The notes below the pieces were generated by a model, which saw only the letters and a program-made list of their open reading frames with translations, had not been told where the DNA came from and made no database searches. From positions 1,898,796 through 1,962,795 of the forward strand of contig MU385710.1 in assembly GCA_022497155.1 (NCBI GenBank): a stretch of DNA of 64,000 nt, in the 5' to 3' direction. Made by a program: the position numbers and the translations under genes. The DNA is from Whalleya microplaca (lineage: Eukaryota; Ascomycota; Sordariomycetes; Xylariales; Xylariaceae). Positions 1-64,000 of the stretch are shown here, piece by piece (within the stretch, counting starts at the first letter, position 1; every line of letters starts with the position of its first letter).

Positions 1-562
1 ACTGCATACTACATATTAGTGCCCTACATACATGGTACTACCTATGTAGGTGGCGGATCAGCGCCAGGATCTTAAAAGACCCTGAGTTTTGCACAATGCC
101 TAACAAGACGCAAGAGTTATGTATGCATAGTCATGCATGCATCTGGTGGTACTTAAGCACAGACTATCCCCAAAGAGGCAACTAGTAAATACATGGATGT
201 ATTGCACAATAGTATAAGAAGATGGATAAATGCGCCAGGGCAACGACGCGGTACATACATGTACAAGACGCGGTGCGAGTCCCTCAATTACACACATCAT
301 ACCTATAAGTGCCAGAGTTTCCAACATACAGAGAGATACCTATTGCTTATATGTTTAATCTGTAGCAACCTCTCTATGATCCTTCTCGTCCACGTTGTCT
401 AAGGGTAGTTGGTATATATATATACACTACCACACTGATATACACCACATCTATAGAATACTTGTCGTCAAGTCCCCCACCTAACTCCCCACCGGTGGTC
501 ACATACATCTCCTACATTAACGAGAGAAGGACAACGAGGGAAGAGAAGCGAGAGAGACAGAG
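1..562. other. Intergenic / promoter region of the Whi5-like gene
   Basis: No coding region is recognisable. The last part (about 410-560) has a TA-rich stretch at 413-424 followed by C- and purine-rich tracts before the ATG at 563, as in a fungal 5' UTR. Small ORFs here lack any recognisable domain. Confidence 0.5.
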
Positions 563-1392
563 ATGGATGCTTCACCAAGTAAACGACGCGTCCTGGCTCC
601 CCTTGACGCCAATACCCGATCGCCTGCTGCTGCGTCAAATGGTCCGGCTTCGAGACTTGGGGTGTCAAAGTTGCACATCCCAATTGCCTTGGATCCAACC
701 AAGACGGGTGCGATAAAACGACCACTTATTCGGGATATCAGTCAACAGGAATACTCATTACCGGTAACCAAGAAGCCGCGCATATCAGACCCGGAAGAGC
801 GTCGGCCTATAACGAGCGACAAAGACAACAATGTCTCAAGAGTTCGTGTCGAAAGCTTTACTCTGTCGTCTTGTCGCTAGACTAACTTGCTTTTTTTAAG
901 AATTCGGATAGCCGCGACTGCGACCACGATGATGAGTCTATCCCTCGACGCTCAAATTCGCCCGACGAGTCTTCCATCTTTGACACTGCGGCCATCGATA
1001 CATCGCAAGCTACCACGATCACAGAGCCAGACCCGGAAGCAACACCGCCTACGCTGCCAGCACCACCGCCGCCTCGGCAGCTAACACGGGAGGAGGCGAA
1101 AGAGGTACGTTGAATGCAGTCTGGAACCGTAAGGCCACTGAAATTTACCATGTATGTGCAGAGGGCAGAAATCCTCCGGCTGAGACTCGGCCTGGCGACC
1201 TACAAGCTCCGGACAGGTCAGACCGATGTTCCTCTCGAGCGGCTTGTTATCAAACCACTAGGCACACGACTGCCGCGTCTTCCCTCTTTAGCGCGGCCTG
1301 GGGAAAGCGATGGCGTAGACGAGGCGCCACGCAGGCAGCCTATGGGCCAGCGGAAGGCGTTGCCTGCAACGGCGCCGGGGCCTTGCCGGTAG
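563..1392 (+). CDS. Whi5/Nrm1-type cell-cycle transcriptional repressor (GTB motif)
   Basis: Three exons join in phase: 563-841, 901-1104 and 1162-1392, giving 237 residues. Intron 1 has donor GTTCGT and a CTAAC branch site; intron 2 has donor GTACGT and a CAG acceptor. The protein is mostly low-complexity and polar, starting MDASPSKRRVLAPLDANTRS. The only conserved block is near residues 154-189, spanning the second splice junction (LTREEAKE then RAEILRLRLGLATYKLRTGQ). This matches the short GTB motif of the Whi5/Nrm1 family. Known members bind the G1/S transcription factors SBF/MBF and repress cell-cycle promoters in the nucleus until phosphorylated. SP/TP sites such as NSPD and PSKR fit CDK control (inference). 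Whether it acts as the Whi5 or the Nrm1 equivalent cannot be decided from sequence. The motif falls out if exon 2 is not joined to exon 3, which supports the splice model. Confidence 0.8.
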
Positions 1393-1880
1393 TATTGTTA
1401 AAAGGTGCAGGGTGATGATAGTGTAAGGGTGAAAGGGGGAGCCCCTTTTCTTTAGTCTCGACCATTATGCTGGCGCTGTGCATTTGACGGGTCTATTAAC
1501 ATTGTCTGGCGTTACGTTCGAGTATAAAGGTGACCTGAGTTGGTTGATGATAGGCGTTCGCGCTGCATAGAAGCATGGATTGGGACCGGCACCGGGAATG
1601 GTTACTACCCTATACATCAAGTACCTAATGCTACCCACCTACATCAAATGTACCTGATAGTTGGGCTTTGATTACCTAACCAAGGTATTTTAACGATTTG
1701 GTAAGATCCACATTGTGCATGATGTGCCTTCCCCCTGTTCCTTCATGATCTTTCGACAGGTAGCAGCACCTTAGGGGGTCCATGAAGGTACCCAGGCCAT
1801 TCTTCACGCCGCTCTCTATGCCAGCTGCTCCATGCCACTCTCACATTCCAGCTTCTTACTCCAACTGTCTCCAGCGCACC
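1393..1880. other. Intergenic region downstream of the Whi5-like gene
   Basis: I see no gene here. It contains the probable 3' UTR of the Whi5-like gene and, around 1610-1680, repeated TACC/GGTA-type short words such as CTACCCACCTACATC. Confidence 0.4.
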
Positions 1881-2162
1881 ATGTGCTCCAGCGTACTGTT
1901 CATTTACTGTTGCGGCTGCACCGAGAGGACCGTCTTCGAGTGTTCAACGACGGGCTATCGTAGTAGTATTTGTCAACTATGCGAGTGTCTAGCTACCCTC
2001 TTGGATGAGGAATGCCATGATTGCTCGAGTCAACGCCATGGTGCAGGGCTAGGTCTTGGAGTCTCGGGACCGCTTACCGACGAGTCGTCCGTCCTACGTG
2101 AGCGCTCGCTCAACAAACCAGCCAAGGTACCGCCCAGGATCAGTCTCTCGGGTAGCTTCTGA
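1881..2162 (+). CDS. Small cysteine-rich hypothetical protein
   Basis: An uninterrupted ORF of 93 residues starts at the ATG at 1881. The reading frame is open further upstream to 1782, but the conserved-looking part starts at 1881 with MCSSVLFIYCCGCTERTVF. It has nine cysteines within its first 50 residues (C-x-C, C-x2-C and C-x2-C spacings), then a basic, proline- and serine-containing tail. Many ascomycetes encode short proteins that begin in a similar way (Met-Cys, an aromatic/aliphatic stretch, then spaced cysteines); their function is unknown to me. There is no signal peptide, so it is not an obvious secreted effector. It could be a chance ORF: no intron or neighbouring context backs it. 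A search for homologues with the same cysteine spacing would settle it. Confidence 0.35.
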   Translation: MCSSVLFIYCCGCTERTVFECSTTGYRSSICQLCECLATLLDEECHDCSSQRHGAGLGLGVSGPLTDESSVLRERSLNKPAKVPPRISLSGSF

Positions 2163-3002
2163 GAAAGTGAGAGCAGACGTAGAATCGCATAACACTGTAA
2201 CACCTTCCCGAAAACATTACATGAATTGTGATCGGGAGCACATCAAGTTTGTGTTTACATCATCACCTCGGAATATAGGAATATTCGGCTGGTCAGTCAT
2301 CATCCCAAGAACCAACAGAAAGGGGGATTCCGGCCTCCACTCTCTTCTATTTACTCACATATAAATCAACTCAGATCCCAAAAGTCACCATACCTTCATT
2401 CAGAGAATATCCAGGCTATGCTAAGCCCTGCTCCATGGTCTCTTAATACGTAATCTGTACCACCATTAAGCAGGCCGTCCTATTTGGAACTCTATATTAA
2501 TAAAATAGCTACGGCTTAACATTCTAGGCTACAGCTTCCGTCTTGATGTAAAACGTGAGTTCGGTAATGCTGAGGTCTTTATACTCCTTGCCTTTAAGGC
2601 GGATGTCGGCTCGACTTTCTACATCAACCAATTCACTCCATAGTCGCTAATTGGACTCGGGTTCCCTAGCCTTAATAATCTTATCTCTTTCTCTCCCTTC
2701 CCATCTTAGTTTTCCAAGTCTAAGGAGGTGGTTGGGGGGTGCTGTTTTTCTTCGTTTTGGCAAGGAGAAAAGAGGGTTCAATCTGATATCTCATTTGACC
2801 AGGGGAAATCGTCTTACCGGAGGGCTATATACCATGCTAGTGGATTGGGCTTTCTTTATAGCAAGGTTCGTGATCAAGAAATCGTCAACTCCTGCTCGTA
2901 CACCTACTTCAACACCTTCTTTCACCGACGGGATATGAGTCTTAAAGTCTGGCCAAGACAGCCACCCGGGGAAACACAGGACCAAACAATCACCTCTTAG
3001 GG

Positions 3003-3061
<59 letters not shown>

Positions 3062-3342
3062 GAGCGTAATATGGTACATGGCAGAGGTCATCGCAGACGG
3101 TATATCATTGTGAAAAGGGCTCCTTGCACTGCTATCAGAAAACAATCCCTCCTGCAAGAAACTAGGGTGTTCATAATAGCTTCAAAATTAAATCCTTTAC
3201 ATACCATGCATTCACTTTCAATGCATCTCTTCAAGCCGCCTTTTTTCCCCATAAAGATTGAGGCGATAGGGATGCGAAGAGCTCCTTGATCTCCTGATCC
3301 TGCAGTTGTATGCATCCCGCCCAATACCAGACGGGCCGGTTT
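2163..3342. other. Intergenic region, no recognisable gene
   Basis: Short ORFs occur on both strands, but none has a domain, a convincing start or a splice pattern. Apart from the CA/TA microsatellite at 3005-3061 (listed separately) I see nothing functional. The right end is the 3' flank of the HEATR5/Laa1-like gene. Confidence 0.4.
3005..3061. repeat. Compound microsatellite (CA)n(TA)n
   Basis: About 17 uninterrupted AC/CA dinucleotides (3005-3039) run directly into about 11 TA dinucleotides (to 3061). This is a compound perfect microsatellite in an intergenic region. Confidence 0.95.
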
Positions 3343-6300
3343 TCATGACCCCCCAAAGTCCATTTTTAACGCGATGCTCGGCTGGCCTGCATTGTTGGTA
3401 TCTTTCTCTGTACCACCGTCCTGTCGGCCGGAGCGAATGACCTCCTCCATGAAAGCCTTCTGCCCCTCACTCATTGCAGTGACCACCCCCTTGAAACTTG
3501 TTTGATTTGTAGAGGCTAACTCAAGCAACCTCACACTTGTCTCACGATACACCTCAGCACCTTCGCTAGCAGCCCGCGAGAGAAGAGCAGGCACTACGAT
3601 AGACATCGCAATCTGAGCATGGTCGCTGTCTATTGTCGAGACATATTGGGTCAGAGCGTGTGCTACTAGTTTGCGGGCTCCCTCCGGGTCCTCGGGGTCC
3701 GTGTCTACCACGAAAGCGATCAGGCGCGGGAGAAGGTAGCGGGCAATAGACTGGTCAGCAGGCGTTGGAGAGGATTGTAACAAGAGTGACCGGATGCAGT
3801 TTGCAGCGATCTTGGCTGTCTGCGTGAGACGTCAGCAACATGAAACAGTAAGTGAATTCGAGGAGTACTGACCATACGGTCTGTTAGACAATCAAGCACC
3901 TCGTCCAAGTATCTCGTGACAAGGCGATCCGTGGCCGCGAGGCGATTGTTACCGCCGGTAAACAGAATTGTGATTGCGAGCAGGCAATTCTTGACGCATT
4001 GTAAAGATGTCGGGACCTCTCGCTTCTGCGCATTCAGATAAATCGAAATGTATCTTCGCAGGCAGCCTTGTATCTGAGTGTCGGTGGCAGATCTTCCATC
4101 TGCAGAGCGACGCGAATTAGACATACTTGCCATGAATCGCTTGAACATGGGCAAAGCCTGAGGGACAATAACATCTTGGCAGGAAGGAGTCGCAAGTATA
4201 GTGGCAAAGATGTGGATTATACATGCGTGTAAATCGGTCTTTATGATGGCCGGAAACACCTCAGCCGCATCTACTATAGCACTTAGTCCAAGTCTTATAA
4301 GAAGGACGGCCTCCTCAGTCAGATTATGACGAACTGGCTGGTTCGCCTCAGCTAAATTAGGCAATAATCCGGAGAGCACCAGGACGATGATTCTAGTGAG
4401 CTCGAATAACTGCTCAATATCTTCAGTCAAGTCGCCATCCTCAGGCTGCTCCTGTTTTCTAGCTGATGGATGAGCCACGCACAGGGCGCGCGCGATCTCA
4501 ACAATAACACCCTGTACATCGAGCCCTTCAGTCAGGACAAGACGATCTAGTAAATCCATTGTCTCGGAGAAAATTGCTTCTCGGTAGATAGCATGACCCG
4601 AAACACTCGGGTGTAAGATCTTCTTAAGAGCCTGAAGTATTTCGAGTGTCTGTTCTTGGGTGGCTAACGAATCGGTCTGACCCGACCGAGTCGCCAGGGC
4701 TTCGAATGCGATCCCAAATAATACGAAGAAGAAAGCAACAGGTTCGTCGCGGTAATTGATATCAGCGCTTTTGACATGCCCGTTGGCCGCTGTTGCATCG
4801 GCTTCCTTGCCGTCTAATGCATCGAAGACGAATTCACTGTCTTGCTCAATGAGGCTCGCGATGGCGTCAACAAGCTTCAGCCAGGAGTCCTGGTAGAATT
4901 TGAGAAGCGTTTCTCGGTTCAGTGCCGAGTAAATAGTATCCAGGCTGCCGGACATAGATGGTGGCCCTAGCGTCATTGAGATATCCGGTTCGAATCTCAG
5001 CCGAGCGAACTCCCGCAAGGAAGCCAGCCACAGCGGTGTTAGAGTACCAATATGAGGTTTCAACACATCGAGCAGGTACTTCTGCTCCGAGCTGGCTACT
5101 TGTAAATCGGCCCAGGCCGAGAAGACAGACATTTTGACCATGACTTGCGCATTAGAACTGAGGCCTTTGAGGTCACCAATACCAACATTCTCTGTCTCCG
5201 TCGAGAAGTTCTCAAGCGCGGTGACCAGCGTCTTCAAGATACGGCCCATGCGGTCGACGTCTGTCACAATTCCGGTCGAAATGAAGGCCGCGCAAACGTT
5301 GACTGCTTCCGCGGCAAGTTCAGGAGATGAGTCTGCGGCAAAAGCAGGGGTCAAAGCCGAGCTGATTTGTGCTTGGTACTGTTCAAGGAGCATTGCTTCG
5401 TCAAAGTCGGGATCTGGTGTCTTGCCAAACATCCTCAGGACGGCACCTATTATCTTCAAGCCCCATATCCTCAGTTCTAATACGCTAGACGTTGAGGCTG
5501 AAAATGCCATTCGAATGACATCAGCGATCCTGGCTTGCAGGGCTAACTGTGCAGGGGACTCGCCGTTGGTGGCGACGTCTTTTCCAATCAACGCGAACAT
5601 GTCGTTGAGACAACTCATTGCAAATGTCCTTACTTGCCAGCGCAGGGGCTCCATTTCGGAACTTGCGGTTGCTTCTTTTTCTTCTTTGGCGGTGCCAGCT
5701 GCCGCCGCAAAGCCGGCAACCTCCTCGTCCTGAAGGTCGATGGCCGCGCTTGGTTTACTGGCAGCAGTATGTGAGTCCTCGACGACTTTTGGCCGCGTCA
5801 TCTTGAGTACATGCTGGCAGCGGATGAGCCAAGATCCAGTGTCTGTCAACGATGTCTGCCGCAACCAGTTCCGAATGATATTACGGATTCCGTCATGGTT
5901 CGGGGAAATATCCAGAACAAGCCATAACTGGTCCTCAAATCCAGGATCCGCTGCTCCTAATACATCGTAAGGGTTCCTCTTCATGAGATTATAGAGACCG
6001 TCCACTGCAACATCGCGTAGATCGGAGAACTCAGAATTAAGGTATTTCTGTAATATCTTAACGTAGTCACCGAAGACCATATGTCCTGGCGCGTATAAAG
6101 ACAGGTGTTCTAAGCATCCCAAGCTTGCACGTTGCACGACGATGTCTTCTTCGTTTTGGAGCTGACCCACGAGGGTGAGTATCAATTCGCGGGATTTGGT
6201 GGAATCTTGCAGGTCTGGCCCCACGACGTTGACCAAGGAGTCAACACAGCGAGTGATGGTAGCTGTGGTTGATAGCTCCATCTCCAGGCTCATGGAAATC

Positions 6301-9300
6301 GCAGAAGAGACCTCGGGATTGTGCGAGTCAGAGAGATATAGCTGAGCTAGCATCCCCAAGCTTCCGGAAACGTACGGGGAGAAACCCAGGCCTGCAGCAT
6401 CCGCAGCAAGGGCCAATGCCTCCAGGGCCCAAAAATGTACTGTCGGATGGGGATCGTTGCATAAGGACATCAGGATACCGGTGATAGTTTTGAGGTGATA
6501 TCCGGCTCCCATACCGCCGACTTTCTCCTGGATACAACCCAAGGCCATAGCGCATCCAGCACGGGCACTTGGTTCCCGATTACCTACTATTGTGTCTATC
6601 AAATGCTTGATCTCGTGATTAGTAAATGCGTTACCGCATGTGTTACAAAGACGCGCAACCGCAGCATAACCGATATTGCGGATGTATTGATCAGGATCGA
6701 TCACAAAGCCCCTAATCATCTCTTGTAGAAGTTTTTCTACCGCCATGTTGGTGACATTGCCAGGTGAAGACTGCGTTTCCTTAACGGCAACTTTCAATGT
6801 TGAGAATAGGGCACTGGCGACATTGACATTGATAGCTGCTTTACGACCGGGGTCACGCTGAAGGGAACCGGCCGAAATAAATGTGGCAATTTGCTCAAGG
6901 ATGCTCTCTTGGACTTTGGCGGGTGTCAGGGGGAAAACGAAAGCAAATAGCTGGATCGCCATGTTGACCACCTCGGTAGCCGGAGGATCTGGGAGGTCAA
7001 TGGATGGATCTAGCTGGCCAACATACAGCAAGGCGGCATCGTGTTCCAGCGATTGACAAATTGGCGACAGGAGTAAATTGTCCATAACATCATCAGGATC
7101 CACCTCGTTCGTCTGCGAGCTATCGGCTGTTTCGTCCTTCTCTCCAGGAAGCCTCTTGACCTTGAAGCCCTGGACTAGGCCGTTGACACCGAAACCAGAA
7201 TTATCGCCAACCTCCCAGATAGTTTCGAATGTTCCGGCAGAATTAGCTATAGAGGTACTAAGGGAGTTTGCATAATTCTCGGGGTCGGCAAACAAAGAGA
7301 TCGCCAGTGTCAACAGGTTAGATTGTAATAGAGCCTCGCTCCCCCCAGCTGGGCTTTGATTTACGAGTTTGATGTAACATTGCAGAACTCGTCGTTGAAC
7401 CATCATGTCGAGGTCTTGCAGTTGCAAAGCAGGGGTTAATCTCTGGGCGATATCGTCTGTGGTTTTTTTAGAGGGGAGCATCCTGAGAAACACAGTGGTG
7501 TTCTGAAGCATTGTGGCGATACGCTTCGAAACATCAACTGTCAATAAACGGCCGTTGAATTGAAGAAACGAGAGGATGGAACCTAATGCACTCTCCTTGA
7601 CGTGGGTCAAGTAGGAGACTTCGAGGATGTTACGGTGGGCAAAATTGTCTTTGGCTAGAGGTTTTGGTAGAGCGTTTTTCCAGAGAACGAGTAGCTGTGA
7701 AAGGTGAATTTTGACAAAGTTGGGACCCAATGACATGAGCCCCCCAAGAAGAATCCAAGCGACCTGAACCTGCGTGCTAGAGACACGAAGTTCAGACTTG
7801 CCACTGGACTTGAGGAGATTGGTAGCCATAGAATAGACTCGATTGTTGATATCGAGAGAGCCGTACAAAGGGCGGGCCGGGCTGGCGCTGAGAGTCGCAG
7901 CCAATCCGTGCGCGAAACCAATACATCTTCTTGGAGAATTTCGTCCGCCGCCGAGCAGAGAGAGCTCCCTGCTGAGACTATTCATACAAACTGACAAGCA
8001 GGGTAAGAGCTGTTGCGGGCACGCAAGAACAAATGTCTTCATGCAGTGCGAAGCAGATACCTGAACACTATAACTCGGATGCTGGAGCACCTGTAGCAGT
8101 CCGTCTCGACAAGACTCGGCGAAATTGTTCGCGGCCGATCCAAGTGATGTGATGAGCGAGGAAATAGCACCAAGAGTTGTGATCAGAGTTTGCTTGGTCG
8201 GCTCAGGCCGTTCTTTCAGCGCCTGAGGATAATTCTTAAATATGTCGTTAACGAGCACTTTGGCTGCGGACATCTGGCCGGATTCGCCCAGGATCTTGCG
8301 GCCAACCACGACCTGGAGGACCGTGTCCACAATGCGACGAGAGATAAGGAGCCGATATCTATTATTGACGATATTCTGATGGCCAAGAAGGTCAGTAGTT
8401 AGACTCTCGACGGTTTTCAGGTAGTTCGTTTCGACAAATTTCTCTCCTAGCCGTTTCAAAACTCTTCCATAACAAACACCAATAGCCACCCTAGCTCTGT
8501 TAGTGGTAGACAGTCGAACATACTGCGTCGTCAGGATTTTGAAGATGTCATTAAATGACAAAGCCAGATCTTGGCTTCTCTTCCCCGGCGCAGGGCTTCC
8601 AGGCCGTGATGGGATATCTTCGTCTGCATCCAGTCCTGCGCCTGGCTGCATAGTAGCTCTCTTGCTGGGCTTTGCCTTGGGTTTCTTTATCTTCGGTACT
8701 GAGGTGGTGTTCGGGGCAAGCTCAGAATGGCCCTTAACCATAGCTTCAGCCAGACAATCGGCAGCGGCATGTCTCACGTGAGGTGAACTAGAATCGATGG
8801 TCTTGAAAATGGCCGACTTGAGATTCTCGAAGTCGCTGGAATTCTCAAAATACGGCGTGTACTTGACTAACGACCTCAAACAACGGCAGGCAGATACGAC
8901 AGTCAAAGAGCCCTTGTCACTAGATGCGGCAGTTCGGCCTTGCTTCCAGATATCTCTGGCAATGCTCTCGTCTAGACTGCCTCGCACCATCCCTACGATT
9001 TTGGCCAGGGCGGTGAGGGCGGCAGCGCGCAAGCCAGCATGACCCTGAGACGACTTGAGCAGCTTGGCTAGCGTACTACAGGCTAACTGATGCAAGCCAA
9101 TGGCGCTGTCACCAGCAGCGGCATACACATCGCCTAAGCAGCCGACAGCAGCGTGCCTCGTCCGGAGCTCAGCGTCGGACTTGTATTTGCCAGCGGAGAC
9201 GATGGCGACCAGCTCGTTGACGGTCTCGAAAAGCAGTTTCCTGTCCCCATTTCCAAAGACATGTGCCAGTATCTTGCCAAGGTTTATCCTTACGATCCGA

Positions 9301-9569
9301 CTCGGAGAGGGCGCAGCAAGATTGATGATCTGAAAGACCTCCTTCTTCAGGTAGAACTGCTGAGCAGTACAGTCGTCTGCAGACAGGCCATGGACGTGTT
9401 TGGCCAGGGAGGATACAAAATTCAGAAGAAACAGATCCTGCTGCTCGGAGGGTAACGATTGAAGCTTCGGAAGGTCGAGTTCTGGATTGGACGTAGAGCT
9501 CAAGCGGACGGGAGCTGGGGCGGCTGAAGCACCGTTCGAGTTTTGAGGAGGGGAACTTGGCGTAGACAT
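3343..9569 (-). CDS. HEATR5/Laa1-like HEAT-repeat protein, AP-1 clathrin accessory factor
   Basis: Exon 1 runs from the ATG at 9569 to 3873 and exon 2 from 3819 to the stop at 3343. The 53-nt intron (3820-3872) has a GTCAGT donor and CAG acceptor, and the joined protein is 2057 residues. Without splicing the frame ends at 3720 in an unrelated tail, whereas splicing continues with a conserved-looking alpha-helical C-terminus. Length and layout match animal HEATR5A/B and yeast Laa1 (about 2000 residues): a Ser/Pro-rich N-terminus, then HEAT-type helical repeats nearly end to end (for example HAAVGCLGDVYAAAGDSAIG near residue 140 and VHFWALEALALAADAAG near 1045). Laa1/HEATR5 proteins associate with the AP-1 adaptor in clathrin-mediated trafficking between trans-Golgi and endosomes. 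No catalytic domain is present. An acidic, basic and proline-rich insert lies near residues 280-330. It diverges from the YebC-like gene across about 700 bp. Confidence 0.85.
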
Positions 9570-10271
9570 CGAAAGGTCATGAGGGTATATATGTCAGATG
9601 CTCGCAGAAAGCTCATTCATAAAAGTACAGTCCGGTACAGTACAGATGGTTATTAGGTATTTGGTTGTATAATAAAAGCAACATGAACGATCATGAATTT
9701 GAGACAGGTGGTGGTGGCCCATGCCTCCACAGATGTATGTACTAAGTACTTTGTACCGAACAGAGGTAGCACTGAGTACCGAACCTACCTAGCTAACGTA
9801 CATACGTGTAATAAATGATTAGGTACCGGTATGTGTAGACTGCCAGAGTACCTAGGTACATACATATTCCGTGCTCACCTACTTCTTATTAAGCTTATTA
9901 GTACCTAACAACGTCAGTCCCGTCCCGTCAGTGCACCTGCCCGTCATTTTCAGACGGTCCATGGTTGATCCTTTTAAGGTTTAGTCTCATTACCTGAGGC
10001 AGGTACGGCATAAACTGTACATGCATGTAAACGACATAGTGCTTACATACGCATGTACGTACGGTAGGGAGAATTTCATATGTATTACGTAAGGTAGGCT
10101 GCTAGATTAGATAGCGACATGTACATAGCTTATTTTTCCCTCCTTTGCTAACTATATACCTACATACATACATACGTAAGTTAGTATATAGCGTTATCGC
10201 ATCACCTACCTATTACCCTGGGTGACTCGGAATGACCGTCTTGTTTTGATATTTCCACGGCCTGTGTCACA
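9570..10271. promoter_or_regulatory. Divergent intergenic region with GGTACC/CCTAGG palindromic words
   Basis: This 702-bp region separates the Laa1-like (-) and YebC-like (+) start codons, so it must hold both promoters. It is full of short self-complementary words built from TAC/GTA (for example AGGTACCGGT, GTACCTAGGTAC, CATACATACATACGTA). No single TATA box or known factor site can be assigned with confidence. Confidence 0.5.
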
Positions 10272-11330
10272 ATGTCCTCCCCATGCCTCTGTTTCGGCCG
10301 AGGCCCTGTCCTGAGGCCGACCACGTCTGTCCTATACCCTCTATGTCGCCGGTCTTTCAATTCGACCTCGATACGCTCTAGTGGCCATAATCGATGGTCT
10401 AAGATCAAGCACGAGAAGGGTGCCGCCGATCTGAAGAAAAACACTCGACGGAGCACGTTTGCTAACAACTTATTTCTCTACTCGAAACGTCCGTACCGCA
10501 ATCACACTCCCCCCTCCTTTCCCCTGCTGATTAAATTTGCGCCCCAAAGTCTATGGCCCAGATCCGAACTTGAACACACCGTTGGCCACCGTCATTACAG
10601 CTGCAAAGAAAGGTATTATCTGACATTGGTATGGCACGGGACAATTGCGCCCTAGCTCGTATTTTTCGAACGGCACAACCCACGGCCAGAGAGAAAGAAC
10701 CTATATCTAACGAATACCTTGTTGATAGCGGGCATGCCGAAAGCCAACATCGACATAGCCATAGCGCGAGGCCAGGGGAAATCCTCCTCCGGCGCAGGAC
10801 TCGAGAGTCTGACCATCGAGGTCATGGCGGCACCGGCCGTAGCTATAGTAATCGACGTCGAGACGGATACCAGGCACCGTGCCTTTCAAGAGCTCAAGAG
10901 CTTGATCAAGAAATTCCACGCCACTATGACACCGACGGCGTTCCAGTTTACGAGGAAGGGCCGGACGGTTCTCAAAAGCACAGGCGGCGACTTCGACGAG
11001 ATCCTAATGCAGGCACTCGACGCTGGCGCAGAGGACGTCGAGCAAGACGAGGACGGCAATATTATCCTCTGGACGCAGCCGAACATGACGCACCAGGCGG
11101 CACAGACCCTGAGCAATGCGCTTTCCACCGAGATTTCCAGCTCCGACATTATATGGTCGCCAACGGCGGAAAAGGTCAGCCTTGATGACCCCGAAGCAAC
11201 AGTGAGGTTAGCCAATTTCCTAGCGGCGTTGAAAGATTATCCCGGCGTTCAAGGGGTTTATGCAAATGCGGAAAGAGGAGCTATAACCGAGGAGCTTTGG
11301 AAGACGGTAGAAGAGAACCTCGATTCGTAA
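10272..11330 (+). CDS. YebC/TACO1-family mitochondrial translation factor
   Basis: Exons 10272-10488, 10550-10612 and 10729-11330 join in phase (introns 61 and 116 nt, the second with a CTAAC branch site) to give 293 residues. The first ~36 residues are Arg/Ser-rich and hydroxylated, as in a mitochondrial targeting sequence. The family signature follows: GHNRWSKIKHEKGAADLKKN (residues 38-57), then LYGPDPNLNTPLATVITAAK across exon 2 and AGMPKANIDIAIARG at the start of exon 3. The conserved C-terminal YebC domain lies near 110-290. In mammals the mitochondrial member TACO1 promotes translation of COX1; the yeast homologue is also mitochondrial. The transcription-factor label from the bacterial family is probably misleading here (established knowledge of the family). 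It converges with the Pet100 gene, 276 bp away. Confidence 0.9.
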
Positions 11331-11606
11331 CCTGTAACGTTTGTTGTACAAGATGTAGATGTAATGTACACTGTTCCTATATAGCGTATAGATCGCCATT
11401 CAGACTTTGTATTTATAGAGAGTACAGTCTGTCGTGGGTACATGTACCCGAAAGCAAAACGTTAACGCCATGGGACCTCGTTTCAATTCCCTTCCGTTTT
11501 CCTTGTGCAGAGCCCATCCATATGCATTACGGAGCGTTTCATATACAGGCCCTCTCAAACAACCCGACCCAGCTTGGACAGTCATTTGAAAATATATGGC
11601 TTCCCC

Positions 11607-11954
11607 TCAGGATCTATCTACCTCGCTCGACTCAGTCGGCGGGGGCGGCTGCTGCCTCGCCTCGTTCTCAAGCCTCTTTTCCCTGAGGTATAATCGTCGC
11701 GCACGCAGACGCTGCAGCTCAGCATGAATCTCGTCTCTATCGAGCGGCACCTTATTGGCCTGTTCGGGCTTCGGCCAGAAATCGGGCACGGAGAATCGAT
11801 CGTCGAGGTTGGTACCGAAGTAGTACATGATGCCGATGGGGAACATGACATACATGCCGAACTATCACAATGCAGGCTTTAGTTGGGCAGATCGGTCACA
11901 TTATAGGTGCGAGTGCTTGCTGACCTTGAAGACTTCGAGATTTAAGCCGCCCAT
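11607..11954 (-). CDS. PET100: Pet100-like cytochrome c oxidase assembly factor
   Basis: Exon 1 (11954-11925) encodes only ten residues, MGGLNLEVFK. After a 63-nt intron (11862-11924, donor GTCAGC, acceptor TAG) exon 2 (11861-11607) completes a 94-residue protein. The N-terminal block GLNLEVFKFGMYVMFPIGIM, a single membrane-spanning stretch followed by YYFGTNLD, is typical of Pet100. A highly charged helical part (about residues 45-75) and a Pro/Glu tail follow. Pet100 is an inner-membrane chaperone needed to assemble complex IV (family knowledge). The first exon is too short to be seen without splicing; an ORF finder would start at the internal Met-13 and lose half the signature. It lies tail to tail with the TACO1-like gene. 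Confidence 0.88.
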
Positions 11955-12569
11955 CGTGACATGAATACGTGAGGTTGATCGGCCGGTTTAGAAGCTTGCG
12001 ATGGACTGTAGAAGTTGAGATATTTCTTCTTGTGAGGCTTCGTTATGTTATATGGCCGATATGATTGGTTGAATTGTCTTTAAGCTCTTCGGCCTTTAGA
12101 GACCCAACCTTAGGTACAATTTAGATTGTACCTAGGTACCTACATGATGGCCCATCCCGGGCTATCCATTTCTCCTTGTCACACCCCCGATAGACAGATA
12201 TGAGTACCTCAGGTACCTACCTAGGTACGTAGGTAGGCAATCCTGCTCTGTAAGTGGCCCAGCCTATGAATTCGGGCAGTTTGGACATTTCACCACAGTT
12301 AGATACTGGGAATGGGTGTCCAAGCACTTTGTAATATTTGCTGCATATCATAAAAACATCAAGCTTCAGTGTCAAACCGCATCTTCCACGTAGGTGCAAG
12401 CCAACCTTCGCGACTTGGAATGCAGCCAGGTATGCAGCATACGTTACGCAGCGCATATTACCTGGATATTGATGGGACACGAAATAAATTCCTCCCTTTT
12501 GCGGGAGACGGCAGTTCGCCGTGAGCTTCATACAAACACATAAATTGGAACCATTGTATTAGCACGTCT
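11955..12569. other. Intergenic region between PET100 and SMP3
   Basis: About 615 bp between the PET100 start and the SMP3 stop, so it holds the PET100 promoter and the SMP3 3' UTR. Palindromic words of the TACCTAGGTACCTAC type cluster at 12127-12145 and 12205-12240. The ORF around 12217-12531 has no recognisable domain. Confidence 0.4.
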
Positions 12570-14339
12570 TCAGCTTCTGGGGGGTCTACCGCAGCTTTTA
12601 GTTACTCTCCATATAGCGAGTCCTCGCCTGCCAATGACCCTCGTCAAAGTTGGCCAGAACCCGTCCTCCGCCCAATCCAGATCGTCCAAGTTCAGATGTC
12701 TGCGGTACCTCCAAACCTCCCGGAACCGAAGCCCGTCAAGCCCCTTGTTATCTAGATAACCATCGAGCCACGTCGTTGATAGCGGCGCGATCAGGTATGT
12801 CCCGTTTGGTTCCTTGAGATACTCGAGATTCCTCCGATCTGCCGGCGTATCGCAAGTCGCGATCTTCTCCAACTCTTCCAGCAACGCCTCGCCCTCCAAT
12901 CCCGCAACATCCTGTGTCTTCAGGACCGCATTCTTGCCGTTCAGGAGCCATATTGGGGGCATGTAAGTCTTCCACCAGACCGCCTGTGTCGCGTCTGGTT
13001 GGTTGCTCATGAATACCTGCGCTGGGACGATACCACCTTGATGGTACACACCCATAAGAAGCCCAAGGATCATGTTGAACCCCACCCATGATCCCACCCA
13101 GATTTTCAAATGGGTGGGGTTTTTCGGCAGGCGGACGGACGAAAGCAGAAGTGGTATCGTTGGTAGCAAGAATCGGGCTTCTTGGTGCTGGAAAATAGAC
13201 AACACAAACACACCAGATATTGCCGAGGAAAGCCTGAGAGAAACATGGGGCTGTATGAATAGGAGGCTAACGGCAGGCCCGATAAGCATTGGAAGATTGA
13301 CGAGCAGGTGTTGGTACCACGGGTGAAGTCCGTGCTCTGCTAAGTTAGAGGGCGAAATATTGTATCGTAGATTATTCAAAGGGGTAATGACTGGATTTCG
13401 GTAGAGGTCCACCCATGAAATAGAATGCGGCGTGTAAAAGGACGTATCGAGAGAAATAGCAATCACAAGGGTTAAAAGTCCAGAAGCTGCCATGGCGACA
13501 AAAGATAAAGGTCTTAAAGGGGGCCGAGTTAGCAAGCTCAACCGGAGGAACACGATAACGTGGGATCAAACTGACCTATTTATAAAATGGGGTATCAAAC
13601 GAAATCCAGGAATGAGCAAAAATGCCGGGAAAGTTATCCTATTGAAAACGCCAAAAACTGCTACCGTTCCCAACACTACCGACGTCGCGATGGAAGAAGT
13701 CTGCTGTGGCTTGATGTTAGTCGGTCTTGTATGTAGCAGAGCAGCTTGAGTGCGCGGCCTACCGAAGTCTCGAGAATGCGCTCGATGAGAACCAAACACC
13801 ACGCAACGACAAGGGTCTCGATCGAATTGGAGAATGTATGTGTCTGGAAAGTCCATGTCACATACGACGAAGCGACAAGCAACACGGCCACACGCCGGTG
13901 GCGCCGCGACTGGACCAGCTCATGAATAGCCCAATCCTCCAACACAAAGCTGATGATGAACATCAACACGCGCAAAGTCCAGAAGACGGCAATGGGTGGT
14001 ATCTCTCCGTCATTGCCGTTGCCAATCCACAGCCACCGCAGGAGCAGCATAGGCAACCCATAGACCGGCCATAGTGGAAAGACGCTTCGTATGGGATGCT
14101 CGCTCGTGAATTCCCAGGTTAACCGGACGGGATAGCTAAAGATCTGGCCTATAGCGGCAAGCACGCGCAAGCCGGTCGGTCAGTCTGCAGTCGAGGAAGA
14201 AATGTAGCTTTTGCGCAGAACAGAGCTTACCAGCGATGACCTCGGGTCCTTGGAAGTGCTCATCCGGGTGAAGATAGCTCGGCGAGAGCGCAAACCATAG
14301 CCGTACCAGAACCAGGAACAGATATGTGCGACGCCACAT
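12570..14339 (-). CDS. SMP3: GPI mannosyltransferase 4 (Smp3/PIG-Z, family GT22)
   Basis: Four exons join in phase: 14339-14231, 14148-13763, 13703-13576 and 13512-12570, with introns of 82, 59 and 63 nt, giving 521 residues. The acceptor of exon 3 could be 3 nt further on, which would drop one Gln. The start [10 protein letters not shown] was chosen because the GT22 luminal-loop signature HPDEHFQG follows at residues 24-31 after one membrane span. A longer in-frame start exists upstream at 14471 but would add an Arg/Leu repeat encoded by a simple hexamer repeat. Several hydrophobic segments follow, and the second GT22 signature, HQEARFLLP, lies in exon 4. Smp3 adds the fourth, alpha-1,2-linked mannose to the GPI precursor in the ER using dolichol-phosphate mannose (family knowledge). 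Its upstream neighbour on the same strand is Las21/Gpi7, which acts in the same pathway. Confidence 0.9.
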
Positions 14340-15542
14340 AATTCGACTGGCAGGGACACATCTAATGAGACGATGCAGCACGATGCGATGGAGAGTTATG
14401 CGCAGTCGCAGTCGCAGGCGCAGGCGCAGGCGCGCAGTCACAATAAGTACCTTGTATAGACTTCGTGCCAAGTGATCTGCTAATAGCGTCGATGAAGTGT
14501 TGACATGATAGTGGTCCGAGATGCGCGCGATTAACAGGTGAAAGAAGGCATTAAGAAGCTACAAAGAACGCTTGATTACATTTGATAAGTATGGCAGGGG
14601 AGAATGAGCGGACGAAAAGAACGAGGGCCTGGTCGGCGTGAAATGAAAGGAAGAACAATAAATTAATAGAATAGCTTACAAGCTACCTGCAGAGCCGTTG
14701 GCTTGTTGTATGTAGCAGTAGGGGAGGTGAGATGACACGGGTCACGAAATAAGATAACGGCACATGGTCACCGTTTTCAGCCATTTGGTAATTTGCACGT
14801 CAGGCCAACCAGCAGGCCAATCGTCACCCTTTTCCTCATCCTTACCAGCACGCTGCACGCTAGGACGCCAAGATCTTATATGTGTACAGGGATTTGTAAG
14901 CTTCATTTCTATCTTTTAAAGCTCCAAGTCACTGGTAACCTAGATGGATACATAGTAAACGGAAATATAACATGAAACATTTATTTATACCAATTAGAAA
15001 CAACATGATAATATTGGGACTACTATCAATCAATATGAAGAAGAAAAAACCTTTCAAATAAGGGATTACTGGCTTTTGGCTCTAAGCTTCTTATTGCAAT
15101 CATACATACATGTATCTATATTGATAGCCGATGCATGTACATATCTTGAAGAATGTCAATTATTGAAAACGGATACTGAGCTCCCAAAAGTTCCTCTCAT
15201 TCCAACCTACCCTCTGTTTGCAGACTCATGTCATACTTACTTATATATGTGTGTACTAAGAAATATGTGAGTCTAGGTATAGGTCTCCCAGAGAGTCACG
15301 CCCCACCAAGTCCATGAGGTGTCGAAGCACCATGTGTCCATACATGTATAGACAAGGTAGAATCACAGCACATATCGCGCGACGATATATCATATGGTCT
15401 ATTTCTCGTAATATATAATCGTACTGCCCATCATACATGCATATCATCTAGGTACCATTATATAACGCATTCCTAAGTCTAGAATCTACTGCACTGCCCC
15501 TATGCATAGCTCGTCTACCTTTCCACATAGAACAGCTATATA
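14340..15542. other. Intergenic region between SMP3 and LAS21
   Basis: It contains the SMP3 promoter (near 14340-14800) and the LAS21 3' flank. No gene is recognised; the small ORFs have no domain. The part at 14930-15250 is AT-rich but not as extreme as the block beyond 45 kb. Confidence 0.4.
14402..14437. repeat. GC-rich hexamer repeat in the SMP3 5' flank
   Basis: Tandem GCAGTC/GCAGGC hexamers, about six copies, lie 60-100 bp upstream of the chosen SMP3 start codon. Translated in the SMP3-proximal frame they give an Arg-Leu repeat, which is why I treat them as 5' UTR or promoter rather than coding sequence. Confidence 0.8.
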
Positions 15543-18470
15543 TCACATGCAACCAACCCAGTATAACAGACCCCCTAAACCTATATTGATAATCAGATGT
15601 TGGCCCAAACTCCAAGCCATGCTGTATAGATATTTGGGCGAGAATACCGTCCAAATGAACAAGTGTGTCCTCAGAGCCGTGCATGCCGCCATCACGAACC
15701 CGAGACTAGTCGTCACAAACACCGTCAGAATCGCTGTGTGTTGCCGGTATGCATACCCGTCACCTCCTGTTGCTTGTTTTTGTTTACTCCGGAGCAGCAG
15801 CAAGTTGGAGGCTGATGTCCACCATACCGGACCAGCCCAATTGCTGAGGAATGTCAACACCCCAACTGCAACGATATTAAAACCACTAACACCATTGTAC
15901 GCGCTGGAAAGGTCTACCCCAGAGATTGCGTTAGAGCCCCCCATGGCGAAGAAAGAAGAAGATTGGAGAAGGAGCGAGGACGTCGTGATTTCAGCTGGTC
16001 GCAAATCAAGTCCGCTCAAGAACACATAGATGCCCTGGAAGAGCAAGAATAATGGCACATTTGTCGCTCGAGACTGCGTCAGTGCAAATAAAGTGTACAG
16101 ATGATGCAGCATGCGCACAGCTATGAAGAGGTCAGCACTTGGCCCCTTACTATACGACACAGAACAAGGAAGCCTACCTTCGGCTCTAGAATGTTCGGAC
16201 CGTCGCGTCGTTAGACAATATAATGGATACAATGCAGTGATACCAATACCCAGGAAAACTGCCCGAGCTCGGTTCACAAGAGAAGGGCCATTGAATACAT
16301 TTACGAGCGTTTCTACAAACCCAACAACTAATTCAGGTGCATCTTCATTAGTGAAGGCGAGCTTGAAAGAGACCGCCGAGATCACAAGTCCCGCGACGAC
16401 AGAGCCCGAGATGGCCGTTGGTATGTTCCCAAGGCTGTGGAACAATTCCCATGAAACCATCATATACGTCGCTATGACAAGACACCAAAGCAGGGACGGA
16501 TTTGGCGCTAAGAAAATCGTGACGATGTCCGGTTCTCCAGCAAATTTCTGCCCAGTTTGGTTCCACGCTCGAATGAGTCGCATGGTACCGAGTGCAATGA
16601 AAACCATGATGAGTGACTTGCGTGTCGTCCTTGGGATCCTAGTATCATATCAGCTTTAGGACTTAGGAGTTGACGTCGAAATGCCTCACGATCTTATAGC
16701 TAGGTAACACAGCCATGCTGAAGTAGTCCAATACCAAAAATGTTGCTCTTCCTCGATATAACTGCTGGCAAACATCATAACTCCGTATGACACAGTGACT
16801 AGCATAAACGGTACTAGGCCGCTTAGGTTGGCGGTTGTGGTAGTTACTACCACAGCATAAATTGCCGCGATTGAAGCCATTATAGCAGCAGCCTCGCCAT
16901 ACATCAGCATAGGGATGTCGTAGCTGCTAGCCATACCACTCATGAAGACCTGCGCCTTAGACAGCCACTATCGCCAAGTCAGTACATCACCGGAGGCTGC
17001 CATGGGAGTGGGTTGAAATTTCAGACCTGTGATACGTCCGCAATCCAGTCATCGCCTAGATCGTCCATTGAAGCCGTCTCAACAATTTCGCTAATCCTTT
17101 GCCATTCGCAGGCCAATTCTTCAGCTGGCGAACCAGGACGCGTGCAGTCCGGGCCATTTGGTATGCTCGCAGATGATGAACTACTGAAGGTCGCCGTGAC
17201 AATATCAAGAATTTGTCTTGCATTTCGCATGAGAATATGGAGCTTGTCGCGCTCTAGTAGTAATTAGTAAAAACGTTCCTTAGCCGTAAGGCGCTTCACT
17301 TACTTTCCGGCCAAAACGATAGAAATTCTAATATGAATGATCCTAGACTGTTCTTAGGCACGGGAAACCCAAGTAAAGCTGCCAGAGTCGGCGCGAGATC
17401 TGACTGCTCTACGACACTATAATATCTGAAATCTTCAACGAAATCTGCTGGCACTCTACTAGCCTTCGAGACGGACTTCAGTTTGGGCGAAACGAATACC
17501 AGAGCTGCCGATGTCTCTCCCGAAGAGGATGCCCCATGGTTTCCAGCATCGTTCATGCCATGATCTCCGCAGAAGACTAGTAAGGTTGACTGGAGATGCG
17601 GTTGCGTCTCCATGGCCTCGTATATCAGACGAATTATCCCATCCATCTCCCGCTGCTTCGGAACCATGTTGGGACTTCGAGGTCCAGCCTTATGGCCGAT
17701 GTGGTCGAGCCCGAGATAGTGGAGGATCATTGTATTCCAGTCGTCGTTGCGCAGTTCATCGGGGATGTGCCTGGTAACGTTGTTGTCGACTTCGGTAAAG
17801 TCAGAGACGAAGAAGCTAGATGTGCCGTCTGCTCGATCAAAGACGGCAGGGAACAGCTTCAACCAAGTGTCATCACCGTACATAACCAGCTTTCCGGAGC
17901 GCTTCGCCTTCATCTGAGCGAGCCAGGTGTCTTGCACAGCCAAAGTAGAAGAGGTGTCGGCTTCGTCGAAGCTCAGAATAGCGTCGAGAAAAGACGGGGT
18001 GGAGCCGGTAGTGATAGCCTTGATCCGGGGCATGGTGATTGTCGGCGACGTGGCATGGCCAGTGAAAGGGATGGCAGCACCATCGGAAATCAGGCTGAAA
18101 ACCCTAGTCAGCGACGAGTATAAACACGGCTCACAGCTGGATCTGACCTCTGTGTAAATTCAAAGCCCGAGCCTTCGAGGTAGACAAAGTCACTAGTCAG
18201 GTTAGTTAAGTATGAGCAAGGCATAAGTGGCCGGCGCGAGTAGGAGACTGACCTACGTAAAGCATCAATTACCATGAAGATCAGACGATCAAAGGGCGCC
18301 TCAGGCAGCGATCCATAGCCAAACGAATGGTACTCGGCCAGGCCGGGTAAGAAGGGCTTATAGGGGAAGAAGCCGACGGCAAAGACCAGAATGGCAACAG
18401 GTATAAGCAGGTTGGCTGCGACGAGGAGAACGGTTGTCAGAGAAAAGACATGGTGGCGGTACATGTCCAA
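15543..18470 (-). CDS. LAS21: GPI ethanolamine phosphate transferase 2 (Las21/Gpi7)
   Basis: Seven exons join in phase: 18470-18253, 18192-18148, 18094-17304, 17253-17027, 16967-16690, 16638-16178 and 16120-15543; 865 residues. Introns are 50-60 nt; the last (16121-16177) is 57 nt and has no stop. The protein begins with a membrane anchor, followed by a luminal alkaline-phosphatase-fold domain: FMVIDALRSDFVY (about 64-76), LISDGAAIPFTGHATSPT, LGLDHIGHKAGP and FCGDHGMNDAGNHG, whose Asp/His residues are the expected metal ligands. The C-terminal half is multi-spanning. Length matches yeast Las21 (about 830). Las21/Gpi7 transfers ethanolamine phosphate to the second mannose of the GPI precursor in the ER (family knowledge). 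The start could instead be the Met two codons downstream. It follows SMP3 on the same strand and diverges from the unknown gene at 19101. Confidence 0.92.
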
Positions 18471-19100
18471 GGCGGGGATACTATAAAACGAGAGGGTTGA
18501 TCATATGTAGAAGAAGCCAGAAGCCAATTCAGTATTCTCCATCGTCTACCACCCGAATTGGAGTCGGTAGTCAGACGGTCAGAGTAGCTGAGAAGTAGGT
18601 AATTAAATTCGAGTTGAAGGGGGCAGACTTGGCGATGGATGCCGAAGTTTGAATTGGTGCATGTAACCTTGCATTAGGTAGAGGTGTCCCCCCTGCTCAT
18701 CATGCACGATTACCTAGGTACCTGCGTAGGTACTGTCCCTGCGGACCCCGTACATACATGCATGTACCCAGGTATGCATTTGTCGAATCATGCCCCGCAT
18801 TATCTTCAACGATTCTTACAAAAAACAACGTGATGGACTTACAGATGTGTAACTTAACATGTATGATAACCTCATCAATTCTGTCGCATAACGGCACCAG
18901 TATATAACCTATCATATCATCAATAATTGGCAACATTCTGCAAAAGTACTTCAGTACTAGGAATCTCTGTATCTATAAGGCTACCTAAATAACAAGCTTC
19001 AAGAGTGAAGACCTCTCCCAACTCTATAACATCACTCAACCGCGATCTTCCATTTTCATAGCCGGGACTATTGGTTACGTTGGAAGCTTGACTCCACTCC
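18471..19100. promoter_or_regulatory. Divergent promoter region LAS21 / unknown gene
   Basis: 630 bp between two divergent start codons. It carries a run of palindromic words at 18709-18780 (TTACCTAGGTACCTGCG and GTACATACATGCATGTACC). No specific factor site is assigned. Confidence 0.45.
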
Positions 19101-20204
19101 ATGGCTGCTGACGACGACGCACCGAACAACCCTTTCGTTCGCTTCAGGCATCATGTCGACAGCAACGTCCAGCGGGGCTTCCAAACTGTTTTCGGTGAAA
19201 ACACAGGCCGCGATCATGTTTCCTCTCAAAGCCCAGGAGCTCCTGCTTCAGATTCAGGCGTCGCCGATGTAAAAGATATCTTCACCTGGGCCCTTTCATC
19301 TCCTTACTCCCCCTTCCATCTTCAGCATCTCCCCCAACCCCACCCACGCGATGCGCCAGCTAATAGCCCCCATCGCTTCACTTTCCGCGACGCTTTTGAG
19401 GATCTCTTGACCGTGAATTCCGGGCGGCCGCTCCCAGACATTCAAGGGCTTTTATTCGCTAAGCACTTTGAGCATGCCCAACACTCATTCTTCGGATTGC
19501 ACGTCGCGGATTGGGTAACCGATCTTGGCCGACGAGGGCTCTGGGAGGCTTACTTTCCCCTCTCTCCATGGGATAGACATGAGCTGACAACTAGTTGGAT
19601 GCGGCCTTTCGGGTTTTCGCGGATTATACGCGATTGGGAGCTGGAGCACCGGCCGTCCGCATTCCCGCGCGAGCCTCGTTTCGATACCGATCCGGCAGCG
19701 CAACAGCAGCCTGGGACCTTGACGAAGGAGGTAGCCTCGAAAGACGCAGCTGAATCATCTCATCGCAAGCCCGCAGATTCGGAAGCCGACCTCTACGCCG
19801 CCGTCCGGTCTGATTTTGCACTAGATAGCCCGGTGGCAAAGGGGTCTACTAAAGGCATGCAAGATCGAGCTGAGTCCTCATGGGATGATGATTGCGAAAC
19901 CATAGACACACCAGATGGCGGAAAGATTTCAAAAACAGTCCATCGCCGCACCCGTGATGGGGAGACCGCGCTCACCACCACGACACAACAATATGACGCG
20001 GACGGTAATTTAGTAGCTCAAGACCGCACGACCACATTTTCGAAGACAATGTCCCACAAGTTTCCGGGAGCAAGTTTCATGATAAGGGGAAGTGGTAGCG
20101 TCGCCCACAGTACAGGAATCGTATCATCCAACGTAAATGGCGAAAATGATGGGCCGAATGAACAGAGTGGTCAGAAGTCTAGTGGTTGGTTCTGGACAAA
20201 ATGA
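19101..20204 (+). CDS. Conserved fungal protein of unknown function
   Basis: An uninterrupted ORF of 367 residues. The N-terminus (NPFVRFRHHVDSNVQRGFQT, residues 10-29) resembles the start of uncharacterised proteins that I believe are widespread in filamentous ascomycetes. The middle (about 100-185) is rich in aromatic residues and has a compact block around WVTDLGRRGLWEAYFPLSPW. The region 200-260 is polar and probably disordered. The C-terminal part (about 265-330) contains a beta-rich stretch, GGKISKTVHRRTRDGETALT and QQYDADGNLVAQ, then FSKTMSHKFPG, and the protein ends WFWTK. There is no signal peptide, membrane segment or known catalytic motif. I do not recognise a family with an assigned function. 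It converges with NOP4 (233 bp apart) and diverges from LAS21. ORF length and codon regularity argue that it is real. Confidence 0.75.
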   Translation: MAADDDAPNNPFVRFRHHVDSNVQRGFQTVFGENTGRDHVSSQSPGAPASDSGVADVKDIFTWALSSPYSPFHLQHLPQPHPRDAPANSPHRFTFRDAFEDLLTVNSGRPLPDIQGLLFAKHFEHAQHSFFGLHVADWVTDLGRRGLWEAYFPLSPWDRHELTTSWMRPFGFSRIIRDWELEHRPSAFPREPRFDTDPAAQQQPGTLTKEVASKDAAESSHRKPADSEADLYAAVRSDFALDSPVAKGSTKGMQDRAESSWDDDCETIDTPDGGKISKTVHRRTRDGETALTTTTQQYDADGNLVAQDRTTTFSKTMSHKFPGASFMIRGSGSVAHSTGIVSSNVNGENDGPNEQSGQKSSGWFWTK

Positions 20205-20437
20205 TGGATGAACTACATAAGGCGTATTGGAAGAGCAGGCTACTATGTTTTGAATTATATCCGTCAAGCATACGCGTACAGTCAAATGTAACATCACGGC
20301 TTTTCTAGACAGATAACCTATTAATGTAGCAAATGCATACACTCTTTCCACCAAGCACCTGGGAGGCTCCAGAAGCTCATACTGAATAACAGCGATAGTT
20401 TCTGATTATTACCATCTATTCTGACGTGCCATGGATT

Positions 20438-22696
20438 TCAACGACGAGCCTGGGCCTTCTTTTTCCTCACCATCCTCTTTCTCCCAATGATCTTCTGTTG
20501 TAAAGTATCCCGTGCTGAATCTTGTCGGCTTCCCCCAGCCTTTGGAACCTCTGGTGTAGCTTTGCCTTTATGTTTTGGGTGGTTCCCTTTCGACACTGAA
20601 TAGTCCTTGCCCCTCAGTGACCCAGGCCTTCCTCCGCTGGCAGTGTCTGCCGTCTGGTTCGTTTCGTCATCATTAGCATGACGCTGGCGTCCTTTGCCCT
20701 GGAGTTCCTTCCGCCTTGCTACGACCTGCGCATTCTCGATAGCAAACTCGACGATCAGTCGATGGGTCTTTCCAGTCGCATTCTTCAACGCATGGCCATT
20801 CAACCATCGCAGTCCCATGAGCGCCCACCTGTGGGACGAATACTCGATGAAACCATAGCCTCGGCTCCTACCAGCGCCATCTGCCTCAGGGACCTTAGAG
20901 CCTTCTCTATTCTCAAATACTATCTTAGTCTGCTTGACCACACCTTTGCCCTTCTCCTTGCGCCGGTGCTCAGCTTCCCGGTCTTCCTCGCCACCTCGAG
21001 CAATTTCCTCTTTGGAGAGCGGTTGTCTCCGACCTTCTTTGACATCCCGAGCAAAGCCAACGACGGCTTCGCGAGCTAGGGCCTTCAGTGCTTTCGAGTC
21101 TGTGTTGTGGGGAATATTGCGGATTGCTAGACGGGTGAGGCTGAGGTGTAAGCTTGGATTGCCCTGGATGAGCTTTTTTCGTTGGGCAGCACTCTGATCC
21201 CGTATCTTGACCTCCGAGGGCGCGAGCATGCTGTATAATGACGAGTCTTTCGATATAGTGCCTTCGGAAAGTAAGTACAGTCGCCGCTTGTCTTTATCCT
21301 TGCCCTGCCGTGCAGCAACACCAGTCTCCGTGAGGCGGTTGGCTTCGTCTTTGCTGACAGCTTGCGACACCTGAAGGATGCGACCATCAATAGTGTACTT
21401 GCCTTGCTCATCAGCCATCTCATCTTGTAGGATGGACCTTTTATTTGCAACCACGGACGGCTGGGGGCGGGGGGCTCCTTTCAGGCAGGCCTTCGACTCG
21501 TCCTCGCTAGCAAAACAGACGAATCCGGTGCCGGCTGGCCGATCTGTAGCCCGGTCGACTACTACGCGCGCATACCTTATGCGTCCAAATTGCTCGAAAT
21601 GAGATTTGAGCTCGTCATCTGTGGTCGTGAATGGTAAGTTGCGTATGAAAACCGTAGATTTGTTATCCGTCGTAAGAGGCTTCCTGGAGGAGACAGGTTC
21701 ATTTCCAGGCACAGAAGCGTCTCCATCTAACCTAGCATTATCCGGGTCCTCCACGTCGCTACCATCCTCATCTTCGAGGTTTCCCATATGATTTTTGAGA
21801 AAATTTTTCACGTCTTCATCTTCTTCATCATCTTCATCTCCATCCTGTTCTTTATCCTCCACAATGGCTTCGCTCGGACTATTGTCGTTGTCATGATCCG
21901 GCACTTCATCGGTATCGATAGGCTTGGCCTTTTTGGATTTAACATCAGTAGAATCTCCATCTGCCTGCTGCTGTGCCCATGTTTGTTTATCAACAGCCCA
22001 ATCAACAGCAAGAGTTCTGCCATCGACTATCTTCCCGTTAAGAGCATCCATAGCATGCTGGGCATTCTTTCGGCCACGAACGGTGACGAAACCGAATCCA
22101 GAGAGTTTCCCCTTGGACTGTGGAAGGTCTGCATATTTGATTTTGCCGAAGCTTCGGAACAGAGCTTCTAGTTGGTCCGACGTCTTGATGCTCCAAGGCA
22201 GATTCCGCACGATGAGCTTAGGAGCTTTTCGGGCCTCGTCCAAGATTGCTTGTCTCTCGGCCTTCCTAACGGCAGCGCCGGCGGAGTCAGAAGCCGATTG
22301 ACGATGTCGAGGCTCTGCTACCTCTAGGACCAGAGGCCGGCCATCTAGCTTTTGCTTGTTTAGCTTGCCCTTGGCCTCCCTAGCGTCATCGGCATCGGTG
22401 AAAGTAACAAAGCCATAGCCGCGAGACGACTTGGTATGAGGGTCGAGGACAACGGTGGCATGTTTCACAGGGAAGTGCTGTGAAAAGAAGTCGGCCAAGG
22501 TCTCGGCGGTGACAGAGGGAGGCAGCGATCGTACGAAGAGAGACCTGCCCTCTTCGACACGAGCCTTCTTCGTAGGTGGCTCGACGGGGGGCTCGACGAG
22601 GGAATCGGCCTCTTTCGAGGGCGTACTGGAGTCCACTGGCTGTGCCCTGGACCTCTTCAGGTGACTACTTTTACCCATGGTGCCGAACGCGAGCAA
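20438..22696 (-). CDS. NOP4: Nop4/RBM28-type nucleolar RNA-binding protein (four RRMs)
   Basis: A single exon of 752 residues; the true start may be Met-7 (22678), giving the common beginning MGKSSHLKRS. RRM1 covers about 51-128 (RNP-2 SLFVRS, RNP-1 RGYGFVTF). RRM2 covers about 160-235 (LIVRNLPW, SGFGFVTV). An acidic Asp/Glu linker (about 265-325) follows. RRM3 starts at about 347 (TVFIRNLPF, GTGFVCFA) and a divergent RRM4 lies at about 525-660 (LAIRNIPHN, RGYGFIEY) with a long charged insert. The tail is Lys/Arg-rich and ends KRMVRKKKAQARR, as expected for nucleolar targeting. Nop4/RBM28 takes part in pre-rRNA processing and 60S subunit biogenesis (family knowledge). It diverges from the condensin gene across 637 bp. 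Confidence 0.92.
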   Translation of the reverse strand: MLAFGTMGKSSHLKRSRAQPVDSSTPSKEADSLVEPPVEPPTKKARVEEGRSLFVRSLPPSVTAETLADFFSQHFPVKHATVVLDPHTKSSRGYGFVTFTDADDAREAKGKLNKQKLDGRPLVLEVAEPRHRQSASDSAGAAVRKAERQAILDEARKAPKLIVRNLPWSIKTSDQLEALFRSFGKIKYADLPQSKGKLSGFGFVTVRGRKNAQHAMDALNGKIVDGRTLAVDWAVDKQTWAQQQADGDSTDVKSKKAKPIDTDEVPDHDNDNSPSEAIVEDKEQDGDEDDEEDEDVKNFLKNHMGNLEDEDGSDVEDPDNARLDGDASVPGNEPVSSRKPLTTDNKSTVFIRNLPFTTTDDELKSHFEQFGRIRYARVVVDRATDRPAGTGFVCFASEDESKACLKGAPRPQPSVVANKRSILQDEMADEQGKYTIDGRILQVSQAVSKDEANRLTETGVAARQGKDKDKRRLYLLSEGTISKDSSLYSMLAPSEVKIRDQSAAQRKKLIQGNPSLHLSLTRLAIRNIPHNTDSKALKALAREAVVGFARDVKEGRRQPLSKEEIARGGEEDREAEHRRKEKGKGVVKQTKIVFENREGSKVPEADGAGRSRGYGFIEYSSHRWALMGLRWLNGHALKNATGKTHRLIVEFAIENAQVVARRKELQGKGRQRHANDDETNQTADTASGGRPGSLRGKDYSVSKGNHPKHKGKATPEVPKAGGSRQDSARDTLQQKIIGRKRMVRKKKAQARR

Positions 22697-23333
22697 CTAT
22701 GCTCGAGTGATTTGGATACACTGGGACGAAGGTAGGTCGGGTAGGTCGAGTAGATCGTGGAGGTCAAGTAGGCGAAAGTACATAGGTTAACACTTCTTCC
22801 GCTGAAGAAGAAAAGAAAAATTAAGTGGAGCAAGATGCTGATAAGATAGGTACATCCGACTTATCTACCTAAAGGTACCTACATGTAACTGTAGATTATC
22901 AACAGAATGTGGGGCATGAGACAGAACCTTACCGTACCTAGCCTAAATGCAATTGGGTCAAATCTACTAGGTAGGTATGTACATTGTACATGGGTACATG
23001 TATCCTGTGGATAGGCAGGCGCGGGGTGGTTGTTGTCTGGGCAGCAGCAACTGCAACCACTCTGGTTTATTGATTTCGGCGGGCACGTCGCGGTACGGAA
23101 TACACACACAACATTGCTAGTAGTGGGATAGCTTATTGCGGAACCCACGCGTGTCAAGCTTCAAGATCACTTCCATATACATTACATCCGTGTATGTAGT
23201 AGACAAAATCGACGCAACGCCGCAACTCACCATCTGCCTAAGGATAACTACTGCCCTTGTTCCAACCATCAAGGGCAACATATAGATTCACTCAAATATT
23301 CATCCGCACATCTTTCTTTTCTCACAACACATC
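22697..23333. promoter_or_regulatory. Divergent promoter region NOP4 / YCG1
   Basis: It contains GGTAGGTCGGGTAGGTCG repeats close to the NOP4 start (22730-22755) and GTAC/CCTAGG palindromic words at 22848-23005 (TACCTAAAGGTACCTACATG; GTACATTGTACATGGGTACA). No known factor site can be assigned. Confidence 0.45.
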
Positions 23334-26300
23334 ATGCCAAGTCGGGTCTCTGCGAGGTCGACGCGCACCTCGGCCGCTGTATCGCACAAAGCCTCCAGCG
23401 CAACCCTCAATTCGCGCCCGTCCACCACCTCGCGGGTCTCGTCGTCCAATCTCGACCTTCCCGAAGAAGCGCCCGACAGTGCGCTACGCACCCAGATATG
23501 CGCTGTCTTCCGCGACGCTCAGAAGACCACCGCCACTCACAGAAAGCTGGTCGTCAGCCTTCGCAAGATCCACGAGTCTTGCTGCTACGAGCCCACGCGT
23601 CCCAACAAGCACGCCTCCAATGATTTTGACGAGGCCGACTTCAACAACGAGTTCTCGCGATGTGTCCTGAGGGCCATGCCTGTCAAAAAAAGCGAGGCCG
23701 TCGGGGAGAAGACCGTCCGCTTCGTCGGCCTGTTTTTGCGCCATGCCAACGAGAAGGATAACGAGCTGCTGGGAGAGAACGACGTCGATGCTAGCACCAT
23801 GCCCGAGACCCCCAGCACCCGCCTAACCACTCAAGTTATGGAGGCCGTTTTGCCCTTACTCACCTCCAAGGACAAGTTTGTTAGATATAGATCCACTCAG
23901 CTGATCTCCCACATCATCAACTCCCTCGACGCAATCGACGACGACCTGTTCCAGAAACTGCGCCACGGCCTCCTCAAGCGGATCCGCGACAAGGAGGCCA
24001 TGGTCCGTTCGCAGGCCGTACTTGGTCTCGGTAGGTTGGCTGGCAATCAAGTCGAGGGCATGGTCAACTCCGACGACAGCGAGGATGATGCCGAGACTGG
24101 CCTACTCGAGAAGCTCCTCGAGGTCTTACAGAACGACCCTAGCGCCGATGTGAGGCGCTCGCTTTTGGTGAACCTGCCTATCCTGCCCAACACACTTCCC
24201 TACCTCTTGGAACGTGCTAGAGACCAGGATCCCGCCACTCGCCGTGCCGTCTACTCTAGACTGTTACCCGCGCTTGGCGACTTTCGACATCTCTCCCTTT
24301 CGATGCGTGAGAAGTTGCTTCGCTGGGGCCTACGGGATAGGGATGAGAATGTGCGAAAGGCTGCCGGAAGGCTTTTCCGTGAACGTTGGATCGAGGACTG
24401 CGCTGGCGTCGACCAGCCCGAAGACGGCGAGAAGTCGACCGATCCCGCACCTCCGACTCTAGACGGTCTTCTTGAATTGCTAGAGCGCGTAGATGTCGTC
24501 AACTCTGGCGTGGAAAATGGCGTGGCGCTAGAGGCCATGAAGGGCTTCTGGGAAGGAAGACCGGATTACCGAGATGCTGTGGTCTTCGATGATACCTTCT
24601 GGGAGACACTGAGCGCCGAATCCGTATTCATCGCACGAAGCTTCAACGACTTTTGTCGGGCCGAAGGTAACGGCAAATACGAGTCCCTGGTCGAAGAGAA
24701 GCTACCCGAGGTCACCAAGTTAGCGTTCTTCCTCGAACGTTACCTCAATGTTCTCATCGAGGCTATCAGGAGGGTGAATAATCAGGATCAGGTGGACGAT
24801 GAGGAGGAGGAAGATACGGTAGAGCAGGAGTTCATTGTTGAGCAGCTACTACACATCATCCTCACTCTGGACTATTCCGACGAAGTTGGCCGACGGAAGA
24901 TGTTCGCTCTACTGCGACAAAGTTTGTCAATAGCAGAGCTGCCCGATGAAGTCACCAAGTTGACCATCGACGTGCTCCGCGATATTTGTGCCCCCGACAC
25001 AGCCGGCGAGAAGGAGTTCTGCAGCGTCGTCCTCGAAGCCGTTGCAGATGTTCACGATACCATAGTTGACGAGTCGGCAATCGGCGACGGCGACGAAAGC
25101 TTCCATTCGGCTCGGTCCGAAGTCAGCGGTGACAGCACTCCCACGAAGAACGGGAAACATGGCAAGGATTCCGATATGAGCGAGGAAGAGGCTCGGGAGA
25201 AAGCGATCAAAGAGATCATGATCAACATGAAGTGCTTGCATATCGTCCAGTGCATGCTCTCCAACGTGGAGGGGACCTTGCAACAGAATGACCATCTGGT
25301 GTCCATGCTCAACAACCTAGTCGTCCCAGCCGTCCGCAGCCATGAAGCCCCAGTCCGGGAACGTGGGTTGGTTTGCCTGGGTCTGTGTTCGCTCCTCGAT
25401 CGTCCGCTTGCCGAAGAAAACCTGACCCTTTTCATGCATTTTTTCAGCAAGGGGCACGCGGCTCTTCAAATCACCGCGCTCCAGATCTTGACCGATATTC
25501 TGAATGTGCATGGCGCGCAGCTGCTCACAGCAAATCCAACGCTGCTGAAGGTGTATGTCCGCGCACTTCGCTCTGGATCGAAGAACCCGGAGGTTCAAGG
25601 AGCAGCAACCGTAGCTGTGTCGAAGTTGCTCTTAGGTCGCGTCGTCACCGATCACGACACGTCCGCCGAACTACTCAAGACACTTATCGTCGCATACTTT
25701 GATCCTTCGACTGCTGGGAACCAAGGTGTCAGGCAGGCTCTCAATTACTTTCTCCCGGTGTTCTGCTTCTCAAGGGCCGAAAACCAGGACCTTATGCGAT
25801 ACGTAGCACTTGACGCCTTACATGCTCTCTACAATGTTAGAGAGGGCATCGATGACGACGACATGGACGTCGCTGACGAGATGGTTAGTCTCAGTACGAT
25901 TGGTGCTTGTCTAGTCGACTGGACGGACCCTCGAAAGTGCTACACCCCTGGCATTCCCATGGACGCGGACAAGAAGAATGTGAACAGCGACGTCCACCTT
26001 GGACTTGCCAAGGATATCCTCGACAAGCTCAACAGTAACTTTAGCAGTAAGTTCCTAACGATCGTTCGGGCTTGGTCACACGGCTGATAATTTCGCAGAA
26101 GAAGAGAAGAAAGTCATTGCGCCTCTGCTTGGCAAGCTGTACATCTCGCCCACCTCGTCCGAGGACAAGATCCGCAGCTTGTACGAAGATGTGTCGGCAG
26201 CCGTCGAAGAAAATCTACTGTCAGACGCCACAAGCAGAAATGCTCTGTATAAAATCCACGTGAGCCTCGGCAAGATAGTAAATCAGCTTGGTGAACAAGA

Positions 26301-26508
26301 TAAGATGTCAAGACGAAGTGCTAGCAGGAGTGTGTCTGTTGTTCCGGAAGATAAGCCTGTCACAGATGATGCCACCATTGTTCCGGAAGCGCCGATTGAA
26401 GAGGAACAAGAGGAGGTCGTCGAAGACGGCGGCGATGACTCTACTGTGATCCGTAGGAGCGAAGGCGATTCACTCGTTGACGACTTGTTGACAGATGGGG
26501 AGGCATGA
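23334..26508 (+). CDS. YCG1: Condensin complex subunit 3 (Ycg1/Cnd3/CAP-G)
   Basis: Exon 1 is 23334-26046 and exon 2 is 26099-26508. The 52-nt intron has donor GTAAGT and acceptor GCAG; the protein is 1040 residues. A disordered Ser/Thr/Arg-rich N-terminus (about 1-45) precedes HEAT repeats (for example VRSQAVLGLGRLAGNQVEG near 224) and the C-terminal Cnd3 domain (about 640-900, around LVVPAVRSHEAPVRERGLVC). It ends in an acidic tail (about 990-1040) containing EEEQEEVVEDGGDD. CAP-G subunits are the HEAT-repeat subunits that, with the kleisin Brn1, bind DNA in condensin and act in mitotic chromosome compaction (family knowledge). Without the splice the frame would end after 917 residues in an unrelated tail. 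Length and layout match yeast Ycg1 (about 1035). Confidence 0.93.
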
Positions 26509-28044
26509 TGGGCAGGACATTGGACTATGTGATTTAGGTTTTCCTTTCTCTACGGCATATGTAATGTATGAATGAATGCTATGTGTCTTCGACACGTTGG
26601 GCCAATGAATTTATGACGATAACCTAAGCGTTTCTAAGCACCTGACCGACTCCATCCTTCTCATCTTAACAAACTATTATAATAACTGGAAGCTACCCGT
26701 TATCGTCATTTCAATCGCTACAAGCTGTCTTGGAAAGCTGAGGAACGAGTATAGAAGCCTCTTCGGGTGCTACTAAACTCCCGCGCAGACAATTAGCCGG
26801 CGAGTCGAAGCTACAGCATACTTCCTAACGAGGTTCTCGTGCATAATATTTACACAGGCAAACTCCTAAACTCTGAGAGTCCAAGAAAACGAGAGGCGAC
26901 ACAACGAGTACTGCCACTGATTATTCTATGTATCATTCTCATGAGTCTCGGAATATTTCCAACTGTTTAATATTATAATACACAATACGATAATAAAGTT
27001 TCAAGATGGTATATGGATATACTGTTCGAAAGTACGTACCCGAGCGCTGTTAATTCTTCTTGAATAGAATGTGAATCGCCTCCTTAGCCTTCATTACCTA
27101 GATTTGCCTATTCTTGAAGTTGAGGACTCCCAATTGTCGCTTAAAACTCTGATGTTTACACATCAATTGAGCTAAACACTGGTATAACCTTCGGTCTATA
27201 ATTAGACTACAACTCTCCAATTACATGGGCAGTAGTACTCTTGTCCCTGGTCTCTGCGCTGCGCGACCAATCAAAGATGAATGGAAAGCTTCCACAGCTA
27301 GACGTATGCAATTAGACTGTCTTTGACAAATTGAATATCCAGTGGTCTATCTCCAACAGCAGGCAGTCTAGTTGCTAGCGCAATGCGAAGTATTAAAAAC
27401 GTGAATGTTTTCGCATCGGAGAGTAGCCCTGAACCTGCAGGAATAGAAGGTGTTGCTGGTCACGAATTCGGAAAGCTAGTCCGATAGTCATAGCGAGCTG
27501 TTATGTCCTTGCCCGCAGACATGCAGGTTGCCGTCGAGCGCATCAACAGAAGGTTGAGCAACAAATACTATTGTTCATGCATTGACTAGGCGATACGGGG
27601 CTTGCTAGGCAGGCCTTTCAAGAACGCCGACAGGTTATCCGTGGTTGCTCCCGGATCGGTTCCAGACCTAATAAACGAACGCCCAGTTCATCCAGAAATT
27701 CATTCAGAGCTCCTCTCTAGCCAAGACTACCTTGCCAGTGAACGTATCGGCCATACAAATACAAACTGAAGATCGTATCAATTATCATCTTAGATGTGCG
27801 TGATTAACTATGTAGCTCGTCAAAGTTCATCCCACGGGCAGTATATCTTAACTGCAATCATGTCCAACTCCGAATAGCTGATGCATCCATTCGACCCAAT
27901 AATCCTTTTTCTCCATTTCCATCCGGACCAGTCTCGGTTGGGCCATACGTTCTGGTATCCCAATTTATGAGGGTATCATAACTCCACCAACGTAACCAAC
28001 ACCGTCTAGAATGAGGCGTCACACTAGATTGTAAGTAGGCTCGC
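26509..28044. other. Intergenic region, no recognisable gene
   Basis: About 1.5 kb between two gene 3' ends, so no promoter is required here. No ORF over 60 codons is visible and no domain is recognised on either strand. It could be the remnant of a lost gene. A tRNA-like A-box word near 27165-27180 (minus strand) was examined and rejected. Confidence 0.45.
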
Positions 28045-29525
28045 TTACGAGTAAAGGCTGGCTACCTGTTCAAGTGCAAACAACTCAACGCTTCGTTTTG
28101 AATGGGAGGTGGTAGTTGAAATAGTCAGGTTTCCAATGTCGCACCAGTTTTTCACAGGCTATACAGCAATGTGAGTTACACGTGCGAAATCAATGTAGAT
28201 AGGATAGAGGCTATAAGAGGGAGGCTTACCAAGCAACTCAGATACTTGCACCAGCTGCAATTGTTCTGATTCGCATAGAAATTGTTGAGTAGAACGATGA
28301 AGACGACTATGACGAGAATGAGGAAGCCGGCGCGGACCAACCACCAGGCCCACCAGAGAGGCTTGCGGCCCTTGAAAAAGCCGACGGGATTTCTGTGGAA
28401 TGACGGGAATGCGACGCTGGTAATGCCGCCGCCTACGCTGGAGTACGAAGGCCCGCCAAAGTGGTCCTCTCCAATCTTGCGACGGAGCGCATTCGGCGAG
28501 TGAAGGACACTGACACCCAGGCATATACCCACGATGAAGCCGCCGATGTGAGAGAAGTTGTCGAGACCAGGGAGAAGACCGAGCGCGAAGGATATGATAA
28601 TCTCGACGAGTATGAACATCAACTCTCTCATCGGGTTGCGCCTGTCGCCCCAGGAGTAGAGGAGGTCAAGCAGGGTGATGGCGATGATCCCAAACAGGGC
28701 CCCCGAGGCTCCGGTGGAGGAAATGCCCGGGGCGGCATAGTTGCCTCCCATGACGAAACCGAATATGCCGGCACTCATGTAGACGATGAAGAAGCGGATA
28801 GATCCGATGGCCCGCTCGATCTCCTTGCCCATGGTGAGCTGGAGGAGCAGGTTAAAGCCGATGTGGATGATACCAGCGTGCATAAAGATGGGAGTGATGA
28901 AGCGGTACCATTGGTTAGGGGCGGGCGTCTGGTTGAGCCCGTTGTCGGGGTCCCACTCGGGGTTCGGGACACCGCCGAAGCCGCAGAGCTCGGAGAGGGA
29001 GCACTTGTTCGAATCGTTGTAAGGGTCAAGCGAGGTGGTATTCGGACAAGGCCAGCCGAAGCCGGGCTCGGAGCCGGAGGGGGCGCGGTAATTTTGTACG
29101 CCGTCGACGTTCTTCATACAGGGGACGTATCTCGAGCCCATATTGATAAGAACCTGCTGCGAGGGGCCTATCATGGGGTTGAACTGGGGTTGGACCTGGA
29201 TTGGGGTGCCAGTCAACTGAGCTAGGGTTTGTGACATCGGATCAGTAAGTGCTTTCCCATCGGCATCCCATTGGCATTGTCGCAGTGACGAGACCTAACT
29301 TCAACTTAACTTACCGGCTTTGACGAGCTCCGCGATAAAGACGGCGATTTGTATGATGGAAAACAGGTAGACAACAATGGGTATCCTCCTCTTGTCGGAT
29401 CCCAGCATGCCGAGCTCCCCAAAGTGCAGGCGACTCGGCTTGGAGGTGCCTCGGTCGCGGCTATCCTGATCGGGGGCGTCGTAGACATGGTCGGTGGAGT
29501 CGTCAAAATAGCCGTGCTTATTATT

Positions 29526-29565
<40 letters not shown>

Positions 29566-29888
29566 CTGTTGTTGTTGTTGTTCAAATTGTGTTGCTGCAG
29601 AGGAATGTCATCGCCTCCAACGGGGGAGACATCGCCGGCTCCGGAGCCGTGATACCTCGTGTCTTGGGCAAAGGTCTGGGTGTTGGTGCTCGCGGAGTCG
29701 GGGGTTCTTGTGGGATAGACATGGTCGTCGAAGACTGTCTCGAAGGGGGAGACGGTAGATTGACCGGGACGATCGGCAGGGTTCGGTTGTGAGGTGTAGG
29801 AGGGGGGTTTCGTGGAGGATAGCGAGGGCTCGTATACATTGTGTGGTCGCGACAACGAATCGTGGTTGTAGTATTCGTTTGCGGCCAT
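28045..29888 (-). CDS. Rhomboid-family intramembrane serine protease
   Basis: Exons 29888-29315, 29221-28230 and 28158-28045 join in phase (introns 93 and 71 nt), giving 559 residues. The third exon is missed without splicing; it supplies the ending PVKNWCDIGNLTIS after CSWCKYLSCL. The N-terminal ~165 residues are cytosolic, polar and contain an Asn-rich tract (about residues 101-123). One membrane segment follows (about 172-190), then a Cys-containing luminal region, then the rhomboid core. The motif HAGIIHIGFN (His-306, His-311, Asn-315), the catalytic Ser in GASGALFG (Ser-365) and the catalytic His in SHIGGF (His-416) are all present, so it should be active. Rhomboids cut membrane proteins within the lipid bilayer. 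The extra N-terminal helix suggests a secretory-pathway rather than a mitochondrial member (inference). The substrate is unknown. Confidence 0.9.
29520..29585. repeat. Trinucleotide repeat encoding the poly-Asn tract of the rhomboid gene
   Basis: An imperfect GTT/ATT trinucleotide repeat on the + strand (AAC/AAT in the coding strand), about 20 units, lies inside exon 1 and encodes an Asn-rich tract with two Ser/Ile interruptions. It is likely length-polymorphic and in the cytosolic part of the protein, away from the active site. Confidence 0.9.
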
Positions 29889-30630
29889 GATGGATTAATG
29901 AGTAGTCTGTAGCCGACCAGAGCCAGGAGGGCGGCGCGCGGGCGAACGAGTGTTGAGTGTTCTGCTCTGTATAGTCGAGTTATGTACGACGGGAATGTTT
30001 CAGCGGACGCGGACACGGACACGGACACGTTTCAGAAGGACGGGCCAGGCGAGTAAACGACAGTATGTAATTGTGTGTGTAAATGTGTGTGTAATACGCC
30101 GGCTGTGTCTATGAAACACTGTGTATATCAGCGATCTGTGAAAACGAACGACGGGATATAAAATCAATCGAGTGCGAGTGATGGATTATAATAACGATAG
30201 ACGGATGTCTGTGTACATACGTATATGCGTGTATGCGTATATGCGTATGTGTGCACGTGTGTGTGTGTATGTGTGTGTATATGTGTGTGTATATGTGTGT
30301 GTATATGTGTGTGTGTGCGTACCTGAGGCGAGGTGAGGTGAGGAGGAGGAGGAGGGAAGAGGAAAGGCAGGAAAGGCAGGAAAGGCAAGAAGAGACTTAA
30401 TTCAATCAGAGATTGATGAATATTGTTGAAGGTACGGCTGTATTGAGGCAGAGTTCAGGTAGGAAGTGGTGCATTGCCCCAGTGTTGTCGTCACGCACGG
30501 CATAAGCACCCGTGTAACATCTACCTAAAGCAAGTGCTAGCCTGGGACAGGGAGGCGGTGCAGTGGGTACCGGTGGGTTGTAACTTGTATGTAAGGGTCC
30601 CCCCATTAAGGGGCTGGCATATCAAGGCTA
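29889..30630. promoter_or_regulatory. Microsatellite-rich 5' flank of the rhomboid gene
   Basis: It carries several simple repeats: GGACAC hexamers (about 30010-30030), GTGT-rich tracts (30070-30095), a long imperfect TGTGTGTATA repeat (about 30225-30320), GAGGT/GAGGA repeats (about 30325-30355) and GGCAGGAAA nonamers (30365-30390). No coding region is seen. Confidence 0.7.
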
Positions 30631-30639
30631 CACACATAT

Positions 30640-30860
30640 ACCTGTATAGTTAATGAAATGTAGAAATATATATTAAAATATTTCTTAACCCATTTTTCAT
30701 TACTTTTTCATTTCTACTTTTAAATATAATATAAAATGTTTTTTATTCATTTTTATATATAGATTTTAATTTTTATATTTTTATATTTTTATATTTTATT
30801 TAAACTATATCTTTATAACACGTTAACATTAATTTATTAAGCAGACGATTTATATTTTCT
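30640..30860. other. Short AT-rich island at the core/accessory boundary
   Basis: About 220 bp composed almost entirely of A and T (for example repeated TTTTTATAT words at about 30765-30800), flanked by normal-composition DNA. It looks like a RIP-degraded repeat remnant, but no element can be identified. Confidence 0.6.
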
Positions 30861-32806
30861 TACATGAACCTTTATTCACCCTTTACTCGCTCGATAAACT
30901 CATGTCCTATGGTTTACAAGAGCTTGATAGATGTACTGTCAAGGAAGGTCTAGCTATATCAAATTTGCATTAGCCCATCAAGCATCAATGGCTTTATGTT
31001 AGGTTCCTCACATCTACCTACACGCCTACACACACATCAACACACCGCGTAATACTCATTGCTGCCATCTTGCTCTTCCCGATATCAAGTTTTCTAAGGC
31101 CAAGTGCCGCCTACTTGCTGTCTCGCCACCTTATCTTCGAGGACTAGGAATGCTATAAAGCCAGTAGCACGTAGAACCCGTTGTCCCCACCCAATATACG
31201 ATACGAAGCAATGAGAGAACGCTCATTTCAGCCATTGACTTACGTGGTGCATACTCTAAGCCTGCCTCGCTGTACCTGTTTCAACCTAGGTATTGTAGCC
31301 ACCAAGTTGTATCAAGTAAGCCGGAGAGAAGACCTCGGCGTATTCATATGGAGCGTGCAATTTCTGCAGCTATATGCAAGGGCAACGATGCCTCAACCTA
31401 TGTCTTACTTCACACGATCTAGTTCTATGAACTACGGCGCCTCGTTGCTCTCAACACCGCATCGCTGGCTCAAGCTCCCATGAACCCTACCAAACCCTCT
31501 AGTTTGTTCGACATCCATCTGTACTGGGTTAGGTAAGTTGTGGTTCGATATTTTGATGTATCACTCGGGACATTCAAGTGGACTCACGAGAGTGTAGACC
31601 ACCAACGGTGAAATCTATACGATACTGGGTATGTTCTTGGTTTCTACTACCCCTTGTAAGCCCAGTGACGAGTTGTGTGCCTCTCGGTTGACAGCCAAAG
31701 CTTATTAATGTCATCCCAGGATAAGATACGGCCCAGCTGAACATGGACCACGATCCCGTATTGCCGATTTTAGTTGGACATTCCGATACCTCGTTCTGTG
31801 TTTCATGGCAATTGCACTATCTACGGGGCACTTTGAAATAAAACTGCCAGCATTGCCCTGTAAACAGGACGATGGCACCTTTATGCTGTTGGCTCGCTAT
31901 CATATGCATGGCCTACAGGTTAGTCACTGTCAAAGAAACACTCCAGATCGCGCCCGTGGCGCCGGGGCGTTCACCGCGACGCATTTGCTTCATATTGAGA
32001 GCAATGGATTGTGTAGGTCTTGAGGCTCGCTGATACTTATATAGCAGTCGAATAGGCAGGGTTTGCCGAGATGAGCTGTCAATGAGGCGGTTGCAAACGC
32101 TGGTGATTTCATGATACTCGGTCTAGTGTTGACGTTCCCAAGCCTAGGGAAGGAAGGGGACATAACTTCAGCACTTTAAGACATAGACGCAAGAAAGCTA
32201 TGTCGCCGCAGTTGATCAACTAATGAGAAATCCCGTCAATATGGCTATCTCGCCGAATATATCCGTAGAATATATCACTGAGATGAGATTCATAGCTGGC
32301 ACGGTATCCGTCACGTTTGAACCAGCCTTTCGAGTGTTTTCTGTCTACCTTGTTCTCTAATCTACTCTAGCATCTATGTGCTCACTTGGCCTTCCCACAA
32401 AGCAACCAACCCACCATTATGACCGCCTTGATAGCTGCAACAAACCATAAACTCGCCTGTACAGCACCTGTGGCCTTGGATACTGTAGTATCTAACGTCA
32501 GTATTGGCCCATCTTATGCAGTGGACCATTGTGAGCCAAATAATCCATTTCATGGATTACTAGTTCCCAGGGACACCGGTTCAAGACCACTGTCTCCTAA
32601 TAAAAAAAGAGAAAAGGGGACGGGCAGTAAATGGCGTTGGATACTTACTCCACCCGCCACATATCGCACCCACCAGTGTTCTATAGCATTTAGTAGTCAG
32701 TAAGCGTTGTGTTCAGGAAGATTGTGAATTGGTTTGGGGCCAATTCGAGGCACCTAGCAAGGATTTACGGCTTCCAGACGCGTTCGAAACGAGGGCAAAG
32801 GGTAGC
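30861..32806. other. Accessory region without recognisable gene
   Basis: Composition is normal, but short ORFs (for example 31181-31483, 31805-32023, 32386-32703 on +) have no domain and cannot be joined into a convincing spliced gene. Candidate splice words (GTAAGT at 31531; CTGATAC...TATAG near 32030) occur, so a degraded multi-exon gene is possible. I could not establish one. Confidence 0.4.
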
Positions 32807-33994
32807 TTAGACGAGATGAAGAGATTCATACAATATAAAAGCCACAGCTCTCCTATTACGTTTTGCGTTCTTCCATAGCGGTGCTAAGAGCTGCTCGTCG
32901 CTTACTAGGTCGCAGAGTAGACTTGTGATCACGACTGTCGGTACTTCGCTCACACCCAACCCGCGGCTGTTGACGATCTGGCCCGCGGCCTGGAAACTGA
33001 GCAGGGCGACGGGAGCGAGCTCATTAAAATCAATATCAGTAAGGTCTTTACGTGACGGGTAGCTACCGTTGACAATCCCGCTCTAGTGTGAACTGAAGGG
33101 TTAGTGAGCCCTAACATATCACGTTATCACGAGTCATCTAGGATAGGATATGGAACAGATGAAAGAGGCACTCTGGAATGGGGGATTTTCTGTTCCAAGA
33201 GGAAACTAATCTAGGACAGTTTAAGATTTAGGCAAAGGCTCCCAGATGACTGACCTGAACAATAGCCGCCGCGATGATGACGCAGATCATCTGCAAGAGA
33301 AAGGAAAGGAAAAGGGTTCGCCGCAGACGTGCGCCGCCGATCAGATTGTGCAGTCGAGAAAAAATGGCACACTGTGGTATCAGGAGTCAGTATCTAGTCA
33401 CTATATGGCTTGTATAATTATCAGGGCCTGAAAGTCCTGTCACACGAGCATTTGACTCCCGAATATACACCAACAATAGAATTATTGTTCCCGAGGCAGG
33501 ATGGGATGGGCAATAAACAGTTGTGGATGCTACTCACCCCCACGACGAATGAGCCCATAGAACAGAGGGAGCGGGCCCAGCCATACGGCCTATTATTCTG
33601 GTCTGATGTGCCAAGCGCGACGAAGACAGTGTTACCTTGACAAGGTGTTAGAAGTTCGCTGGTAGATTCATAGAACATGCAAGAATGAGTAGAGTGTAAA
33701 GCTGGTGTACCTGTTTGCATCGACACAAAGGTACCATAGGCTAAAGTTTGCATATCTCAGTCAGTCAAGACTCCCCAAGATATATATCCAACGGTCCATC
33801 AGGAGTGCACACCACACACCGTTATACAGAGTTCCGTCAGTGAGGCCTGTGGCAAAACAGCAGGCCAGTAAGGGCATCGCCATAGGCTCGACTTCCTCAG
33901 ACAGCCATTGAAGAAGAGTATGGCATTGAAATGGATACTTGGGCCGCCGGTGGAGGTAGCCTGTTGGTGATTCTTGCACCCACTCGCCTGGCAT
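32807..33994 (-). CDS. DUF1275 (YoaK-type) membrane protein, C-terminally shortened
   Basis: Five exons join in phase: 33994-33820, 33740-33711, 33635-33538, 33371-33255 and 33082-32807, giving 231 residues; introns are 79, 75, 166 and 172 nt. The family pattern runs through the joins: MPLLACCFATGLTDGTLYN, then AYGTFVSMQTGNTVFVALGT, a membrane segment, RLHNLIGGARLRRTLFLSFL, then ELAPVALLSFQAAGQIVNSR and EVPTVVITSLLCDL. This is the fungal DUF1275 layout, predicted to be a multi-spanning membrane protein of unknown function. Known members are usually longer. Here the frame stops soon after NRRAVAFIL, where the last one or two membrane helices should follow, and I find no downstream exon that supplies them. 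The gene may therefore be a recent pseudogene or have an unseen last exon. The start is tentative. Intron 3 belongs to the introner-like family described in the findings. Confidence 0.7.
33372..33537 (-). repeat. Introner-like intron, copy in the DUF1275 gene
   Basis: This is intron 3 of the DUF1275 gene (166 nt). On the minus strand it begins GTGAGTAGCATCC and its branch region reads GATACTGACTCCTGATACC before CAG. The ends are complementary apart from one C-A mismatch and a bulged G. The same termini occur in introns of the PEP mutase-like and MFS genes. Confidence 0.6.
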
Positions 33995-36900
33995 GTTATG
34001 CTATAATTGTGGTCTGGTAGGAAGATATGGTATCGATGTACGAGAACGACGTCTAGTTCTGAGCTAGGAAGAGACAAGAGGCTTAGCTTAAATGCTAGAA
34101 TAAGCTTGGCCCATGGAAATGCGAGAGGTGAGGTGAGCTAGGTGATGCAGATAGTTGGCGACCTCCCATACATAGATAAGAGGAGGCCTCCGTTCCTTGG
34201 TGAATCTTGGCCGTCAACCACTGCATCATGCACCAACCACAGTACAAATGTTCGAACCCCCTCGATCTCCCGCAGGCCATGGGTCAAGGTACAGCAATCT
34301 CCTAGCTGTATGGCAGGGTCTTAGGCGATGATAAAGCTCCAAATACTAGAGTTAGCGGATAGAGGAAATATTCGATCGAATTTTAAATACAAACATAATA
34401 TCCGAGCTGATTCTCACTTCTGCTTGAAGTATTAACGTAGACGATACAAGCCCACACTGTGAGACCGACAACCAATGCTGTTTATTATTACCCCTAGGCT
34501 CTACCTGTTAACAACTCGAGTTCGCCGAGTCCCCGACACTACCACCGTGTAATGATGCGATCCAATTTACTATGCTTCGAACTTCTAGCGGCGGCTTCGT
34601 GGACAGGTCATGGTCAGGCTTGTCTATGCTTGGCAGCAGTAGTTCGCGGCGATAGTCCCAGCCATGCTCAATTTCCCCAAACAGCCAGGGCGGTTCGATG
34701 CAGTCCAGCCAGTTCATACAATGTTCTTGGAACACGACCGAAGATCTGTGGCTAGCTCATGATGCAGCGCGGAATCAGCATAAGACGTGACGAGAGATTG
34801 TAACCAGCCAGAGGCATTTATTGGGAAACCAGGAGTCCATCTTTGCAAATCAGGCAGCCTGCTGCAGTCAGACGAACCTGCTGTATTATGAGCCACAAGT
34901 ACCCAGCCTTCAAGGTGACCGAAATCTGACCGTGAAGCATGCCCCCGAAGTGGTGTGCGATAGCTTGCCACTTACATGACGGTGGAAGGCAGGGTTTGAT
35001 ATATCCAACGCACTGCACATCCTGCTCCGGCGCTAGGATGTTGAGTAAAGTCAGCTCAGCTCAGCCACGATAACCTATTAGTGTGTCAGGGATGGATTAC
35101 GAATATCGATACGTTCAAGCTTATACGAGTTATCTTCGAGCTGAAAGTATCGAGGACTATCTTAGTTGTGGAGCTTTATAGCCTTGCGCGCGAGAGCGAC
35201 GACGTGTTGGCCAACTAACTCAAAAACTATCCGGAGGAACTTTCTTGAGCTCCTAATCCTGTATGTGGAAATACTGTCCCCCCTGCTCCCCCCCTCCCCC
35301 CGGCGCAAGCCACCGTATCGAGATGCCCAACCCGCCAAGCTACCGTGCCCGGAGATGAGGTGAGCAGAAAACCACCATGTAAGACGGTGAACACACCAAT
35401 CAAGGCTTTCTGGGTATATATGTATATCTATACACATTTCTACAGGGTTCAGGGTAACGACACATTGCGAGAGACTGCTCGTTAACAATTGGGCGCAGAT
35501 AGATTCATGTGCGAACAACGACGTGTGAGGCTTTCAAACAGAGCCTAGAATTTCAAGAGTCATGTTACATATTATTAATTAGCTATGTGGACTAGAGGTA
35601 AAGGTGGGATGTTGATATTATAGCGGAGGACATGGTATCTCCCGCGAATGGTGAGATTACCTTGAGCACTCTTGCGATCCGACGACACGCCTACATACCA
35701 GGTCGCTGGAAGCCTCAAGCCTTTGGCGCTCCCTCCACCACACGGCATGTCCCGATAAATATCCCTTTTATATGTATGGAAGGCTCGAGCGGAGCTATTT
35801 TTTCCGGGTCGGTTGAGGCTACTTTTACCGGCTCGGCCCGCTGCATACGGCATATGTATGTAATCGCCTCCATATTCAGGGATACCTTACCAGTCCCAAC
35901 AGGGGTAAACCTTAAATTGAGAACATGGGCGACATTGCACGTCGAGATGTTCGCTATGACACATGTGGATAGAACTTTCGGCGTCCATGTCCACTTGGCA
36001 TAGGTTCATGATCATGCTCTGTCCAGTCGCTGGGTAGGCAGAAGGCTAGCTAGTGTAAGCCAAGACTTTGGCAAATATTTAGCTTTCTCGATAATTCAAA
36101 TAAGCCAGGGGCTGACCTGGGCTGCCTGGAATGCTACCGAGAAAATAGTATTCTCCAACCATCATTGATGGTGGAATCTTCCACAGATGCCTAGATTCTT
36201 GACATGATATCGGCCTAGGCTTAAGGGAGGGGAGAGGTTCCTAGTAGGATTCAGGCAAGATGGGAGGGTTTGTAGTATCAAGCCTGTTCATTACTAGAAA
36301 TAGACTGCAATCTCATCTGTTTGGGAGGTTTCCGCGTGTATAGCAGCACGGCAGATATGTGTACGAGCTGATAGCTTACGGCGCCTTTGTTACAATAGTT
36401 CTTTGTGACATAGTGCTTGCAGTGCGGGGCGTCGATCCTGGCAAACGGGCCTGTACCTGGCCGGTGCATGCTGAAAGCACTACTTGCTACAGTTCGATAG
36501 TCGATCTAGAATTGTCATCAATGACTTCTGATTGGCTCGATTGCATTTGAGACATTCGTCAGGACATTGGTGATAGGCATAGAACGTTTTGGCTTAAAAA
36601 GGTCAAAGGTCTGTTTACCTTTCGGTGGCTGGGATGCCCTTCGGAGACGCCATCTGTTTGCAAGCTGGGCTGGAGCAGGTCCGAGGATCTACGCCACACC
36701 TGCAGTGACAAGGGTAAGAGTAAGGAAGACGACAGGCATGAAAGTTGACGGTGGCACGTGAATCGAATCATGTAACGTTTTACACTCCGCTCAGGAGAGA
36801 GTGTTCCAAATCAGGAATATAAACAGCTTCTTCCAGATGCACGATATTTTCTCGCTAGAGTAAACTTGCAGAAATTAATCATGAGGCCCTGTAGACACAG

Positions 36901-37875
36901 ATATGGACCATATTATATGTGCAACCCTTCGATTGGTTGCATTGGTACGCACTTGTGGCGTTGCCCCCCTGACGTGGTTGCTAGTTTTAGAACGCTGAGA
37001 TACTACACAAACACCATTTACCTCATGTCCTGATATTAGCCATTTCCAGCTGTACTCTCCTGTTACCATGTCTCTGGATATTTAAATATCAATATGGGCG
37101 TAATGTCTCGGCCTAAGGAATAGTCCACCTACCCTTGAACCTAAGTCTCCGTGGGGCCTCATACATACCCATGTTTTCTGAATGTGGACTCTTTGTCTCT
37201 ACAGACAAGAAGCTGAGAATCTCGGGAAAATTACGCTGCTTTCGGAACAATATGGTTTAAGTAACTACTACCTATATTTCGTTAAGAATCCCCGAGGAGA
37301 TAGCTCTAGTGCTAGCATAGCTTATCAATTGCTGTCAAGAGAATTCATACCAAGCAAAAGCAAGTAGACAAAAAGTCCAAACTACTCACCTGTCCAATAT
37401 CTTAGCCCACCATAACAAAAGACATGTGATTTTTTACGTGATACCCCCACAGATGGCTTGCATTGGATACTTCGCTGTGTCGAGTAATAAAATTTGCACT
37501 GTAGACGAGGTTGGCGGGTTGACACTGGACCCAGGTAGGTTCGCAGTGTATAAGTCCATATGCGCCAAGCTGAAGAGGAGATCTAGGCCGTTTCAGTAGG
37601 GAAGTGTCACAAGGGCTCATTCTCATTTAGTCCGTGTGACAGGAAGGGCGGGGAGAGATCCTACCTCATGAATTAAATCGATACAAAATAATATTAGGTA
37701 CAACGTAGGACTAGAGATATCAACCTAGACGTCGAGGGAGAGCCAAGCCAATGTCCAGGTATAAGTATCGTGTCTGGCCCCCTTCGGACTACCTGCCTTG
37801 TGTACTAAGTCAAGTCGATTAACAAGTTATTGTTTGTAACTCGATCCTATCAACTCTTTCAATATCAATCTAGTC
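33995..37875. other. Accessory region of about 3.9 kb without recognisable gene
   Basis: It contains only short ORFs on both strands. Those I looked at most closely (34508-34735 and 34714-34971 on -, 35575-35853 on -, 36559-36771 on -) show no known domain or phase-compatible joins. A C-rich tract lies near 35278-35302. The right end (about 37650-37875) is the promoter side of the PEP mutase-like gene. The region may contain decayed genes. Confidence 0.4.
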
Positions 37876-40100
37876 ATGACTCCATCTATAGTTTCCAACT
37901 CGGTATCCAAGCTCGAGACGGATTCGTCCATCGTCTTCGAGACTACAGCAGATGCCATATGCAGCCAGTTCTATTCGCCTATGAAACCAGTCACTTTGGT
38001 CAATACCCATGAAGTCTCTGACCCCATGGTGTCCCAACCAGAAGACCTCTCCGTTAAGCCGCCGGCTAAAGCTATTCCTGATCCATTTCTACAACTCAGC
38101 CATATTGCTTTCAATAGCGAGCCCATGTCAGGGGCTAAGAAACTGCGCAAAATGCTGTTCGATACCAACGAACTGATTATCTGCCCTGGTGTCTATGATG
38201 GGCTTTCGGCACGTACAGCTATCGAACTCGGCTTCGATGCTATGTATATGGTTTGGCCAGACCTACACTCCCTCTGAGTACAAGTAGGCCGGTACTAACA
38301 AATTGTCTCCAGACTGGGGCAGGAACTACGGCTTCTCGACTTGGCCAGCCAGATCTAGCCATCGCGCAGTTACACGAAATGCGCGAAAATGCTGAGATGA
38401 TCGCCAATCTCGATCCCTTTGGGCCACCATGTGAGTAGCATCTAGAGTCATAACAGTATTTTCCCTTCTAGCCTTTTCAAGGGTAATAGTTCCGCATTGG
38501 AGCATACTCGTGAGCCAGAAGCTCCATGGGAGATCCTAGGACTGCCTATAATAAGCCAAACAAGCTGGAGAGAGAAGATGCTGACTCCCATCATTGTAGT
38601 GATAGCTGATATGGACACGGGCTACGGCGGTGCGTCTCTTGGTGGCTTTTTGCCCCTGAACCCCTCTTCCTTCCCCAAAGCCCAGTGCACTATCCCGTCA
38701 ACCAGAACAGGAGTCCCTATCTGACAAGTTTCCCTGGCTGACTTCGACTCACTCCAGGACCGATCATGGCAGCTCGTACAGTGGAGTATGTACTGTGTAG
38801 TTCCGTATTATGTATTTCATCCTGCCTCGTGAACCATGTCTAGGTTTCATAACTAGATACCTCCGGGTTGAGGCAAACTCTCAAATGTATCTGCTGATTC
38901 TGGATTCCATATAGACAATATATTCGTGCCGGAGTTGCAGGCGCTCACCTGGAAGATCAGGTAAGCAACTGGCCTCAAGTTTTACCTCTGAAGTCGTGTG
39001 AAACGAGTATAGTCAACTCGTTGAACAGGAGACCAAGATCCCCGAGACTTAGGCCACGGCTCTCACCTACTGGGATACCAGATATCGCAGCCGCTAACTC
39101 CCGTTCGTGAGATATAGGTACTCACTAAAAGGTGTGGCCATCTAAGCGGCAAGAAGGTCGTTGCGCGGGAAGAATACATCTCGCGTATCCGGGCAGCGCA
39201 CGCAGCCCGGGAACGACTACGGTCCGACTTTGTGCTCATTGCACGCACAGACGCACTTCAGACACTGGGGTACGACGAGTGTATTGCACGATTGCGAGCT
39301 GCTCGGGAAGAAGGTGCTGACGTAGGGCTTCTGGAGGGGTTTTCATCCAAGGAACAGGCAGCAAGGGCAGTAGCAGACTTAGCGCCAGTAAGTTGTATCC
39401 AATGTCATTCGGAGGCAATATTGCCAACGCGTGGGATATGAAGGCTACTCGATCAAGTCCCACCCTCATCTCCTCATCAGACTACATAGAGTAAGCAAAA
39501 ACTAACTTTGAATACCGCAGTGGCCGCTACTACTTAATTCAGTCGAGAATGGCGCCAGTCCGATAATCACCGTCGACGAGGCCCGTAAGATGGGTTTTCG
39601 TATTAGTGAGTATCCGGAGTCAATTTAGTGCCCTTATATCCTGACAAACAAGCAACGATTCTCTTATGATATTTCTGAACTCTCAGCTATGCCGCAGGCT
39701 GTGTTGGAAAACACACAAGACTGACACTGTGTTGTAGTGATATTCAGCTTTGCGACTATAGCCCCAGCCTACACCGCCATTCGTGAGACACTAACTCGAC
39801 TGAAGACCGAAGGCATCGTAGGGACACCACGCGAGATAACACCAGGTAAGTTGCGTCCAGTGGCAATTCTTTCCTTTCCGGTTCTGTTTAAGTATCGAAT
39901 CATCTTGCTGGGATATCTGTAGGAGCCCAGAACTCCGATGATAGGCTCTCAAGCTCCTGATAATCCACAAAATCGGGTTGGAGGGCAACAAACTAACTTT
40001 GGATCCTGTAGTGAAACTTTTTGAGGTCTGTGGCCTGAAACACAGCATCGAGGTAGACACAAATGCTGGGGGGTCATCGTTTGCGGGTGGTCTCTCATGA
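37876..40100 (+). CDS. Isocitrate lyase / PEP mutase superfamily enzyme (methylisocitrate lyase or oxaloacetate hydrolase type)
   Basis: Nine exons join in phase: 37876-38250, 38313-38430, 38600-38629, 38758-38785, 38915-38960, 39118-39387, 39521-39605, 39738-39845 and 40012-40100; 382 residues. Introns are 62, 169, 128, 129, 157, 133, 132 and 166 nt; the first donor (GTTTGG) is weak. Family motifs are continuous across junctions: CPGVYDGLSARTAIELGFDA (about 104-123), TGAGTTASRLGQPDL, LIADMDTGYGG (metal-binding Asp, about 165-175), AGVAGAHLEDQ, KRCGHL (catalytic Cys-205), IARTDALQTLGYDE, LLEGF, and the C-terminal GFRIMIFSFAT. KRCGH with a Cys loop argues for a C-C lyase/hydrolase (2-methylisocitrate lyase, dimethylmalate lyase or oxaloacetate hydrolase) rather than a true phosphonopyruvate-forming mutase; the exact substrate is undecided. 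The first ~85 residues are extra to the barrel. The MFS exporter gene downstream could be a functional partner (inference). Confidence 0.85.
38431..38599 (+). repeat. Introner-like intron with 10-bp terminal stem (PEP mutase-like gene)
   Basis: This is intron 2 (169 nt). It begins GTGAGTAGCATC and carries GATGCTGACTC at the branch site, 25 nt from the 3' end. GAGTAGCATC is the exact reverse complement of GATGCT-ACTC, so the two ends can form a 10-bp stem with one bulged G next to the branch-site A. Confidence 0.7.
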
Positions 40101-40389
40101 GGCCTCAACTTCATTGCGGTACTGGTTTTCACCTCTTGATGCATACGAGAGTAAAACTTCTTGTTACAGTGTATATTAGCTTCATGTCTAGTTGGTTTTA
40201 TTTAATAGGGATGCTTTTCTATTGTTGTGGGGCCAGGGCTTATAGGCATTTGAGCCCTGTGGCCTAGCTATAGAGGCTATCACAGGGGAGCCACAGGGCA
40301 TTTTATAGTGGGCACCACAACTGTATTCTAGCTGACAATTTTCCCTTCACACTTACACACACATCACTTTAAGTAGTGCCGGCAGCATT
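40101..40389. other. Intergenic 3' flank of the PEP mutase-like gene
   Basis: No coding region is seen. It contains the inverted words GCCCTGTGGC and GGAGCCACAGGGC (40254-40300), which could form a hairpin of about 10 bp and might act as a 3'-end or terminator-like structure; this is speculative. Confidence 0.4.
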
Positions 40390-40620
40390 TAATATAGTCA
40401 CTCATTCACTTTATTATCTCTTTTTTTATAATATTATTAATAAAGTTATATTATTTTTAAAATTTATAATAATAATATTTATTTTAAATTTATTATAACA
40501 TTTATTTGTTAATTTATTTATAAACGTAAGTTATTATTATAATATATAAAAAAATAAAAATAAATCACCTTATTTAACGCGTGATTAAGTGGCATAATTT
40601 TTTTTAAAAAATGATATAAA
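40390..40620. other. AT-rich island between the PEP mutase-like and MFS genes
   Basis: About 230 bp composed almost only of A and T (for example TTATAATAATAATATTTATT), between two intact genes of normal composition. It resembles the RIP-like DNA beyond 45 kb, but no element is identifiable. Confidence 0.6.
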
Positions 40621-40839
40621 TGCCGATCGGCGTACATAGTTATGAACTGGTGGAGCCTTGGACTAGAAAGCATAGCAATTTACAACGAAGCCGGACCCAT
40701 TTGGGTTGCCACTTATAGCTTGATAAAGCTTTTAACATCACGCCTCACCGCTAACTTAAACCACAGCGACTCCGTATCTCAATTTCGACCACCTAGTCCG
40801 CCTCTTAAACCTTCAGAACTCAGGCAGTGAGCAGAAAAA

Positions 40840-43819
40840 ATGTACCCTAGTGAGAACGTTTGTATATCCCGGGAGGGCGACGGCGAGCCTTTAGGACGCC
40901 GTACCTCGACCTTGGAAGAAGTCCCGACTCTTGTACCGCCGCCAGGTTTCCCGGGCTTTCCTACTACACGTCGCAGGAGGTGAGTATATCAAACTAGATC
41001 CATCTTCTGTTTAGTCAGTCCAATGAGTTGAGTTGCTGTCTTCATCGAGATCTGTTACACACTGGGCTCTCCCTGAAATTCTCTCAACCAAATGATCACT
41101 GACCTTGGATGTGGAGTAGCACTGCTTCCCGTGTGTCGTTTGAAGACGAACATCAAGAGGACCGGAACTCCCTGGTGCAAAGCGTATCGGCAATCAGTAG
41201 GTGTCGCTCTGGAGAAATGCACAAGCCGCATGACGATGTCTTTGAACTGCCATCTATTCAAAGGCCGCTTGCTGCCAAACCGGGTCGCGTTAGCACCATT
41301 CGGGAGGTTCCCTCTAATATGAATTCGCCGTTATCTACACGACCTCCCTCTCCAGTTTCTGGCTTTCCGCCCTCGGGGGGGTCATTGTCACCTGATAATC
41401 CCTCAGGCACACAGACACCGGCTGAATACGAGAATGGTCTTGGCCAGGCATATCCAGATATAGGCACTATATCGTCGCGGCGAGGTGTTGTCGTTCTTCT
41501 TTGTACGTGTGGTGCCCAGTTGATGGATAATGTCTTTATGACTGGAGTCAATATCGCGTTGCCTGCAATTCAGAGGGACTTCGACATTAGGGGCAGCGAG
41601 TTGCAGTGGCTAATCTCAGCTTATACTCTTACTTTCGGTGGCTTTCTCCTCCTGTCTGGTGTCCTCGCCGATCGCTTCGGACGCAAGTTGATATTTTGCT
41701 GCGGTATGGCTCTGTTGAGTGTATGGACGCTTGCGGATGGACTAGCGTCCTCTTTCATTCAGCTAGCAATCTTCCGCGCCCTCCAAGGTATTGGAGCGGC
41801 GATGACGGTTCCGTCAGCTGTAGGGAGTTGAGTAGCATCTAATTTCATTTCCCCCTCTCCCTTGTATCCTGTCCCAGGGTAACGAATTCCCTATCCGATG
41901 TTTAGCCTTACCGATGCAATTATTGGAAGTCCTACTGTTTAGCAAGCTGTGTACGGAGAACAGATGCTGACTCTTGACGCTGTAGTCATCAGCAACTACT
42001 TCATCGCGACTGACCGAACCGTCGCTTTAACTATATTTGGAGCAGCAGGGGCTATTGGATTTTGTCTTGGCCGTAAGTGATATCTCAGTTCCTGCTTCAC
42101 TAGCTACAATTTCCCCAATGGGTGGATTAAAAGCCCTGTGGTCATATCTGAAACACCCTGTCACTTGATACAGAAGGGGTGAGAAGAAGGAACTGTTAAC
42201 AGGATACTGACTACTGGTATCGCAGTTATCTTTGGTGGTTTTCTCACATCGTCATTGGGCTGGCGTTATATCTTCTATGTCGCCTTTTGCGTTACCAGCA
42301 CCTTGGGCAGTAAGTAGCATCCAAATCTGCTTAATAATTATTCCCTCCTATTCCAAGAGTAAGAAACCCCTATTGGGGTCAATTGGGAAGCCTATAATCT
42401 CTGATGATTCGCAAACTGTCTAAAAAGAGAAAGTGTTAACTCAAAATGTGGCAGTATTTGGGTGGATATGTTTGCCAAAGGACAGAATCGAAGGCCATAC
42501 TAGGCCCAAGCTAGACTTTGCTGGCGCAGGCCTGTCCACTGCGGGCCTGATTCTCTTGAGTTTCGTACTATCAAGTGGAGGAGAGTAAGTGAATATTTGG
42601 GACCAAACGCCAATGCTTGTTTTCTTGATTTTTTATTGAACCGGGTCGACGAGAAGTCGTTCTGTTCTAATGTTAAACCGGATGGATGACTTATTCTAAC
42701 ATTCCATGGTATAGGTACGGCTGGGGCAAGGCATTTATAATAGCCTTGTTAATAGTCAGCATCTTGATGATCGGTGTGTTCACGTATGTCGAGAAGAAGG
42801 TTCCTAACCCAATAATGCCCCTCTCACTTTGGAAACTTGAGAACTTCGCTGCTCTCTGGATTGGCGGTTTCGGTTCGTATACACCTTATGCCATTTAGTC
42901 CATGTGAGTTCAAACTTACTTCTAAGTAGTCATGTATGGTGGTTACCAAACTACTATCTATTATACAACCCTCATAGCTCAGGAAATCAATCAACTGAGT
43001 GCTGGCCAAACTGCGCTTTACTTTCTCCCCATGGGCGCCACCGGCTTTGCATTCAGCCTCTCTATGTCGCGAATGCTGGACTATTTCAATACCAAGCATC
43101 TCCTAGTAGCTGGGATGGCCATCTGTGCAGTTGCCCCTATTCCATCCGCGCTCATGAAGGACGGGGATATAGACTTCTGGAGACACATATTTCCCACGAC
43201 CGTAATAGGCGTCGCCGGAACCACTATCGTTTATTGTACCATCACGGTAGTGCTATTGGCATCGGTTCCCGTCAACGTTAAAAGCCTAGTGAGTAGCATC
43301 CTAGTTTCCTTGACTCCCGAACAACGAATTTCTTAAGGTCTGTTGGGGATCCAGGCTTTTATGACCTTTATTGAAAACCCGTACACTCCGTCACGTAAAT
43401 AAGGAAAGAGATACTGACACCTGGTACTGTAGTGTGGTGGAATGATTAATACCGCTTTCCAGATTGGTAGTGGGGTAGGACTGGCGCTGGCAAGTGCAAT
43501 CGTCCAGGCTATAGACACCAACAAGGGTCATAGTCGACTTCAGCAATACGGCACTGGACTGGTGAGTGGTTCTCCCACATGTTTCTATGACATTTGAAAA
43601 GGGCAATAACCCCAGCCTGGAATATATCTATAACTCCCGACACATTCTCAGACAACGTCTTTTCTCCCGTGTGGAAATTCACTCATAAGGAATAGAGGAT
43701 ACTAACTATGAATAATGCAGTGGTGTTGTGTTGGCCTGGCTGGCGTTGGTGTAGTGGCTAGCATTCTCGGCGTGAAGGATATCAGTAAAAGGCATGTCGG
43801 TTTAGCTATAACACATTAA
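40840..43819 (+). CDS. MFS transporter, DHA2 (drug:H+ antiporter) type
   Basis: Nine exons join in phase: 40840-40979, 41117-41826, 41986-42072, 42226-42309, 42455-42584, 42715-42872, 42927-43288, 43433-43561 and 43721-43819; 632 residues. Introns are 137, 159, 153, 145, 130, 54, 144 and 159 nt. A polar, Ser/Pro-rich cytosolic N-terminus (about 1-168) precedes the membrane domain. Motifs include MDNVFMTGVNIALPAIQ in the first helix, WLISAYTLTFGGFLLLSG, MFS motif A GVLADRFGRK (about 228-237), LQGIGAAMTVPSAVG, LGWRYIFYV and QLSAGQTALYFLPMGATGF. These are typical of fungal DHA2 exporters (Atr1-like, probably 14 helices). Such proteins export drugs or metabolites across the plasma membrane; the substrate is unknown. 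All exons stay open after splicing, so the gene appears intact although it sits next to RIP-like DNA. Donor 2 is GTTGAG, an extended variant of the introner-like 5' end. Confidence 0.85.
41827..41985 (+). repeat. Introner-like intron with 10-bp terminal stem (MFS gene, intron 2)
   Basis: 159 nt. It begins GTTGAGTAGCATC (one extra T compared with the other copies) and carries GATGCTGACTC at the branch site. It has the same GAGTAGCATC / GATGCTGACTC complementarity as PEP mutase-like intron 2, and the same T/C-rich stretch 15-30 nt after the donor. Confidence 0.7.
42310..42454 (+). repeat. Introner-like intron (MFS gene, intron 4), weak 3' match
   Basis: 145 nt. It begins GTAAGTAGCATCC like the other copies and has the pyrimidine-rich block (TTCCCTCC), but its branch region (GTTAACTC) has diverged from the GATRCTGAC form. 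A local inverted pair, CCCCTATTGGGG, lies near its middle. Confidence 0.5.
43289..43432 (+). repeat. Introner-like intron (MFS gene, intron 7)
   Basis: 144 nt. It begins GTGAGTAGCATCC and carries GATACTGACACC at the branch site. The end-to-end stem is weakened by one C-A mismatch, the same G-to-A change as in the DUF1275 copy. Confidence 0.6.
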
Positions 43820-43873
43820 AGTCCTGTTATGGAATGACCTGTTGAGGTCATATTTAGGTTGCTGGTGTTGTCG

Positions 43874-44206
43874 TCACGAACCGTATTGTTTCAGAAGATC
43901 ACGAAGCCTTAAAACTAAATATCGTGTGACTATCCTCTCAACTTCGAGACCATCTGCGTCCCTCTTACTATGCTTCAGCCCAAGCCGATCAATTTGCGAA
44001 GGACCGACGTTGAGACTCAGACCGGCTTGGTAAATGTCATGGTCCAATTGAGCGATCTCATCTTCGAGGAAACGAAGATTCGGCAGGTGTGTGGTCTGAC
44101 ACCTTCGAAATCCATGCAAAGTGAGATTATTATCATCGGTTGCAACCTGCCAGATCTTCCTAAAGTGTAATGGCAGGTTTGCAATTTGATTTTTACTGTT
44201 CTCCAT
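43874..44206 (-). pseudogene. DUF6594-like gene fragment
   Basis: An open frame of 110 codons. The part around LPNLRFLEDEIAQLDHDIYQ and ERIVTRYLVLRLRDLLKQY resembles the N-terminal region of fungal DUF6594 proteins (HRRF..LN..NLL.LQ.EL..LE type), which usually continue for more than 100 residues into a C-terminal membrane part. Here the frame stops beside the MFS 3' end, and no continuation is seen on the minus strand before that gene. I therefore read it as a truncated remnant. A donor-like word (GTTCGT) at the end of the frame leaves open that an exon boundary, rather than a break, lies there. Confidence 0.45.
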
Positions 44207-44990
44207 GATGTGCGAAAAGTTAGCAACGAGCTTTTAGTAAAATCACGAGTTTGTAGTGCTGCTTTATAGTGCAAAAGACCCATTCTATGCTTGATATCAA
44301 CGTAACTACACTCTTGTATGTAAGTGGAAATTGAGCTATGCAAGGTTCGGCACAGGCCTTTCCTATACATCAATACGTGTGCGGACTTACCAACGAGGGA
44401 GATGTGCTAATATATTGAGGTGCGTCAGGACACCATGGAAAGTCATCACCTCACTTCGTTCTCCTTGCGAATAATTAGAACAAACGTTTACCGCCCGTTT
44501 ATTTTTATCTTAGGTTACCTATCCATTGGTCTTCGACGGCGCATGTATATCGCCCACGCTAAGACTATATGCTGCGTAAGGCGTACGGGGGAGCAGACTT
44601 ACAGCCGTAAATATAATTATAGTTAGGTTAGAGTAGCTAAAAATAGTTGAATGCATATGCGTTCGAGCGAGGCACAGTTGTCGCTCAGCCTGTGACCGAA
44701 AGAGCACTTTCGACCTGACGGTGGCGTTTAAGGCTCCCTGAAGCTTGTCTATGGTGTGGCACTGGTAATACCGCATTGTGAATAAATTATACTGCTGTGA
44801 TCGCATTTACAGCTGGAGTCGGATTCATTTGCGTTAGTTAGTCATTCTTGGCAGTATATTAAAAAAAACGTTTGCCGCAGAGTTATTGTCAGAACAGCTC
44901 CGAGATGTAGCGTCGACATCTCTCGACAGCTAAATGGCAATAGGCAGCTAAAGTGAGAAAAGGATAAAAAGAAAGCCTAGCTATCTGCCT
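44207..44990. other. Transition zone to the AT-rich block
   Basis: No gene is recognised. Composition falls from normal to nearly pure A+T at about 44990, after a poly-A stretch near 44860. The small ORFs have no domain. Confidence 0.5.
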
Positions 44991-45778
44991 CGTATTTAAA
45001 TTATAATAGTTTATATTATAATAAATAGTGATAAATATATATTAGTTTATTAAAAAAGAAAAAAATATACTATTTTTATATTATTTTTATACTTTTTAAC
45101 ATTATTAATATAAAAGATTAAAGGGATGTGTGAATATAATGTATTAATAAAAATAAAAATAATGAAAGGAAAAACCCTTATAGTTATAGCCGAAAGCTAT
45201 AGCTTTTAATATAAGTGCGTGCTTTATTTAATTTATTTAATTTATTTATAAATAAAGTTATTAAGTGACCCTATTACTATAGCGTGTTAATTATATATTA
45301 ATTAATTAAAAAGTTATTTTTAATAAAAAATAAAAACTATATATATATATATATATAAGGTTATTATAAAATAATAATATATATTTAAAATAAAGATTTT
45401 ATATTTAAGTTATAATAAGGTTATAATTTTAAAGAATTTTAATAATTTATGTTAATTTAAAATTAATTTAATGTTAAAAACGCCTTATAAGTTAAAATAA
45501 ATCCTCCGTTTTTAAATAGTTTTAAAAACCCATTAATAATACACATCTTAAATATTACTTTATAATTTATTATTACATTTAAAAAGCTTGTTTAAAGCTT
45601 TATATTAATATATATTAAAAATTAATAATTATTACGGGGTATACGCCTGATAAAAAATAAGGCTTAAGATTTAGCTATATTATTAATAAAATTATTAATA
45701 CAGGGAGGAAAAGGAAAAATTATAGCGTTTACGTGCCTATAATAAGCTATGCTATAATAGGAAATATTAGCGATTATA

Positions 45779-45842
45779 AGCCGATATAGCAGCACAGCTC
45801 TCGAGAGCTAATATAAATACTCTCGAGCTATGCCGATATACC
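45779..45842. repeat. Palindrome flanked by direct repeats in RIP-like DNA
   Basis: A 14-bp perfect palindrome, AGCTCTCGAGAGCT (about 45796-45809), is followed 10 bp later by a half copy, CTCTCGAGCT. The set is framed by two copies of GCCGATATA. It could belong to an LTR of the outer element, but no second copy was found near 62-64 kb. Confidence 0.5.
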
Positions 45843-48267
45843 GTTTTGATTTTTTCTTCTTCTTTAATTAGAAAATAAACACTTATTTAATATTATAAAA
45901 TTACATTTTAGCGTAACAGCCTTTTATATATTTTTTAATTTACTAATTCCCGAGCTATGTTAAAATAGATTAAAATATTAGGAAAAACTTTAAAGCAGCT
46001 TTTTAATAATTTAAAAATACCGTTAACGAAATATATAAAAGCACTAAATATCTAGGTCCGCTAGATTTATACCCGTCTTAAAAATATATATATAATATTA
46101 AAAGCGGTATTAAAAAATAATTCGGAGAAATAATAACTAAAACAAGCGGTTTATAAATAAAAATTAAAAAAAATAATAAAACAAACTATTATAACAATAA
46201 ATAATCCTAAAAGAACGGCTATAAAAAAACCTCGACCTATTAACTATATAAAACCCGAGTATAATAAAAGGTGCTCCCGCGTAAAACTTTTAAAACCCTT
46301 AAAAACCTTAAAAATAATTAGCCCAAACAGGTATAAACCCTTAGCTAAAAAACTTTTAAGTATTTTTAACACCCGCCTTAATAATTATTACGGCTTTAGT
46401 AATTAAATATAAGCTATTATTATAACCCGAAAAATTTAGGGGCGAACGTAGCCGCTACCCCGTATAAAAGATATTAATAAAATATAAGCTTTAAAAAATA
46501 CGGAATTTATAAAAGAAAACTAGGATAAATAATATAGTATTTATAAGCGGCTCGAAAGCAGTATATAACGTATAATAAAGTTATATTATATTATAAAAAA
46601 CTAATAAAACATATAATTTAGTATTTTTTTTTAATATTTATCGAACGTTTATAAAAATTGTAATAAAGCTAGTAAAGCGGGAGGCGAATTATATAAATGC
46701 CGTTAGTTTATTAATTAAATCTTTATATCTTTTTATATTAATTTTAAGCGATTATTAGCAAAAATAAAGGGTAATATATAAAATAATAAAGCAAAATTTA
46801 TATTTATTAAAAAAGTAATTAATAATAAATTTAAAAACGCGCTAATTTTAATAGCGCTACCGAGTATTTACTAAAATTAAGTTTACTAAATAATAAATAT
46901 CGTAACCCGATTTAAAAAGTCGCTATTTTATTATAATAAAAACAGCTTAAAAAGCGGGATTACGCCGGGTAAATTATTTCTTCCGGGCTTATTACCCTCT
47001 ACCTTTAATTATTTTAAAACTAATTATAAAAGCGATATATTAATAACCGGTATAATTACGTTAGTAAAAAGTTAACGAGCTAAATAAATAATAAATAAAA
47101 AATAAAACGCTTAAATAAAATACGGAAAATATTTACGATATAAAAAAAGCTATTTATTTATTTAGTATATTTATTGTTTTATAAAATTAATATAATAATA
47201 AGCTATAAATTTAAAAAAACAGAGCCGAAAAAATATTAAAAAAACAAAAAAACGAATAGCTCCTAAATAAAATTACGCTTAAAATTTTAACGTAACGGCA
47301 AAAAAAATTAATATAACTAAATAGCTTATAAATAAAAAATCTTTTATAATCGATATATATTTAAATTAATAACTATATATAAAAACTTTTATAAATTTAA
47401 GATATAAATGTTATATTATTATTAGCGAAATTATAATAAAACGTTTAAAATTACCGCATATATTTATCCGAAAAAAGACGGTAAAAAAACCTACTTATAA
47501 AAAATAATTAAACGCCTCGGGTATAATTTATAAAATAATTTATATAAAAGCTAATTTTAATAAATATAAATTAAAAATATTCGCGTATATTATATTAGGG
47601 CTAAATTATTTTATAATATTAAAAAAGTTTTAAATAAAGCATAACCAGGTAATATATATAGTGTACGAGTATATATTATATATAAAAATTACCGGAAACT
47701 TAAAAGTATAAAAAAAACACTTTTTAAAAATTATAAAAATTTACGAAACTCGGGAGGCGCTTTATATTAATACGATATATTTTGTAAGAAAAATAAAAAA
47801 AGCTCGGAAATAAAAAAAGCTAGAAAAATAAATAATAGTTTAATAAATAGCTATATTTATTATTACATCGATAAATATTAATAAAACTTTAGCGCTTAAA
47901 AAAACCGACGTTCGAAAGAATTTCCCCCTTTAATTAAAAAGCTAAAAATAGTTATTCGAAAAAAAAAAGCAAGAATCTTTTATTAAACCGCCTAAAAACC
48001 GATTATAAAATTAATTTAAACTGTAATAAAGCGGGTAAAAAATTACCTACTTTTTAAAAATTATTATATAATATATTCCGGGAAAAGTTATTAGCGTTAT
48101 AAAAAATACTAATTAAATTATTAAATAAAAAGTATATTTATATAAATAGCTTATTTATAAAAGCCTTTATACTTTTTATTTAAAAACCGAATAGTAGATT
48201 TTAATTTTATTATAATTATAAAATATTAAATAATATTACTTAATAAAATTAATAGCCGCTTTTATTT

Positions 48268-48271
48268 ATAT
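48268..48271. other. Target-site duplication, left copy (ATAT)
   Basis: ATAT immediately before the left LTR; the same four bases follow the right LTR at 59747-59750. Removing one copy restores the reverse-transcriptase reading frame across the insertion. Confidence 0.65.
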
Positions 48272-48498
48272 TATCTTGGGACAGGGTGTTAGGGTAAAGG
48301 AGGTGCCACTTCATGGCTTAACTGATCGGAAATAATCAAGGCGACGAAACAAAAGAGTCACTTATAACAGCGATTAATCGAAAGGAAAGATATATCTATT
48401 ATCGGCGATAAGGCTATTTAAGCTATATATATTCTATCTAAAAATAAAAGAAAAAAACAAGCAATATATATATACTACAGCATATTAGCCCTATAACA
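48272..48498 (-). repeat. Left LTR of the inner retroelement (its 3' LTR)
   Basis: 227 bp, matched without indels by 59520-59746. Terminal bases are TA...CA here and TG...CA in the right copy (+ strand view), consistent with a TG-to-TA RIP mutation. By eye about three dozen positions differ between the copies and all are transitions. Confidence 0.85.
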
Positions 48499-48506
48499 TC
48501 CTTCCT
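48499..48506 (-). other. Candidate polypurine tract of the inner retroelement
   Basis: AGGAAGGA on the minus strand, directly adjacent to the left LTR. This is the expected position of the plus-strand primer if this LTR is the element's 3' LTR. Confidence 0.55.
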
Positions 48507-51500
48507 AAATTTTATTATAAATATCCTTATTATAAAAAAATCTAATTAATTAATACAAACGTAAAAAATATTTACCTTATTTATTTCTTATAAGCTCTTG
48601 CCTTAAGCTTAATTGCCCTTCTTTTTTTATTTAGTTCTATATATTTTCTAATAAACCTACGTCGTTTTATACGTTTTAATCGATTAAATTTAATAAAAAA
48701 AAGAGTTTTCTGTCGATTAATAATAGCTATACGTCTTTCGTAATCTACCCAACTATTTTATCCTATAAAAAAAATAAGCTGTAGTCGTTTTTCTAGCGCG
48801 GTAAACTTATTTCTTACCTATTTATATAAAATATAAGCTTTTTTATTTCGATAGATAGCTTCTCGTCGTTCTTTTAAAAAAAGTTAATATTAATCGAGAT
48901 TTAGGAAACTTATATAGGCTTTATATAGTTTAAGCTAACGTTAGGATGTCTTTTTCGCTTAAAATAAACTAGAAATAAAAGTAGGCTTAAATTTGGGCTT
49001 TTGTTTTAGTTTATTAAAACTATCGGGTTAATTAATAACCTTATAAGTTACTGTTTGCTTTATCTTTATAATTTAGCTTTTTATTTCTCGTTTTTCGTTA
49101 ATAAAATAAAGATTTTTATAAAAGCGAAAAAATATAGTGGGAAAATAAAAAAAGCGAAAGATTAAATAAGCTATTTAAAAGTTATAATTAAACTTATCCT
49201 ATTGTTATATTATTTAAACAAATTTAATATAAGCAGAAGCTATATTATTTTATTAGACTTAAACCTAGCGTAATCGATTAAAAATAGCCCGAGCTTTTTT
49301 TTTATTACGAATATTTATAAAATTAAACGAAAAAGTAATATAAGTTCTTATTAATATAATAATTAAAAAAAAATAAAAGCTACCCTTCTTTTTAACGTTA
49401 GTAGTTATAAAGTCGCGTAAATATATAAATGCCGTTAATATAAAAAACCGAAAGTTATTTAAAATAATCCGAAAAAAAAACTAGTCGTTAATTTAGGTAA
49501 CCTTTTAATTAAGTTTTACAGTAGTTTTAAAGTAAATTTCCGTTTTAATAAGTCTTTTTTTAAAAGTAGTAATACTTATTTAAATTATAGTAGCTATAAA
49601 AGTAGTATCGTAATATTAATGCCTATAATAAGCAAAAAAAATATTATATAAATTTGGTGTTTTATTTATTTTTTATCTATCTTTATTATAACTAAAAGGG
49701 GCGTTTCGATTAAAGGTAACTTTAGATATTTTATCGCTTCTAACTAATAAAAAATCTATTTCTGGGAAATTAACGATTTGCTTAATTTCTTACTTTAAGT
49801 GTTATAGCTTATTTTTAGTTTAAAGTTTAAATTTGTATATTTTAATAAAAAGGCCGTAAAATTAATTAATAATATAAAAATTAATATTAATTATTATAAT
49901 AAACGTATTAAAATCTAAAAAGGGAAGCTGTTTTTATAAAGGCGAATTAATAGGTAAAATTATTCCAGCTTTATATTTAAGATCGGAATTAGCCGTAAAC
50001 TTAATTTCAGCTTTGTCTTTAGGTATAGCTTTAAATTTAATATTAACTTTCGGAACAGGCTTAGTGTTTTTACGGGCCGCTTAATTAATCTTTTTATTTT
50101 TATTCTAATTTTTATATTTATTTTTCCTTTTTTTAGGTAACTTTTTAAATTATAACAGCTATAATAATATTTTAATACGTAAAAAATAAGGTTTAAGGTA
50201 TAATGTTATAGCGACGGGCTAATATAAAGTTATAAAAGAACTTAATTAATTAATTAAAAATAATAAAAAAAAAGGGCGAAAAATTAATAAGTAATTAAAT
50301 AAGAGTTATTAGTAAATTAGTATAAAAAAAACTTTTTTACGTTAGGTTTTAGTTTATAATAAATAAAAGTAAATTAAAAAATCCTTCCTATTTTTAATTA
50401 GTCGTTTAAACTTGTAATAAGCTAAATATTAAATATAGTAAGACATTTAAGTCGTTATTGCTAATTTTAAAAATCGGCTTGCTCGATTTAGCCTTAATAC
50501 ACTTTCCAGACTATTTATTATACCCTTTATTTATTTTATTTTTATATTTTATACTCTTTTTTTTTAATAACTACTAATCTAACTATTTATTTTTTATTTT
50601 TATTTTATAATATTTACTTAATTAATTATTTGTAGTTATATCGTAAAGCTTATTATTATATAGGGGGCAAAAAAAAAAAGAAAAAAACTTTTTTTATTAA
50701 GCCTTTATATAAGTCGTTTATTTTTTTTTTATAAAAAGTCTTACGTTTGGGAGTTAAATCTTTTATTGTAATAGTGTTAATTAAAAACTAAATAACTTTA
50801 AACGCTTTTATCGGGTTATAATAGTTTATTAAAATTTAATAAATATTTGGGACAAAACGCGTATCGGTAATCCTTTTTTTAGAACTCGTAAAATAAATAT
50901 TAAGCTCCCGTTATTTAATCGAGTAAAATTTTATTAAAATAACTTTAGTTTCTGTAATTTTTTTTCTCGATTTTTTTATCCTGCTTTATTTTATTATTAT
51001 TTCCTTTTTGAAATAGGTAAATCGGCTATATAAATAATTAGAAATTTTTATCGTCTTTTTTTTTTATCGATTTATATTTTAACATTAAGTTTTTTTTGCG
51101 TTTTAGGTCTGCTGTTTTTAAGCGATCGAAAATTTTTAATTTAATAGTAAAAAACGTTAATTACATTTTTAGTCCCTATTTTAGTATTAAATTTAGTTAC
51201 TTTAATTTAAAGATTAATAAAAATAAGCTGTTTTTATTTTAAAAGAATAATATAAGCCGCTATTTTTTAAAAGTTAGTATAATAAATAAGTTTATTCGGG
51301 CAAGTTCTTTTTTTATTTAACGTATATAATTTTTACTAATTAATATAAAATAATTCGACTAATAGAAATTAGATTTTTTAATAGTTTTAAAAAAAGTCGG
51401 TATTATATTTGGGAATTTACGGTCTTAAAATTCTATCGTAAAGGTTAAATATAAAAGCCTGCCCTAAAATATATTAAATATTTTAAAATAAAAAAACACC

Positions 51501-54500
51501 CTTTCGATTAACGATATTTTTTTTTATTAAAATTCGCGAAGCTAACCCTATTAGTAATTTAATGTTTCGTTTAATCGAAAATTGCCGTATATAATTTGGA
51601 GTTTTTATTTAAAAATATAATATTTATAATAAAATCTTTTACCGGCTTTGCGAGAATCGGTTTATTAGTTTTAAAGACGGGCGCTATAATAAAATATAGT
51701 TATTTTATAGATATCGATTAATAAAAGGCTGGTTCGGGAGTTTATATAAGAATTATATAGTCGGTATTTAAACAGACAAATATTTATTCCGGGATAAGAA
51801 ATATATATATTTGCGAGCTTGTCGATCGAAAGATTTTTTTTTTAATAGCGATATTAATTATAATAATTTTATTTTAATAAGTTGTTTTATAAGTAATATA
51901 TATCTAGGCTAAATTACTAAAAAAATCCGCCCTTTTTTATCGAAATTATAAGCGGCTTTATTTATAGCTTGTAATAATTTCTTTCGTTTAATTAATTAGT
52001 TATATATTAGAGTTTTCGGTTATATTTTTTAATTTAAGCTTTTTTTATTATTATTTCTTTATATCTACCGTAACTTTATAAAATCTTATTTTTATAAAAT
52101 GTTAATTTATATAAAACGTAAAAAAAAATAATCCAATTTATTAGTACTATTCTTTTGATACTCGATTATAAGTTTTTCGTTCTGTTAATAGTATTTTAGG
52201 TAGTCTAACTTTAACTATCCTTTTAGGTATTTTATCTCTTATAATTCTTTAATTTTTATTAGGCTCGACTTTTTTAGTCTGGCTATAAGTTACCGGGCCT
52301 TTTTATATATTTTTATTTTAATATAACGTATTATTGTTTATTAGTTTAGGGCTTTTTTAATTATCTTTTATTTTATTATAGCTACTTAATTAATAGTTAT
52401 TGTAAGGTTTACTAGGTTCCCAGTACTTTTTTATATCTCAAATAAATCCTTTTAATTAATTAGAAAAAAATACTCCTTATAACATTACCCCGTCTAATTT
52501 TTTAAGAAAAAACCTATTTTATCTTTATTTTTTTGCAATTTAATAAAGCCTAATCTATTTGTATTTTAGCTTCTTACTTTTAGATATGTCGATATTTCGT
52601 GTTATATTATAAAGTAAGATTAAGCTATCTTGTTTTAATAATTTTAACCGTCTTTTTAATAAGTGTTATCGATTATTTCGTTCCGCCGCTTTTTTTCGTT
52701 TTTTTGTTAAAATTTATACCACTTTCGCGACATTTTTGTCTTATCGTTTAAATATTTTTACCTTTTTAGTAATAAAATTTTCCCTACTATAAATATCCGA
52801 CTAATTAAGAACCTGTTAAAATAATAAGATTATTTCGATCGGTATAATAGGTTTTTTATTATAGACTAGTTTATATAATATAAATTTATATTTTTATATA
52901 AATATTCGATTAGCTTAAAATATAGTTTTAAGTTTTTTAACTTATAATTTGCTAGTTTTTTCCGTTATATATATAAAGAATTTTATAATCGGTCGATAGC
53001 TTACTTTTATTTGTTTTTATATCTAAAAATAATATGCGGGTCCGACTTATATTTTAATATCTAGCTATATAATACCTTTAGCTACTTTTGCTTTATTTTC
53101 TAAGCTTTTATTATATTTAATTATTATAAAAATATTATAGTTAGTATAAATATAATTTTAAAAAAACTTTTATACCTTAATTGTTATAATATTTTTTAGT
53201 GCCTTAGTTTTAGGCTATCCTAATAGCTTATCTCTTATTTTAATAATAGCTAAATATTTATTATCGTTTAGGAAAAACTAAATATTAATAATTTAAATAG
53301 TTAGTAATTATTTTAGCGTTAAAAAAGTCTTTAATTTTTAAATTGTCTATCCGTAAAAAGCTGGCATTTTAAATAATACTTAACGGCAGTTTAGATCTCT
53401 TAATATATCCCTTTTTAGTAATAAAATTTAACTATTTTATTATAAGTTAATTTACGTTTTCGATACGTTTTAACTCTCGAGTAATAATTTTTAATAATAC
53501 GCTTTCGTTAATTAATATTATTAACGATATACCGTTAGCTATATTTTTTATAAAGTTTCCGCTATAAAATTCTTTTTTAAATTACGTATTTAATAGCTTT
53601 ATTCCGGAAGCTTATTTTCGTACGATATTATCTCGTTATATTAAAACCTTTTAGTCGATTAGGTAATTTTAAGGTATTAAAATATATTACGATTTTTTAG
53701 GAAGCCTTAAACTAGCTTTTTAGCGGGTATAAAATAACAGGTAGTAAGGAGAATTCCGGTACTTTATATATTAGTTTATTTAATTAAGGTATTTTTATTA
53801 TAAAGACGTTAAACTAAATGTTAATAAAGTTGTCGACTTTTTTCTTTTATTAATTATCTAGCTTATCGGACAGCCCTAATAGTTTACGTAATAAATTATC
53901 CGCTATTTAATATCGTTTTTTAAAAATATATCTTATTTCGAAATTAAATATTTTAATAAAAGCTATTTATCGGGTTAATGTTACGTTAGGTAAGCTAGAG
54001 AATTTATTATTTAATTAAGCGATTAAAATTTTAGTATTAGTTTCGAGAATAAATCTCGTGCTATAAAAGTAATTTTATAGTCGTTAAAAAGACTTAATTA
54101 CCCCGAGATATTCTCGTTTTATAATATCGTAATTAAATTTTAGCTTTTTTTATATATTAGATTTAAATCTTATAAATTAAATATATTTATTAATTTTTTA
54201 TTTTAATATATACCTTTATTTTATATTTAACGTATTAATTTTAAGCCAAATAATATATCTGTTTATATAATTAAGCGTAATTAAATAGGGTATATTAATT
54301 AACGCTATTTTAAATTTATTTATAGCTTATTATTATTTTATTTTTTATTTCTAATTTGCGTTTTTCCGGAAAAGTTTTATTAGTAATAAAGTAATTAATA
54401 TATAATATATAATTTATATACGATAATAAATTATAATTTTTAAAAATGCCCGCATTTTAAAAATATTGCTATAAAGTATTTATTCCGTAATTTTAATAAC

Positions 54501-55382
54501 CTTAGTTTAATTAAGGGAACGATTATTAGTACTATATAAATAGCCGATAATAATGGTAGCGTTTTTATACTAATTGCTTTTTTTTATATTAGCTATAATT
54601 TCCGTTAGTTTAAAATTAAGTAAGATATTATTAATATTTCTTAAATATTTATAAATAAATCGTTTTATTTTTAATGCGATTTTTTAATTATTATATTTCG
54701 TTTTTAGCTTTTTAATATTAATATTATCAAAAAATGGCTCGCATTTATTAGGTATAAAGTCGAATAAGATTTAGGTAATAATACATAAAAACTGTACTAC
54801 CGAATTAATTCTTTTTTATAGTAAAGTTATTATCCGGAAAAGCCCGATCGGTATTAAAAATATAATATAATTTTTGCTAAATATAAATAATAATATTTGA
54901 TTATATTTTAAAAAAAAATCTATTATAGAAATTATTATTTATATAATAAATTCTTCCGCAAATTTATTATAATTATTCGGGAGGAAGGTATTTTATATTT
55001 ATATAATATTTAGTTTTATTGCCGAATTAATTAACCGAAAGCTTTTATTTTTTTTTTAATTATAAACTAGGCGTTACGGTATAAAATATAGGATTTTTTT
55101 AATATCTTATTTTTAAGCCGATTTTATAAAATATTTAAAACCTGTATTTTTAGTAACGCTAAAATAGGAATTAATTTAGCTTATTATATATTATATAATA
55201 TTATTTTAAGTTTATACGGAAAAAATACTTTTTTTTAATTCGGCTGATTTTTATAAAGTTTTAAGTTAGTGTTATTTCTTATCGATAAAAAATCTCGATT
55301 AATATTACTTTTTTTTAATTCGTAAGTTTTATATTTAGTAGTTTTATTTTAATAACGTCTAAATATTTTTTCGTTAATTTGG

Positions 55383-55414
55383 TATTTCGCGGCGCGGAAG
55401 CGAAACGCGAAATA
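55383..55414. repeat. GC-rich inverted repeat inside the AT block
   Basis: TATTTCGCG and CGCGAAATA are perfect 9-bp inverted arms around a 14-nt loop that is also GC-rich. It stands out against pure AT surroundings because its G and C are mostly in CpG steps, which RIP spares. Confidence 0.7.
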
Positions 55415-58400
55415 ATGCTCTTATATTTTTTGTTTGTTTTAAATATATTTAAAGGTTCGAAATTCGGCTTTATATTTTATAGTATCGCTTATTTTTAATT
55501 AATTAATTTTGGAGGGACTATATTATTTAATTCGGTATTATCGATTAGGTAAATTTTTCGTACTTTTAGTTTATATATTATATATAGCTTAATTTCGTTT
55601 TTCCGTAATATTTTTTTATAATATAATACTATATGCCGTATTACCTATTTGGATTTCTTTTTAATAATTTCTTATAATAGGCCTAATAAATAATTATTAA
55701 ATAGCGAGGCTCGTATTTAATCGCTATTTTAAAATATCTTATTAATAATAATTTCTATCCGTTTATTAGCTTATTTTAGACTTAAATTATTTTAGATTAT
55801 ATTTTTAAATTTCGTTAGGTTTATTATTGCCGTAATATTTTAAGGCTTTTATTTATTATTAACCTGGCCTTTAGTATCGGCGGTTATTAGTTTTCCGAAA
55901 GATTAATAACGTCGGTTAAGGTTTATTTAGCTAACTTATTATATATAAAGGGTATTATAATTTTAATACTTCCGAAAAATATCGAAACTATTAATAAACC
56001 TTTTTTAGGATAAATTGTTATACATAATTGGAAAATAAAATTAAGGCCGAAAAATAACGGGAATGCGGCTTTAAAATTTCTAACTATATAAATCGGTAGC
56101 GGCAGATTATAGCTTACTAATTATATAGGTTTTTCGATTAAACTAAAGCTTCTAGTTCTATTATTTACTAACGTATTAAAGCCGGATTACGTAATTTTAA
56201 TTTTTTATATAAATATCTAATATTTAAAAATATATAATTACGTAATAATATTTAATTAGGTACTTATATTAATAACTATAATAATTAAGTCTTTATATTT
56301 TCCAAAGCTAATTTTTATAATTAATCGGGGCAATAGTCGGATATATATTTTAATATCTCGGATAAATACCGGCAGAAATGTTATAATAATTTAAGTAGCG
56401 TTACCGGGTATTATAAATATATTATTAATTAATATATTTATAAAGCTATTTTAAAATTTATTAGGCATAAAGATTGGCTGTAATACATTTGGTATAAAAT
56501 TGGATTAAAATTACTATTTTTATTGCTACTAATTAATTATTTCGGCTAAAAAAACGTAAATTGTTTTATAAGATTTTCGATTTATTTTATCCGCTTTATC
56601 GAATATGTATTAAAATAATGCCTTATTAAATTTTATATAGTATTTAATTAGATTATTTTATAAGATTTTAAATTTTTTTGCCGTATTTTTAAAAATTCTC
56701 TTTTTCTAATATTCCGAAATTAAAGCTGAAGCTAATTAATTAAATATAATACTCTCTGGCTTATTAATCTGGGTTTATTTCGGCGTTTTTAAGACTATTA
56801 AAAATAAAGGGTTTAGTTTTAATAGCACTTTATCGATCGTCTTTTTTACGGATATATTATTGTTTATATTCTTGTACTTTTTTAATACTAAAACGTTAAT
56901 TTTATTTTTATTTTTATATTAAAACAGCTTAATTACTATTTTATATATAAAATTCCCGTTTTTATTAATAATTAGTTTTTCCTAGAAATAATTTTATATA
57001 TTTATAAGTTTATAAAAAATATTACTTTTTAGGCCTTTTATTTTAACACTATTAATTTTTAAATCTGTAGCTAATATTATTTCCGGGTTACGATTTTATA
57101 AATTAGCTATTAATCGAATAAAATTATAGTTTTATTTAAATTTTATATTTTTTCGATTTTACTATATTTATAAAGGTAGTAGTAAGCTAATTTCCGAATT
57201 TAAGTATTATATATTTTTATTTTATATAAAAATCGTAAATAAGCTTAAATAATACTTTTTTTATTTATTTTACTTTCGGTAATTATATATTTAAAAAACG
57301 GGATATTTTTAATCTCGGAAGTAGCTTAGAAACTTCCGATAAAATATCTCTTAAGTTAATTATTATATTACATTATATTGTCGCGGCTTAATAATATTAT
57401 TAAGAAGTAGGTAGTAGAAAAGTAGCTTAATTTTCCGCAAAAAAAACAAGTATCTCGATTATACCCCTAGAATGATATCGGTCGTAATATATATTAACTA
57501 TTTTAATTTTGTCGGCTATTATACCTTTTATATTTTTTTTTTTATTTAAAAGCCCGGCGCGATAAATATTAAAAGATATATTTTCTATTTTACGTTTTTA
57601 AATATTCTACTAGGCAAAGGTTTCTTTTTATAGGGCGTAATATTTTAATTTCGGTAGTATTAATCGAAGTTTTTTTATAAATGTAGTAAAATTTTCGTTA
57701 GCTTTAAGTTATATAATAGATATTTGTTTTATAGACTTAATTAAATTTTTTATTTTATTTAGCTAAAAAAATAGAGTCTTTTTTTTTAGGATAACTTTAG
57801 GCTGCTTTAGGTTTATTAGTAGTAAGCGGAACCGAACCGAACGTTAATAATTAACCGATTTATTTTTATACTATCGATTAGGCAAAACTTATCGGATATT
57901 ACGGCTGTTATAATTTATTAAGCCGATTATAATATCCGCCTATATATATATAACGTTCTGGGCTTTTTCGTAATCCAGTTTAAAAAGCTCGTTATATAAT
58001 TTCGAACAAAACTATATAATCCGTTTAATAACCTTTTAATCGATTTTCTACTATAGACTATTAATAAAAATAGCGTTTTATTTTTTAATTTTCCTTTATT
58101 TTCGGACGTCTTTTACCCGAACCGAATAATTTAAAATATAATAATAAATTTTTGTCGGTTTAAATAATCTGTTACTTTTTTTTAGGTTTTTTAACCGTTT
58201 TATAAAGGTTTTTATTTATTTTAGGTTACCAATTTTAAAATATCGCTTTAAAACTGCTTTTACTTTTTTTCAAATAATAATATCTTTTAATAAAGTTTCG
58301 ATTTATTATTTATTAGTTTAATTATCTATTTAATACAGTATTTCCTTAATTTTAACATTATTTTTTAAACCGTATTTATTAAATATATATATTATATTTT

Positions 58401-59500
58401 TAATTTAATCTATAACATTATTTTTATTAAATAAAAGTTATAAATAGTTTCGAAAGTTTAATAATATAGCTGTTATTATAAACCTAATTTTTCCGGTTAT
58501 AATAAATCGCTTTTAATCGGAAGTTATATTTTAATCCGTAAGTTTTTTATTAACTTATATATCTTTTATTATATTAAGGGATAAAGTTTTTTAGCTAGTT
58601 ATTTCTAATTAAGTATTTTAACTATATAATGCCGAGTTTTTTTTGTTTTATTAGTACTCTCGATTAGTAATAAGGTTAATAGTCCCTTAATTATCGGTTA
58701 GTCGGAGGGATTTTTTTTTAGCTATATTTAATATAGTTTAAAATATTTTATTATTTAATTGTTTTAATTCTTTAGTTATATTTGATTTTAGGGAAATATA
58801 TTTTATTTTTTTTGATTATATTAAGTCGTAGTCTTATAATATTTTAAATATAAGATTATAACTATTTCTTAAGATACTAATAATAGTCTTAAAAGTTAGG
58901 AAACTTTTAAAAAAAATCTCGATAATAAGTCGCTAACTTAACTATCGTATTATATTAATTAATTAATCGCGTAATAAGACTATTTATAGGCTAGTTAAAA
59001 GCTCGGATATTATTTTCGTTACTTAAATTTTATTTTAGTCTATTTTATAGGTTTAAACCGTGGCATATTTTCGTATACTATTTATTATATACTTTATAAT
59101 TTTCTGATTTTTCCTAATTTTTTATGCTGCTAATTTTCTCGTATTTAATTTATTTTATTAGAACTTATGCTTTTTTATATTTTCGTATTATTATATTCTC
59201 GTATTTCCTATACTTTATGTTTTTTATATTTTTATATTTTTATATTACTAACTTATTAATATATATTATAGGTTTTTTATAAGTCTCTCTATTGATTTAT
59301 TTATTTTTAGCATTACTTTTTTATTTTAAATAATCGTTTACCGTTAATTCTCTTTTTTAGTTAGTGCTTTTTTTTTATAAGTTCGGTTAATTTAGTGGTT
59401 TTGAGGGTTTTACTAAAGTTCTTTTTTTTTGGTTTTATTTTACTATTGCCTCTATTTAGACTGTTTTTTTCGATTAATTAGAAAGGCGAAAAAGTTAAAG

Positions 59501-59519
59501 CCTATCCGGGGGAGCCAAA
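59501..59519 (-). other. Candidate primer-binding site of the inner retroelement
   Basis: On the minus strand TTTGGCTCCCCCGGATAGG starts directly after the right LTR. It contains TGG near its beginning, as expected for pairing with a tRNA 3' CCA end. The matching tRNA is not identified. Confidence 0.5.
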
Positions 59520-59746
59520 TGTCTTAAAATAAGGTATTAAGGTAAAGGAGGTGCTACTTTATGGCTTAACTGATCGGAGGTAATTAAGGCGACGAAACAA
59601 AAAAGTCACTTATAACGGCGATTGATCGAAAGGAGAGATGTGTCTATTATCGGCGATAAGGCCGTCTAAGCTGTATATGTTTTGTTTAAGAGTAAAAGAA
59701 AAAGACAAGCGATATATATATGCCACGGCACATTAGCCCCATAACA
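59520..59746 (-). repeat. Right LTR of the inner retroelement (its 5' LTR)
   Basis: 227-bp counterpart of 48272-48498. In the element's orientation it begins TGTTATGGGGC and ends AAGACA, so it has intact TG...CA ends. It is clearly less AT-rich than the interior. Confidence 0.85.
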
Positions 59747-62400
59747 ATATAAAAAACGCTTAAAACTTTTTCGGAAATAAAATAATTTTTTAAAGTAAAT
59801 ATTAAATTAGCTTTTTATAAAATTAAAATTAGGGAGGGAAATAAATAAAAAACGGCTTTTTATACCCGTTTTAAACTATTCGAATAACTTATAACTTTTT
59901 TCGGCTTAATAAATACTTCCGTAATATTTTAATATTATATAAATAATATATTAAAAAAATACCTAAATATCTTTTATTTAATATATATAAATGATATATT
60001 AATTTATTTTTTAAAATAAAATAAAATTATATCGATATAATAAAAAAGGTATTAAAATATTTAGAAATAGCGGGCTTAAATTGAGATATAAATAAATGTA
60101 AATTTATAATAACTATTACGAAATATTTAAGATTTATTATTGAAATAAAAAAAGGGTTTATATAAATCCGGCTAAAATATAAATAATTAAAAAATAAAAC
60201 CTTTTTAAAATGTTTAAAGAAATCCGTAATTTTTTAAAATTTACAAATTTTTACCGGGATTTTATTAAAAACTATATAGATTTTATTACTTTTTTATCGG
60301 CATTTATAAAAAAGGGGGTACTATTTCGATAAAAGCTTTCGGAAAATCTAACGTTTAAAAACCTTAAATAAACGTTTTTAAAAAACCGGCTTTAATATAA
60401 TAAAAACCCGAACGGGAAATAATAGTCGAAATAAATTACTCGGGATAAACTTATAAAAATACTTATTATAACGTAATAAATAAAAGATTTTATTACTTAT
60501 AGCCTATTATTTTAAACGTTTAACTTTAATGAAAATTAATTATAAAATTTATAATAAAAAACTACTAATAATTATAAACTATTTATGAATATAAAACGCG
60601 GAATTATAAAACGTAACTTTAATATTTATAGTTTTATTTAATTATAAAAATTTAAAATATTTTATAACTTTTAAAAAACTTTCTAAGCGATAAATATATT
60701 AGTTAGAAAAATTAATATATTTTAATTTCCGATTAAAATTTTGCGTTAAGCGTTTAAACATTAAACCCGACGTTTTTTTATAACGCAAATAAAACCTACT
60801 ATAAAAAATAAAAAATAAAAAATATAAAAGACAGGAATTTTAATTATTATAAAAAAAATAATTATTTTATATATAATTTAAAAGATATAAATAAATAAAT
60901 ATTACTAAAATAAAGTATATTTAATTATACGGATAAAATATCCCGGAAGGCAAAAAAATTTCGAATATAAAAACTTATAATCGCTATAAAATATAAAAGT
61001 AGCAAAAAACCCGAGTTATATGTAAGCAATAAAAATAATAGCCAAAAAAATTTAAGCGTTTTTTAAAAACTTAAATATAAAAATATCGTTATCGGAATAT
61101 AATATTAATAATAAAGGTTAATTATATTTCCGTAAGCGTATTTAAATCTTTAATTAAAAATTACTTTATACTATATTAATATAAAATACCTACAACTTAT
61201 ATTTAATAAAATATCCGGGAAAAGAAATATACTAATAATATTTTCGAGAACGTTTTATTAGCCTACAATATCGGCATTTATAAAACGTTTCTATAAAAAT
61301 TACAATATTTATAAAAAAACGGTATAACGTAATTAAAAAAAAACTTTTAAAATTATTACTTATCCCGGATCGATTTTATAATAAGCTATTTATTAATTTT
61401 ATAACCGACCTACTAATTATTTCCGAATAAAACCTTACTTTTATAATAGTAATTTTTAATTAATTAAAAAAATAGGTTATATTAAAAGTTATAATTTTAA
61501 TAAAAGCGAAAATATATACCGAACGGTTTATAAACTATTATTAAAAATATTATAGTTTTTCTTATATTATAACTAATAATAAAAAATCTAATTAAATAAA
61601 GTAGTTTTAAAAATAGCTTCATTTATTAATAAAAATAAAAATAAAGTAACATTTATTAACTATATTTTACCCGGAAATTAACGGAGCTATTAAATAAATA
61701 AATTAAAAAGTATTAATATATTTTTAAGCGTTTATATTATATACTTAATTTAAATAAAACTTATTATTACCGGAAATAATACTCGCTATTAATAACCGAA
61801 ATACTATAATAATAAAGTTAAATCTTTTTTTATACTTTATAAATATTATATAAAACTGATTTTAATAATAAAATATACCCCGGGACTTATTTCCGAACCG
61901 CGCGTACGGGCGAAAGTTTTTATTTAGCGTTTAAAAAAGCAATAAAATTTACATAAGCTATAATAATAATTATATAATAATAATAATAAAACGTAATTAA
62001 TAAGCGGCAATTTTTTTATAAAATAATTTTAAATAAAATATAAAATATAATTAACGCTTAAAAATATTTTTATATTTTAATTTTTATAAAAGCTAGCATA
62101 ATTATATATTAAATATAAAATAACGCGCGTTATTAATTTTTAAATTATAAAATTAAATATATTAAAAGAATATAACTAATTTTATATTAAATTTGTTTAT
62201 TATATAAGAAATAATTCCTTACTTTTTAAAAAAACAAAAATATATAACCTTTTTTTATAATTAGTAAAAAAAAAAATTAGCAGGTAAAAAAATTATTTAA
62301 ATACTTATTAAATAAAAAAGTAAAAAATACTAAATAAATATTAATAAAATTATTAAATTATATAACTTTAATATAAAAACCGTTCGAAAACTTAAAAAAT
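59747..62400 (+). mobile_element. 3' part of the interrupted Ty3/Gypsy element (RT, RNase H, probable integrase)
   Basis: Reading the + strand from 59751 through RIP-type stops gives the rest of a gypsy reverse transcriptase: KLAFYKIKIREGN, a KTAFYTRF segment, TFFGLINTSVIF (the P-F-G-L-x-N-A-P region) and the active-site region IYINDILIYF (Y-L-D-D-I-L-I-Y-S in intact elements). It continues with CKF..T.TKYL and NFLKFTNFYRDFIKNY of the RT connection (about 60090-60290). RNase H-like sequence follows to about 60830 and probable integrase to about 62000. The element cannot be functional. Its 3' LTR was not identified. Confidence 0.75.
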
Positions 62401-63846
62401 ACCGAAATAATAAACTGTTTTAAAAATATTTTAGCGATATAAAAATAAATAATAAGCTTAAAAAATTAATATAAAGGAAAAAATAAAAACTATATTTATA
62501 TAGTAATTATAAAAATAATAAAACATTAATAAAATAAAAAAATAAAAAATATAAATAAAATAAAAAATTATTATAAAAAATTATAAATTTTTATTATTAT
62601 AAATAACGTAAATATTATTTTTAAATAAGCAATAAATAATTTTCTTTATTTATATAATTTTTTTAATAAACCGATAACTAAAATTATTATAAAACTAACC
62701 GAAAAATGTAGTAAATTTAACTAAACAGCGCATTTATATTAGCCGAAGGCTAATAATTTAACTCGGTTTTTTATTATTTTTTTATTTATATCTATCGCTT
62801 TTTTTTTCTACCTTTATAAAATTTTTTTAAAGAAATAGCTAAAACGACGGCGAAAAATATTAACGGGAGTAAAAAAAACGCGCGGGCAAAAAATACGTAA
62901 GCTATACCCGAGCAAAAAGTTTATAATAATAATAAAGGCGAGCGGGATAAGCCGAAAAAAAACCGGAAATAAAAATATGCGTACGAGTTATAAGCGCGGC
63001 ATTACTTATTATAAAACGCGTAATAATTATAATATCGCTAATATTATTAGCGATATATTCGAGCGGGTAAATAACTTTCCTAAATGCAGCTATAAGTTAT
63101 TTTTATATAACGTATAAGTTAAAAAAATTATAAAAAAATAAAATAACAATTTATATATTATTTTTATTATTACTAAACCCCGGCCCGGCTTAAAACTATA
63201 ACGTTTATTTTATTATATTTAAAATAAACAATAACGTTAATAGCGCGTTATATTCGCGCTTTAGCCGACTTTTAAGCGGCGATAAAAAATAAAAAAAATA
63301 AAAAATAAAGGTATTATAAAAAAGCGGGAAAAAACGACTTACTAAAATTTAAGCTATTATAAATTTAATAAATTTTTATTAAAATAGTAATAAAAAAAAG
63401 CAAATCTCGGTACTTATAAATAGCTATAAAATAAGGTTGAAAAATAATAATCGAATAAAAAAACAAAAAATAACTTATAATAAAATAATTATAATTTTTA
63501 ATATATTTTATATATTATATATTATAAATAGCTAAATATAGTTAATATTATATTGAAAATATTTTAGTATTAAAAAAAGAAAAAAAAACTTATAAATTTA
63601 ATGGGAATAAAAAGTAGAAAAGTTTTTAATTATATAACTAACGTAAGAACTGTATAAAATATAACGTATAAAAAGAAAAAAAGCCGCAAAAATAACGCAA
63701 ATAAATAACTTATTAAAAGCAATAAAGCCGGAAAAAAATGAAACGAAAATATAGCGGCAGTAACGAAAGCGAAAATAAGTAAAAATAGCGGTAAAAAAAC
63801 GCGCTATAAAAACATTATAAAAACGCATATTAATAACTTAAATAAT
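62401..63846. other. AT-rich RIP-like DNA without recognisable content
   Basis: No gene or element could be identified. The only longer open frame (63598-63828, minus) is a chance frame in AT-rich sequence, coding for Phe/Ile/Tyr-rich nonsense. Residual CpG-rich words occur at about 62870-63010. Confidence 0.5.
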
Positions 63847-64000
63847 AAAAAAATTAAAAAATTAAAAAGTTAGAAAATTAGAAAATTAAAAAATTAAAAA
63901 ATTAGAAAATTAAAAAATTAAAAAATTAAAAAATTAAAAAATTAAAAAATTAAAAAATTAAAAAATTAAAAAATTAAAAAATTAAAAAATTAAAAAATTA
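63847..64000. repeat. 8-bp tandem repeat TTAAAAAA running off the window
   Basis: About 19 head-to-tail copies of an 8-bp unit TTAAAAAA with early variants TTAGAAAA and TTAAAAAG; the last copies are perfect. It continues past the end of the window, so its full size is unknown. Confidence 0.9.

What the first reader, a model, noticed from the sequence alone, without database searches (positions are those of the whole stretch)
33372..43432. A family of introner-like introns shared by three unrelated accessory genes
Introns in the DUF1275 gene (33372-33537, minus), the PEP mutase-like gene (38431-38599) and the MFS gene (41827-41985, 42310-42454, 43289-43432) all begin GT(R/T)(A/G)AGTAGCATC. This is six bases beyond the normal donor consensus. 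Four of the five also share GATRCTGAC at the branch site, again longer than the usual CTRAC, and several have a pyrimidine-rich block 15-35 nt after the donor. The host genes are unrelated and the shared words lie outside the bases splicing needs, so common descent of the introns is the simplest reading. Introner-like elements have been described in some fungi; whether this family is known I cannot tell.
Basis: partly seen in the sequence, partly recalled or inferred. Interest (0 to 1): 0.88.

Follow-up and report, generated by a model that had tools for sequence, protein, structure and literature searches.

The report
Copied fungal introns inserting before T
This fungal genome carries hundreds of related introns in unrelated genes that look like decayed copies of one hairpin-shaped mobile intron which slotted cleanly into genes just before a T; this matters because how new introns arise is still an open question.

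Summary
All five introns share the extended donor word, and public Whalleya microplaca (Xylariales) protein models splice them out as read. They belong to a genome-wide family of about 165-nt introns: a 5' pattern has 131 matches against 1 for its control, a 3' pattern 170 against 2; a rough capture-recapture gives 375-640 copies. Similarity runs from donor to acceptor, so common descent is right and splice-site composition is refuted.

(2) Insertion is seamless, without detectable target-site duplication, and 44 of 46 copies stand directly before an exonic T (10 of 49 control introns), a T already implied by relatives' proteins at most sites checked. (3) Of 30 copies picked by sequence similarity, 30 keep GT and 29 AG.

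Best reading: a decayed introner-like family, like Capnodiales introner-like elements and Hypoxylaceae symmetrical (stw)introns, but with a target preference that the latter are reported to lack. An RNA-linked sense-strand mechanism is favoured, not shown. Presence/absence in sister species and RNA-seq were not testable.

The parts
32483..32648 (-). family member in the DUF1275 gene (second one), followed by exonic T; not in the finding
   Evidence: profile E 1.7e-6, 23.6 bits; sequence; NCBI protein reads through GGWISKATGAVQ here
33372..33537 (-). family member in the DUF1275 gene, followed by exonic T
   Evidence: profile E 1.3e-30; DUF1275 PF06912 E 1.2e-14 across the splice; NCBI model agrees
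38431..38599 (+). family member in the PEP mutase-like (oxaloacetate acetylhydrolase) gene, phase 1, followed by T
   Evidence: profile E 7.7e-30; spliced protein 100% identical to NCBI protein
39388..39520 (+). diverged family member in the same gene, before the Trp codon, followed by T
   Evidence: profile E 2e-7; protein model
39606..39737 (+). diverged family member in the same gene, followed by T
   Evidence: profile E 6.2e-5, 6e-7; protein model
39846..40011 (+). family member in the same gene, followed by T
   Evidence: profile E 7.3e-23; protein model
41827..41985 (+). family member in the MFS gene; donor GTTGAGT with one extra T, followed by T
   Evidence: profile E 1.7e-19; NCBI model agrees
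42073..42225 (+). marginal, strongly diverged family member in the MFS gene, followed by T
   Evidence: profile E 5e-4, 0.002
42310..42454 (+). family member in the MFS gene, followed by T
   Evidence: profile E 1.4e-21; NCBI model agrees
43289..43432 (+). family member in the MFS gene, followed by T
   Evidence: profile E 3.1e-11; NCBI model agrees
37876..40100 (+). host gene: oxaloacetate acetylhydrolase / PEP mutase-like, 8 introns, 4 of the family (end approximate)
40840..43820 (+). host gene: MFS transporter, 8 introns in my model, 3 of the family and 1 marginal (end approximate)
32430..34000 (-). host gene: DUF1275 protein, 2 family introns (ends approximate)

Best explanation
These introns are copies of one mobile intron, an introner-like element of Whalleya microplaca. 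The ancestral copy was a canonical GT-AG intron of about 167 nt whose sequence formed one long imperfect hairpin from donor to acceptor. It multiplied to several hundred copies by inserting seamlessly, without target-site duplication, into coding exons in the sense orientation, directly 5' of a T (with a weak preference for CA|TG). Each copy could be spliced at once because it brought its own donor, branch point and acceptor. The copies have since drifted to about 73% identity with the consensus: the hairpin decayed, the splice signals did not. Proposed mechanism: the excised hairpin RNA (or a cDNA of it) was reinserted in a transcription-linked way, with target choice biased to a following T. 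Shown: common descent, end-to-end similarity, symmetry of the consensus, gap-free protein alignment at the insertion points checked, the T preference, splicing as annotated. Inferred: mobility, the RNA intermediate, the source of the T preference, present inactivity. Separate odds: common descent 0.97, seamless T-preferring insertion 0.9, palindromic ancestor 0.9, RNA intermediate 0.5; the figure below is for the whole.
For: Pattern counts against controls; donor-to-acceptor similarity, 22 of 40 scored blastn matches covering 1-165 of the consensus; profile hits ending at splice sites, 0 in reversed sequence; unrelated host families; consensus hairpin z -6.9 against member mean -1.0; T after the intron 44 of 46 against 10 of 49 controls, T 92 and G 4 of 100 listed 3' sites where both were allowed; no duplicated flanks; residues at four insertion sites gap-free and conserved in 21 relatives; GT 30 of 30 and AG 29 of 30 in loci picked by similarity.
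Against: No presence/absence comparison with sister species was possible, so insertion (rather than sequence homogenisation of older introns) is inferred. No near-identical pair was found (best 89% over 93 nt), so no recent event is seen. An RNA intermediate does not by itself explain the T preference, and the AG|G-like sites expected of reverse splicing are not seen (G before the intron 6 of 46). RNAalifold found no conserved pairs on 27 members. A random 40 kb held no copy. The T rule has exceptions (L031 C and L051 G; L091 G).
Confidence: 0.6

Rival explanations
1. A non-autonomous DNA transposon with palindromic ends that inserts without target-site duplication next to a fixed T (rolling-circle/Helitron-like, or another integrase without duplication) and carries splice sites.
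For: Inverted-repeat ends in the consensus, hairpin also as DNA (z -6.05), sequence preference around the insertion point. Helitrons insert between A and T without duplication (recalled, from no call).
Against: Nearly all copies sampled keep working splice sites in sense, whereas DNA insertion should also leave intergenic and antisense copies; A before the intron in only 23 of 46; no longer, coding-capable copy among the two odd matches looked at; no flank duplication.
Confidence: 0.22
2. Excised intron RNA captured at double-strand breaks during repair, as proposed for Hypoxylon stwintrons; the hairpin protects the RNA.
For: Symmetrical ancestor, seamless insertion, no target-site duplication, the same pattern of decay of symmetry as described in PMC8469720.
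Against: Breaks should give near-random flanks (reported for stwintrons); here T is at 44 of 46.
Confidence: 0.13
3. The introns are old and unrelated by mobility; gene conversion or selection for splicing or an RNA function made them alike.
For: Members are diverged and no young insertion was shown; paralogue introns absent at these sites could be losses.
Against: Similarity covers the whole intron in unrelated genes but structure is not conserved among members; no Rfam match in the window at gathering thresholds; a shared exonic T outside the intron is not expected.
Confidence: 0.04
4. Chance or ordinary splice-site composition.
For: None found.
Against: Controls.
Confidence: 0.01

Closest known systems
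Sister stwintrons and cropped sister introns of Hypoxylaceae and Xylariaceae (PMC8469720, PMC12403724)
   Same: Same order (Xylariales); sequence-similar (stw)introns in unrelated genes; terminal inverted repeats that decay in older copies; seamless insertion without target-site duplication (passages and sections read).
   Different: Those are mostly nested [D1,2] stwintrons, with fewer copies per genome, and no nucleotide bias in the bordering exons. Here: simple GT-AG introns, several hundred copies, T after the intron in 44 of 46. Their near-terminal element GUAUAAAAAC is not the arm seen here; their palindrome WTTCTAGAAA is matched 9 of 10, but 80 of 2000 shuffles do as well.
Introner-like elements of Dothideomycetes (Fulvia, Dothistroma, Zymoseptoria; PMC4457414, and work cited in PMC8469720)
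   Same: Canonical introns in multi-copy families, seamless, with stable predicted structure or inverted repeats, degenerating into ordinary-looking introns (outline and passages read; as cited).
   Different: Other lineage; near-identical copies exist there (98-99%) but none was found here; an AG/GY site preference is cited for them, against before-T here.
Introners, eukaryote-wide survey (PMC9860276)
   Same: Sets of introns alike up to both splice sites; ascomycete families without target-site duplications.
   Different: Ascomycete families are reported there with no TIRs; this family's consensus has a long inverted repeat.

Membership tests
Introner / introner-like element | Introns alike over their whole length, up to both splice sites, in unrelated genes | tested here: met
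Introner / introner-like element | Many copies in one genome | tested here: met
   168 distinct listed sites, estimate 375-640
Introner / introner-like element | Seamless insertion into coding sequence | tested here: met
   no gaps within 3 columns of four sites in 21 proteins; alignments of the MFS and DUF1275 proteins
Introner / introner-like element | New intron positions, empty in orthologous genes of relatives | tested here: inconclusive
   Relatives' DNA not available. One paralogue matches residues 125-381 in one piece across all four family sites (one TAG within), another 173-377 across three, with no family hit below E 0.26 in those loci; loss cannot be excluded.
Introner / introner-like element | Spliced in vivo (RNA evidence) | not testable with these tools
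   Only agreement with NCBI protein models
Xylariales sister stwintron | Internal intron between G1 and T2 of an outer donor ([D1,2]) | tested here: not met
   Base before the intron is G in 6 of 46 and the following exon does not read TRNGT; proteins match with single introns
Xylariales sister stwintron / cropped sister intron | Terminal inverted repeats | tested here: met
   consensus 1 of 1000 shuffles, fold z -6.9; single members: 4 of 28 with 0 of 200 shuffles
Xylariales sister stwintron / cropped sister intron | No base bias in bordering exons | tested here: not met
   T 44 of 46
DNA-transposon-type introner | Target-site duplication | tested here: not met
   no excess of repeated flanks, lengths 2-9 at offsets 0-8, against permuted flanks
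Known structured RNA family | Rfam match | tested here: not met
   0 matches in the window at gathering thresholds

The most novel reading that the evidence does not exclude
A form of intron mobility in which a self-complementary intron is inserted seamlessly, only in the sense strand of genes, at a sequence-specific point (around CA|TG, with a near-obligatory T after the intron). Neither random break capture nor AG|G reverse splicing would describe it; a target-recognising step would be needed, for example a U-tailed intron RNA annealing to the target, or an unknown nuclease. The T after the acceptor would also mark older copies that can no longer be recognised among ordinary introns.
Probability: 0.3. 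Interest if true: 0.85.

Novelty: new variant of a known kind. Interest (0 to 1): 0.62.

Why it matters
Where spliceosomal introns come from is a long-standing question. Most introner families outside ascomycetes are reported to show marks of DNA transposition, with ascomycetes the outlier (PMC9860276). This family offers several hundred insertions with a clear site preference, a symmetrical consensus and sense-only survivors, so reverse splicing, break capture and DNA transposition make different predictions that can be checked on public genomes.

Tried and rejected
Chance or splice-site composition: rejected by controls. Stwintron structure: rejected (membership test). Conserved RNA structure kept by selection: RNAalifold found 0 pairs on 27 sequences; the near-terminal arms pair no better than permuted partners (617 of 1000 permutations reach the observed mean); MFE of the five window introns lies within shuffles, z -1.43 to +1.22. 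First idea, that the donor word pairs with the branch word: replaced by the consensus fold. Homology to the Hypoxylon palindrome: 80 of 2000 shuffles do as well. A longer autonomous copy at C35 or C2: both are ordinary members; the C35 copy is followed by G, an exception to the T rule. The open-frame test of flanks is weak: 45 of 46 members pass, but so do 62% of random points. The first picking of 3' ends scored wrongly and was replaced; the script failed and was redone. Of the 30 loci with the exact donor word (the first 30 of 91), 28 hold a member at the word by profile (L028 only over profile positions 1-85); L009 does not, and at L003 the seed fell below threshold while another member about 350 nt upstream was found. 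Most of these 28 trained the profile, so searches are the fairer test; copy ends were set by alignment to the consensus, which may favour GT and AG slightly, and its 30 loci are the best 30 of 40 scored matches.
Full report
WHAT WAS CHECKED. The organism is identified by protein: the PEP-mutase-like protein, spliced in silico with eight introns, is 100% identical over its full length to an NCBI protein of Whalleya microplaca on a contig of 1,962,795 bases, the length of the window's contig. The NCBI MFS and DUF1275 proteins agree with my splicing across the other four introns; elsewhere they differ from my models (each lacks an inner stretch and has another C-terminus). How NCBI's models were made, and whether RNA-seq was used, I did not see. 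NCBI taxonomy places the species in Xylariales, Xylariaceae; that it is often put in Graphostromataceae is recalled.

A GENOME-WIDE FAMILY. In the 48.1 Mb assembly GTRAGTAGCATC has 91 matches, its reversed control 11. GTRAGTAGCATCYAGAGTCATT with up to 3 mismatches has 131 against 1. The 3' pattern TACTRACTCCNGATGCTGTAGK with up to 3 mismatches has 170 against 2. Aligned, the introns are alike from donor to acceptor. Blastn with a 165-nt consensus gave 40 matches (40 of 68 candidates were scored, so a lower bound), 63-171 bases long, 71-87% identical, E down to 4.5e-35, 22 of the 40 covering positions 1-165. A profile of 27 introns found 71 hits at E < 1e-3 in 56 loci plus the window (loci fetched twice are counted twice) and none in the reversed sequence. 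Overlap of the 5' and 3' lists (up to 2 mismatches, or the exact donor word) gives 642 or 375 copies by capture-recapture, and 168 distinct sites are listed outright; this is rough, and shared divergence makes it low. A random 40 kb held none, while about 11 kb of the window holds nine at E < 1e-3 and seven further copies lay in the flanks of the 56 loci, so copies seem to cluster in some genes.

UNRELATED HOSTS. Ten joined exon pieces (chosen by me for length, of the 45 that stayed open) were scanned; nine matched Pfam: HET, ABC-2 membrane, PLP-dependent enzyme, histidine phosphatase, sulfatase, NPHP3_N, phosphatidylserine decarboxylase, phospholipase/carboxylesterase, DUF1275; one had no match. 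Of 46 members 45 are flanked by at least 15 open codons on both sides in one frame, phases 0/1/2 in 15/22/8, but 62% of random points pass the same test, so it is weak.

THE ANCESTOR LOOKS LIKE A HAIRPIN. The 46 members are those of the 71 hits that span the profile from position 1-2 to 166-167, duplicates removed, partial hits dropped. Their consensus folds end to end: -64.6 kcal/mol, z -6.9, 0 of 300 shuffles as low; the members have mean z -1.0 (40 shuffles each), 6 of 46 below -2. As DNA the consensus has z -6.05. An earlier consensus had inverted-repeat ends in 1 of 1000 shuffles; of 28 single introns, 4 reached 0 of 200. Mean column identity to the consensus is 73%; the closest pair is 89% over 93 nt. 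So the symmetry seems to have belonged to the source copy and been lost by drift while splice signals stayed; the same course is described for Hypoxylon (PMC8469720; results parts 1-2 of 3 and discussion part 1 of 2 read). RNAalifold found no pairs on 27 members and the near-terminal arms pair no better than permuted partners, which fits decay rather than selection on structure.

INSERTION SITE. 44 of 46 members are followed by T (one C, one G). Among 49 short introns predicted from the same loci by motifs and open frames (a prediction, not verified), 10 are; Fisher p = 1e-14. Before the intron A stands in 23 of 46 (8 of 49; p = 9e-4) and G in only 6 of 46 (19 of 49; p = 0.005); G second after the intron in 21 of 46 (8 of 49; p = 0.003); C at -2 is not significant (22 of 46 against 14 of 49, p = 0.06). 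The 3' pattern allowed T and G equally at this place: by my count of the 100 of 170 places listed, T 92, G 4, and C 4 (C cost a mismatch). Flanks show no duplication for lengths 2-9 at offsets 0-8 against permuted flanks. The T seems to precede the intron: in 21 aligned acetylhydrolases the residues at four insertion sites are L 21, W 21, M 17 or I 4, V 19 or K 2, with no gap within 3 columns; Trp has one codon, and Leu, Met, Ile and Val codons have T in the needed place. In the MFS and DUF1275 alignments (7 relatives each) Ile of VGII, Cys of SLCGG, Cys of VGC and Ile of GWI are constant; the Ile at 42310 is not. In the window the eight family introns of the two plus-strand genes (one of them marginal) all precede T; of the eight other introns two do, one of these (43562-43720) with a weak family-like 3' end.

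ORIENTATION. The 30 best blastn loci of 40, picked by similarity, keep GT 30, AG 29, T 28, at 80% mean identity to the consensus. Neutral copies at that identity would keep all four splice bases in about 41% (0.8 to the fourth power, my estimate). So nearly all copies sampled look like working introns in the sense strand; this speaks for transcription-linked insertion, or for removal of the others. I did not scan for antisense copies as such.

PARALOGUES. One paralogue matches residues 125-381 in one piece (one TAG within), across all four family sites; another matches 173-377, across three; neither locus has a family hit below E 0.26. This fits gain but does not exclude loss.

HOW IT LIKELY WORKS. 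Preferred: a self-complementary excised intron is put back into expressed genes, in sense, without duplication, at a point chosen by the following T. Shown: descent, symmetry of the consensus, site preference, gap-free sites. Not shown: RNA intermediate, timing, source of the T preference. Rivals are given with their refuters.

WHAT IS KNOWN. Seven library searches listed no paper that, by title and start of abstract, deals with introners in Whalleya or Graphostromataceae. [quoted passage not shown] PMC9860276 (abstract, passages, three sections or parts read) reports ascomycete families without TIRs or TSDs. PMC4457414: abstract and passages. Subscription papers and supplements were out of reach, and introner sequences of other species could not be compared, so an earlier listing of this family is possible. 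On what was seen, the T preference and full-length symmetry in a canonical family of several hundred copies make it a new variant of a known kind.

Noticed in passing
window 43562-43720: The last MFS intron is followed by T and has a family-like branch region (5.0 bits, E 0.89); possibly an older copy beyond recognition.
   Followed up: partly
window 32483-43720; loci L022, L026, L031, L038, L043, L049, L003: Members cluster: nine at E < 1e-3 in about 11 kb of the window, and seven extra copies in the flanks of 56 loci, while a random 40 kb had none.
   Followed up: partly
L091 (G000:C35:21201-22100): A member with an intact hairpin-like 5' half sits in a gene whose translation resembles a Y-family DNA polymerase (my own reading, not searched) and is followed by G, an exception to the T rule.
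   Followed up: partly
window 40410-40620: A very A+T-rich stretch of about 200 bases lies between the acetylhydrolase and MFS genes.
   Followed up: no
window 32430-40100: In Parahypoxylon ruwenzoriense the acetylhydrolase and DUF1275 homologues bear consecutive locus tags (AAE478_002805 and 002806), so this gene pair may be a conserved neighbourhood.
   Followed up: no
intron consensus, 3' arm: The stretch TGTCTAGAAA matches the Hypoxylon sister-intron palindrome WTTCTAGAAA in 9 of 10 places, but 80 of 2000 shuffles do as well.
   Followed up: yes
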